From positions 1 to 44,956 of the forward strand of contig JAADHJ010000036.1 of the NCBI GenBank assembly GCA_013151915.1: a DNA stretch of 44,956 nucleotides, given 5' to 3'. Origin of the DNA: Deltaproteobacteria bacterium. Its GTDB lineage: Bacteria > BMS3Abin14. A program made the translations under genes and the position numbers. Every line of letters starts with the position of its first letter. The stretch's first letter is position 1. Shown here one piece after another: positions 1 to 44,956 of this stretch. The notes beneath the pieces were generated by a model. That model did not search any database and had not been told where the DNA came from. It saw nothing but the letters and a program-made list of their open reading frames with translations.

Positions 1-110
1 GCCAAAACCTTGGTAATCGCCGCAGTCAACGTCGTCTTGCCGTGGTCAACATGGCCAATCGTGCCAATGTTAACGTGCGGCTTGCTGCGATCAAACTTTT
101 CCTTGCCCAT
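1..110 (-). CDS. tuf: Second EF-Tu N-terminus, cut by the window edge
   Basis: The minus strand from base 110 opens a new reading frame starting [16 protein letters not shown] and continuing through the G1 loop GHVDHGKT to [10 protein letters not shown], the first 36 residues of an elongation factor Tu. A GGAG ribosome binding site sits just upstream of the ATG. EF-Tu is the GTPase that delivers aminoacyl-tRNA to the ribosome. This copy differs in sequence from the tuf start at 514 ([14 protein letters not shown] against [14 protein letters not shown]), so it is not a simple duplicate of the same DNA. It lies inside the read-through tail of the first tuf frame. Either the contig end joins two tuf loci, possibly from different genomes, or tuf is tandemly broken here; the first is more likely. 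Confidence 0.75.
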
Positions 111-514
111 TTTCTTTCTCCGTAATCCTTGTCAGCCACTAACCGGGCCAGCAGAATGTGCTCCCGCGTCTGGGGCATGGGACCGTCGGCCGCCGACACA
201 ACCAGTATCGCTCCATCCATCTGAGCCGCACCGGTGATCATGTTCTTCACATAATCGGCGTGACCGGGGCAGTCCACATGAGCGTAGTGACGGTTCGCCG
301 TCTCGTACTCCACGTGAGCCGTCGCGATGGTGATGCCGCGCTCCCGCTCCTCTGGTGCCTTGTCAATCTCGTCAAAGGGAACAAACTCCGCCAGCTGACT
401 GTTGGCCAGACACTTCGTTATCGCTGCCGTCAACGTCGTCTTGCCGTGGTCAACGTGGCCTATGGTTCCTACGTTAATGTGCGGCTTCGTCCTCTCATAC
501 TTCGCCTTAGCCAT
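26..514 (-). pseudogene. tuf: Elongation factor Tu, 5' portion, broken after codon ~124
   Basis: The frame starts [20 protein letters not shown] with an upstream AAGGAGGAGAAG-type ribosome binding site and carries the EF-Tu G1 loop GHVDHGKT, the G2 segment [14 protein letters not shown] and G3 DCPGHADY. After [10 protein letters not shown] (around base 143) homology stops: the family would continue QVGVP and then the G4 NKxD motif, but here an unrelated stretch follows that contains the ribosome binding site and start codon of another EF-Tu. The remaining residues to the stop at 26 are that second gene read in the wrong frame. The gene follows four tRNA genes in the order Thr-Tyr-Gly-Thr-tuf, the classical tufB operon. 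An intact EF-Tu is about 396 residues, so this cannot be functional as drawn; a misassembly between near-identical tuf copies is the simplest reading. Confidence 0.85.
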
Positions 515-612
515 CTTCTCCTCCTTGAGCTAACCGTACCGGATGGAGCGGCACCTGCCTGCCTCTTCCTTATTAAAGGCCCCCCTCGCAAAGAGCCCTC
601 CCAAAAATCCCG

Positions 613-687
613 TGGAGCCCACGGCCGGGATTGAACCGGCGGCCTCTTCCTTACCAAGGAAGTGCTCCACCACTGAGCTACGTGGGC
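613..687 (-). tRNA. tRNA-Thr (anticodon GGT)
   Basis: The minus strand folds as a full cloverleaf: acceptor GCCCACG paired with CGTGGGC, discriminator T, encoded CCA, anticodon stem CTTCC/GGAAG with loop TTGGTAA, T arm with GGTTCAATCC. The anticodon GGT reads threonine codons ACC and ACU. It is the last tRNA before tuf in the tufB-type operon, matching thrT in the classical order. Confidence 0.97.
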
Positions 688-696
688 AAAATGTTC

Positions 697-773
697 TGGA
701 GCGGGAAACGGGACTCGAACCCGCGACCCTCAGCTTGGAAGGCTGACGCTCTAGCCAACTGAGCTATTCCCGC
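697..773 (-). tRNA. tRNA-Gly (anticodon TCC)
   Basis: Acceptor GCGGGAA pairs with TTCCCGC, followed by discriminator T and encoded CCA. The anticodon stem TCAGC/GCTGA closes the loop CTTCCAA, giving anticodon TCC for GGA/GGG. The T loop contains GGTTCGAGTCC. It lies nine bases from tRNA-Thr(GGT) in the same operon, in the position of glyT. Confidence 0.97.
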
Positions 774-974
774 TTACCTCAAAAACTCCAATTTCCAACC
801 TGTTACGTCCAGAGAGCGAAACACACCGCCTCTTGAAAACCTCCACCTGCAGGCCATCAAAGCTTTCAAGAACTGTTTTATCAAACCAGCGGTCAATCAA
901 TGATAGTGTCGTAAAAAGTCCATCAATGACTTTTTGCGAAGTCATCAATCAATCGTGCCGGTGAATATTCCAAA
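774..974. other. 200-nt spacer inside the tRNA operon
   Basis: No gene is visible between tRNA-Tyr and tRNA-Gly. The spacer holds a minimal copy of the interspersed hairpin repeat (908-947, listed separately); the rest is unremarkable. It is clearly longer than the nine-base spacer between the next two tRNAs. Confidence 0.6.
908..947 (+). repeat. Minimal copy of the five-hairpin repeat
   Basis: About 40 bases beginning TCGTAAAAAGTCCATCA and ending GCGAAGTCATCA. The first half matches the left end and the second half the right end of the ~145-nt repeats at 24058-24360, with the inner hairpins missing. GATGACTT-like and AAGTCATC arms still form the terminal hairpin. It looks like an internal deletion derivative, lodged in the spacer between two tRNA genes. 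Confidence 0.7.
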
Positions 975-1059
975 TGGTGGGGAGGAGTGGATTCGAACCA
1001 CTGTAGGCAGCGCCAACGGGTTTACAGCCCGTCCCCTTTAGCCACTCGGGCACCTCCCC
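975..1059 (-). tRNA. tRNA-Tyr (anticodon GTA)
   Basis: An 85-nt class II tRNA: acceptor GGGGAGG/CCTCCCC, discriminator A, encoded CCA, anticodon stem ACGGG/CCCGT with loop CTGTAAA giving GTA, then a long variable arm before GGTTCGAATCC. It is the second tRNA of the operon, in the place of tyrU. Confidence 0.97.
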
Positions 1060-1119
1060 TGAAATCCTCCTGAGCCCCCATATAAATCGGCCGGATATTG
1101 CCCGGTCCACTATCCTAGT

Positions 1120-1194
1120 TGGAGCTGGCGATGGGACTCGAACCCGCAACCTGCGCATTACAAATGCGCTGCTCTACCATTGAGCTACGCCAGC
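1120..1194 (-). tRNA. tRNA-Thr (anticodon TGT)
   Basis: Acceptor GCTGGCG pairs with CGCCAGC, discriminator T, encoded CCA; anticodon stem GCGCA/TGCGC with loop TTTGTAA gives TGT for ACA/ACG. It is the first gene of the Thr-Tyr-Gly-Thr-tuf operon and lies about 100 bases downstream of the promoter at 1291-1319. Confidence 0.97.
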
Positions 1195-1290
1195 GAAACC
1201 ACGAGTTGCGCGAGTTCCGTTTCTGCCTCGTTCGGGTCGACTCTTTTGCCTCTTCCAGGTAGATACCACCCAATAAAAGAATAACACGCT

Positions 1291-1319
1291 TATTTAGAAG
1301 GTCGGCCCCTGTTTGTCAA
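1291..1319 (-). promoter_or_regulatory. Promoter of the tRNA-tuf operon
   Basis: On the minus strand a perfect -35 box TTGACA (1314-1319) is followed after exactly 17 bases by a weaker -10 box TAAATA (1291-1296). An A-rich run lies just upstream of the -35, like an UP element, as is usual for stable RNA operons. It sits in the gap between the rlmB stop and the first tRNA. Confidence 0.7.
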
Positions 1320-1340
1320 GTTTTTTTTCCGTGGATTCTA

Positions 1341-2105
1341 TCAGGGTCCCCCTTCTCCCGCTGCAGCCTGCCTCCTTCCGGCCGTCACATGATAGAGAAC
1401 AATGCCCGCGGCCACGGACACATTGAGTGACCCTACGGTTCCGGATCCTGGAATCGAGACCACCAGATCGCATCGCTTCTGGACCCCCTTGCCCAAACCG
1501 CGATCCTCTCCTCCCAGAACCAGGACGATTTTGCCGGTTACGTTCTTCCATTCACCGAGGGCGACACCCCCGGTTTCTACGCCGACCACCTGGTATCCTG
1601 ATGATTTCAGGCGTCCGCACGCCCATGCCGCACCGGAAATCACAGCGATCGGCAGACTTTCCATGGCCCCCGCCGATGTTCGGGACGCAGACGCGCTGAG
1701 GGGCGACGAGCCTTTTCCCGGAATCATAAGGGCCCTGCCGCCGAGGAAGGACATGCACCGGGCGATAGCGCCCAGGTTTCGCGGATCCTCAATACCGACG
1801 CACAGAACAAGCAGATCCTGGCCCCCGGGGGGGTCGAACCTCAATATCTCTTCCAGTGCGAACACAGGGAGAGGACCGCACTCCAGTACAACGCCCTGAT
1901 GTTTAGCGCTCCCCGCGACCTTGGAGAGCTCGGCGGGTTCTCCCCTGCGGACAGGGATATTCAGACCGCGGGCTATGCGTTCGAACTCCCGGGTCTCTGC
2001 CTTTCGCGATATCAAAAGGCGGTACAGGGCCCTGCGGCGATGGCGCAACGCTTCCAAAACGGCCTGACGACCGGTCAGGATCTGGGTCTCTTCGCTATCC
2101 ATCAT
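1341..2105 (-). CDS. rlmB: 23S rRNA 2'-O-methyltransferase, TrmH/SpoU family (RlmB-like)
   Basis: The product has the three SPOUT knot motifs of TrmH-family enzymes: NLGAIARCMSFLGG, VLGGEDRGLG, and the C-terminal IPGSGTVGSLNVSVAAG that binds S-adenosylmethionine through the trefoil knot. The N-terminal part (LTGRQAVLEALRHRRRALYRL) matches the substrate-binding domain of RlmB, which methylates the ribose of a guanosine in 23S rRNA. About 254 residues from the start MMDSEETQ at 2105, normal for RlmB. The frame stays open another 90 bases upstream, but only because it runs through a heptad repeat array (2115-2163), so the longer start is rejected. Trm56/TrmH tRNA specificity cannot be excluded from sequence, but RlmB is the best fit. 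It precedes the tRNA-tuf operon. Confidence 0.85.
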   Translation of the reverse strand: MMDSEETQILTGRQAVLEALRHRRRALYRLLISRKAETREFERIARGLNIPVRRGEPAELSKVAGSAKHQGVVLECGPLPVFALEEILRFDPPGGQDLLVLCVGIEDPRNLGAIARCMSFLGGRALMIPGKGSSPLSASASRTSAGAMESLPIAVISGAAWACGRLKSSGYQVVGVETGGVALGEWKNVTGKIVLVLGGEDRGLGKGVQKRCDLVVSIPGSGTVGSLNVSVAAGIVLYHVTAGRRQAAAGEGGP

Positions 2106-2114
2106 CACTTCAGT

Positions 2115-2163
2115 TCCAGAGTCCAGAGTCCAGAGTCCAGAGTCCAGAGTCCAGAGTCCAGAG
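2115..2163 (+). repeat. Heptad array, seven perfect TCCAGAG units
   Basis: Seven uninterrupted copies of TCCAGAG occupy exactly 49 bases, immediately upstream of rlmB. The same unit, with small variants or in the opposite orientation (CTGGACT), recurs at 2276-2289, 3803-3851, 11524-11566 and 42984-42997. Confidence 0.95.
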
Positions 2164-2300
2164 AAACAGACCAATGTCCAACGTCCAACGAGCAATGCGC
2201 AGCGAGGTCATTCTTACTCCCTTACTTCGAAACTTCGAGACTGTTGTCTTCCGCACCCGCGTCTGCTCTTCCCCTCTGGACTCTGGACTATTTTCCCCCG
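2164..2300. repeat. Composite short-repeat region between cysS and rlmB
   Basis: After the array come two further heptads (ATGTCCA ACGTCCA, near 2174-2187) and then a segment CCCGCGTCTGCTCTTCCC leading into two CTGGACT units (2276-2289). Almost the same order, CCCGCGTCCGCTTCTCC followed by CTGGACT units, occurs at 11505-11566, so this is a dispersed composite element. No gene is seen. Confidence 0.7.
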
Positions 2301-3770
2301 TCAGGCTTTCCGCCCAATGGGCACCAGAACCGGCCCCTGGGGGGTATCCTGGACGGTGAAACCCAGATCGGCGATCCGGCCCCTCAGTCGGTCGGCTTGG
2401 GCCCAGTCCTTCTCTTTTCTCGCCGCATCCCTCCGGACTGCCAGGGCCATAGCCTCTTGAAAATTGCCGTCCCCGGTCCTCCGGCCCGCACCCAGATAGG
2501 CCGCCCCCTCATCAAGGCCGGCCTCAAAGAGCCCCAGCGGACCGCCAAGCCGGGTGAAAAACCGGTCCATTTCTCCTTTCCACGCCCCCGATACCGAGTG
2601 CCCCTCCGAGTCGGCCCTGTCCAGCACACTGTTGATGACCGGAAGAACCGAAAAGAGGTGTCCCAGCGCTGCCGCGGAGTTGAAGTCGTCGTCCATAGCC
2701 CGGATGAAAGCCGGTTCGGCCTCCTCCTCAAGAACCCTGAGAGACTCCGCCTCCGCCCTGTCCGGCTCACGATCATCCGGCACATAGCGACCCGCCCTGG
2801 CGAAAAGATTCATGAACCTCTCGTACCTGACCCGGGCCTCGTCCAGGTTCCGGTCTGAAAAATCCAGGGGACTCCGGTAATGGGTCGACAGGAGGAACAG
2901 GCGGATGACCGGCGCGGAAAACTTTTCCAGTACCTCCCGGATGGTGAAGAAGTTGCCGAGCGATTTGGACATCTTCTCGCTGTCGACATTGACGAAGCCG
3001 TTGTGCATCCAATACCTGACGAACTCCTTGCCGGCTGCGGCCTCGGACTGGGCGATCTCGTTTTCGTGGTGAGGAAAGATGAGGTCTTTCCCGCCCCCGT
3101 GGATGTCGAAGGGCTGACCCAGCAGAGCGGATGACATGGCCGAACACTCAATATGCCAGCCGGGACGCCCCCGCCCCCAGGGGCTGTTCCACCAGGGCTC
3201 GCCCGGCTTCGATGATTTCCAGAGGGCGAAATCCAGGGGATCTTTCTTTCGCTCATCAACCTCTATCCTGGCCCCTGCCCTCATATCGTCCGGATCTCTC
3301 CCGGAAAGCCTGCCGTACGGCTTGAACCTCGCGACCTCGAAGTAGACATCCCCCTCAATCTCGTACCCGTAGCCCTTATCCACGAGGCGTCGGACCAGTT
3401 TTATGATATCCCCAATGTGCCCCGTAGCTCTGGGTACGTGGTCCGCCCGCCTTACCCCAAGCGCCTCCATGTCCTCATCGTGGGCACTAATGTAGGTCTC
3501 GGCGATCCTCTTCCAGTTCCGACCTTCCTCACTGCTCTTTTTAATGATCTTGTCGTCAATGTCGGTGTAGTTCCTGACGAAGGTCACATCGTAGCCTTTG
3601 AACTCCATGTACCTTCGGACCGTGTCAAACGCCACTGCGGCCCTGGCGTGCCCGATGTGACAGTAGTCGTAGACCGTCACACCGCAGGTGTAGATGCCCA
3701 CCTTGGGAGGATTTATGGGAGCGAACTCCTCTTTCCGTCCTGTCAGGGTGTTGTAAATGCGAAGGGTCAT
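2301..3770 (-). CDS. cysS: Cysteinyl-tRNA synthetase
   Basis: A 489-residue class I aminoacyl-tRNA synthetase that charges tRNA-Cys. Visible signatures are the HIGH motif at residues 38-41 within YDYCHIGHARA, the KMSKS loop at 266-270, and the zinc ligands expected for CysRS (Cys29 in YTCGVTVYD, Cys209 in GWHIECSAMS, and the HHENE segment at 234-238). The C-terminal DALR-like helical domain follows. Slightly longer than the usual ~460-470 residues. The start MTLRIYNTLTGRKEEF is the normal family start. It is separated from ispF by a 190-base repeat-rich gap and from rlmB by another. Confidence 0.97.
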   Translation of the reverse strand: MTLRIYNTLTGRKEEFAPINPPKVGIYTCGVTVYDYCHIGHARAAVAFDTVRRYMEFKGYDVTFVRNYTDIDDKIIKKSSEEGRNWKRIAETYISAHDEDMEALGVRRADHVPRATGHIGDIIKLVRRLVDKGYGYEIEGDVYFEVARFKPYGRLSGRDPDDMRAGARIEVDERKKDPLDFALWKSSKPGEPWWNSPWGRGRPGWHIECSAMSSALLGQPFDIHGGGKDLIFPHHENEIAQSEAAAGKEFVRYWMHNGFVNVDSEKMSKSLGNFFTIREVLEKFSAPVIRLFLLSTHYRSPLDFSDRNLDEARVRYERFMNLFARAGRYVPDDREPDRAEAESLRVLEEEAEPAFIRAMDDDFNSAAALGHLFSVLPVINSVLDRADSEGHSVSGAWKGEMDRFFTRLGGPLGLFEAGLDEGAAYLGAGRRTGDGNFQEAMALAVRRDAARKEKDWAQADRLRGRIADLGFTVQDTPQGPVLVPIGRKA

Positions 3771-3802
3771 AGAAACTCCTGGGATAAGTGACTATTTCAC
3801 AG

Positions 3803-3851
3803 TCCAGAGTCCACAGTCCAGAGTCCAGAGTCCAGAGTCCACAGTCCAGAG
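3803..3851 (+). repeat. Heptad array, seven TCCAGAG/TCCACAG units
   Basis: Seven contiguous 7-base units: five TCCAGAG and two TCCACAG (second and sixth). Like the 2115 array, it spans 49 bases and lies just upstream of a translated gene (cysS, start 3770). Confidence 0.95.
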
Positions 3852-3923
3852 GGGAGCCTGGAAACAGGATCCGGGATTTAGGGTCTGGGGTCTAGGATAT
3901 TTCTATACTTCCATATTCCCACA

Positions 3924-3972
3924 TAGCCCATTGCCTATAGCCCATTGCCTATTGCCCATTGCCTATTGCCTG
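3924..3972 (+). repeat. Heptad array, seven TTGCCTA-type units, containing the ispF stop codon
   Basis: Seven contiguous 7-base units: TAGCCCA, TTGCCTA, TAGCCCA, TTGCCTA, TTGCCCA, TTGCCTA, TTGCCTG. This is a different unit from TCCAGAG but the same period and copy number. The ispF stop codon (TAG on the minus strand, 3963-3965) lies inside the sixth unit, so the last residues of IspF are encoded by the array. The preceding 3896-3923 contains TATACTTCCATATTCCCAC, resembling a segment near 11455-11490. Confidence 0.9.
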
Positions 3973-4454
3973 TTTTTCTTCCTGATCAGGGCGACGGCAA
4001 TGGCCGCAAGACCCTCCCCCCGCCCCACAAACCCCATCCCCTCACCAGTTGTAGCCTTAATATTAACCGTGCCCGGTCCCAATCCGGCGTCTTCCAGTTT
4101 CTCGATCATCCGGGGAATGAACGGGGCCATCTTCGGACTCTCGGCAAGGAGGGTGGCATCCGCGTTGACGGCCTCCCAACCATCCTCCCTCAGCAGGTCC
4201 AGGACTTCCTTAAGCAACTCAAGGCTGTCAGCCCCTCTGTACATGTCATCGGTGTCGGGGAAATGCCCCCCCAAATCGCCCATGCCCGCCGCACCCAGGA
4301 GGGCATCCATGAGCGCATGGGTAAGAACGTCCGCGTCCGAATGTCCTTCCAGGCCCATCTCATAAGGGATACGCACACCTCCAAGGATAAGATCCCTGCC
4401 CTCGACCAGTCTATGAGAGTCAAAGCCGATACCCATGCGGGTCCGGTCACCCAT
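3963..4454 (-). CDS. ispF: 2-C-methyl-D-erythritol 2,4-cyclodiphosphate synthase
   Basis: Fifth enzyme of the MEP isoprenoid pathway, converting CDP-ME 2-phosphate to ME-cyclodiphosphate. The protein of about 163 residues carries the family metal-site start GIGFDSHRL, GLEGHSDADVLTHALMDALLGA, the segment DIGxHFPDTD-like GDLGGHFPDTD, and the C-terminal KATTGEGMGFVGRGEGLAA. The start chosen is ATG at 4454 (MGDRTRMGIGFDSH), which overlaps the ispD stop by eight bases, the usual coupling of ispD and ispF; the open frame upstream is inside ispD. The C-terminal residues RQ and the stop come from a heptad repeat array. Confidence 0.95.
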   Translation of the reverse strand: MGDRTRMGIGFDSHRLVEGRDLILGGVRIPYEMGLEGHSDADVLTHALMDALLGAAGMGDLGGHFPDTDDMYRGADSLELLKEVLDLLREDGWEAVNADATLLAESPKMAPFIPRMIEKLEDAGLGPGTVNIKATTGEGMGFVGRGEGLAAIAVALIRKKNRQ

Positions 4455-5157
4455 TACCCGGCCCTCCCCCCTGAAGAATCCGCCTTGCCGGCTCCAGGTC
4501 GTCCAAAGTCGTAATCTTGATGTTTCTTGGATCTCCCTCCACGAGCCTGACCTCATGACCCGTCTCCTCAATCAGGGACGCGTCGTCGGTGGCGGAAAAA
4601 CTCCCCTTCATCGCCCTCTTGTGGGCCGCCAGGATTAAATCCCGATGGAAGGCCTGGGGTGTCTGGGCCAGATACACCCTCTCCCTTCTTATGGTGGCGG
4701 TTACCGTCTCACCCCCATCATCGGAAATTTTTACGGTATCCGTAGCCGGAATCGCAGCGAGAGCGGCCCCCCACTTGACCGCCCCGGCCAGTACATCGCC
4801 GATCAAGCGCTCCGATACAAAAGGCCTGCCTCCATCATGTATCAGAACAATGTCCCGATCCGCCGGGATCCTCAAAAGCAGCTCCCCCACGGTGTGCTGC
4901 CTCTTTCCACCCCCGCCGATAACAGAGACCTCATCCTGGAGTGAATATTTCCGGACGATCTCCCTCACGCACAGGTCAACCTCATTCGGACGAACGGCAA
5001 CGGTAATGGAATCGATGTGGTGGCTTTTGAGGAGTGATCTCAAGGTACGGACGAGGAGGGGCACACCCGAAATGTCCAGGTATGCCTTGCTGTAGCCCAA
5101 CCCCATTCGGACCGCAGAGCCGGCGGCAGGTACGATGGTGTAAACGCGTCCTCGCAT
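4447..5157 (-). CDS. ispD: 2-C-methyl-D-erythritol 4-phosphate cytidylyltransferase
   Basis: Third enzyme of the MEP pathway, transferring CMP from CTP to MEP. The 236-residue protein has the nucleotidyltransferase glycine-rich start TIVPAAGSAVRMG, followed by the KAYLDISGVPLLVRTL segment, IHDGGRPFVS and the AIPATDTVK motif typical of IspD. The CTP-loop residues are a little unusual (GLGYSKAYLDI rather than xxxPKQFLxL). It overlaps ispF by eight bases. The YhaM-like gene ends upstream within about 15 bases, so these genes may share a transcript. Confidence 0.95.
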   Translation of the reverse strand: MRGRVYTIVPAAGSAVRMGLGYSKAYLDISGVPLLVRTLRSLLKSHHIDSITVAVRPNEVDLCVREIVRKYSLQDEVSVIGGGGKRQHTVGELLLRIPADRDIVLIHDGGRPFVSERLIGDVLAGAVKWGAALAAIPATDTVKISDDGGETVTATIRRERVYLAQTPQAFHRDLILAAHKRAMKGSFSATDDASLIEETGHEVRLVEGDPRNIKITTLDDLEPARRILQGGGPGNG

Positions 5158-5172
5158 AAAGTCGATTCCAAT

Positions 5173-6177
5173 CTAAAAAAGCTTCCCCTGATCGTCGGCT
5201 GCCGGTTTCGCGGCGGGATTCTCCAGGACACCCGGTTTTTCATCCCCGGGGAACAGGAAGAATCTGCCTAGCCCCCTGACATACTCCCCTGGAGAATCTC
5301 CCGGTCCATCCCGGGATGACAACCGCGACGCCCTGAGCATGTCCAGTTTCGCGTCCAGGTCATCAGCATAATGGACCACCAGCGCTTCAGGGGTTGAAGG
5401 GGCTTTGGGCGAGCCCAGTTCCAGTTTACCGTGATGGCTGAGGATGATGTGGTATAGTTCTATGGCGAGGTCTTCAGGAAAGCCCGGAACCTTTTCAATA
5501 TAGCCCTTCAGCATGGGGATCCCCAAAGATATATGACCCATGAGTCGACCCTCTGTGGAAACCTGGAAAGTGCGGGCAGCCTCGTACTCCCGAATCTTCC
5601 CGATGTCATGCAGAAGCCCTCCTGCAATGAGGATATCCGGTCTCAGCCACGTGTATTTCTCTCCCACCGCACAGGCCATCCCGCATACCCCAAGGCTGTG
5701 TTCCGCGAGTCCCCCGATACGGGCGTGATGCATTGTAACTGCCGCCGGGGAACGAAGAAAGGCTTTCATAAAAGCGCCATCTCTTCCAACCGCTGTGAAA
5801 AGAGCCTTGAGGCTTTCATTATCAATTCTTTTTACCCATTTTCTCCACATCATCCCCAGTTCTTCCTCCGAAAATGTCGACGACGGATAGAGAGAACGCG
5901 GATCAACGCCGGATGTCTCCTTTAAAATCTTCTCCACCTTGAGCTGGATTCGGTCCTGGTAGAGAACGGCGGTGCCCGAGGCGTTTACCGGATCGCCGGG
6001 AAGAAGAGACGGAAGAGTTTCCATGTCGGTATCCCAGAGACGTCCCTCAAAATCCTGCTGGGGAGTTCCGAGGGTCAAGGAGACGAAGGGATTCCCGCCC
6101 CTCGTTTTCCCGGAAGAGATCGCCTTGAGAAGAAAGGTCCGATTAAACCTTTCGTTTTCCTTAAACAGTGTTGTCAT
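5173..6177 (-). CDS. OB-fold plus HD-domain 3'-5' exoribonuclease (YhaM-like)
   Basis: 334 residues. The first ~90 residues look like an OB-fold nucleic-acid-binding domain (FVSLTLGTPQQDFEGRLWD ... DPVNASGTAVLYQDRIQLKV). An HD phosphohydrolase domain follows, with HHARIGGLAEHSLGV, the signature LLHDIGKI, and the downstream LSHHGKLELGSPKAPSTPEA and YADDLDAKLDML segments. This two-domain layout is that of the YhaM 3'-5' exoribonuclease family. The tail of about 40 residues is Pro/Gly-rich and probably flexible. It lies just upstream of ispD, probably in one operon. The exact substrate is not known from sequence. Confidence 0.85.
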   Translation of the reverse strand: MTTLFKENERFNRTFLLKAISSGKTRGGNPFVSLTLGTPQQDFEGRLWDTDMETLPSLLPGDPVNASGTAVLYQDRIQLKVEKILKETSGVDPRSLYPSSTFSEEELGMMWRKWVKRIDNESLKALFTAVGRDGAFMKAFLRSPAAVTMHHARIGGLAEHSLGVCGMACAVGEKYTWLRPDILIAGGLLHDIGKIREYEAARTFQVSTEGRLMGHISLGIPMLKGYIEKVPGFPEDLAIELYHIILSHHGKLELGSPKAPSTPEALVVHYADDLDAKLDMLRASRLSSRDGPGDSPGEYVRGLGRFFLFPGDEKPGVLENPAAKPAADDQGKLF

Positions 6178-6490
6178 ATCGCCTCGTCCTTAACAAAGAA
6201 GGTTCATTCCGGAAATGAGTACCTGAAAGTCCATTTACCACAGCGTGACCGTTCAAAGGTCACACCACAGGGTTATTACACAGGGTAAAACCAGTAATTT
6301 TTTATTCAGGTTATACTCTTTAAAACCCTCCTTTAAAACCCCGTGGTGCAATCTGCAAGCGGCTGCACTGTGGTGAAACAATGCGCACTGTTACGGTGTA
6401 AATACATACAGGGAACGCATTAATCAGATGAGCCCAAAAAGATTCACACAGCGGCCATTATAAAGTGATTAGGGAGGGGTGGCCAGCACC
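6178..6490. other. Intergenic region with short direct and inverted repeats
   Basis: No gene is visible in these 313 bases. A 13-base-period direct repeat CTTTAAAACCC occurs at 6318-6328 and 6331-6341, the hexamer pair GTGACC/GGTCAC (6245-6250 and 6258-6263) forms a small hairpin, and the motif ACCACAG occurs twice directly and about twice inverted between 6237 and 6375. It precedes the YhaM-like gene on the minus strand and follows the sensor gene; it presumably contains a promoter, but I cannot define one. Confidence 0.4.
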
Positions 6491-8098
6491 CTACTCCCTG
6501 ATCATCTGGATGGAAAGGACCATGGCCACGTGGCGCGCGAAAAACTCCAACAGGTTGATGGTCTCGGGCGGGATAGGCCTGTGGGTATACTTCCTGTCCG
6601 CGCCGATGACGCCAACTACCTTTTCCTCATGGCTTTTGAGCGGAACGATGACAAAGATTCGGGATCGTACAGCGGGAATTCTGCTGTACGGATCGGCCAG
6701 TCGATATTCTGGTGGAACGGGCTTATTGCCGTCAAAATAGATAGTTTTTCCGTCTCGAAAAGCTTTGGATATGGCACCGCCTCTCTCATCCATGGGAACC
6801 TTGATCCTGTCCTGGGGATAGTTTTTTATACCGACGGAAGTCTTGCACTCGAGCATTCCCGTCCTCCAATTCGGCATGAAGAGATTGAGGCGATCCAGCT
6901 CGAAAAGCTCCTTGGCCATGATCTCCTGGATCCCCTGGATAACCGGTCCTATCTCCCTGTGGGACAGAAAAGCCCGACTAAGTTCGAACTGGAACTCCTG
7001 AAGACGCATCAGATTACGATTGCTCTCTGAAAGCCTTTCGTTGGATGTTACAAGCCTTTTCCTCAAGCGGTGAAGCTCCAGTTCACTCTCCACGCTGTGC
7101 ATGAGGGCGGAAAGAACTCCCGTTTTATCTTTTTCCGGCTTAACCTGTCCTTCCGGAAAGATGAGAATAAGGGTTACGGACGAACGGTTCTCATGGCAAT
7201 GGGCAAACCCGAGGAGTACGGCCTTCCCGGCAGCCGGCAAATCAACCTGCCTCTCCAGGCCCTCACAGCCGAATTCCGGACAAAGCCCCTTATCCCTTAT
7301 CAACCTTATGACGGGGGAGGGAGGGTTTCCCCATGACCGGACGACCACCTGGCCTCTTTCGGGATTTCTCCTGTTCAGTAGGAAGATCCAGGGGGCATCA
7401 CTGATTCGGCGGACATATTTGAATACAATATTATATAACTTCTCATAATCGTCGACTCCACGGACATCGAGAACGAACTCGTGCAGGATGGTGATCTCTG
7501 CCAGTCGCTTTTCCCCAACGGCGTTGGCCTTCTCAAGGGCCGCCGTGTAGCGTCGAACCTCGTCGTGGGTCGCGGCGAGTTCCTGGGCCAGTCGCTCCGC
7601 CCGTTCTCTTTCCTCAATGGACCTTTGGGCGATGATCCTGAGGAGGAGCGCCAAAAACAGGAACAGGCAGCCCCTCATTACAAGATCAAACCAATAGGCC
7701 TGATCCCAGGTTGAGAGAATGGATGTGAGGTAAACCACCGTGCTGACGGCTGAAATGATCAGGATCTGCGACCATTTGACGAAAGGCGCCCTTAAGGCCA
7801 GGATGAAATACAGGAACAGGTAGAACTCGCTGTCGGCCCCCCCCGTCAGATAGATCAGGAACCCGACAAAAAGGATATCGAGGTAAACCAGAAATTCCCT
7901 CTCCCCGGAGTCGGCCCGGCGTCCAAACTGGTTCCACAGATAGACGCCGGCCGAGAAGACGAGGTACCCCAGCACGATTATCCTTACGCCTGCCACACCC
8001 ATGGGATGTCTGGTGAAAAGTGTCCACAGGAAAACACCAACCGCAAAAACGGATCGTACCAGGAACCGCTGTGCCCACGGCGGAACCCGATGTTCCAT
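6491..8098 (-). CDS. Membrane sensor with two GAF-like domains and no output domain
   Basis: 535 residues. The N-terminal ~160 residues hold about five or six hydrophobic membrane segments (for example SVFAVGVFLWTLF, IIVLGYLVFSAGVYLW, YLDILFVGFLIYL, GCLFLFLALLLRII). A coiled coil follows (ERERAERLAQELAATHDEVR), then a first GAF-like region, a second coiled coil around residues 345-375, and a clearer C-terminal GAF domain ending VVPLKSHEEKVVGVIGADRK...ARHVAMVLSIQMI. No histidine kinase, GGDEF, EAL or phosphatase module follows. The role is probably signal sensing with output through a partner. It is one base from the M28 peptidase gene stop, so they are co-transcribed. Confidence 0.7.
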   Translation of the reverse strand: MEHRVPPWAQRFLVRSVFAVGVFLWTLFTRHPMGVAGVRIIVLGYLVFSAGVYLWNQFGRRADSGEREFLVYLDILFVGFLIYLTGGADSEFYLFLYFILALRAPFVKWSQILIISAVSTVVYLTSILSTWDQAYWFDLVMRGCLFLFLALLLRIIAQRSIEERERAERLAQELAATHDEVRRYTAALEKANAVGEKRLAEITILHEFVLDVRGVDDYEKLYNIVFKYVRRISDAPWIFLLNRRNPERGQVVVRSWGNPPSPVIRLIRDKGLCPEFGCEGLERQVDLPAAGKAVLLGFAHCHENRSSVTLILIFPEGQVKPEKDKTGVLSALMHSVESELELHRLRKRLVTSNERLSESNRNLMRLQEFQFELSRAFLSHREIGPVIQGIQEIMAKELFELDRLNLFMPNWRTGMLECKTSVGIKNYPQDRIKVPMDERGGAISKAFRDGKTIYFDGNKPVPPEYRLADPYSRIPAVRSRIFVIVPLKSHEEKVVGVIGADRKYTHRPIPPETINLLEFFARHVAMVLSIQMIRE

Positions 8099-8099
8099 C

Positions 8100-9287
8100 T
8101 TAATCCATCTCCAGGAAGATCCGCCTCAGTGACTCGGTAACCAGTGACATGGTCGGATAATCAACGTTAAAGGCGTTGTCGATAATGGAATGGCGGATGT
8201 AATTGGGATAATCGGACAACCAGAGGGATGGAACACCGCGATGGGCGAACGGGGTATGGTTGCTTTTTCCGGTTTTGGAACGTACACGCTCGGCAGTGTA
8301 ACCGAGGTCCTGCAGCACATCACAGGCCAGGCGGGAAAGCCCATTATCCATCACGGCGTCTCTGTCGCGCGTGATGACGCAGAGGTTGGGCCATCCCACG
8401 GCGTCAAGGTTCACCACGCAGGATGTCGCCTTGAGGAGGTTGGCCCTGTATCGCTGGGCCGCAAACTGTTCCGCACCGACACATCCCTCCTCCTCGCAGT
8501 CGGCGAAAAGATAACGGACCTTGACCGGAAGATCCCGCCCGTATCCGGCCCGGATAAAAGCGAGCATGACGGCAACGCCGGAGGCATCATCGCTGGCTCC
8601 GGGGGTGTGGGGTCTGGTATCGTAATGGGCGGTGAGAAGGGCATGACGCCCGTTGTCCCCCCCGTACCCGGCCTCCAGATTCCGGCACCGGATTCTTCGC
8701 CTCTTCGATCTGTTATGGAGCCTGACCCTGCCGCCGCCCGCATCAATCACCCGGCGGGCCACCGACTTGTGTATGGCGAAACCGGGGATGGGGGCAAGGC
8801 TGTAGTCGCATGCTCCCGAATACAGTTCATCAAAATAGTCATTGTACCAGATCAGGGCCGGAGCGCCCCTCATGGCCGCCTCCCGGATCTTGGTTGTCTC
8901 ATGACTTTTCCAGAGCATGGTAAGATGGACCTTGCCCTCGGTATCGTCCAGAGACTCGTAATCCTCCTCACGCGCGTGCCCAACCGGAAGGATCTCGGAC
9001 TCCATCCTTCGGATTGAAGGGGCTCCAATCCCCGGAAGTGTCTCGACCTTTTCGTACCCCTGTCCGGTATCGATCTCAAGGGACCACTTGTGTGGGATAT
9101 GGATGTCAACCGTAAACGGTTGAACGTTCACCCACAGCCCCCATGAACGCAGTGTCCGCTGAAGATAGTCAAAAGCCTTACCGTGTCCCTTGCCGCCGAT
9201 AAACCGATCGGGAAAATCCAGACTGAGCCTGTGTATGTAGGATTTCAGTTGTTCTTCCACGGATTTACCTGCCGTCCTCTCCGCCAT
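8100..9287 (-). CDS. M28-family zinc peptidase
   Basis: 395 residues with the M28 aminopeptidase metal-site pattern in order: TAHYDTRPHTPG (first His and context), SDDASGVAVML (bridging Asp), ADCEEEGCVGAEQF (catalytic Glu-Glu), NLDAVGWPN (Asp), and a C-terminal His (IRHSIIDN). A protease-associated-like insert seems to occupy residues 90-190. No signal peptide is seen at the start MAERTAGKSVEEQL, which is unusual because many M28 enzymes are exported. The start overlaps the end of the TPR gene by 23 bases, and the gene ends one base before the sensor gene. The substrate cannot be told. Confidence 0.85.
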   Translation of the reverse strand: MAERTAGKSVEEQLKSYIHRLSLDFPDRFIGGKGHGKAFDYLQRTLRSWGLWVNVQPFTVDIHIPHKWSLEIDTGQGYEKVETLPGIGAPSIRRMESEILPVGHAREEDYESLDDTEGKVHLTMLWKSHETTKIREAAMRGAPALIWYNDYFDELYSGACDYSLAPIPGFAIHKSVARRVIDAGGGRVRLHNRSKRRRIRCRNLEAGYGGDNGRHALLTAHYDTRPHTPGASDDASGVAVMLAFIRAGYGRDLPVKVRYLFADCEEEGCVGAEQFAAQRYRANLLKATSCVVNLDAVGWPNLCVITRDRDAVMDNGLSRLACDVLQDLGYTAERVRSKTGKSNHTPFAHRGVPSLWLSDYPNYIRHSIIDNAFNVDYPTMSLVTESLRRIFLEMD

Positions 9288-9924
9288 TCAACTCACCAAG
9301 GAGCTTCTCCAGCGCCTGTCGCATCCGCTTATCGGAAGCTGGTGTGAGGCGCAGAGCCATGGCGGCCCCTTTCCGCGCTTCCTCAACATTCCCCATGGCC
9401 TTAAGGATCCGGGCACGCGTATCCAGATAAGGGTAAAGGGGGAAAGGAGCCATTTCAATAGCTTTTTCAATATGATAAAGAGCTGCTCCATTGTAGCCCA
9501 GGCCGGATTCCACCCATGCCAGGTTGTTCCAGACGGCCGGGTCATCCTCGCCCTTTTCAATAGATCGGCGGTATTCCTCCGCCGCCATCTCCAGATCACC
9601 GCTTGAATGAAACATGTCCCCCAGCATCGCATAGGCCTCAGGACGTTCAGGCCGGTCGGCCACCGCCCCCGAAAGAACCTCTTTGGCACGCTGGTTCTCG
9701 GCGGACCGGATGTACCCTGCGGCGAGCGTCAACCGGTTTTCGTAGCTCGTCTCCGCGGCGACCGGGTGCCTGACACCGGCGCATCCATAGAACGCCGCAA
9801 GTAAAAGGGACATGAAGATGAGAATGCTCCAGGTCAACAGACGCCGGCCTGATGGATGATGGATGGGGCGGTAATCCGGACCACGGTTGTCCGGAAGCGT
9901 GAAAAAGGTCGGACAAGGTTGCAA
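9265..9924 (-). CDS. TPR protein with N-terminal membrane anchor or lipoprotein signal
   Basis: 219 residues. A hydrophobic stretch (LTWSILIFMSLLLAAFYGCAG) begins near residue 30; the Cys could be a lipidation site, although Phe-Tyr-Gly before it is a poor lipobox. A later start at MSLLLAAFYGC would give a conventional short signal. The rest is at least three tetratricopeptide repeats (for example PEAYAMLGDMFHSSGDLEMA, DPAVWNNLAWVESGLGYNGA), so it is likely a periplasmic or membrane-attached scaffold. It overlaps the M28 gene by 23 bases and may be translationally coupled to it. Confidence 0.7.
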   Translation of the reverse strand: MQPCPTFFTLPDNRGPDYRPIHHPSGRRLLTWSILIFMSLLLAAFYGCAGVRHPVAAETSYENRLTLAAGYIRSAENQRAKEVLSGAVADRPERPEAYAMLGDMFHSSGDLEMAAEEYRRSIEKGEDDPAVWNNLAWVESGLGYNGAALYHIEKAIEMAPFPLYPYLDTRARILKAMGNVEEARKGAAMALRLTPASDKRMRQALEKLLGELNGGEDGR

Positions 9925-9941
9925 AGGAGCACCCCGACTAT

Positions 9942-10793
9942 CTAATCAACAGGCGGTAAGACCTCATCCATGCTTCCCGAACGGAAACCCTGCAGATCAA
10001 AGGTAATATAGCGAAATCCGATCTCTTTAAAGGCGGAAACTATTCCCTCCCTGGTCTCCTCTCGAACAAGATCCCCGATTCGGTCGACGGGCACCTCCAC
10101 CCTTGCCACGTCACCATGGACCCTGATCCTTGCAACGTCAAAACCCAACGATTTCAGGTACTTTTCACCCCCGTCCACCTTACCGACAGCCTCCAGGCTG
10201 ATGGGATTTCCATAGGGGAAGCGGGTCGCAAGGCAAGGCGATGACGGCCGATCCCAGGTTGACATCCCCAACCTCCTGCTTTCCGACCTGATCTGATCCT
10301 TGGTCAGTCCGGCTTCGCGAAGGGGGCTCCGGATTCCCAGTTCCTCGAGGGCTCTGATACCCGGTCTGTACTCTCCGCCGTCATCGGCGTTGGTACCGTC
10401 CAGGATCCAGGAGATGCGCTTGCGCTTTGCCATCTCGGACAGGTGGGTAAATATGATTTTCTTGCACAGATAGCATCTGTCCGGCATATTGCGGGCGACA
10501 CCCTGGTCCTCCAGAGGATCCAGTTGGACGGAACTGACCTGGACCCCCCATGAATGGGCAAGTTCCAGCGCCTCTTCCGCTTCCCCCCGTGGGAGCAGAG
10601 GACTGTGGACCGTCACCGCGAGTACCGAATCCCTGCCGAGAACATCCACAGCGTAACGAAGCAGGAAGGAGCTGTCTACACCGCCGGAGAAGGCCACCAG
10701 CGCCCGACGGACATCCCGGAGGATGGAACAAAGCCGTATCATCCCGGGGCTGGGACGGCCATAAGGATTACCATGAGGGTGTCTATCGTTCAT
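9942..10793 (-). CDS. larE: ATP-dependent sacrificial sulfur transferase LarE
   Basis: 283 residues of the PP-loop ATPase family. LarE adds sulfur to the nickel-pincer nucleotide cofactor of lactate racemase and related enzymes. Visible are the PP-loop SGGVDSSFLL, DRCYLCKKIIF, the middle segment DGTNADD, and WDRPSSPCLATRFPYG, which holds the cysteine position used as sulfur donor in the characterised enzyme. Start chosen is ATG at 10793 (MNDRHPHGN) behind AGGACCGGAACA; a GTG 36 bases upstream gives 295 residues but lacks a good ribosome binding site. No larA, larB or larC lies in the window. It is 70 bases downstream of the Rrf2 regulator. Confidence 0.88.
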   Translation of the reverse strand: MNDRHPHGNPYGRPSPGMIRLCSILRDVRRALVAFSGGVDSSFLLRYAVDVLGRDSVLAVTVHSPLLPRGEAEEALELAHSWGVQVSSVQLDPLEDQGVARNMPDRCYLCKKIIFTHLSEMAKRKRISWILDGTNADDGGEYRPGIRALEELGIRSPLREAGLTKDQIRSESRRLGMSTWDRPSSPCLATRFPYGNPISLEAVGKVDGGEKYLKSLGFDVARIRVHGDVARVEVPVDRIGDLVREETREGIVSAFKEIGFRYITFDLQGFRSGSMDEVLPPVD

Positions 10794-10864
10794 TGTTCCG
10801 GTCCTCGAAAGGGGAACATGGAAAGCCACGGACGGGATTATCTGCGGACCGCGTTGTGGTCCCG

Positions 10865-11332
10865 TCAGATGTTATACGTGTACGGATGGTCGTACTCCCT
10901 CTCTACACCCAGATCTTTTGCCTCATTGCAGAGGTTGGCAATGGTAATGGTGTCGAAGAACTTCTCGATCTGCCCGCTGATCTTGGCCCACATGACCGTC
11001 GCGACGCAGTCATCTTTACGTGGACACTTCCTGCGAGAGCTATCGCCGACGCAAAAGACCAACTCAAACGGGCCTTCCGTAGCACGGATGATGTCGCCCA
11101 TGGTAATCTGGGACGGTTCTTTCAGCAGAAAATAGCCGCCGCTCGGCCCCCTCTTGCTCCCCAGGATGCCGGCCTTTTTGAGCTTCTGAAAAATCTGTTC
11201 CAGATACCTCGGGCTGATCTGCTGCCTTCTTGAAATATCCTTGATCTGTGACGGAAGCCCGACGGAGTGATATGCAATGTCGAACAGGGCTCTGACGCCA
11301 TAACGGCTCTTGGTAGAAAGTCTCATGGACAA
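10865..11332 (-). CDS. Rrf2-family regulator, IscR-like with cluster cysteines
   Basis: 155 residues: an N-terminal winged helix (MRLSTKSRYGVRALFDIAYH, then ISRRQQISPRYLEQIFQKLKKAG and GPSGGYFLLKEPSQI) and three cysteines spaced C-x8-C-x5-C (FCVGDSSRRKCPRKDDC), as expected for a [2Fe-2S] sensor of the IscR/Rrf2 type. It probably represses genes of Fe-S or cysteine/sulfur metabolism. The marked start is a TTG that is correctly spaced from a G-rich ribosome binding site; ATG at 11326 is the alternative. There is no isc operon next to it; its neighbour is larE, itself a sulfur-transfer enzyme. Confidence 0.85.
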   Translation of the reverse strand: MSMRLSTKSRYGVRALFDIAYHSVGLPSQIKDISRRQQISPRYLEQIFQKLKKAGILGSKRGPSGGYFLLKEPSQITMGDIIRATEGPFELVFCVGDSSRRKCPRKDDCVATVMWAKISGQIEKFFDTITIANLCNEAKDLGVEREYDHPYTYNI

Positions 11333-11581
11333 AATAATCCCCCCTTTTCAGTTATTATCCAACCACGAAGGGTATTTTCTTCCATTTAATTCGTCAAGCA
11401 CATTTTCAGGCTCCCGAAACCAGGGTCTTGTATCCGGGGGTCCAGGACACTTCGATACATCCATATCTTGATACCTCCACACTCCCATACCACCTTTTCG
11501 TCCCCCGCGTCCGCTTCTCCTCTCTGGACACTGGACTCTGGACTACTGGACCCTGGACTCTGGACTAACTATATTCCGCTT
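11333..11581. repeat. Repeat-rich gap with a CTGGACT heptad array
   Basis: The 249-base gap between nfi and the Rrf2 gene has no gene. At 11524-11566 six heptads occur (CTGGACA, CTGGACT, CTGGACT, one extra A, CTGGACC, CTGGACT, CTGGACT), the complement of TCCAG-type units. Before it, 11505-11523 repeats the CCCGCGTCCGCTTCTCC module seen at 2258-2275, and 11450-11492 resembles the ACTTCCATATTCCCAC module near 3905. So it is a second composite of the same short-repeat modules. Confidence 0.75.
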
Positions 11582-12235
11582 CTACTCCCGGGTAAGTTTG
11601 TGGGCGAGTCTGGTCGGCTCCGGCAATCGATAGCCTTCCAGACACATCATGGTACCCTTCAGCGCATCCTCCGGATCGAGGAGGTGGCCCGGAGAAATAT
11701 AAATGGGCCTGCACCCCTTTTTTGATCTCACCACATATCCCACAAGCCTCTCCCTTATTGTCAAAGGTTCATATCCACCAACCCTGTACCCTGGATCACG
11801 GTGTTCTCCCACGAGACGGCTCTTGGCACATCCGATGGTGGGAATACCGGTAAGGATTCCGATGTGGGAAGCCAACCCCAGGCCTCTGGGGTGTGCTATT
11901 CCCTGTCCATCTACGATGATCGCATCCGGTGGCGGCATCCGGCGCAGAACAGGCAGGAGAGGTGGAACCTCCCTGAAGGATAAAAGGCCCGGGATATAGG
12001 GAAACATGGTCTTTCCCTCGTGTCTCAATGATAGGATTTTTTTGAATTCCGGGATTGTCAGGAGGATGCCCGCCGCGATAAACCGGCCGGTGGATCGCTG
12101 GTAGGAAACATCGATTCCCAGTACGGTTTTCAACTGTGGAAGTGGTCCACCGGTGACCATTTCCGCCATTTCCAGCTGGATATGACGCGCCTCCCCCGGA
12201 GTCAGGTCCCATCTGTGAAGGGATTGAATATCCAT
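11582..12235 (-). CDS. nfi: Endonuclease V
   Basis: About 217 residues from ATG at 12235 (MDIQSLHRWDLTPGEARHIQ). Endonuclease V nicks DNA (and RNA) one base 3' to deaminated adenine (inosine). The family signatures are present: GIDVSY with its catalytic Asp, YIPGLLSFREVPPLL, VDGQGIAHPRGLGLASHIGI with Asp and His of the metal site, and PTIGCAKSRLVG. The frame extends upstream to a TTG at 12283 with its own AGGA, so the true start is uncertain. It stands alone between a repeat-rich gap and the PAP2-like gene. Confidence 0.93.
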   Translation of the reverse strand: MDIQSLHRWDLTPGEARHIQLEMAEMVTGGPLPQLKTVLGIDVSYQRSTGRFIAAGILLTIPEFKKILSLRHEGKTMFPYIPGLLSFREVPPLLPVLRRMPPPDAIIVDGQGIAHPRGLGLASHIGILTGIPTIGCAKSRLVGEHRDPGYRVGGYEPLTIRERLVGYVVRSKKGCRPIYISPGHLLDPEDALKGTMMCLEGYRLPEPTRLAHKLTRE

Positions 12236-12311
12236 AGGGGTCGTTCCCGTTACGGATCGAGAAGGATCGGATGGAAAGGACAAGATGTCCTGTTCCCGGA
12301 CTGTGAAATCG

Positions 12312-13163
12312 CTAAAACCTGTAAACGACTTTTACCCCTATGGCATGAGACGCGCCTGCAACAAACATCGGGGCAAAACTCACCGATCCATTATCGTCAG
12401 GTGAGGACAGATAGGCGACTGTTCTTCCGATAGCGGTACCCAATATTGCCCCAAGGAACACGTCTGAAGGCCATGCGTCCTCGAAGTAGACCTGGGCGAG
12501 CCCCACGCCCGTTGCCACTGCGTAGTACATTATCGAAGAAAAGGTCCCCTGGCCATAAGCAAGCACGCTGACGGTGGAAAAGGTCAGCGCAGTATCCATA
12601 TTCGGCATGGATCCGAAGCCGGAAAAGGGTTTGAAATTCTGGGGGTCGTCAGCCGATCCGGGGCCGTTTCTCCCAAGTACAAACTCGGCAGCCCCTCCAA
12701 AAAGGGCTGTCAAGGCAGCGGCCTCCAGGCTCATGAGGGCGCCCGACTTGATATTCATATCCTCCATAAGGTACCCGACCAAATAAGCGCCTGCGGTAAT
12801 CTGAACGATATAATTCCCGAGGTCATTAAAGGCATCGTAATAATCACTCTGGAAATTATCCCCCCTGCCGGAGATGTCGCCCAGCACCTCCCCGTCGTTG
12901 TCCAGAAGAAAAAAGGAGGTTAGAAGGGTCATCCCAAGGGCGGCAGTCCCTTTGGGGGTAAGGCGAAATGGTGAGGAAGCAACGTAATGAAGGTCATTAT
13001 CCAGTTTCTCCATTATGAGTTCGAAAGCCGGATTGAGACGGTTCGGTCCCACGGCCGGTTTGATGATCCTCAAGGTACGCCCGGAAGGTTCGCCTCCATC
13101 CGCCCGCGACACCAACGGGGATACCAACATGGCGGCCAGGAAAAGAACAATAAAGGATCTCAT
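12312..13163 (-). CDS. Exported PAP2-fold protein lacking catalytic residues
   Basis: 283 residues. The N-terminus is a signal peptide (MRSFIVLFLAAMLVSPLVSRA) and the C-terminus ends in aromatic-rich strands (VKVVYRF). The central region follows the PAP2 phosphatase layout: VLGRNGPGSADDPQNFKPF, then GSMPNMDTALTFSTVSVLA where active enzymes have PSGHTA, then LAQVYFEDAWPSDVFLGAIL where active enzymes have SRVYxxxHW. Thus the motif-2 Ser and His and the motif-3 Arg and His are all replaced. It is probably a non-catalytic descendant, possibly envelope-located. The stop overlaps nothing, but the start overlaps the DUF502 gene stop by four bases (ATGA), so the two are coupled. Confidence 0.65.
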   Translation of the reverse strand: MRSFIVLFLAAMLVSPLVSRADGGEPSGRTLRIIKPAVGPNRLNPAFELIMEKLDNDLHYVASSPFRLTPKGTAALGMTLLTSFFLLDNDGEVLGDISGRGDNFQSDYYDAFNDLGNYIVQITAGAYLVGYLMEDMNIKSGALMSLEAAALTALFGGAAEFVLGRNGPGSADDPQNFKPFSGFGSMPNMDTALTFSTVSVLAYGQGTFSSIMYYAVATGVGLAQVYFEDAWPSDVFLGAILGTAIGRTVAYLSSPDDNGSVSFAPMFVAGASHAIGVKVVYRF

Positions 13164-13822
13164 TGAAGCGGCTCTTCAGCTGAACGGACGGGGCCGGGGC
13201 ATTGATTCGCCTCGGTGGGTAGAATAACGCCGGCTGAAACCACCATTCGAAAGGCATCCTCAACGCTCCAGCTCAGAGGGATTGTTTCCGTCTCCGGAAC
13301 AATGTACAGAAACCCTGACGTCGGGTTTGGAGTGGTGGGGATGAAAACGGTCAAGGAGGGGCCGGGGACTTTCCGATCCACCTCTCCTTTCGATTCACCC
13401 GTCACAAAGCCGACGCTGTACAGGCCTTTTCTCGGATATTCAATGAGGACAACGCGCCGGAAGCTGTCTCCTTCCTTCGCGAAAACGGCCTCGAGGATCT
13501 GTTTGGATGAAAAGTAGAACCACCGGACAATGGGGATCTTTTCCAGAAGCTTCTCCCCTGTGGCGAGAAACTTCCTCCCGATCACATTGGCGACAAACGC
13601 CCCAAGGACAAACACGAGCAGAAATGATATCAACATTCCCAAACCGGGAATGTTGAATCCGATCAGGGTCTCAGGGCGATAGGCGCGGGGAATCAAAGCC
13701 AGCGCCTTATCGGTAATTCTGAAAAGGGTAATGAGGACCCATCCGGTCAAAAACACCGGGATGAGAACCAGGAACCCGGTCAGAATATATTTCCGGATCA
13801 GAGTCTTTAGCAGGGCAATCAA
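13160..13822 (-). CDS. DUF502 family membrane protein
   Basis: 220 residues of the DUF502 family. Two hydrophobic segments (YILTGFLVLIPVFLTGWVLITLF and LGMLISFLLVFVLGAFVANVIG, each about 20-23 residues) precede a conserved region with IPIVRWFYFSSKQILEAVF, RRVVLIEYPRKGLYSVGFVTG and the family signature VFIPTTPNPTSGFLYIVP. The start is a TTG behind a strong AAGGGGGAG ribosome binding site. The function is unknown. It is transcribed away from groES and its stop overlaps the start of the PAP2-like gene. Confidence 0.88.
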   Translation of the reverse strand: MIALLKTLIRKYILTGFLVLIPVFLTGWVLITLFRITDKALALIPRAYRPETLIGFNIPGLGMLISFLLVFVLGAFVANVIGRKFLATGEKLLEKIPIVRWFYFSSKQILEAVFAKEGDSFRRVVLIEYPRKGLYSVGFVTGESKGEVDRKVPGPSLTVFIPTTPNPTSGFLYIVPETETIPLSWSVEDAFRMVVSAGVILPTEANQCPGPVRSAEEPLQ

Positions 13823-13919
13823 GGAACTCCCCCTTATTATTGAGAATTATTCAGCCATTCTATCGGAATAACCGAAATTTAATCAAGGCCTGATAATTCA
13901 GGATTTTTAATCCACCCCC

Positions 13920-13947
13920 TTGATTTTTAAAAACAGCTGGTTATATT
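13920..13947 (+). promoter_or_regulatory. Probable groESL promoter
   Basis: A -35 box TTGATT (13920-13925) is separated by 16 bases from a -10 box TATATT (13942-13947), about 145 bases before the groES start. The CCCCCTTGAT context also partly fits a heat-shock sigma factor -35, but no CCCAT-type -10 is present, so I read it as a housekeeping promoter. Confidence 0.55.
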
Positions 13948-13959
13948 CCCACCGAGCCG

Positions 13960-13977
13960 GCACTCAAAGGAGAGTGC
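13960..13977 (+). promoter_or_regulatory. Inverted repeat in the groESL leader
   Basis: GCACTC and GAGTGC are separated by six bases, just downstream of the putative promoter. The arms equal the inner arms of the CIRCE operator bound by HrcA, but CIRCE has a nine-base spacer and TTA/TAA outer bases, which are absent. It may be a diverged operator or a leader hairpin. Confidence 0.45.
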
Positions 13978-14091
13978 AAATCCAACGGATGAGAACCGGT
14001 GAGCGGGACATCCTGTCTCGGCTAACAGCGCGAAGGAGAAGGAAGGATTCACAGCGACCTTTATTTTGAATTGTAAGGAGGAGAACGCAAG

Positions 14092-16057
<1,966 letters not shown>

Positions 16058-16076
16058 CAACCATCCTTTTGAGGTA

Positions 16077-16110
16077 AACCCCCCGGGGCTGTGCCCCGGG
16101 GGGTTTTTTT
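16077..16110 (+). terminator. Rho-independent terminator of groESL
   Basis: A perfect 11-bp stem, CCCCCCGGGGC/GCCCCGGGGGG, with a three-base loop TGT and a run of seven T follows the groEL stop by about 20 bases. Confidence 0.97.
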
Positions 16111-16133
16111 CGAGATATCCCGGACCCTGGATC

Positions 16134-17402
16134 CTAGATCCCAGACCCTGATTTTTTCACTACCCGTACCAGGACCCGGCCCTTCGAAAGATCAACGGTC
16201 AGCATTTCACCCTCTTTAACCTCATGGGGGGCGATCACCACGCTTCCATCGTCTTTCCTCACAACGGCGTATCCCCTGTCAAGAACCGATCTGGGCCCCA
16301 GAGAATCAAGCTTCCCCTCAAGACTCTGCAAACGGGACCGGTGCCTTTCAAACCGGGAGTGGATGGGAACAGTCAGGCGGTAAGTAAGGTCATCGATCCT
16401 CATTCTTCCCTGTTCAAGGATATGGCGCGGGTGTACGAGCTTCGCATCAGCCCCCGACAGTCTCCCTTTCGCCCCTTTCAGTATCAGATGCATCCGGGCA
16501 CCGAGCCTGTAACCCAGATTTGACAGCGTTGCGTCGACTTCTTCCCTGCTTTTAGCCACCATCTCGGCCGCTGCCGAAGGGGTCGGCGCCCGGAAATCCG
16601 CGCCAAGGTCCGTCAGTGCCGTATCTATCTCATGCCCCACGGCGGAGATAACCGGAACAGGGCATGACGCCACCGCCCTGACGACCCTCTCGTCCGAAAA
16701 TGCCAGAAGATCCTCGAAGGAACCGCCGCCTCGCCCTATTATGATGACGTCGACCTCCGGCAAGCCGGTTATGGCCTCCAGGGCAGCCACGATGGACGCC
16801 GGAGCCTGCGCTCCCTGAACCAGTGCCGGCGACAGGATAACGTTGACGAAGGCGCCCCTCTCGTAAAACACCCTCAGGATATCCCTGACGGCCGCTCCGG
16901 TGGGGGATGTAACCACACCGATGACCTTGGGGTAGGACGGCAGAGGCCGTTTTCTGTCCACGGAGAACAGCCCTTCACTTTCCAGTCGCTTTCGGAGTTG
17001 GTCCATGGCTTCACGAAGCGCCCCCAACCCACGTGGTTCGATTTCCATAGCAATGAGCTGGTAGACGCCCCTGCTCTCATACACGCCAAGTGTCCCGAAA
17101 ACCAGAACCTGCATACCATCTCCTGGAATAAAAGGCAGACGGGATGCTTCTCTTCGAAACATCACGACCCTCAGCTGTGAATGTTTGTCCTTGAGATTAA
17201 GATAGAGATGGCCGTTTGGAGATGGACGGAAATCGGCAATTTCCCCCTCAACCCACAGGGGGGGGAAGGCGGCTTCAAGGGTTCCCTTAACGAGCCTGGT
17301 CAGCTCGGTTACTGTCAGGGTTCCTGGTCTGCCCACGGTAATTTCATCAAGGGGATACCGACCGGTCAAGTGATTTGGCGACCCGCTGGATGTCCAGGGC
17401 AC
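16134..17402 (-). CDS. xseA: Exodeoxyribonuclease VII large subunit
   Basis: Up to 422 residues. XseA with XseB degrades single-stranded DNA. An N-terminal OB-fold (TVTELTRLVKGTLEAAFPPLWVEGEIADFRPSPNGH, given in part as PLWVEGEIADF) is followed by the catalytic domain with GVVTSPTGAAVRDIL, IIIGRGGGSFEDLLAFSDE and ISAVGHEIDTALTDLGADFRA, hallmark motifs. The marked GTG start overlaps the YmdB-type gene by 56 bases; a GTG at 17336, giving MGRPGTLTVTEL, fits the family length better, and neither has a strong ribosome binding site. No xseB follows in the window. Confidence 0.93.
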   Translation of the reverse strand: MPWTSSGSPNHLTGRYPLDEITVGRPGTLTVTELTRLVKGTLEAAFPPLWVEGEIADFRPSPNGHLYLNLKDKHSQLRVVMFRREASRLPFIPGDGMQVLVFGTLGVYESRGVYQLIAMEIEPRGLGALREAMDQLRKRLESEGLFSVDRKRPLPSYPKVIGVVTSPTGAAVRDILRVFYERGAFVNVILSPALVQGAQAPASIVAALEAITGLPEVDVIIIGRGGGSFEDLLAFSDERVVRAVASCPVPVISAVGHEIDTALTDLGADFRAPTPSAAAEMVAKSREEVDATLSNLGYRLGARMHLILKGAKGRLSGADAKLVHPRHILEQGRMRIDDLTYRLTVPIHSRFERHRSRLQSLEGKLDSLGPRSVLDRGYAVVRKDDGSVVIAPHEVKEGEMLTVDLSKGRVLVRVVKKSGSGI

Positions 17403-18162
17403 GGCCCGTTTCCGGGTCCAGTGTAATTATGGCCCCATTGAGGGTGGGAATCCCTTTTGCCAGGTTAAAACGTGAGGGCATCTGGGTCATAAAACGATAT
17501 CTTGCAGCTTCATAGTCGATCCCAATGACCGATCCCTCCTCGTTTCCCGTCATACCGACATCGGTGATGTAGGCAGTCCCGCCCGGAAGGACCCGATCAT
17601 CAGCCGTGGGGACATGTGTGTGCGTTCCGAACAGCGCACTTACCCGTCCGTCCAGATAGATGGAGAGAGCCCTTTTTTCAGAGGTGGCCTCTGCGTGGAA
17701 ATCCACCAGGGTACAGGTTACCCCTCCGGCCTCCTTCTCCAGAAACTCATCGGCCCTCCTGAAAGGGCAATCGAGGGCACCCATGAAAACACGGCCGGAG
17801 AGGTTTAATACGGCGATTTCAACTCCGCCGGGTGTCCCGGCGACACACCATCCCTTCCCCGGAGCTCCAGGGGGATAGTTGGCCGGACGAAGAACATACT
17901 CTGCCCCTTCGAGGAGGTCCAAAGCCTCTTTCTTATCCCAGACATGGTTGCCCGTGGTCATGACATCCACGCCGGCATCGAACAGTTCGGTGATGGAATC
18001 ATAGGTGATGCCAAAACCTCCGGCGACATTTTCGGCGTTGGCCACGGTGAGATCAATCCGGTAGGTATCGATGAGACCGTCCAGGAGCTCACGTACCGCC
18101 ATCCGCCCGGGCTTTCCCACCACATCCCCGACAACCAGAATCTTCACCTCGGAATTGATCAT
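17347..18162 (-). CDS. ymdB: YmdB-type metallophosphoesterase (TIGR00282)
   Basis: About 271 residues of the family whose Bacillus member YmdB hydrolyses 2',3'-cyclic nucleotides. Metal-site motifs are in order: LVVGDVVGKPGRMAV, NAENVAGGFG, TTGNHVWD, DFHAEATSEK and GTHTHVPTAD. Start chosen is ATG at 18162; a TTG at 18192 immediately after the rny stop is possible. It follows rny directly, as in Firmicutes where rny and ymdB are paired, consistent with a shared role in RNA turnover. Confidence 0.9.
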   Translation of the reverse strand: MINSEVKILVVGDVVGKPGRMAVRELLDGLIDTYRIDLTVANAENVAGGFGITYDSITELFDAGVDVMTTGNHVWDKKEALDLLEGAEYVLRPANYPPGAPGKGWCVAGTPGGVEIAVLNLSGRVFMGALDCPFRRADEFLEKEAGGVTCTLVDFHAEATSEKRALSIYLDGRVSALFGTHTHVPTADDRVLPGGTAYITDVGMTGNEEGSVIGIDYEAARYRFMTQMPSRFNLAKGIPTLNGAIITLDPETGRALDIQRVAKSLDRSVSP

Positions 18163-18192
18163 GTCGTTAACCGCAGCCCCTGAATCTTCCAA

Positions 18193-19755
18193 TTACTTTG
18201 CGTAATCCACCGCACGGGTCTCCCGAATCACCGTCACCTTGATCTGTCCTGGATAGGCAAGTTCCTCCTCAATGCGATCGGCTACATCCCTGGCCAGGAT
18301 GGAGGACTGATCGTCATCAATCTGGCTTGATTCCACCAGAATCCGGACCTCGCGCCCCGCCTGAATAGCGTAGCTCTTCTCCACACCTTTGAACGATCCT
18401 GCTATGTTCTCCAGATCTTCCAGCCTCTTGATGTAGGTTTCCAACATCTCCCTTCTGGCTCCCGGCCGCGCCGCGGAGAGCGCGTCGGCCGCCTGGACCA
18501 GGATGGCCTCAATTGACCCCGCCTTCACCTCATCATGATGAGCGGCGATGGCGTTAATAACTTTACGGGATTCCCCGTATTTCTTGCAAAGTTCGGCACC
18601 GATAAGTGCGTGGGAACCTTCAACTTCATGGTCTACAGCCTTGCCTACATCGTGCAGAAATCCAACCCTCTTGGCGTCCTTTTCGTTCAACCCCAGTTCA
18701 CTGGCCATAATGCCGCATAGGAAAGCTACCTCCAGGGAATGGTTAAGCACATTCTGGGCATAGCTGGTCCTGTATTTGAGTTTGCCAACGAGCCGGATGA
18801 GCTCAGGATTAATCCCATGAACGCCAATGTCGAATGCGGCTCTTTCCCCCTCCTCCTTGATGGCGGTCTCAATCTCTGCAGAAACCTTCTTGACGACCTC
18901 CTCGATTCTGGCCGGATGGATCCGACCATCCGAGATCAATCTCTCAAGAGCGATCCTGGCGATCTCTCTCCTGATGGGATCAAAAACAGAGAGAACAACC
19001 GCTTCGGGCGTGTCATCCACGATCAGATCCACGCCAGTGGCGTTTTCGAAGGATCGAATGTTCCTTCCCTCACGTCCGATAATCCGCCCCTTCATGTCAT
19101 CATTGGGAAGGCTGACCACACTGACGGCCCTTTCAGCGATGTAATCCCCTGCATAGCGCTGAACCGCAAGGCTGATGATCTCTCTGGCCTTTTTATCGGC
19201 AGTCTCCTTGGCCTCGGCCTCGATGAGCTTGATGCCTTTCGCTGATTCGAAACGCGCCTCCTCGATCATCATGCTTTTGAGTTCCTCTTTGGCTTTCTCG
19301 GCCGTCATTCCGGAAATGGCCTCCAGTCGGGAACACTGTTCCTCAAGCAACCTCGTGTACTCTTTTTCCTTTTCGGACAGCGCCCGTTGTTGTCCTGCAA
19401 CCGATTTTTCCTTGTTCCCGATATCCTGTTCCTTCTTATCCAGGCTCTCAAATTTCCTGTCCAGGTTTTCCTCGCGCTGCATGAGCCTCTTTTCAATTCG
19501 CTGCAGTTCAATCTTTTCCTCTTTTGTCTCCTCCTCGAAACGCGCTTTGGACTGAAACAGAAACTCCTTGGCCTCGATCTCCGCCTCCTTGCGCAGGCTG
19601 TCGGCCTGCCGTTTCGCATCCTCGATTATTGCAGCAGCGCGGTTCTTTTTTCCTCTGCCGGTCAGAACCTGGACCAGGATGGCGACAACGTAGCCGAATG
19701 TTATCCCAACTGCTAACAGAACTGCGGTAGTGACTAAGCTGTAGTCTGCGTTCAT
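18193..19755 (-). CDS. rny: Ribonuclease Y
   Basis: 520 residues with the full RNase Y layout: N-terminal membrane anchor ([20 protein letters not shown]), long charged coiled coil (residues ~30-200), KH domain with [20 protein letters not shown], and HD domain with [19 protein letters not shown] and [20 protein letters not shown]. RNase Y is a membrane-bound endoribonuclease starting mRNA decay. A near-ideal ribosome binding site CAGGAGGTACAGAAC precedes the ATG. It overlaps the cyclo-ligase stop by four bases and is followed at once by ymdB. Confidence 0.97.
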
Positions 19756-20378
19756 CTGTTCTGTACCTCCTGTATTTTATGAAAACCCCGCCGGCTTTCC
19801 ACCCGGCAGGGAGTAATGACGTGGTTTACGGGTATATCGTGAACCCCGGTGGGAAGGCTTTCGATCAACTGGAAGTCATGGGCAAGTCCAAGCAAGGTTG
19901 ACGATGGAGAAGCGAGAGCCAGGAGACGGTCGAAATATCCCCCCCCCATCCCCAATCGGTTGCCTGACAGGTCGAACGCGAGCCCTGGGACGAAAAAAAC
20001 ATCCACCCGCTCAACAGGAATAATGCGGTCCATAAGGATTCGAGGCTGTGGAACAATCCGATTTTCAGTCAACAGGTCATCGATCCCGTTGATCTGAATT
20101 ATCCTCAGGCCGGAACCCGCCTTCCACCCTTCCCAGTCCGGCACCGCGACTTTTTTACCTTCCTCAATCAGGGAACATATTATTTCATCAGTTCTAATCT
20201 CGCCCCCAACCGAAACGTATGCGCAGAGGAAACCGGCCGACCTGACATCATCCCGAAGAAGGACCGACTCGGCCACGGCCTGGCTTCCCTTCCTTAATTT
20301 TGAGGGATTGAGCCCCTGCCGGATTTTCTTCATCCGCTCACGGATCTTCTGTTTTGTTTCGATCAGGTATTTTGACAA
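19752..20378 (-). CDS. 5-formyltetrahydrofolate cyclo-ligase
   Basis: About 208 residues from a TTG start at 20378 behind GGTGAGG ([18 protein letters not shown]). The enzyme converts 5-formyl-THF to 5,10-methenyl-THF. Visible are the N-terminal Lys/Arg-rich helix, [27 protein letters not shown], which is the family signature, and [10 protein letters not shown] near the C-terminus. The frame is open 200 bases further upstream but without homology. It lies immediately after the 6S RNA gene, the same order as ssrS-ygfA in gamma-proteobacteria, and overlaps rny. Confidence 0.92.
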
Positions 20379-20667
20379 GACAACCTCACCTGCGCTGCGG
20401 ATATCGATCCACCTGCCATGCCGGTGAGGTCCGGTTGGGAACCAGTTCAAACTTGAAGGAGGTAAATCACCTCTATTGCGCACCAGGGGGAAGAGACCCC
20501 CCGGACAATGCCGCCCTAAAAACCATCCGGCCCAAAAATTTAAAACAAAACACTGTTCAGGGCCGACAGGACCCAGCAAAACAAACCATCTAATGTGGTT
20601 GTATTCCTCAAGTATTATTTTGAACTGGACTCAACGGGCCTCCTAAGCCGGTCCAGATATTTGTTAG
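20379..20667. other. Leader between 6S RNA and cyclo-ligase
   Basis: This gap between the 6S RNA 3' end and the TTG start has no gene. The minus strand shows a hairpin CTGGAC...GTCCAG (near 20656-20625) and GAGGT/ACCTC (near 20476-20462). The transcript from the 6S promoter may run through to the cyclo-ligase gene. Confidence 0.4.
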
Positions 20668-20848
20668 AACCCCCACCCGACGCAGTGGTCAAGTTCAGCA
20701 ATTGAACCTGCTCGACCAAGTGGGCCCCCCGCGGGACACTTCAGGCTTTTCGCTCAAGGCGAACTTGCTCACCATGCCCTCGGCAGGAGTCCCTTACTCC
20801 GTGTGTTGGCTCAAAAGTAAACAGGTCTCCACTTGCAGGGCAGGGGCT
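20668..20848 (-). ncRNA. ssrS: 6S RNA
   Basis: The minus strand between zapA and the cyclo-ligase carries a 6S RNA of about 181 nt. The ends pair (CCCCTGCCC near 20846-20838 with GGGTGGGGG at 20678-20670), and the middle contains GGTGAGCAAGTTCGCC...GAGCGAAAAGCCTGAA, very like the E. coli GGTGAGCATGCTCGG...CCGAGAAGCCTT region, within a long rod with a central bubble. 6S RNA mimics an open promoter and sequesters the sigma70 polymerase. Its own promoter is at 20855-20883. The zapA-ssrS-cyclo-ligase order supports the call. Ends are estimates. Confidence 0.9.
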
Positions 20849-20854
20849 ACTGAT

Positions 20855-20883
20855 AATCTAGCAAAATAGGGGACGTCCATCAA
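20855..20883 (-). promoter_or_regulatory. 6S RNA promoter
   Basis: On the minus strand, TTGATG (20878-20883) and TAGATT (20855-20860) are separated by 17 bases; the expected start, about seven bases downstream, coincides with the proposed 5' end of the 6S RNA. Confidence 0.7.
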
Positions 20884-20944
20884 GGACAATCGAGAGGACG
20901 TTTTTTACGTCCCAGGTGGCCGGTGAGGCTTTTTGGCATCCTGC

Positions 20945-21211
20945 TCAGGATACTTCCTGGATCTTCCGGGCCAACTGCCGCATCCTGACCTTAAGGTCGT
21001 CCGTCTCCTCAATCATGCCGAACAGCTCATCTGCGATGTTCAGTGAAACCAGGATGGCAATACGGGAGGTGGATACGGTTTCAGTGACCTCCGAGATCTC
21101 CCGCATTTTTCTATCCACATACTCGGCAACTTTCCGGACGTATTCCGGATCCTTGTCACCTCTGACGGTGTAGACCTTCCCGAAAATCTCGACGTCAACT
21201 CGCCCAGACAC
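20945..21211 (-). CDS. zapA: Cell division protein ZapA
   Basis: 88 residues of the ZapA family, which crosslinks FtsZ filaments at the division ring. The N-terminal VDVEIFGKVYTVRGDKDPEY, the conserved YVDRKMREI and the C-terminal coiled coil (DELFGMIEETDDLKVRMRQL) are all seen. GTG start at 21211 behind AGGAG with eight bases of spacing. A small protein gene lies 39 bases upstream and the 6S RNA follows. Confidence 0.93.
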   Translation of the reverse strand: MSGRVDVEIFGKVYTVRGDKDPEYVRKVAEYVDRKMREISEVTETVSTSRIAILVSLNIADELFGMIEETDDLKVRMRQLARKIQEVS

Positions 21212-21250
21212 CTTATGAACTCCTGTCAGATGAATCCGGTAATGGACAGA

Positions 21251-21460
21251 TCACAACGATTTCAGCCTCTGAAGGGCCCTTCTGATAAGCTGAACGGCCT
21301 CCTCGTTCATTTCCCCGGTTGGAGGATTCACGGCGATACCCGCGGCACCCGGCAGGCCTCTTTCCCCGGATACGCGACGCTCACCTTTGGTACGCTTCAG
21401 CAGAAGGTCGACAGCTTCCTCAAGCTCCCTGAACGTTTTTGTCAGCTCCCCGCCGGCCAT
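21251..21460 (-). CDS. Small protein upstream of zapA, unrecognised
   Basis: 69 residues (MAGGELTKTFRELEEAVDLL ... EEAVQLIRRALQRLKSL). Two short amphipathic helical stretches with Leu/Ile heptads flank a Gly/Pro-rich middle. In many deltaproteobacteria a ZapB-like coiled-coil gene sits here, and the first helix (ELEEAVDLLLKR) fits its start, but the glycine-rich centre does not, so I do not name it. The gene is in line with zapA and shares its strand. Confidence 0.5.
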   Translation of the reverse strand: MAGGELTKTFRELEEAVDLLLKRTKGERRVSGERGLPGAAGIAVNPPTGEMNEEAVQLIRRALQRLKSL

Positions 21461-21721
21461 AGAAAAAATCCGTTCCCCTTGTTAGATCTCGGTTACCCAT
21501 GTTCTCCGACATTTATCCGGCACACAGAATGACAACCCCGTAAAAAATTCCTTCAAGGCATTTTACAAGGCGGTCACGCCAGTGGTTCGACAGGCTCACC
21601 ATCGCACATCCCGCTTGATGGACTCACAAGAGGCCATCAAGGTATGAAGATAATAAAATATAGAAACTTCAATAAGTTCTGTCAAGGAAACTAAAGTAAA
21701 CCTTTAAACCAGCTCCGGGAC
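21461..21721. repeat. Intergenic region with a perfect hairpin and a GGTTCGACAGGCTCACC motif
   Basis: No gene is seen. The 8-bp stem CTTGATGG/CCATCAAG (21614-21621 and 21634-21641) resembles the ends of the five-hairpin repeat. Just before it, 21583-21600 reads TGGTTCGACAGGCTCACC, a sequence I recall as a dispersed repeat in several genomes. Confidence 0.5.
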
Positions 21722-22357
21722 TTAAGTCCCGGGTTTCACCAGAAACCCCTTGATGGCCATTTTTCCCCTCAATGTGGCCAGTGCTTTTCGAGCGTCCTTG
21801 ATTGATCCGTATGGACCAAGTCTGACACGGTACCACACCCCACGCGGCCCCAGATCAGCCCTCACCACGGCACCACGGTACCCCGAATCGATCAGTCCCT
21901 TAAGAAATTCCCCGGCCGCCCTCCGGTCCTTATAGGAGCCCACCTGGATTACCGTCCCGCCGGTGTGCTGTTCGGGATTCTCAACCGGAGAGGACACCCG
22001 GACAGTCTTGGGGGCAGGCTTATTTCCACTACCCGGTTCGGGGATTTTTCTTTCATTGGCTTCCTTCTTTGTCAGGGCTGAGTAGAAGGTAATGGTGGTT
22101 GCATTTTCCGCCTTCGAATGGCTATCGCCCGTTTTCAGACCGCCTTCGCTCTTCCCGGCCTCATGATCATTTCCCAGGGCGGCAGTATCATGGGGGCCTT
22201 TTTGGGTGGATTTGACACCTAATATATACCCCGTCAGTAGGGCTGCGCTGACAAGAAGGACAATAAACGCCACGGCAGCGCTGAACTGCTTCGGTGAAAG
22301 ACGCACTAACTCACGAGGCTGCGCGGATTTTTTTCCTCTTGCCACAATTGCCCTCAC
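21722..22357 (-). CDS. SPOR-domain membrane protein
   Basis: 211 residues: a single N-terminal membrane segment (FSAAVAFIVLLVSAALLTGY), a low-complexity periplasmic linker, and a C-terminal SPOR domain (VIQVGSYKDRRAAGEFLKGL ... GVWYRVRLGPYGSIKDARKA). SPOR domains bind denuded peptidoglycan at the septum, so the protein probably acts in cell division, consistent with zapA nearby. GTG start overlaps the argS stop (GTGA), so it is translationally coupled to argS. Confidence 0.88.
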   Translation of the reverse strand: MRAIVARGKKSAQPRELVRLSPKQFSAAVAFIVLLVSAALLTGYILGVKSTQKGPHDTAALGNDHEAGKSEGGLKTGDSHSKAENATTITFYSALTKKEANERKIPEPGSGNKPAPKTVRVSSPVENPEQHTGGTVIQVGSYKDRRAAGEFLKGLIDSGYRGAVVRADLGPRGVWYRVRLGPYGSIKDARKALATLRGKMAIKGFLVKPGT

Positions 22358-24030
22358 ATCCTCTCGGGTGCGGATACCCCGAGGATGTAAAGGGCCTTGG
22401 CTATGGCGGTCCGGACCCCGACCACGAGTGCAAGCCTGGCGGCGGTCAGATCCGGATCCTCGGTCAGCACCCGGTGGTGGTTGTAGTAACTGTGCAGGGT
22501 TGCAGCGATGGCGTTCAGATATATGGTCAACCTGTGGGGCTCCATGGCCAGGGCGGCCCCCTCGATCACGTCAGGAAGCGCCGCGACATGCCGCAGGAGT
22601 TCCCTCTCTTCAGGCAACAACAGTAGTGAAAGATCGGCGCCGGCAAACGACGACTCCACAATACCATTATCACAGGCGTTACGGAGGATGCTGCATATCC
22701 TCGCATGGGCATACTGTACATAAAAAACCGGATTATCGTTGCTCCGTTCCTTGGCCAGTTCCAGATCGAAATCCAGCTTGCTGTCGGACTTCCTGGTGAG
22801 GAAGATGAACCGGGCCGCATCACGACCAACCTCCTCCCGGACCCCGCGGAGGGTGACGAATTCCCCGGCCCGGGTGGACATGGCGACGGGCTTACCCTTT
22901 CTTAGCAGGTTCACAAGCTGAACGAGGAGGATCTGAATATCATCACCGCTCCTCCCCAGGGCCTGGACACCCGCCTTCATCCTGGCCACATAACCATGGT
23001 GATCAGCGCCCCAGATATTGATGACCCTGTCGAAACCACGGTTGAACTTATTTCGGTGGTAGGCCACGTCCGACGCAAAATAGGTCAGGGAGCCGTCCGC
23101 CTTGATTACCACACGATCCTTGTCATCACCCATATCAGTGGACCTGAACCAGAGAGCGCCCTCATGACGATAGAGATAACCCTTATTCTCCAGAAATTTC
23201 AGGGTCTGTCTCACCTCGCCCCCGTCAAAAAGCCCCTTCTCTGAAAACCACACCTCAAACCGGACACCGAACTCTTCCAGATCCTCTCTGATATCCTCCA
23301 GGATCCTCTCTGCAGCGTAACGGGCGATCTCATCAATGGCCTTTTCCGAATCCATCTGCCGGTATTTTTCTCCCACGGAACTCAGCAGAATCCGGGCAAA
23401 TTCCTTTATGTAATCACCCAGGTAGCCTCCCTCAGGGAAATTCCCGGGTTCTCCTGACAGCTCGAGATATCTTGCGTAGACCGAACGGCCCAGGGTCCTG
23501 ATCTGATTGCCGGCATCATTGATATAGTATTCCCTTTGGACTTCAAACCCGGATGACTCAAGCAGATTGGCAAGTGCATCGCCGAGGACCGCGCCACGCC
23601 CATGGCCCACATGAAGCGGGCCGGTCGGATTCGCGCTGACAAACTCCACCATGACCTTTTTCCCATTACCGACGGTCCCTTCGGCAAACCCCATGCCCTC
23701 CTTAAGGACCGCCCGAAGAGCTTCAGCCCAGTAGGACGCGGTCATGGTAAAGTTGATGAACCCCGGTCCGGCGACTTCCACCTTTTCCAGGTTTTTTCCA
23801 CCGTCTGCCTCAAAGATTTTTCCGGCCAGATCCGCTGCCAGATCTCTTGGATCGACATTGATACGCGAGGATAAAACCATCGCGGCATTGGTAGAGTAAT
23901 CCCCAAATCTCCTCTCCCGAGTCAACTCGATTACCGTCGGTGGGAGGGCTGTTCCAGGGGGCAACTTCCCTTCAGCGCAGTCTCTAAGTACACTGGTGAT
24001 GATCTCCGTCAACGATTCTCTCACCTGCAT
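22354..24030 (-). CDS. argS: Arginyl-tRNA synthetase
   Basis: About 558 residues. It charges tRNA-Arg. Features are the N-terminal ADD1-like domain, the class I signature SANPTGPLHVGHGRGAVLGD (HVGH here), the KMSK-loop region with AMSTRAGEFVTL, and the anticodon-binding helical C-terminus ending VSAPERM. Start: ATG at 24030 has GGAGG only one base away, whereas GTG six bases later (24024) is spaced seven bases from it, so the GTG is probably the true start. The longer frame upstream (MDKKATDGLF) is encoded by the hairpin repeat and is rejected. Confidence 0.96.
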   Translation of the reverse strand: MQVRESLTEIITSVLRDCAEGKLPPGTALPPTVIELTRERRFGDYSTNAAMVLSSRINVDPRDLAADLAGKIFEADGGKNLEKVEVAGPGFINFTMTASYWAEALRAVLKEGMGFAEGTVGNGKKVMVEFVSANPTGPLHVGHGRGAVLGDALANLLESSGFEVQREYYINDAGNQIRTLGRSVYARYLELSGEPGNFPEGGYLGDYIKEFARILLSSVGEKYRQMDSEKAIDEIARYAAERILEDIREDLEEFGVRFEVWFSEKGLFDGGEVRQTLKFLENKGYLYRHEGALWFRSTDMGDDKDRVVIKADGSLTYFASDVAYHRNKFNRGFDRVINIWGADHHGYVARMKAGVQALGRSGDDIQILLVQLVNLLRKGKPVAMSTRAGEFVTLRGVREEVGRDAARFIFLTRKSDSKLDFDLELAKERSNDNPVFYVQYAHARICSILRNACDNGIVESSFAGADLSLLLLPEERELLRHVAALPDVIEGAALAMEPHRLTIYLNAIAATLHSYYNHHRVLTEDPDLTAARLALVVGVRTAIAKALYILGVSAPERM

Positions 24031-24057
24031 ACCTCCAGTACTTTCACAATAGTAGGG

Positions 24058-24202
24058 TCGAAAAAGTCCATCCGTGGCTTTTTTATCCATGGAGAGCGAA
24101 AAGTGTCATTTTCACTTTCCTCACAAATCAACAACTTGCCCTGCAAGTCATTGATTTGGGCGCCCATCAGTGGGCGCATTGATGGCTTTTTGCGAAGTCA
24201 TC
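24058..24202 (+). repeat. Five-hairpin repeat, copy 1
   Basis: A ~145-nt unit running TCGAAAAAGTCCATCC ... GCGAAGTCATC. In order it can form hairpins: AAAAAG/CTTTTT (with CCAT-type arms), GAGCGAAAA/TTTTCACTTTC-like, CAAATCAA...TTGATTTG with ACTTGC/GCAAGT inside, GCGCCCA/TGGGCGC, and a terminal hairpin GATGG(C)TTTTTGCGAAGTCATC. Copy 2 follows nine bases later. It lies just upstream of argS. Confidence 0.9.
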
Positions 24203-24211
24203 CTTATATAG

Positions 24212-24360
24212 TCCCGTAAAAAGTCCATCAATGGCTTTTTACTCTACGGAAAGCGAAAAGTGTCATTTTCACTTTCCTCACAAATCAACAACTTGCCCTG
24301 CAAGTCATTGATTTGAGCGCCCATCAGTGGGCGCATTGATGACTTTTTGCGAAGTCATCA
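24212..24360 (+). repeat. Five-hairpin repeat, copy 2
   Basis: Tandem second copy, about 90 percent identical by eye to copy 1. Its hairpins are slightly better than copy 1: GCGCCCA/TGGGCGC is a perfect 7-bp stem with a four-base loop and GATGACTT/AAGTCATC is a perfect 8-bp stem. The CpsB reading frame ends inside it: the cpsB stop is at 24305-24307. Confidence 0.92.
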
Positions 24361-25045
24361 AAATCTCCTTGGGGTGGCCCTGCAGGAGGCGATTCATCCC
24401 GCCGGACCCCACTATGCGCTCCGCCTCTCGCATCCCCTTTTCCAGAAAACCGACCTGGCGAACTCTATGGATATCGGTCGCCAAGGCCCAGTAGCGTCCT
24501 TCCTCAAGATACCTTATCCCGCGCCGGCGAATCTTTTTGCCGTACATTCCGCCCAAGCTCCCGAGGTTGCCGATGAACCTGATCCCGAGGGCTTCGATGG
24601 CTTTCATAATGTCCACCTCATCAAGCAGGTCGTCGTTCCTTTCAGGATGTACGATGAGCACCTGAATCCCCGAGACCTGCACCGGTGCGAGCATCTCCAC
24701 CAGGTTTGGCTGAACACGGTAAAACCCCGGATCCACCAGGATATAACCGGCCTTACCCGGACGATCCGCTATGCGTTCTTCAATACCCTCATCAAGATCG
24801 TATTCCATCCCGGGATGGATTTGAACGGAGACCCCACATTTCCGAGCGGAGGCATTCAGACGCCCGGCACCATCCTCCACTACGCCGGAGTCCAGACCTC
24901 TCCAGCTATAGAGCTGGTGGTGGGGGGTGGCAAACAGGTGAGTGAATCCCAGCTCCACAAGGGCCTTGACGATGGCCATGGAACCGTCCATTTCGTCCGG
25001 ACCGTCATCCAGTCCAGGAAGGATATGGGAATGAAGATCGATCAT
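24305..25045 (-). CDS. PHP-family tyrosine phosphatase, CpsB/CapC type
   Basis: 246 residues with the PHP metal-site motifs: MIDLHSHILPGLDDGP, FATPHHQLY, HPGMEYDLDE, and IVHPERN. CpsB-type enzymes dephosphorylate the tyrosine kinases that control capsule or exopolysaccharide export. There is no kinase or polysaccharide cluster beside it; the neighbour is a tRNA and an ExeA-like ATPase. The last 17 residues (MTSQKVINAPTDGRSNQ) and the stop are encoded by the hairpin repeat, so the ancestral end was probably near HPKEIL. Confidence 0.85.
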   Translation of the reverse strand: MIDLHSHILPGLDDGPDEMDGSMAIVKALVELGFTHLFATPHHQLYSWRGLDSGVVEDGAGRLNASARKCGVSVQIHPGMEYDLDEGIEERIADRPGKAGYILVDPGFYRVQPNLVEMLAPVQVSGIQVLIVHPERNDDLLDEVDIMKAIEALGIRFIGNLGSLGGMYGKKIRRRGIRYLEEGRYWALATDIHRVRQVGFLEKGMREAERIVGSGGMNRLLQGHPKEILMTSQKVINAPTDGRSNQ

Positions 25046-25069
25046 TATGGTCAGGATTTAGTTTATCCC

Positions 25070-25106
25070 TAAAAAGCCCAGCCGCATCCAAAGACGCGCC
25101 TGGGCT
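25070..25106 (-). terminator. Rho-independent terminator after tRNA-Gly(CCC)
   Basis: On the minus strand AGCCCAG (25106-25100) pairs with CTGGGCT (25081-25075), continuing after one mismatch into six more inner pairs with loop TTTG, followed by TTTTT. It ends the tRNA transcript before cpsB. Confidence 0.85.
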
Positions 25107-25118
25107 AAGAATTATCTT

Positions 25119-25194
25119 TGGAGCGGGCAACGGGATTCGAACCCGCGACTTCCAGCTTGGGAAGCTGACACTCTACCAGCTGAGTTATGCCCGC
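25119..25194 (-). tRNA. tRNA-Gly (anticodon CCC)
   Basis: Acceptor GCGGGCA/TGCCCGC, discriminator T, encoded CCA, anticodon stem TCAGC/GCTGG with loop TTCCCAA giving CCC, and T arm GGTTCGAATCC. It reads GGG. It lies between the AAA+ ATPase and cpsB, with its own terminator. Confidence 0.96.
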
Positions 25195-25261
25195 CGAGGA
25201 AAACGATAGTAATTCAAGACACGGGCTTTGTAAAGAGGAGGCCGGACAATTTCCAGATCTA

Positions 25262-26302
25262 CTAGCCCCCCTCAAATGTCTCTTTGAAGAACTCATCGAA
25301 CCTGGCCTCAATATCGTCTTCATCAGGGTCCTCCCCAGCGGGGCCGGGAGATATTTCCACCCCATTATATGCCGGATTCTCTTCCGTTGGATTGTGAGGA
25401 AGCCCCCCGGCAAGGGACACCGCGGCATCCCCGGTGCCCCGGTCGGACGATAGGTCAACGGATGGCATGGCCGGTTCCAAAACAACCTGTGGAGCGAACC
25501 CGAGGTCAAGGGCCATCTCATCCACGATGGCGGCATCCACGGTTCTTCGCCTCATCAGAAATCCCTGAAAAAGTGCATTGTCGCAAAGAATGTTGATCTT
25601 TCTTGGAAAACCTCCCGAACAGCTATATATCCTGGCCAGGGCGCTATCCGTAAAAACCTCTTCTCTGTTTCCGGCGATGGCCAATCTGTGGATGATATAG
25701 GCTTTCGTCGTCTCCTCTGACAAGGTCGACAGGCGGATCTTCATGGCCACCCTCTGGAGGAGAGGCGGATCCAAAGCAAGATTCTGTTCCAGTTCGGGAA
25801 GCCCGAAGAAGATGAAGGTAATCAGCTTGTGGGCGGTTACCTCCAGATTCAGCAATCCACGAAACTCTTCCATCAATTGTCTGGAATTGAACATCTGGGC
25901 TTCATCGATCAGAACCACGGCTTTCTTGCCCATCTGGTGCAGATGAAGAAGACGGCGGTAGAGCTGGCCTATGATCTGGATCTTATCCCTTCCGGGCTGT
26001 TCAACTCCGAGCTGACCGGCGATTTTACGGAGCAGCCATTCCGGTGATATCTCAGCATGGAGGATAATAAGCAGCGCAGACTCGTATGCCTCATCGGGAA
26101 GGCTGTCGAGAACCTTCCTTGCCAGGGTGGTTTTGCCTGTGCCGATATCCCCCACTACAGCCGCCAGCCCCTTCATGGTCTCGGCAACGTACATGATCCG
26201 GGTCAGGGCACGGGCGTGTTGGGCGCTGTTGTAGTAGAAACGTTCGTTGGGGGCGTTGCCGAAGGGTTCTGTCTGAAGCCGAAAAAAATCCAGGTAACTC
26301 AC
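25262..26302 (-). CDS. ExeA/MshM-like AAA+ ATPase
   Basis: 346 residues. The N-terminal DFFRLQTEPFGNAPNERFYY motif, Walker A GDIGTGKTTLA, Walker B VVLIDEAQMFN and the sensor-like GLPELEQNLALDPPLLQRV are typical of the ExeA/GspA/MshM ATPases that help assemble secretins or pilus complexes in the cell envelope. The C-terminal 70 residues are Pro/Gly- and acid-rich (GEDPDEDDIEARFDEFFKET) and probably disordered. There is no peptidoglycan-binding domain. It lies directly downstream of the large TPR gene. Confidence 0.85.
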   Translation of the reverse strand: MSYLDFFRLQTEPFGNAPNERFYYNSAQHARALTRIMYVAETMKGLAAVVGDIGTGKTTLARKVLDSLPDEAYESALLIILHAEISPEWLLRKIAGQLGVEQPGRDKIQIIGQLYRRLLHLHQMGKKAVVLIDEAQMFNSRQLMEEFRGLLNLEVTAHKLITFIFFGLPELEQNLALDPPLLQRVAMKIRLSTLSEETTKAYIIHRLAIAGNREEVFTDSALARIYSCSGGFPRKINILCDNALFQGFLMRRRTVDAAIVDEMALDLGFAPQVVLEPAMPSVDLSSDRGTGDAAVSLAGGLPHNPTEENPAYNGVEISPGPAGEDPDEDDIEARFDEFFKETFEGG

Positions 26303-26328
26303 AGGCGATCTCCCCGCTCTAGGGCGTT

Positions 26329-29040
26329 CTAAAGGTAGGAAACACGATCTTTTTTGGCCTTGGTAGAAGTCTGCCCATCGCCATCAGGGAGTCCACCTTC
26401 GATTTCCTCCTGAGCCATATCCTCAACCTCTCTGATAAGATCGCTCAGAAGGTCGTCGAGACCTCCCTCCGGCGGGGCATCCTCCACGGTTTTTACATCC
26501 AAATCACCATCGCACAATTCTCCAACCCGTTCTATGGCTTTGTCGATATCCTCGAAATCCGGGTCCAGGTTCTGAACCTTTTTATAGGCCTCAAGAGCCG
26601 GCGCCCACCTCTGCTGCCGTTCCCGGATCTGGCCCATCTGGAAGGTAAGCCCCGGTACATTCTCCTCAGCCGATGATTCGAGGGCTTTACTGATGGTCTT
26701 GGCCGCCGAATCGTAGTCCTGTTTCTCCACAAAACACATAGCGATAAGGCTCATGCTGTCTGGTAGCAGCTTTCTGTCGCCGGTGGCGGTTTCAAATTCC
26801 CTGATAGCGTCATCAAACAGACCCATGTCCTTATAGGCAATACCCAGATTATAGTGGGTTTCATACTCCTCTGCGCCCAGAGTTTCGGCAATTCCCCTCT
26901 TGAACTCAGCAAAAATCTCTTCAAAGGTAATGGGCCTATCATGTTCACTGGAGGCAGAAGCAGGTCCGTCAAATTCATCGGCGAGCTCGGCCCTCAACTC
27001 CTCGGCCAGATCCAGAAATCCGCCCGCCTCCGGGACAGAATCCTCTACGGTGAGTTTCCCTCTTATCTTCCTTATCTCCCCTGGATGTGGGCTTACATTC
27101 GGATGGGGTTCCAACGCAGCCGGCTCCTGATGTGATCCCGGATATTCGGCTGCAGGGGCAGCAGGAGGTTGATCCAAAGCGCCTTCCTGTCCCTCAAGAT
27201 TTGAAAGGGCATGGATAGCGCCTTGATGGTCCGGGGACCTCTCCAGAATCGCGGTGTAAACCCTTGCGGCATCCTCCTCCAAACCCTGGGAGATGTAGAA
27301 ATCCGCCTCCTCCATGTCATCGGCAAACGGGTCCTCTGTAACTTGGACGCCGGGCTCGGCAGAGATATCCAAAGGCTCCGGGGGGGCCTCTTCAATGGGA
27401 ACCTCCGGGAGCAGGCCGGCCATTGCCTCCAATCCCTCGATTTCAGGCAAAGTCCCGGCAATCGTCCTGTATACACTGATGGCCTTGTCTACCTCGCCCC
27501 GGTCCATCAGGGCCTTAATGAGGTTCTTACCTGTGGCAGGCACCCTTTCCGGGGCCGCCTCAATCTGAACATCCAGTGACTTTTCCAGGACATCTATCCT
27601 TCCCGGAAATTTCGTCCCAAGATCGTCGAGAATCTCGAGAGCCTTGTCGTGAAGGCCGTATCGAAGATAGACATCCGCCTCGATGAAGGAATCTTCCGGC
27701 ACAAGGTCTTCGGATTCGGCCGCTGAAGTTGTTAAATCGGGATCCTCCATGACGATCTCGGGCAGTCCCTCCTCAACCTCCCTCCCCGAGTCCTTCAGCC
27801 CGTCCAGAGACATGGGCTCAGCCTCGAACTCCGAGCCCTCATCAGGGGAGATTGCGGGAGACACCTCATCGGCAAGGTCCAGGGACTGAATGATATCCTG
27901 AAGGTCAGTCTCCTCCTCCAGGTTCCCCAGATTTTCCAAGGCTGTCCTGGCCTCATCCATCTGGGGATCGATATCAAGGATCTGCCTGTAGGCGTCCGCG
28001 GCGGCTCGGGGATCTTTCCTCTCCTCAAGGGAATGTCCCAGGTCGAGCAGGGCTTTGATCTGGGAATCCGTGTCCCCTCTGGCACCAGAGATATCCGCAA
28101 GACCCCTGGCGGCGATGGTCTGCGCGGGATCAATTTCGATTATCTGCCTGAAAAAAACCTCGGCCTGCTTCAGTTCCCCGTTCCTGAGGTGGGTCTGGGC
28201 GACAAAGAGATACTCCCCCATCACCTGCTCCAACTGGCCCATTTCTCTGAACAGCGCCAGTGACTGGGAGATCCTTTCCTCGCCCTCCTTTTCCTCACCC
28301 AGTTGAAAGTTTATCCGGCCCAGAAGAAGCATCATCCGCGGGTCGTCAGACCTGATCTCGAGGATGGACTCGATCTCTTTTTTGGCCTTCTGATAATGTC
28401 CACTCTCCAGGTAGTGCGAACAAAGCTCTTCCCGCACACCGATGTTATCGGGGTCGAGGGTGACTATCTTCTCAAATAATTCCGAGGCCCGATCGTGAAA
28501 TCCTCGACGGCTCAGGGTGGTAGCGGCGACGGCAAAGGCCTTCGCGGCTTCCTTTCCATCCCCTGATCTGGCCAGTATCTCCCCCAGACGAACCTGGAAC
28601 CCGAGGTTTTCAGAATCCATATCCACCATGACTCTGAGTACTTCGATCTGCCTGGGAACGTCGTCCTTCTTCTGATATAGCTCGAAGATATTCTGCAGCT
28701 GAGCCAGCGCTTCGGCTTCCAGCCCCTGTTTTTTATAGAGTTCGGCCAACCTCTCATAGGCGGAAAGACGCTCAGGATCAATGCGTACGACGGTTCGGTA
28801 GACCGCGATAGCCTTTGGTATGAAATCCTCCTCGACGTGGATCTCCGCGACCTTCTCGTATTGCTCTACCGCCGCGGTTTTTCTGCCGGTTTTGGCGAGG
28901 AGGTCCGCAAGCCGAAGGGCGATCCTCTGGTTTTGGGGCTCGATGTTCGCCAGTTGCTGGAAAACCTTTACCGCCTTGTCCAGGTTACCTTTGGAAAGGT
29001 GTTTCTGTGCCTGCTGAAGCAGCTTTGCCTTGTTAGCCAT
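26329..29040 (-). CDS. Large TPR protein
   Basis: About 903 residues from ATG at 29040 (MANKAKLLQQAQKHLSKGN). It is built of many tetratricopeptide repeats in two blocks: roughly residues 5-370 (for example DKAVKVFQQLANIEPQNQ, PKAIAVYRTVVRIDPERL) and 700-850 (YETHYNLGIAYKDMGLFDDA), joined by an acidic, Pro/Glu-rich linker with scattered repeats. No signal peptide or membrane segment is seen, so it is cytoplasmic. It is probably a scaffold for a complex with the adjacent ATPase. A second TPR gene of similar style lies at 32446. Confidence 0.85.
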   Translation of the reverse strand: MANKAKLLQQAQKHLSKGNLDKAVKVFQQLANIEPQNQRIALRLADLLAKTGRKTAAVEQYEKVAEIHVEEDFIPKAIAVYRTVVRIDPERLSAYERLAELYKKQGLEAEALAQLQNIFELYQKKDDVPRQIEVLRVMVDMDSENLGFQVRLGEILARSGDGKEAAKAFAVAATTLSRRGFHDRASELFEKIVTLDPDNIGVREELCSHYLESGHYQKAKKEIESILEIRSDDPRMMLLLGRINFQLGEEKEGEERISQSLALFREMGQLEQVMGEYLFVAQTHLRNGELKQAEVFFRQIIEIDPAQTIAARGLADISGARGDTDSQIKALLDLGHSLEERKDPRAAADAYRQILDIDPQMDEARTALENLGNLEEETDLQDIIQSLDLADEVSPAISPDEGSEFEAEPMSLDGLKDSGREVEEGLPEIVMEDPDLTTSAAESEDLVPEDSFIEADVYLRYGLHDKALEILDDLGTKFPGRIDVLEKSLDVQIEAAPERVPATGKNLIKALMDRGEVDKAISVYRTIAGTLPEIEGLEAMAGLLPEVPIEEAPPEPLDISAEPGVQVTEDPFADDMEEADFYISQGLEEDAARVYTAILERSPDHQGAIHALSNLEGQEGALDQPPAAPAAEYPGSHQEPAALEPHPNVSPHPGEIRKIRGKLTVEDSVPEAGGFLDLAEELRAELADEFDGPASASSEHDRPITFEEIFAEFKRGIAETLGAEEYETHYNLGIAYKDMGLFDDAIREFETATGDRKLLPDSMSLIAMCFVEKQDYDSAAKTISKALESSAEENVPGLTFQMGQIRERQQRWAPALEAYKKVQNLDPDFEDIDKAIERVGELCDGDLDVKTVEDAPPEGGLDDLLSDLIREVEDMAQEEIEGGLPDGDGQTSTKAKKDRVSYL

Positions 29041-29193
29041 TTTTCCCAACCATGAGTAAATTCATTTAGGATGCACGCTCCGCATACATCCTACTTGATG
29101 GACCTTCTGCGAGTCCACCAATTAACTCCCAAAACGGTTTGGCAATTTAACACAAATCGCTACAGGTAATAAAGTACAAGATACCAAATGGCA
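29041..29193. other. Gap with a decayed hairpin repeat
   Basis: Bases 29092-29124 (TACTTGATGGACC ... GAGTCCACCAATT) resemble the end of the five-hairpin repeat, with a pairable GGAC/GTCC core. No gene seen. Confidence 0.45.
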
Positions 29194-30540
29194 TCAGGAA
29201 AACATCTTCTCAAGGAAGTCCGTCCCATAGTCGCCCCGGCAAAACTTCGTCTCGTTGAGTATCCTCTGATGAAAGGGAATTGTCGTCTTTACCCCTTCTA
29301 TGACGAATTCCTCGAGCGCCCTGCGCATCCTTGCCAGAGCCTCGTCCCTGTCCCTTCCATGGGCAATGAGCTTGGCGATCATGGAATCGTAGTATGGGGG
29401 AATGTAGTAGGATTCATACGCCGCTGAATCGACACGGATTCCCGGCCCGCCTGGAGCGTAATAGAAACGGATCGTGCCGGGATTCGGCCGAAAATCATCA
29501 GGATCCTCTGCATTGATCCGGCATTCAATGGCATGCCCCTGGAACCTGACATCCTTCTGCTCCCAGGCCAGGGGAAACCCGGCGCTAATGCGGATCTGCT
29601 CCTTGACGAGGTCAAGGCCGGTGACACATTCCGTAACCGGATGTTCCACCTGAATGCGGGTATTCATCTCCATAAAGTAGAAGTTCATTTCCTTGTCAAC
29701 GAGGAATTCAACCGTACCGGCGTTGACGTATCCGGCCTCCTTCGTAAGGGCAATGGCTGCTTTTCCCATCCTCTTTCTAAGATCCTCATCCAGCATGGGC
29801 GATGGGCATTCCTCGATCAGCTTCTGATAGCGCCTCTGGATACTGCAATCCCTCTCACCAAGGTGGATGACGTTTCCATGGGTATCGGCAAGAATCTGGA
29901 ATTCGATATGCCGTGGCGATTCAATAAAACGCTCCACGTATACCTCGGGATTGTTGAATGACGCACTGGCTTCGGACTGTGCCATAGAAAAGGAGGCGCG
30001 GAATGAGGCCTCGGAATGGACAACCCTGATTCCACGTCCTCCCCCACCGGCGGCCGCCTTGATAATCACCGGGAACCCCAGTTTTCTCGCACCTTCCAGG
30101 GCAACCTCAGGATCATCAAGCCCGTCAACCCCACCGTCCGGAATCGGCAGGTTTGCCCGGACCGCCAGGCTCCTTGCCATGATCTTGTTCCCCATGGTTC
30201 TGATGTGGGTGGATTCAGGGCCGATAAAGGTAATGCCGCTGGCCTCACATACCTCAGCAAACTCGGGATTTTCAGCCAGGAATCCGTAGCCGGGATGGAT
30301 GGCCGCGGCATCCGACACCTCCGCCGCACTGATGATGGCCGGAATATTCAGATAGCTTTGCAGGCTGTTGGCCGGCCCGATACAGATACTCTCATCGGCG
30401 AATCGCGTATGCAACGCGTCCCTGTCTGCATCGGAGAAAACAGCTACGGTCTTGATACCAAGTTCTCTGCAGGCCCTGATCACCCTTAGGGCAATCTCAC
30501 CCCGGTTTGCAATCAGTATCTTCGAGAAAAGTCGGGGCAT
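29194..30540 (-). CDS. accC: Biotin carboxylase of acetyl-CoA carboxylase
   Basis: 448 residues, normal length. It carboxylates biotin on AccB using ATP and bicarbonate, the first step of fatty-acid synthesis. The N-terminal [17 protein letters not shown], the ATP-grasp glycine loop [26 protein letters not shown], and [14 protein letters not shown] are all present. It starts two bases after the accB stop and is in operon with accB and efp. The carboxyltransferase genes accA and accD are not in the window. Confidence 0.97.
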
Positions 30541-30542
30541 AA

Positions 30543-31013
30543 TCAGGCCAGATCGATTATGAAGAGGGGCTCACCGTATTCGACAGGCTGTGCATTCTCC
30601 ACCAGGATCGCGGATATCTTGCCGTTGACCTCACACTCGATCTCGTTCATGATCTTCATTGCCTCGACAATGCAGAGTATCGTTCCCTTGTTGGCAACCT
30701 GTCCAACCTCGACGTAGGAAGGCCTATCAGGTGATGGCGCCCTGTAGAAGGTTCCCACTATCGGCGAGGTAACCAGGAACTGGTTTTCCCCAACGGTAAG
30801 GGATTCCGATGGTTCGGGGGGAACGGGGGGGGGTAGGGAACCCGAAACGGGTTCGGAAGAGGGGGGCGCCTGGTAAAGCGGCGCCATGACCCTGCCGGTC
30901 TCAGTCCCCCCCTTACGGATCCTGACCTTGCTGTCTCCCCTTTGCAGGGTAAAATCCTGGATTCCGAACTTCTCGATTAATTTCAGGATCTCCCTGATCT
31001 CTTTCAATTCCAT
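30543..31013 (-). CDS. accB: Biotin carboxyl carrier protein of acetyl-CoA carboxylase
   Basis: 156 residues. The C-terminal biotinyl domain has the biotinylation site [10 protein letters not shown], the lysine being the attachment point, preceded by a Pro-rich linker ([11 protein letters not shown]). The N-terminal region [20 protein letters not shown] is typical of bacterial BCCP. It sits between accC and efp, the usual deltaproteobacterial order, and would be the substrate of the adjacent biotin carboxylase. Confidence 0.97.
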
Positions 31014-31027
31014 GGGATTACCCCTCC

Positions 31028-31588
31028 TTATCTGACACGCTCGATATATTCACCGGTCCGGGTGTCGATTCTGACAACCTGTCCCTCTTCGACGAAAAGA
31101 GGTACCTGAATGACGGCCCCGGTCTCCAGCTCCGCCGGCTTGGTCGCCCCGGATGCCGTGTCGCCCTTTACCCCGGGCTCGGACTTGGCGATTTTGAGCT
31201 CGACGAAAATGGGGAGTTCCATCCCAATCGGCCTCCCGTTATATATATGAACGATGACGGGTAACTGCTCTGACAGAAACCCTTTTTTATCCCCCAGGTC
31301 CGCGCCGGAAATACAGATCTGATCGTATGTGTTTGTGTCCATAAAATGGAAACCGTTATCATCACCGTACAGATACTGCATTTCTTTCTCTTCAAAGTTG
31401 GGCCTTTTCACCTTGTCGCCCGATCGGAAGGTCCGATCCAGGACGTTTCCGGTAACCAGGCTTTTTAGCCTGGTCCTTACAAATGCACCGCCCTTGCCTG
31501 GTTTTACATGCTGGAAGTCAGCGATAGTGAAAGGCTCGCCATCCAACTCTATTTTTAATCCCTTTCTGAACTGATTGGTAGCAATCAA
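31028..31588 (-). CDS. efp: Elongation factor P
   Basis: 186 residues. EF-P relieves ribosome stalling at polyproline. The N-terminal domain carries KPGKGGAF with the lysine (residue 32) at the position modified by beta-lysylation in other bacteria; two OB-like domains follow with the C-terminal [21 protein letters not shown]. The start is TTG (TTGATTGCTACC) behind GGGAGGAGAGGA; its first bases overlap the aroQ stop TGA. Genes for EF-P modification (epmA/epmB) are not in the window. Confidence 0.96.
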
Positions 31589-32052
31589 CAGTCCTCTCCT
31601 CCCGTTGGGTGTATTTTATCCAGGATCTGCGCAGCCCCCAAAAGGGCAAGGGTATACCCGAATGGTCCGAAACCGGATACGATACCGGAAGCTCCTTCGG
31701 AAACGAGGGACCTTCGTCGAAAATCCTCTCTTGATTGAATATTCGAAATGTGAACCTCAAAATAGGGCAGGCCCACGGCCGTGAGGGCGTCCCGAATAGC
31801 GACACTGGTATGTGTATAGGCCGCCGGATTTATGATGATCGCCTCGAAGCCGTTCCCGGGCGCTCCCTGAATGGTATCAACGATGTCGCCCTCGTGGTTG
31901 GATTGGAAAGCAACAACCTCCAGGCCTTCCTGTCCGCCTCTCTCCCGGAGCTCGGCGTGGACCTCATCGAGGCTGGCAGATCCATAATATTGCCTCTCAC
32001 GGTTTCCAAGGAGATTGAGGTTCGGACCCTGGACAATGAGAATTTTTCTCAT
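31585..32052 (-). CDS. aroQ: 3-dehydroquinate dehydratase, type II
   Basis: 155 residues from ATG at 32052 (MRKILIVQGPNLNLLGNRER) behind GAGG. It is the third step of the shikimate pathway. Visible are the start QGPNLNLLG, the catalytic FQSNHEGDIVDTI, INPAAYTHTSVAIRDAL, and VEVHISN-like FEVHISN. The open frame further upstream is not homologous. It overlaps efp by a TTGA. Type II enzymes are dodecamers unrelated to AroD. A decayed hairpin repeat supplies bases just upstream. Confidence 0.95.
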   Translation of the reverse strand: MRKILIVQGPNLNLLGNRERQYYGSASLDEVHAELRERGGQEGLEVVAFQSNHEGDIVDTIQGAPGNGFEAIIINPAAYTHTSVAIRDALTAVGLPYFEVHISNIQSREDFRRRSLVSEGASGIVSGFGPFGYTLALLGAAQILDKIHPTGGEDC

Positions 32053-32060
32053 CGGCAACC

Positions 32061-32089
32061 TCGAAAAAGGTCTTTTTGCAAGTCCATCC
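32061..32089 (+). repeat. Tiny decayed hairpin repeat between roadblock gene and aroQ
   Basis: TCGAAAAAG, GT, CTTTTTGCAAGTCCATC fills the gap between the roadblock stop and the aroQ start. It matches the minimal copy at 908-947 with further loss; the edge sequence GAGG serves as aroQ's ribosome binding site. Confidence 0.4.
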
Positions 32090-32449
32090 TCATCGGAACT
32101 CCTTAACCAGGTCGGGCACAGCCATGCGCAACAGGTATCTGGCCTTTCCGTGATTCCCATCGGGCGTTAGCGCCAGAGCAACGAAATATTCCGGGGTTAT
32201 CAGCCTGAGTAGAATTATATTGCTGGTGGTGTTGATGATAACCTCGTGAACATCCCCAGCTGAAAGGGACTTGGCGGCCTTCTGAATACTCTTGATGGCG
32301 GTGGCATATTCAATCCCCACGGTCTGGATGCTGCAGGACGGGTCAACAATGTGCTCACCAATGGCGATGCCATCCATCCCCATGATAACCACCCCCAGCA
32401 CGCCCTCCGTACGTTGGACGATCTCATCAAGCACAGTCTGGAAAATCAT
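32090..32449 (-). CDS. Roadblock/LC7 domain protein (MglB-like)
   Basis: About 119 residues, from ATG at 32449 (MIFQTVLDEIVQRTEGVLGV) overlapping the previous stop as ATGA. It is a single roadblock/LC7 domain: a hydrophobic helix, GVVIMGMDGIAIGEHIV, then VHEVIINTTSNIILLRLI and YFVALALTPDGNHGKARYLL. Such proteins act as GTPase regulators; MglB in particular controls polarity of the small GTPase MglA in gliding or pili-bearing bacteria. No mglA is in the window. It is embedded between a TPR gene and aroQ. Confidence 0.85.
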   Translation of the reverse strand: MIFQTVLDEIVQRTEGVLGVVIMGMDGIAIGEHIVDPSCSIQTVGIEYATAIKSIQKAAKSLSAGDVHEVIINTTSNIILLRLITPEYFVALALTPDGNHGKARYLLRMAVPDLVKEFR

Positions 32450-33603
32450 CGTCTTTTCATCCTTTCCGCATTCTTGAGCCAACCTGCGAGGACATGAACC
32501 GGATCCTTGGGGCTCCCGGTTTGATCTTCCAAAGGGGCGATTGCTTCAGGGGGGTCCGGTTTAACCTCCACAGTCGGCTCAGGGGCGGCCTTGCCGAGTT
32601 GACGCTCCCCTACGGATCGAAGTTTTTCGTCTATTTCAACGTCGGCAGGATTCTCCTCGCGAAGCTGTTCATAGATGTGAGCAGCCTCATCGGACACCCC
32701 CTGCCGCGCATAGAGATCCGCCAGGGTCTCGGTAAAAATGTCATTTCCGGTCCCCGAAGACGAAGGTTGTTCATCAGCGTCATTGATATTCGGAGAAGTG
32801 ATCGCTTCCGGAATAATGTCGATGTCGGGTATATCCTCTGTTTGGCGTTTGGTCAAGGTGGACAGTTCATCGAGGAATGCAGGGAATTGGATGTCCTCAA
32901 CCTCGGCGGCGCCTTCGAGAACGGGAGCTTTCATAACAGGTTCCGGAAGAGGCTCAGGAGATATAACCGTTTCAGGATATACCTCGGGAGGTGCCTCTTC
33001 CGTCAACTCCACATCCTCCAGGGAAAAATCGTTAAACTCGTTTTCGGGAATCATAACCTCGGGAACCGGGAATGAATCCTCAGCGCCGACCCCTTCGGGC
33101 AGGGGCTCGAGGTCCTGTATCTCCGGCTCCGGCGGAAAAGGGGCTGCAACCGGTCCCCGGGCGGCATCCTCGGAGGAGAAATCGATGCCCCCTGGGTGGG
33201 CGACCTTGCTCTTCAGACTTTCGATGTCCGACTGGATCTCCACATCCTCGGGACTGAGCAGTAGAGCAGCCTGGAGAGCGCGCAGAGCGCGGGCATTTTC
33301 ACCCTGGGTCATGGATATTTTAGCCAGGGTCTTTTGCGCAAGATAATTTTCGGGAGCCTCTTCCACCGCCTTTTGAATGGCTTCTCCCGCGGGGCCAAGT
33401 TCACCCTTCTCGAACAGTGCCCTTCCCAGGACCACAAACCCGCCGCTGTAATGGGGATTGTATCTCAGCCCTGCCCTGGCTGTCTGAATTGCCTCACTCA
33501 GCCTGCCGGCCTTCCGGTAGGCATCGGCCAGTGGGGCAAAAACCCTTGATCCGGGATCATCGGCCAACATCTGCTCGTAACGTTGGATATCCTGGTCGCT
33601 CAT
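32446..33603 (-). CDS. TPR protein with acidic C-terminal tail
   Basis: About 385 residues from ATG at 33603 (MSDQDIQRYEQMLADDPGSR) behind CGGAGGG. Residues 1-130 are about three to four TPR-type repeats (ADAYRKAGRLSEAIQTARAG, VLGRALFEKGELGPAGEAI). The rest is Glu/Pro/Asp-rich and includes repeated EVYPE/PEPL patterns, then another TPR-like helical repeat (ETLADLYARQGVSDEAAHIY). It ends overlapping the roadblock gene. It resembles the 903-residue TPR protein in style and may be part of the same scaffold. No membrane segment is seen. Confidence 0.8.
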   Translation of the reverse strand: MSDQDIQRYEQMLADDPGSRVFAPLADAYRKAGRLSEAIQTARAGLRYNPHYSGGFVVLGRALFEKGELGPAGEAIQKAVEEAPENYLAQKTLAKISMTQGENARALRALQAALLLSPEDVEIQSDIESLKSKVAHPGGIDFSSEDAARGPVAAPFPPEPEIQDLEPLPEGVGAEDSFPVPEVMIPENEFNDFSLEDVELTEEAPPEVYPETVISPEPLPEPVMKAPVLEGAAEVEDIQFPAFLDELSTLTKRQTEDIPDIDIIPEAITSPNINDADEQPSSSGTGNDIFTETLADLYARQGVSDEAAHIYEQLREENPADVEIDEKLRSVGERQLGKAAPEPTVEVKPDPPEAIAPLEDQTGSPKDPVHVLAGWLKNAERMKRR

Positions 33604-33637
33604 GGGACCCTCCGCGCTATAAAAACAGCAAACACAA

Positions 33638-33772
33638 AAAATCATCAACGCGCCCATCGAAGGGCGCCCAAATCAATGACTTGCAACGCAAGTTGTTGAT
33701 TTGTAAGGAAAGTGAAAATAACACTTTTCGCTTTCCGTGGAGTAAAAAGCCATTAATGGACTTTTTACGACC
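33638..33772 (-). repeat. Five-hairpin repeat, copy 3, inverted
   Basis: On the minus strand it reads TCGTAAAAAGTCCATTAATGGC ... GGGCGCCCTTCGATGGGCGC (given in parts), the same unit in reverse orientation. The GCGCCC/GGGCGC hairpin is kept with a changed loop and the CAAATCAA...TTGATTTG hairpin is kept, but the last hairpin has decayed to GATGATTTTTTGTG. It lies between aroB (stop 33807) and the TPR gene start. Confidence 0.88.
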
Positions 33773-33806
33773 CTATCAAAGATGCTATGGGAAACATGTT
33801 ATCAAG

Positions 33807-34889
33807 TCAATCACCAATGCCCATCCGAATGAGGGTGTCAACCAGCATTCCGACATCTTCCAGGGAAGCTATTTTAGCCTTGCCGATCTCACTGATAAGG
33901 ACGGCCATGATTTTTCCGCCGACGATTTTTTTGTCCCTCGACATGAAGCCCGCGAGGTCAGACGCATTAACGGTTCCGGGAACCGGGATCCTGTCCACAA
34001 CAGCCAACGCCCTCCTCATTTCCGGCCTGGAAAGTCCACCTATCTCGCCTGACAGCAGGAGAGCCCCCTTCATCCCAAGCGCGACGGCTTCACCGTGGCG
34101 GAAGGTTCCGTACCCGGAGGACGCCTCCAAGGCATGGGCAAGGGTATGACCGAAGTTGAGAACCCTCCTCGGGCCGGATTCCCTCTCATCTTCCTCCACA
34201 ATCTCAGCCTTTCTAAGGCAGGAAACGGTTACAATCCGCACTGCATCCACACCGCCGCGAGGTCCGAGATCCTCGTATCCCTCAAGGTAAGCGAACAGGC
34301 GCCGATCAAGGGCCAGGGCCATTTTCACAACCTCCGCCATTCCGGAGAACCAGTCGCGATCATCCAGTGTTTCAAGAACATCGGTGTCAATAAAAACGGC
34401 CTCAGGCTGGTAGAAGGTTCCCACCAGATTCTTGCCCTCCTTGATATTTATTCCGGTTTTACCCCCGACACTGCTGTCAACCATTGCCAGGAGAGAGGTG
34501 GGAAGCTGGATCAACCCTATTCCCCTGAGATAAAGGGATGCCGCCAATCCAGCCAGGTCTCCAACCACCCCACCGCCCATGGCAACGACAAGATCTCCTC
34601 TTTCCAGGCCCAACAGGGCCATTCTTCTGCACAATCGCTCAACTTCGAAAAACGATTTGCTCCCCTCACCTTCCGGAACAGTGTGGAGATCAATTTCAAA
34701 AGAAGTGCCGGCCAGAATCCTGTCAATACGCTTCCCGTATTGGGAACCGACCCGCTCATCGGTTACCACAATGAGCCGGGATCCTGTCTTTCTCGCCCCT
34801 AGAAAATCCGGAAGACCATCCCACGCTCCGGACTGGACCATGATCGGGTAGGTCCGGGAACCAAGCTGCACCTCCATGGTCCCGATCAT
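33807..34889 (-). CDS. aroB: 3-dehydroquinate synthase
   Basis: 360 residues. It forms 3-dehydroquinate from DAHP, using NAD and zinc. Key segments are VAMGGGVVGDLAGLAAS, IQLPTSLLAMVDSSVGGKTGIN, the metal site GMAEVVK, LNFGHTLAHALE and FRHGEAVALGMK. It starts overlapping the stop of the degenerate aroK frame (ATGA); MEVQLG at 34877 is an alternative start. It follows aroC and the aroK remnant in the usual order. Confidence 0.97.
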   Translation of the reverse strand: MIGTMEVQLGSRTYPIMVQSGAWDGLPDFLGARKTGSRLIVVTDERVGSQYGKRIDRILAGTSFEIDLHTVPEGEGSKSFFEVERLCRRMALLGLERGDLVVAMGGGVVGDLAGLAASLYLRGIGLIQLPTSLLAMVDSSVGGKTGINIKEGKNLVGTFYQPEAVFIDTDVLETLDDRDWFSGMAEVVKMALALDRRLFAYLEGYEDLGPRGGVDAVRIVTVSCLRKAEIVEEDERESGPRRVLNFGHTLAHALEASSGYGTFRHGEAVALGMKGALLLSGEIGGLSRPEMRRALAVVDRIPVPGTVNASDLAGFMSRDKKIVGGKIMAVLISEIGKAKIASLEDVGMLVDTLIRMGIGD

Positions 34890-35251
34890 CGCTTGCCAAC
34901 CTCGCAGAAAATCTCTCCGCGCTGTTTTGCGAGGCGGGGAAGGGCTCCCCCTCCCCCGCCATTTTTTTCACTATCTCGTCTGTAACCTGTGGAGGGGGTG
35001 AGGGCATCCGTGTCGATTATCAAATGGGCCTCCTCATAGATTGCGGAACGCTCACGCAGCATTGCGGGAATAAAATCCTCGAGGGCAACCCCTTCAAGGA
35101 GAGGCCTTAGGGCCGATTCGATCCGCCGGAAATGGTTCTCCCCGAGCCGGGCGAAGATCCGAACGATGGACATCCCGGATCGGCGGACAATCCCATCATC
35201 GAGATCCACGAAAATCTCTCCTGTGCGTTGGGCAAGAAAAACCGCACTCAA
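34886..35251 (-). pseudogene. aroK: Degenerate shikimate kinase between aroC and aroB
   Basis: The frame has the inner shikimate kinase segment LAQRTGEIFVDLDDGIVRRS (matching xLAxxxGxxFxDxD), GMSIVRIFARLGENHFRRIE, then jumps to RPLLEGVALEDFIPAMLRER and YEEAHLIIDTDALTP, the C-terminal part. The P-loop GxxGxGKS is absent, and the central piece holding the GGG shikimate-binding motif is missing (about 45 residues). After DALTP the homology (PPQVTDEIVKKMAG) continues in another frame, across a run of five C (34994-34998). The three lesions together argue for a pseudogene, though the last could be a sequencing error. Confidence 0.75.
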
Positions 35252-36405
35252 AGGCTTTTAACGTAATCCTGGTAACTGTTGAAATTTCGATGCATCTCCT
35301 CCAGGGAATCTCCACCGAATTTCCGACACATATGCTGGGCGAGTACAAAGGCGATGACAGCCTCCGCAATGACACAGGCCGCCGGGACCGCCGTAACATC
35401 GGATCTCTCAACAGCAGCGGACGTTGGCCTTTTGCTGAGAAAGTGAACTGATGAAAGAGGCGAAGCGAGCGTCGGGATGGGCTTCATGGCTGCTTTTATC
35501 ACGATGGTCTCGCCGTTGGAAACCCCTCCCTCAATACCCCCCGCCCGGTTGGTTTCGCGGAAAAATCCCTTTTCTCCCTGAAAACTGATGGGGTCGTGGA
35601 CCTGCGATCCATCCAGGTCAGCTCCGGAAAAACCAAGGCCGATTTCCACCCCCTTGATTGCTGGGATACTCATGACTACCCGGGCCAGTTCGCCATCGAG
35701 CCGCCTGTCCCAGTGGACGTAGCTTCCCAGACCGACAGGGACCCCGAATGCCTGGATTTCCATAACTCCTCCGAGGGTTTCCCCCTCAGATTCAGCCTTC
35801 TCTATCCTTTTGATCATGGCCGTCTCCGACTTCCGATCAATACATCGCACCGGAGAATTCTCAATCTCGGGCCCCTGCTGCGGCCTGGTCAATTTTATCT
35901 TCGAGCCGCCCACACCTCCGATGGAAAGGACATGGCCCAATACTGATATATGGAATTTTTTCAGGAGAATTCTCCCCAGGGCTCCCACGGCCACCCGCGC
36001 GGCAGTCTCCCTGGCACTGGCCCTCTCAAGGACGTTTCGAAAATCCTTGTGAGCGTACTTTATCCCCCCGGAAAGATCGGCATGACCGGGCCGGGGCCGG
36101 GTAACCGTCCTGGCATCAACCTGCCCGGCATCAACGGCCATAACGGTCTTCCAGTTTTCCCAATCCCTGTTGCGAATTCGCATGGCGATGGGAGTTCCGA
36201 GGCTTTTTCCTCCCCTGACACCTGACAGGATCTCTACCCGATCACTCTCTATCTGCATTCTCTGGCCCCTGCCATAACCTTTCTGACGTCGGGCAAGATC
36301 CCGATCAACGGACTCGGCCTCTACAGCGACACCGGCCGGAAAACCCTCCACAATGGCCATAAGCGATTCACCGTGCGATTCACCCGCGGTAAGAAAACGC
36401 AGCAT
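35248..36405 (-). CDS. aroC: Chorismate synthase
   Basis: 385 residues. It makes chorismate from EPSP using reduced FMN. The N-terminal FLTAGESHGESLMAIVEGFP, QKGYGRGQRM, the characteristic RPRPGHADLSGGIKY and ASARETAARVAVGAL, and EGGVSNGETI are all present. The RBS TAGGAGGAATATTAA precedes ATG at 36405, right after the terminator at 36421. The aroK remnant follows after the stop with four bases of overlap. Confidence 0.97.
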   Translation of the reverse strand: MLRFLTAGESHGESLMAIVEGFPAGVAVEAESVDRDLARRQKGYGRGQRMQIESDRVEILSGVRGGKSLGTPIAMRIRNRDWENWKTVMAVDAGQVDARTVTRPRPGHADLSGGIKYAHKDFRNVLERASARETAARVAVGALGRILLKKFHISVLGHVLSIGGVGGSKIKLTRPQQGPEIENSPVRCIDRKSETAMIKRIEKAESEGETLGGVMEIQAFGVPVGLGSYVHWDRRLDGELARVVMSIPAIKGVEIGLGFSGADLDGSQVHDPISFQGEKGFFRETNRAGGIEGGVSNGETIVIKAAMKPIPTLASPLSSVHFLSKRPTSAAVERSDVTAVPAACVIAEAVIAFVLAQHMCRKFGGDSLEEMHRNFNSYQDYVKSL

Positions 36406-36420
36406 TTAATATTCCTCCTA

Positions 36421-36458
36421 AAAAAAGCGCATCCGCTGAAAAATCGGATGCGCTTTTT
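36421..36458 (-). terminator. Terminator after the pilus operon, bidirectional form
   Basis: A perfect 14-bp stem AAAAAGCGCATCCG/CGGATGCGCTTTTT with a nine-base loop lies between pilQ and aroC. The minus-strand side ends in a run of seven T, so it ends the pil operon; aroC's ribosome binding site begins at once after it. Confidence 0.92.
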
Positions 36459-36504
36459 GCCGGGTATCATCGCCTCCCTGGAAGTGTCGGGGGGTCTCCG
36501 ACCC

Positions 36505-39471
36505 CTATTTCTTGACTATGGACGCGTTGATAAAGATGAGCAGCTCTTCCTTGGTCTTTTCTTTGGCGGTACTTTTGAAAAGATTGCCCAGGAGAGGAAG
36601 CTTGGATAGAAAAGGAACGCTGCTTTTGCCGTCCTGTTTATTCTCTGTGTACACCCCGCCGATTACGGCGGTCCCATTGTTTTTCACGATGATCTTGGTT
36701 TCGAGCTTATGGGAGTTTACGCCGGTGTAGGTGTTGTTCTCAAAGGTGGCCTGCTGCCCCTTGCTATCCTTTTCAACAGCTACATTCATGAAAATATCAT
36801 CGTTGCTCGTCACCTGCGGTGTAATTTTGAGTTTCGTCCAGATGTCGGAGAAGGATACCGATGTGGTGGTTGTAGCCCCATCGGCGCCCACGCTGGTGGA
36901 GGTCCGATTCTCAGGGAATGGGTTGTTGACCTCTATGGACGCTTCCTGGTTCTGAATAACCATAAGGGTCGGGCTTGAAATAATCTTGCCCTTGTTGGCC
37001 TGCTCCATGGCGCTGAGCCTCAGGTCGAGATTTGTAAAGCTTCCCACCGAACCGAAGGACACGCCCAGGACAGACGTCGGGTTGGATGCAGGTAGATTGA
37101 CCGCAAAATCCCCACCGCCGTAGGACGCATCGCTCACTCCCGCGTTACCGAATATTTCGGTTCCCCCGCCGGTAGCGGCATGGCCGCCCCACTTGATACC
37201 GAGGTTTCTGGACCATGATTCATCCACGATGACGATCCTCGCCTCGATACGGACCTGTGGGGTAGGTATGTCCAACTCGGCGACAAGGTCCTCAATCTTT
37301 TTAACGTTTCCCTTCACGTCCTTGACGATAAGGGAGTTGGTCCTGGAATCCGTATTGATACTGCCCCTGGGACCGAGAAACGGGGTCAGTTGGCCGACAA
37401 CATCTCCAGCCTTGGCATAACTCAGGGGGACAATCTTCAGGAGCAGTTCTTCCACCTGTTCCTGGGCCTTTTTTGCCGTCAGTGCGGCATTACGTTCTTT
37501 TTCGATCTGGACGACAGGGGCGATCCTGATAACGTTGCCCTCGCGGATCTGCCCAAGGCCTTTTGTCTTTAGAATCACGTCAAGCGCCTGGTCCCATGGA
37601 ACGTTGACCATCCTCATGCTGATTTTGCCGCCGACATTGTCACCGGTTATGATGTTAAGCCCGCTGACCTCAGCGATAAGCCTCAGGACATTGAGAACAT
37701 CCGCATTCTTGAAATCCAGGGTCATCAAATCCCCCGTATATTTCGGTGCCTCCTTAGCTTCAACTATCTGCTCGGCAGCGCCTGGAGCTTTCTGGGGAGC
37801 AACCTGCGCCTCGGCTTTAGCCGGCTTTTCCTCCATCGCCGGCTGAGCCGCCGCCGGGGCGGAAATCTCGACAGGAGCGACCTCAGCCGGCTGCTCCTGG
37901 ACAGGCGAAGCCAGAATAACCGTCAAAGTAATTCCATTCTGTTCCACCTGAAACTGGGTCCCTTCCTCGTATGTCAGGCTGACCCTCGCCCCATCTGCTC
38001 CCTTTGGATTAAAGGAACTGAGCGCCAGCAGGGGACCTCCGATATCCCTCGTATCCTGGCTCCTGACGAGCCGGGTGGGAAGATCGGCTTTGTCCAGATC
38101 CACGATCAGATGGCGGGAATCCGGCTGGGAAACCGAATATTTAACCGGAGAGTCGGCAATAATCAGGACGGCGCCGCCACCCTCTTCGGTCCGGTAGCGG
38201 ATATCAGATATGGCAGGACCGGGTTCGGCCTGTTTAACGTTCGTCGTCGAGGGAACAGGTTCGGGCTCAGGTGCGGCCTGCTGCGCCACAACGGCCTCTG
38301 GGGCCTGTTCCACAGCGAGTGCAGGAGCAGCCTCCGGGGCCTGTTCCACAACGGGTGGTGCAGGAGCAGCTTCCGGGGTCTGTACCGGGACGGCCTCTGC
38401 GGCCTGTTCCACAGCGAGTGCCGAGGCAGCCTCTGCGGCCTGTTCCACAGCGGGCGCCGGAGCGGCCTCTGGAGCCTGTTGCACAGGTTCAGGAACCCCC
38501 TTCACCGCAATCTCACTGGGCCCTTCTACGCCAAGTGTGACAATCAGCCGATCATCTCGGACCTCAAACACGTAGGGAGGCACCGTCTCGGCCTCAAGGT
38601 CAAGCACGAAGCGCAGTTTTCCCTCTTTTGCGTGTTCACCCACCCGGATCCTGGCTACTCCGGACATCTCCACGGGGATAACCCGCGGCTTGAATCCCTT
38701 GCTGACTCCCCAGACGTCCACAACAAGCCGTGCAGGACCTGTGAGGTTCAAGGCATCATATTTTTTCAGGGAGCCATTCCCGACAAGTTCCATACTGAAA
38801 TGGCCATCCTCCTCATAGAAAAGAACCTTATTGACGACAGTCGCCGGTTCCAGGGCTGGCTGCTCGGGCACTGGAGCTACAGCCGTTGTCTCTACTGGGG
38901 TCGTCTCCTCGGGCACGGTCAGTTCCACCACCTCCGGCGCGCCCGACTGGGGCATCCCGGTCGAGGGGGATTCGACCGGTTCCTCCGGAGTCACTGCCAC
39001 AGCGGCTTGGGCCGGGGCGATCTCCGGCTCGGACACGGTAACAGGTTTCATGAAATCGATGATGATCTGGTTATCGACACGCGACGTCTCATAATCCCAC
39101 AGTTCGGAGAGTCCGATTTCAAGGCGACCGATGCGTCCGGCTTTCTCATCAAACTGTTCGGGAACAACGCTGGTCACGTTGCCCAGGGAAACGTCTATTT
39201 TATCACCCAGTTGGGTAACGTCGGTATCGGCAAGATCGACGATAAGTCTGAGCGGTTCGGAAAGCCTGAATACCGTGTATGTCAGGGGAGCCGAACCGTC
39301 AATGGTCAAACGGACCCTGTCCGGAAGATCCTCCCCGGTCACGGAGAGAATCCTGGCCACCGCCGCCTTTTCCACGGACTTCTTCATCTGGCCGGCCTGG
39401 CCGGCGCAGCCTGCGATCACCAGCGTTAAGGCCAGCATGGCCCACGGAAGCTTTTTGATCACACTTTTCAT
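36505..39471 (-). CDS. pilQ: Type IV pilus secretin PilQ
   Basis: About 988 residues, longer than the ~700-900 usual. The N-terminus has a signal and lipobox (LVIAGC). Three AMIN-like peptidoglycan-binding repeats follow (near residues 35-100, 210-300, and 430-500), separated by an Ala/Pro/Glu/Val-rich tract (EQAAEAASALAVEQAAEAV and similar). Then come the secretin N-terminal domains (VLNVLRLIAEVSGLNIITGD, NVPWDQALDVILKTKGLG) and the pore domain (RIEARIVIVDESWSRNLGIK ... VIGGVYTENKQDGKS). It forms the outer-membrane exit channel for the pilus. Overlaps pilP by one base (TGATG). Confidence 0.95.
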   Translation of the reverse strand: MKSVIKKLPWAMLALTLVIAGCAGQAGQMKKSVEKAAVARILSVTGEDLPDRVRLTIDGSAPLTYTVFRLSEPLRLIVDLADTDVTQLGDKIDVSLGNVTSVVPEQFDEKAGRIGRLEIGLSELWDYETSRVDNQIIIDFMKPVTVSEPEIAPAQAAVAVTPEEPVESPSTGMPQSGAPEVVELTVPEETTPVETTAVAPVPEQPALEPATVVNKVLFYEEDGHFSMELVGNGSLKKYDALNLTGPARLVVDVWGVSKGFKPRVIPVEMSGVARIRVGEHAKEGKLRFVLDLEAETVPPYVFEVRDDRLIVTLGVEGPSEIAVKGVPEPVQQAPEAAPAPAVEQAAEAASALAVEQAAEAVPVQTPEAAPAPPVVEQAPEAAPALAVEQAPEAVVAQQAAPEPEPVPSTTNVKQAEPGPAISDIRYRTEEGGGAVLIIADSPVKYSVSQPDSRHLIVDLDKADLPTRLVRSQDTRDIGGPLLALSSFNPKGADGARVSLTYEEGTQFQVEQNGITLTVILASPVQEQPAEVAPVEISAPAAAQPAMEEKPAKAEAQVAPQKAPGAAEQIVEAKEAPKYTGDLMTLDFKNADVLNVLRLIAEVSGLNIITGDNVGGKISMRMVNVPWDQALDVILKTKGLGQIREGNVIRIAPVVQIEKERNAALTAKKAQEQVEELLLKIVPLSYAKAGDVVGQLTPFLGPRGSINTDSRTNSLIVKDVKGNVKKIEDLVAELDIPTPQVRIEARIVIVDESWSRNLGIKWGGHAATGGGTEIFGNAGVSDASYGGGDFAVNLPASNPTSVLGVSFGSVGSFTNLDLRLSAMEQANKGKIISSPTLMVIQNQEASIEVNNPFPENRTSTSVGADGATTTTSVSFSDIWTKLKITPQVTSNDDIFMNVAVEKDSKGQQATFENNTYTGVNSHKLETKIIVKNNGTAVIGGVYTENKQDGKSSVPFLSKLPLLGNLFKSTAKEKTKEELLIFINASIVKK

Positions 39472-40022
39472 CACAAACTCTCCCCTTTTTTCTCGTGGAG
39501 ACGGAGGACCGTTTCCTGAGTAATCTTACGGCCCAGATAATCCTCAAATTCTTCCTGAACAACAATATTCTCGGATGTGATCCTTGTAACCTTTCCCCTG
39601 TTTTGTCCAATAGGGGTTCCAACGGTTACGATATATGGCTTTCCGTCCGGGGCAATAATCTGAGCCATGACCTTCTTGCCCATAATGACAATTCCGTCGA
39701 CCTTCAGGTCGGAAAGGGAAACCCGCTGAAGTGGGGTCAGCTGCTCTTCCGGGACGGAATTTTTCAACTTACGCACCTTGACAAGGGAAACGAACGGGTC
39801 CCTGAGACCGGCGGGGTTGTAAACAAACACACCCGCTCCTTCCGTTTTTCCCTCCTTTGCCACCGGCACCGCGGCGGTTTTCTTATGCGGCTTAACGGTC
39901 ACCGGAACCTTGGTGCTCGGCGGAGGAGTGGACTTCTGACACGCCACGGTTCCGAAGGCCATTAGAACCACAAGTGACAACACTGCGAAGCAGGCGCGAG
40001 TACCATGCCGAACGGATCGCAT
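39471..40022 (-). CDS. pilP: Type IV pilus lipoprotein PilP
   Basis: 183 residues. A signal peptide with a probable lipid-attachment Cys (VLMAFGTVACQKS) precedes a Pro/Lys-rich linker and the C-terminal beta domain of PilP (YNPAGLRDPFVSLV, LTPLQRVSLSDLKVDGIVIM, YIVTVGTPIGQNRGKVTRIT). PilP links the inner-membrane PilMNO complex to the secretin. The gene lies three bases after pilO and ends overlapping pilQ. Confidence 0.93.
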   Translation of the reverse strand: MRSVRHGTRACFAVLSLVVLMAFGTVACQKSTPPPSTKVPVTVKPHKKTAAVPVAKEGKTEGAGVFVYNPAGLRDPFVSLVKVRKLKNSVPEEQLTPLQRVSLSDLKVDGIVIMGKKVMAQIIAPDGKPYIVTVGTPIGQNRGKVTRITSENIVVQEEFEDYLGRKITQETVLRLHEKKGESL

Positions 40023-40025
40023 GGA

Positions 40026-40607
40026 TCAACCCCCCTTCTCAATGTATCGGTAGGTGGTAGCAAGGGCACTGATATCCAGAATCATCGAGCCCGTTTCTTC
40101 GTCCTCCATCGGATGCCCCATGGTGATATTTCCAACGTTGATAATCCTGGGGAGTTTACTCACGGCGTCGAGAAACATCCCCAACTCGTGATAGCCTCCC
40201 TTGACCTTGATCTGGATGGGAACCTCAGCGAAAAAGTCCCTGTTCACATCGCTCATGGGTTTTACATAGACGACCTGCAGCCCATTGATGGATCCGAGAT
40301 TGCTGAGCGTCTCAAGCAGGTTGGGAATCTCCCGCTTGTTAGGCAGTTCCTGGACAACCCTGGTCAATTGAAGGTTGAGCTTCTCCACCTCCTCCTTGAA
40401 CCTCGGCAAATTCCTGGCGATGGCCTGATTCTCGTTGAGCTTCGCCTGTTTGTTGCTGTATTCAGTCTTAAGCCTGTTATACACCTCAGCCTTGCCCCGG
40501 TAAAAAGAGTACCAATAGAGGCCCACAATAACCCCGGCGACCACCAGAATCAGCAGTGCCTTTCTCGCCGGCGATAGGTTGGCGACGGTTTCGGCATCTA
40601 TAGCCAT
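40026..40607 (-). CDS. pilO: Type IV pilus inner-membrane protein PilO
   Basis: 193 residues: short cytoplasmic part, one membrane segment (LLILVVAGVIVGLYWYSFY), coiled coil (TEYSNKQAKLNENQAIARNL), and the C-terminal ferredoxin-like fold of PilO (VQIKVKGGYHELGMFLDAVS, MGHPMEDEETGSMILDISAL). It dimerises with PilN and binds PilP. It lies 28 bases after pilN. Confidence 0.94.
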   Translation of the reverse strand: MAIDAETVANLSPARKALLILVVAGVIVGLYWYSFYRGKAEVYNRLKTEYSNKQAKLNENQAIARNLPRFKEEVEKLNLQLTRVVQELPNKREIPNLLETLSNLGSINGLQVVYVKPMSDVNRDFFAEVPIQIKVKGGYHELGMFLDAVSKLPRIINVGNITMGHPMEDEETGSMILDISALATTYRYIEKGG

Positions 40608-40635
40608 TTCCTTCTCCTTCCTGCCCCAGGCTTAC

Positions 40636-41202
40636 CTATGCCTGATTCTGCCCATTGGCGATCTTGCAGCGGATGGAAAAATCGTTGACCCTGATCTTCC
40701 GGTCCCCGAGTTTCATATCCTGTTGGGTGGTTACGTCCAACTCCACATCACTGAAGTACTCCGATTTGTCCAGGTTTCTCATGAAATTCGCTATATCATC
40801 GGGAGTCATGGATTTTCCCCGGATCGTCAGATTGTCTCCCCGTTCCTGTACGAAGAGAAGCCAGACCTGCGGAGGCAGCGCCCTGTTGAGCTCATCCATA
40901 ACGTGAACCTGAAGCTGTCTGTTCATCCTGAGCTGACCGATCACCCTTATCTTTTCCTGAAGGACCTTTTTGTCGGCCTTGAACTTCTCAACCTGTTTAA
41001 CCACCTTGGAAAGCCGGGCGATCTCTGAATCCACACGGGAAAGATCAGCACGGGTATTGCTGATCTTCCTGTTGGTGGACGAATTCCAGTAATAGATCCC
41101 GATGAAAACCAGGATAAGCAGCAGAAAGAAAAAAAGCTGCTGCTGCCGGGCGCTCAGTGCCCGACGCTCCTCTCTAACCGGAAGAAGATTTATCTTAATC
41201 AT
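40636..41202 (-). CDS. pilN: Type IV pilus inner-membrane protein PilN
   Basis: 188 residues. It begins with the conserved IKINLLPVREERR, the segment that inserts into PilM, followed by a membrane segment (LFFFLLLILVFIGIYYW) and a coiled coil, then the PilN/GspL-like ferredoxin fold (PPQVWLLFVQERGDNLTIRG, VTTQQDMKLGDRKIRVNDFS). The start overlaps the pilM stop by four bases (ATGA), showing coupling. Confidence 0.95.
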   Translation of the reverse strand: MIKINLLPVREERRALSARQQQLFFFLLLILVFIGIYYWNSSTNRKISNTRADLSRVDSEIARLSKVVKQVEKFKADKKVLQEKIRVIGQLRMNRQLQVHVMDELNRALPPQVWLLFVQERGDNLTIRGKSMTPDDIANFMRNLDKSEYFSDVELDVTTQQDMKLGDRKIRVNDFSIRCKIANGQNQA

Positions 41203-42257
41203 CGGTCATGCGCCTTTCTGATGGCCAGCCCGAGTCCGATACTGAGCATGGGACCGACCTCCTCAATATACGCCGGGTCGAACTTCTTCTTCTGGAAGGT
41301 AATGCTCTCAACAGGGTTAATCATCTCAACCTGCACCCCAAGCCTCTGCTCAATAGACTGGACGATGCCCGAAACCTTGGCCCCTCCCCCGCAGAGGGAA
41401 ACCCGGCCGATCTTGATCTCCGGGTTGGACGAGTTGAAGAAGTCCAAGGACCGCTGGACCTCCTGCCCCAGGTTGTCCGAGATAACCCCCAGGATAGGCT
41501 TGACCTCAGCGGGACCTTTTTCACCGACGGTCTCCCCCCTTTTTAACTGGTCGGCCTCATCAAAGCTGACCTGCAGCTGCTTCTGGATTGCCTCGGTAAA
41601 CTGGTTCCCCCCAACGGAGATATCCCGCGTGAAGATGGACACCCCATCCTTTATGATGTTGATGTTGGTTGTAGATGCGCCCACGTTCACGAGGGCGACT
41701 ACTTCCTCCGGCGGAAGCACATAATTCGTCTCGTACATATTCTCCAGGGCAAAGGCGTCCACGTCCGCTACCACCGGGTTGAGGCCGGCATCCCTGACAA
41801 CATTGACGAGGTCGTTGATGACGTCCTTCTTAACCACCACCAGGAGAACGTCCATCTTACCTTCATCCCGGGAGGGGCCGAGGATGACGAAATCCATATT
41901 TACCTCGGAGGCGTCGAAAGGAACGTACTGTTCGGCCTCAAACTGGATGTTTCTTTCCAGTTCCTCCTCCGTCATATCCTGGACCTTGATCTTCTTGATG
42001 ATCACCGAGTGCCCTGATACGGATACGGCCACGTCCTTAACCTTCAGCTTGATGTCGCGCACCATCTCCCTGATGGTATCGCTGATGACGCCGGCGTCCA
42101 TGATGGCCCCGTCAACGATGGCCTCCTGGGGGAGGGCCCGGACCCCTAGATTGACAAGGCGGTACCCCTTCCCCGTTTCCTTGAGCTGGACAACCTTTAT
42201 GGAACTGGAACCGATATCCAGTCCGGCCAGATTTTTGGAACCCCCAAACAGCGCCAT
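41199..42257 (-). CDS. pilM: Type IV pilus assembly ATPase-like PilM
   Basis: 352 residues of the actin-like/FtsA fold: LAGLDIGSSSIKVVQLKE, VAVSVSGHSVIIKKIKVQDM, ALVNVGASTTNINIIKDG and SLCGGGAKVSG. PilM binds the N-terminus of PilN on the cytoplasmic side and ATP. RBS GGGGAGG precedes ATG. It follows a small HTH gene with an 11-base gap and starts the pilMNOPQ series. Confidence 0.96.
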   Translation of the reverse strand: MALFGGSKNLAGLDIGSSSIKVVQLKETGKGYRLVNLGVRALPQEAIVDGAIMDAGVISDTIREMVRDIKLKVKDVAVSVSGHSVIIKKIKVQDMTEEELERNIQFEAEQYVPFDASEVNMDFVILGPSRDEGKMDVLLVVVKKDVINDLVNVVRDAGLNPVVADVDAFALENMYETNYVLPPEEVVALVNVGASTTNINIIKDGVSIFTRDISVGGNQFTEAIQKQLQVSFDEADQLKRGETVGEKGPAEVKPILGVISDNLGQEVQRSLDFFNSSNPEIKIGRVSLCGGGAKVSGIVQSIEQRLGVQVEMINPVESITFQKKKFDPAYIEEVGPMLSIGLGLAIRKAHDR

Positions 42258-42268
42258 ACAAACCTCCC

Positions 42269-42499
42269 CTAATCGAGGAAAACCTTGGTTCTCTCATCAA
42301 GGCTCATCCCAAGAGCGATGATAATCTTCCTCTTTGTATCCATGCGGCAGGGCAGTCCCTTTTCAATCCGGTCCACCGTCGGGATCGACACCTCCGCACG
42401 CCGGGCAAGTTCCGCCCTGGAGATCATCATAGCCTCTCTCAGCTTCCGGACGTTATTGTCCCTGCTGTCCCTCTGTCGACCTTTCTTCGCCTGTTCCAT
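42269..42499 (-). CDS. Small XRE-type HTH protein at the head of the pil operon
   Basis: 76 residues with one helix-turn-helix of the XRE/Cro type (LREAMMISRAELARRAEVSI, PTVDRIEKGLPCRMDTKRKI). RBS GAGGAAAGAT precedes the ATG. It is 11 bases upstream of pilM and co-oriented, so it is probably in the pil operon and may autoregulate it. The last residues (TKVFLD) leave no room for a ligand domain. No toxin-like partner is adjacent. Confidence 0.85.
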   Translation of the reverse strand: MEQAKKGRQRDSRDNNVRKLREAMMISRAELARRAEVSIPTVDRIEKGLPCRMDTKRKIIIALGMSLDERTKVFLD

Positions 42500-42551
42500 A
42501 TCTTTCCTCGATCATAACTATTGACAACCTCTACCCCAGCCCGGGGCTAAA

Positions 42552-42588
42552 CCGTCCACGGTTAGCTGATGGACTTTTTCCCGACCCA
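42552..42588 (-). repeat. Decayed end of the hairpin repeat in the pil leader
   Basis: Minus strand GGGTCGGGAAAAAGTCCATC, then CAGCTAACCGTGGACGG, matches the left end of copy 1 (GGGTCGAAAAAGTCCATC). It lies in the 5' leader of the HTH gene. Confidence 0.5.
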
Positions 42589-42661
42589 TCACAGATGGAA
42601 AACAGTTTCAAAAACCGACAAATTCTTTTAAATATATGCAAACTTACTAAAATTTGTATAA

Positions 42662-42690
42662 ACTATGAAAAACAAAATATGGTTTGTCAA
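42662..42690 (-). promoter_or_regulatory. Promoter of the HTH-pilMNOPQ operon
   Basis: On the minus strand a perfect -35 TTGACA (42685-42690) is 17 bases from CATAGT (42662-42667), inside AT-rich DNA. It would give a leader of about 155 bases before the HTH start. Confidence 0.65.
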
Positions 42691-42882
42691 GTATTTTTTT
42701 TAAAAAAATCTTCTTTTATGGTAAGTTACGGCTATCCCTTCAACGAAAACCACAATATTTTGTACTTAACCCATCCTTTTAACACAACTAATTGTATAAA
42801 ACACCAAAACACCTCACACTGTTGGCAAGTGTAAATCGGTACGTTTTTTCGTATCGTCCGACAGATCCTCATATATACTCTC

Positions 42883-42922
42883 ACGAAAAATTCCCCGGGA
42901 TCTCTCCCGGGGAATTTTTCGT
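42883..42922 (-). terminator. Strong terminator after the PilX-like gene
   Basis: An 18-bp perfect stem (ACGAAAAATTCCCCGGGA and its complement) with loop TCTC, running into A/T on both ends, 80 bases beyond the PilX-like stop. It separates the minor pilin cluster from the pil operon promoter. Confidence 0.95.
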
Positions 42923-43003
42923 TTCAGGTTTCATCTCTGGCTTATATGTTTGTTACCCATATCCTGACTGCTCCTTCCACCCTCTGGACTCTGGACCCTA
43001 CCT

Positions 43004-44671
43004 CTAATACACCCTCTTCCAATCCCTGTCTGTAAAGGAGAGGACATTGTGTCCGCCGGGAATGCCCGGGGGGAGGTAATTCTTCAGCGCGGGGACCTGA
43101 AACATGTCCGGGACCTGGGCGAAGTTAACCACCCCGCCGATGACCGTGCCGCCGAATTTGGCTTGCTTATTGAAATTGATCTGGGTCGCGGCGTAGTAAA
43201 ACCCCGTGTAGGCATCACCGGAACGGCCGGTGAAGGTGATGTCGGCCGGAGTCACCACGCCCAGGCTGTTCGTATTGGTTCCCCCTTTCAGGTATCCTCC
43301 CAGGGCCTTGAAGTCTCTGCTTATAGTCGTCGAGTCACGCACGAAGAGGGTGGCTCCCGCCTCCGGGTCGCTGCCGGTGGTGGAGGACGCCGGGCCCACT
43401 GCGATGTATTCCATCCCTCCACCTCCTCCCATCATCCCTCCACCGTGTCCGCACCCTCCGCCGCTGCCCAGTGACAGTGCCCCGTTTATGACCACGTTGC
43501 CCTGGATGGTCAGGATCTTTGAGGGTTCATCCCAGGAGAGTCCATTGCCGTATGCGTCCACGTTGGAGAAGGAGGCCGTGGATCTTGATATGGTCACGTC
43601 GGAGTTTATGACTACCCCGACGGAATCCGAGGTTGAAAAGCAGCCGGTACCCGTTGCCCAGTCCTCGTAAATCTCCCGGGCGATGTTGGAGTCGCTGCCT
43701 CCGTAACCCTCTGAAGCGATGCAGTTGCTGATGAAGGCACTGCCGAACTCCCCGGTCAGCCCATCCAGGATGGTGGGCATGGGAACGTCGGGCACTTCGG
43801 ACGAAAACTCGTCGTAGTAGCTGGTCTGCGATCCCCAGGTCATGGTTCCGTCCACGTTGATGTTCGAGTAGGCCCCGTTGGCGCTGGATGTACCGACCGA
43901 AGCGGACCCGCCCAAGGTGAAGTCACCACCCTTGACCCGGATCTTCGCGTCCAGGTCGGTCACCGGAGGAAGGAGACCGCTCAAGCCGCCCAGCCCATTA
44001 TGAGCGTCGGCATAGTTGTTGTAGAAACCGAGGGATCCGGACGCGTTCATGTTTCCCCTTGAATAGATGCTGCCCGCCAGGTCCACGGACCCCCGGAAAT
44101 GTCCCGTGATCCCCGCGCCGGTGAAGATGGCGTTGTTGTAGGGGGACAGGTCCTCCACCTTGAGATGATACTCTACTGCCGCCACTCCGCCAAGGCCGGT
44201 GGCGTAGGACATGAGGTAGACCTCCGTGGGGCTGACCTTGTAGAGGTAAAGCTGGTACGAGCCCTTTCCAACACTGGTGCCTCCGGTGAAGTTGAGGCGC
44301 TTGACGGCCGGGCTGTTCAGGTACATGTCCATGGAGCGGACGTTTACATCGAAGGCCGTGGACCCGTTGTTGGCGGTCTCGGTGACGGTTCCGGCCACAG
44401 CGTAGGTGCTGTTGCCCCAGGGACTGCCGGCGCCGCTGTCGTTTTCGAAATCCTGGATGAGGTTCGAAAGGCCCCTCTCGAGACCCGCGTCGGCCGCGTA
44501 GAAAGCCTGGCTGGAGATCTTCTGGTTGGCGGCCATCTTGACCTCCACGATGGAGGTGTTGAGTGTGAGTAGGCCCAGGACGGTCAGGACCGTGATGATG
44601 AAGAGCGCGATCACCAGGGCCGCACCCCTCTCGTCTCTTGTCTTTTCCGTTTGCCGCGTGTATTTTTCCAT
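43004..44671 (-). CDS. Large PilX-type pilus assembly protein
   Basis: About 555 residues from ATG at 44671 behind AGAGG (MEKYTRQTEKTRDERG). The N-terminus is a type IV pilin-like segment with PilX features (ERGAALVIALFIITVLTVLG and AFYAADAGLERGLSNLI). The long C-terminus is rich in Gly, Ser, Thr and beta-type motifs (for example TIQGNVVINGALSLGSGGG) and carries a Gly/Met-rich patch (HGGGMMGGGGGM). PilX minor pilins are normally about 170-200 residues, so the extra ~350 residues are a separate surface domain. A further gene ends 90 bases upstream. Confidence 0.8.
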   Translation of the reverse strand: MEKYTRQTEKTRDERGAALVIALFIITVLTVLGLLTLNTSIVEVKMAANQKISSQAFYAADAGLERGLSNLIQDFENDSGAGSPWGNSTYAVAGTVTETANNGSTAFDVNVRSMDMYLNSPAVKRLNFTGGTSVGKGSYQLYLYKVSPTEVYLMSYATGLGGVAAVEYHLKVEDLSPYNNAIFTGAGITGHFRGSVDLAGSIYSRGNMNASGSLGFYNNYADAHNGLGGLSGLLPPVTDLDAKIRVKGGDFTLGGSASVGTSSANGAYSNINVDGTMTWGSQTSYYDEFSSEVPDVPMPTILDGLTGEFGSAFISNCIASEGYGGSDSNIAREIYEDWATGTGCFSTSDSVGVVINSDVTISRSTASFSNVDAYGNGLSWDEPSKILTIQGNVVINGALSLGSGGGCGHGGGMMGGGGGMEYIAVGPASSTTGSDPEAGATLFVRDSTTISRDFKALGGYLKGGTNTNSLGVVTPADITFTGRSGDAYTGFYYAATQINFNKQAKFGGTVIGGVVNFAQVPDMFQVPALKNYLPPGIPGGHNVLSFTDRDWKRVY

Positions 44672-44758
44672 GATATTGACCTCTCTTTCTACTTTACAAT
44701 CCATCTACCTTCAATCCTTCTATCTTCAATCTCTCCGCTTTCATGGCCGACCCGTACG

Positions 44759-44956
44759 CTACTGCACTGTGTAGGAGTAGGCCGGCTTGTCGATGGTAAA
44801 TGCCGCCGCGCAGCCCGAGGCGGTATCGGTGAGCTGGACGTCCACCTTCTCGCCCAAAGAGAACTTGCTGCTCTGTGGCGTAGTGAGGGAGAAGGCGCCG
44901 CCGGTGGTGGTACTACCTGAAAGATTAAAGGTACCTGTGGTGGCCGAATGGACCTC
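44759..44956 (-). CDS. C-terminal end of an unrecognised gene, cut by the window edge
   Basis: The last 65 residues of a frame that enters the window from the right and stops at 44759 (TAG). It is Ser/Thr/Gly-rich, with the tail SGCAAAFTIDKPAYSYTVQ, consistent with an extracellular beta-rich domain. Its position before the PilX-like gene suggests a pilus-related role (PilW or PilV type), but I cannot name it. Confidence 0.5.
   Translation of the reverse strand, partial: EVHSATTGTFNLSGSTTTGGAFSLTTPQSSKFSLGEKVDVQLTDTASGCAAAFTIDKPAYSYTVQ

Follow-up and report, generated by a model that had tools for sequence, protein, structure and literature searches.

A decayed shikimate kinase gene in a deltaproteobacterial aro operon, and an imported AroK-AroB fusion accompanied by a candidate shikimate dehydrogenase

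The window, a stretch of 44,956 nucleotides from contig JAADHJ010000036.1 of a Deltaproteobacteria bacterium (assembly GCA_013151915.1, hereafter G000), carries shikimate pathway genes on its reverse strand in the order aroC, aroK remnant, aroB, TPR, roadblock and aroQ. Three of them are intact, as a previous sequence-only reading had held, and exceed their TIGRFAM cut-offs: aroC (chorismate synthase, 35248..36405; TIGR00033, 394 bits, cut-off 212), aroB (3-dehydroquinate synthase, 33807..34889; TIGR01357, 340.6 bits, cut-off 305), and aroQ (type II 3-dehydroquinate dehydratase, 31585..32052; TIGR01088, 186.8 bits, cut-off 169.9). Exactly between aroC and aroB lies a reverse-strand open reading frame (ORF) of 121 aa (34886..35251), whose TTG start overlaps the aroC stop codon (35248-35251) and whose TGA forms an ATGA with the aroB start (34886-34889). 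Its match to the shikimate kinase profile SKI (PF01202) is limited to profile positions 11-53 (12-53 in a second run).

Alignment with the intact aroK (170 aa) found at the same place in the sister species G001, a member of the same genus, revealed three lesions. A 45-bp in-frame deletion (junction at 35236..35237, uncertain by a few bases) has removed the entire P-loop, TGFMGSGKTTVGRIL, and a 159-bp in-frame deletion (junction at 35110..35111, likewise uncertain by a few bases) has removed the GGG motif and its surroundings, leaving the remnant devoid of both the ATP-binding loop and the GGG substrate-binding region of shikimate kinases. The sequence-only reading had recognized the missing P-loop and the missing GGG motif, although it estimated the central gap at about 45 residues and the alignment gives 53. 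The third lesion, at a run of five cytosines (34994..34998, G5 on the forward strand), is a single additional base with respect to G001 at which the reading frame switches, exactly where that reading had placed a frame change. Past the run, the ancestral aroK frame is still readable as ...PQVTDEIVKKMAG, which makes the frame change a genuine feature of this assembly; the extra base could be a sequencing error, in which case both deletions would stand regardless. The 80 surviving codons share 66% identity with G001 AroK, well above chance, the corresponding values being 91% for AroC and 80% for AroB. Their ω of 0.29, versus 0.15 for aroB and 0.06 for aroC, suggests mild relaxation and recent decay, although ω is not diagnostic here. 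Judging from these alignments, the aroK of the window is a recent pseudogene inside a still intact aroC-aroB operon.

The broken aroK may still couple aroB translation to that of aroC. A second aroK remnant, differently broken (P-loop end kept, 3' two thirds lost), occurs in the relative G011 (contig C628, L154:14997-15221), where the remnant ORF also overlaps the aroB start by 4 nt; in G002, aroK is wholly absent from the corresponding place. We make no claim that the remnant has been kept open by selection for translational coupling, since G000 and G011 have an appreciable probability of sharing the overlap by chance and an ORF of this kind is lacking in G002.

The G000 assembly is 100% complete, with 0.06% contamination, and is split into 60 contigs. 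Besides aroQ, aroB and aroC in the window, it encodes DAHP synthase, aroA, tyrA and pheA on contig C6, and the only steps for which the native gene is broken are aroK and aroE. The sequence-only reading had reasoned that the pathway requires another kinase, offering among its options a fused enzyme and the archaeal GHMP type. A profile search of the genome retrieved only two SKI matches, the remnant and a full one on contig C44 (C44:47969-48421; Pfam positions 1-153 of 159, E=4e-39), and no match to the GHMP-type archaeal shikimate kinase (TIGR01920). The full match is the N-terminal half of a 530-aa protein continuing into a 3-dehydroquinate synthase, so the fused option was the right one, with aroB as the partner. 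The kinase half retains the P-loop, DxD, FR..E, RPLL and R...Y motifs in the alignment, and has GGR in place of GGG, as do 7/7 type-2 kinases of the family, all fusion members among them. The synthase domain is complete (TIGR01357, 350.5 bits, cut-off 305), and the fusion evolves under purifying selection (ω 0.13-0.14 versus G011). G000 thus possesses a predicted kinase and two 3-dehydroquinate synthases. Such multiplicity is also seen in G002, G004 and G011 (L145, L148 and L153), whose extra 3-dehydroquinate synthases are the fusion and an adjacent aroB2; G002 and G011 additionally keep the operon aroB, and two or three such synthases are kept per genome. We consider it very likely, from domain content and conserved motifs, that this is an ordinary gene displacement in which the predicted kinase of the fusion replaces AroK.

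The fusion belongs to a segment of C44 bracketed by insertion sequences (L142, about 11129-14769), which also contains, 244 bp past the fusion and convergent with it, an intact gene (L142:13762-14745) for a 327-aa zinc-dependent medium-chain dehydrogenase (MDR). Neither the partnership with aroB, nor the origin of this segment, nor the loss of aroE described below lay within view of the sequence-only reading. Compared with G011 and G004, the segment shows 86% DNA identity up to L142 position 13638 and 79-80% thereafter, across the MDR gene. At that alignment junction G000 has no gap, and the intervening 2.7 kb, comprising aroB2, iclR and most of an HMG-CoA-lyase-like gene, are missing, except for a 39-aa scrap of the lyase; the G000 segment thus equals the G011 cluster minus these genes, with one junction. 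Compared with G011 and G004, which belong to another genus (g4), the fusion has a synonymous divergence (dS) of 0.34-0.55 and MDR one of 0.65-0.69, versus 1.8-2.1 for nifS, a strong contrast resting on a single core reference gene and not genome-wide; between G000 and G001, core genes have dS of 0.36-0.81. The segment dS, far below that of nifS, indicates that the segment was imported, and it derives by deletion from a larger cluster. On its two sides lie two copies of an IS3 orfB 3' end in the same orientation (178 nt, 89%), together with remnants of IS200 type; no tRNA-associated island or known RNA element was found at the segment. C44 itself belongs to G000, given that the gene beyond the segment matches G001 DNA at 88% identity and that many G000 contigs carry further copies of repeats located near the segment. 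Short dispersed repeats of about 70-98% identity (L142:6799-7210 and 11370-11660) are found on dozens of contigs in G000 and also in G001. On this comparative evidence, the segment is horizontally acquired in G000.

The second broken step is that of shikimate dehydrogenase. AroE (PF08501) is absent from G000 in a profile search whose control found 14/14, and the G001 AroE used as query retrieved from G000 only a 33-aa piece after ribF. At that place, on contig C50, ribF is followed by the initial 95 bp of aroE, with 88% identity to G001, and then by the aroE-pilB spacer and pilB; the sequence across the deletion is contiguous, and the contig ends about 8.5 kb away. G001 has ribF, a complete aroE and pilB in this order, and aroE is missing between ribF and pilB from G002, G008 and G011 as well.

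The MDR protein encoded beside the fusion shows ADH_N (PF08240, 2.8e-27) and ADH_zinc_N (PF00107, 5.2e-18), the domain search having returned MDR domains alone, with no Shikimate_dh_N domain. Its catalytic and structural zinc ligands are among the invariant residues (C37, H58, E59, C88, C91, C94, C102 and E143), and so is D190, at the acidic end of the second strand of the nucleotide-binding fold. An acidic residue at this strand end in MDRs points to NAD(H), the cofactor thereby suggested for the G000 enzyme. Among solved structures, RspB comes closest (4ilk, E=6.5e-64); an AlphaFold2 model from two sequences was unusable, with a pLDDT of 29.

Close orthologs of this MDR (59-80% identical) occurred within the family only, the best outsider among 290 genomes searched being 38% identical. 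MDR without AroE characterizes eight genomes (G000, G002, G003, G004, G005, G006, G008 and G011) and AroE without MDR two (G001 and G010), and no genome has both. Neither gene was found in G007 and G009 (80 and 81% complete); the latter possesses the fusion, which speaks against MDR as the replacement. The absence of AroE from G006 is uncertain since the aroE locus falls at a contig edge, and assemblies may hide genes, aroC not being seen in G004. At 90% completeness or more, all six AroE-less genomes carry MDR and the single genome with AroE does not, for which a Fisher test by hand gives p of about 0.14 with few genomes, related to each other, a statistically weak contrast if taken alone. 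MDR occurs near aroB in only two family members among 80 other aroB loci.

The gene cluster of G002, G004 and G011 consists of the fusion and aroB2, facing genes for an IclR regulator, an HMG-CoA-lyase-like protein and MDR, with TRAP transporter genes beyond MDR. The operon-like run of MDR with the lyase-like gene and a PcaR-type IclR regulator is shared by G002, G003, G004, G006 and G011, and in G003 it is located 75 kb away from the fusion. In G011 (C482, L153:2-8319), the PcaR-like IclR, HMG-CoA-lyase-like enzyme, MDR, TRAP transporter and a thiamine-diphosphate enzyme are clustered. In G005, lyase and regulator are gone and aroC is directly followed by a type-2 kinase and then by a convergent MDR; this kinase (C8, L149:9443-9976; 177 aa) lacks the synthase half and occupies the old aroK position. 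G008 has an intact classical aroK, no fusion, no aroE, and an MDR (59%) standing alone, so that the association of MDR with aroE loss does not depend on the kinase. Together with the reduced clusters of G000 and G005, this indicates that kinase and dehydrogenase are what shrinkage spares.

We propose that G000 acquired the segment from a relative resembling genus g4, which would have brought in both the fusion and the zinc MDR. The fusion kinase domain would form shikimate 3-phosphate, and aroK would have decayed because this enzyme had been imported. MDR would most likely reduce 3-dehydroshikimate to shikimate, probably with NADH, making native aroE dispensable, and aroE would have been deleted afterwards, in addition to the decay of aroK. 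That the imported pair made both native genes dispensable is, as a whole, the probable course of events. For its dehydrogenase part, the loss of aroE with all other steps kept, and the presence of a dehydrogenase on the same segment, lead us to propose MDR as the replacement; gene content tips the balance modestly toward a candidate non-orthologous shikimate dehydrogenase. We likewise lean, though not strongly, toward a displacement of AroE by MDR across most of the family, MDR having reached G000 with the kinase so that two consecutive steps came in one transfer.

The main rival, which we regard as possible though rather unlikely, is that only the kinase was displaced, MDR being a catabolic enzyme and the shikimate dehydrogenase step being carried out by another, unrecognized protein. 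The company of MDR does look catabolic in the five genomes where it adjoins the lyase-like gene and the PcaR-type regulator, three of these genomes also having TRAP transporter genes close by. Among characterized proteins, it comes closest to polyol and threonine dehydrogenases, without exceeding a curated cut-off for any of them. However, precisely these neighbors are gone or reduced to a scrap in G000 and G005, where MDR persists intact beside the kinase, it is kept under purifying selection (ω about 0.19), and no other oxidoreductase gene was seen on the imported segment. Replacement of AroE by MDR thus remains the reading that we prefer. As for the history of the segment, the wide occurrence of MDR in the family would also fit an ancestor with both sets of genes followed by reciprocal loss, of fusion and MDR in G001 and of aroK and aroE in G000, with no recent transfer. 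We find this improbable: the dS values from g4 are far too low for vertical descent, and the deletion-derivative structure and flanking IS remnants contradict it; even if true, it would leave the functional inference unchanged. Fragmentation of the assembly could in principle point to an artefact, with C44 foreign or aroK and aroE mis-assembled and actually intact, but this is highly improbable given the low contamination, the repeats and the G001-like gene that tie C44 to G000, and the location of both deletions inside continuous, syntenic sequence. In addition, relatives are degraded too, as shown by the different aroK remnant of G011 and the lack of aroK in G002.

Several steps of the shikimate pathway have known non-homologous alternatives. 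To our knowledge, however, the only recognized biosynthetic shikimate dehydrogenases are members of the AroE superfamily, and our literature search, whose coverage mostly left out subscription journals, retrieved no medium-chain dehydrogenase described as a shikimate dehydrogenase; the MDR may be a previously unrecognized kind. A survey of 2856 gut genomes found 30 that lack only AroE, which is not among the steps for which it reported new replacements (PMC9026213), and missing shikimate pathway enzymes and their undiscovered replacements have been discussed (PMC3018139). If the role of MDR is true, AroE gaps in metabolic reconstructions could close, and the candidate is relevant to the use of AroE as a target for antibacterials. 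The two sister species offer a natural experiment within one genus, G000 with aroK and aroE broken and the imported pair, G001 with both genes intact and no pair, which narrows the question to a single small protein.

Among known systems, the fused AroK-AroB is an already known, curated family (NF010627 and NF010556), with which the G000 fusion shares its domain order and both complete Pfam domains. It differs in scoring below the curated bifunctional cut-offs (323 versus 565 bits for NF010627, 237 versus 560 bits for NF010556), in having GGR where GGG is expected, and in coexisting with a stand-alone aroB. The GHMP-type archaeal kinase, not found in G000, is a known non-orthologous replacement of a shikimate step. 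AroE (PF08501, TIGR00507), with its intact ortholog in G001, is the step missing from G000, whereas the zinc-dependent MDR proposed in its stead has no AroE domain. With the polyol and threonine MDRs (PRK10083-type, RspB, Tdh and the scyllo-inosose 3-dehydrogenase IolM), this protein has in common the full-length architecture, the zinc ligands and the NAD-type acidic residue. It reaches none of their curated equivalog cut-offs (best 211 of 376 bits) and, unlike them, sits next to shikimate genes and varies together with the loss of aroE.
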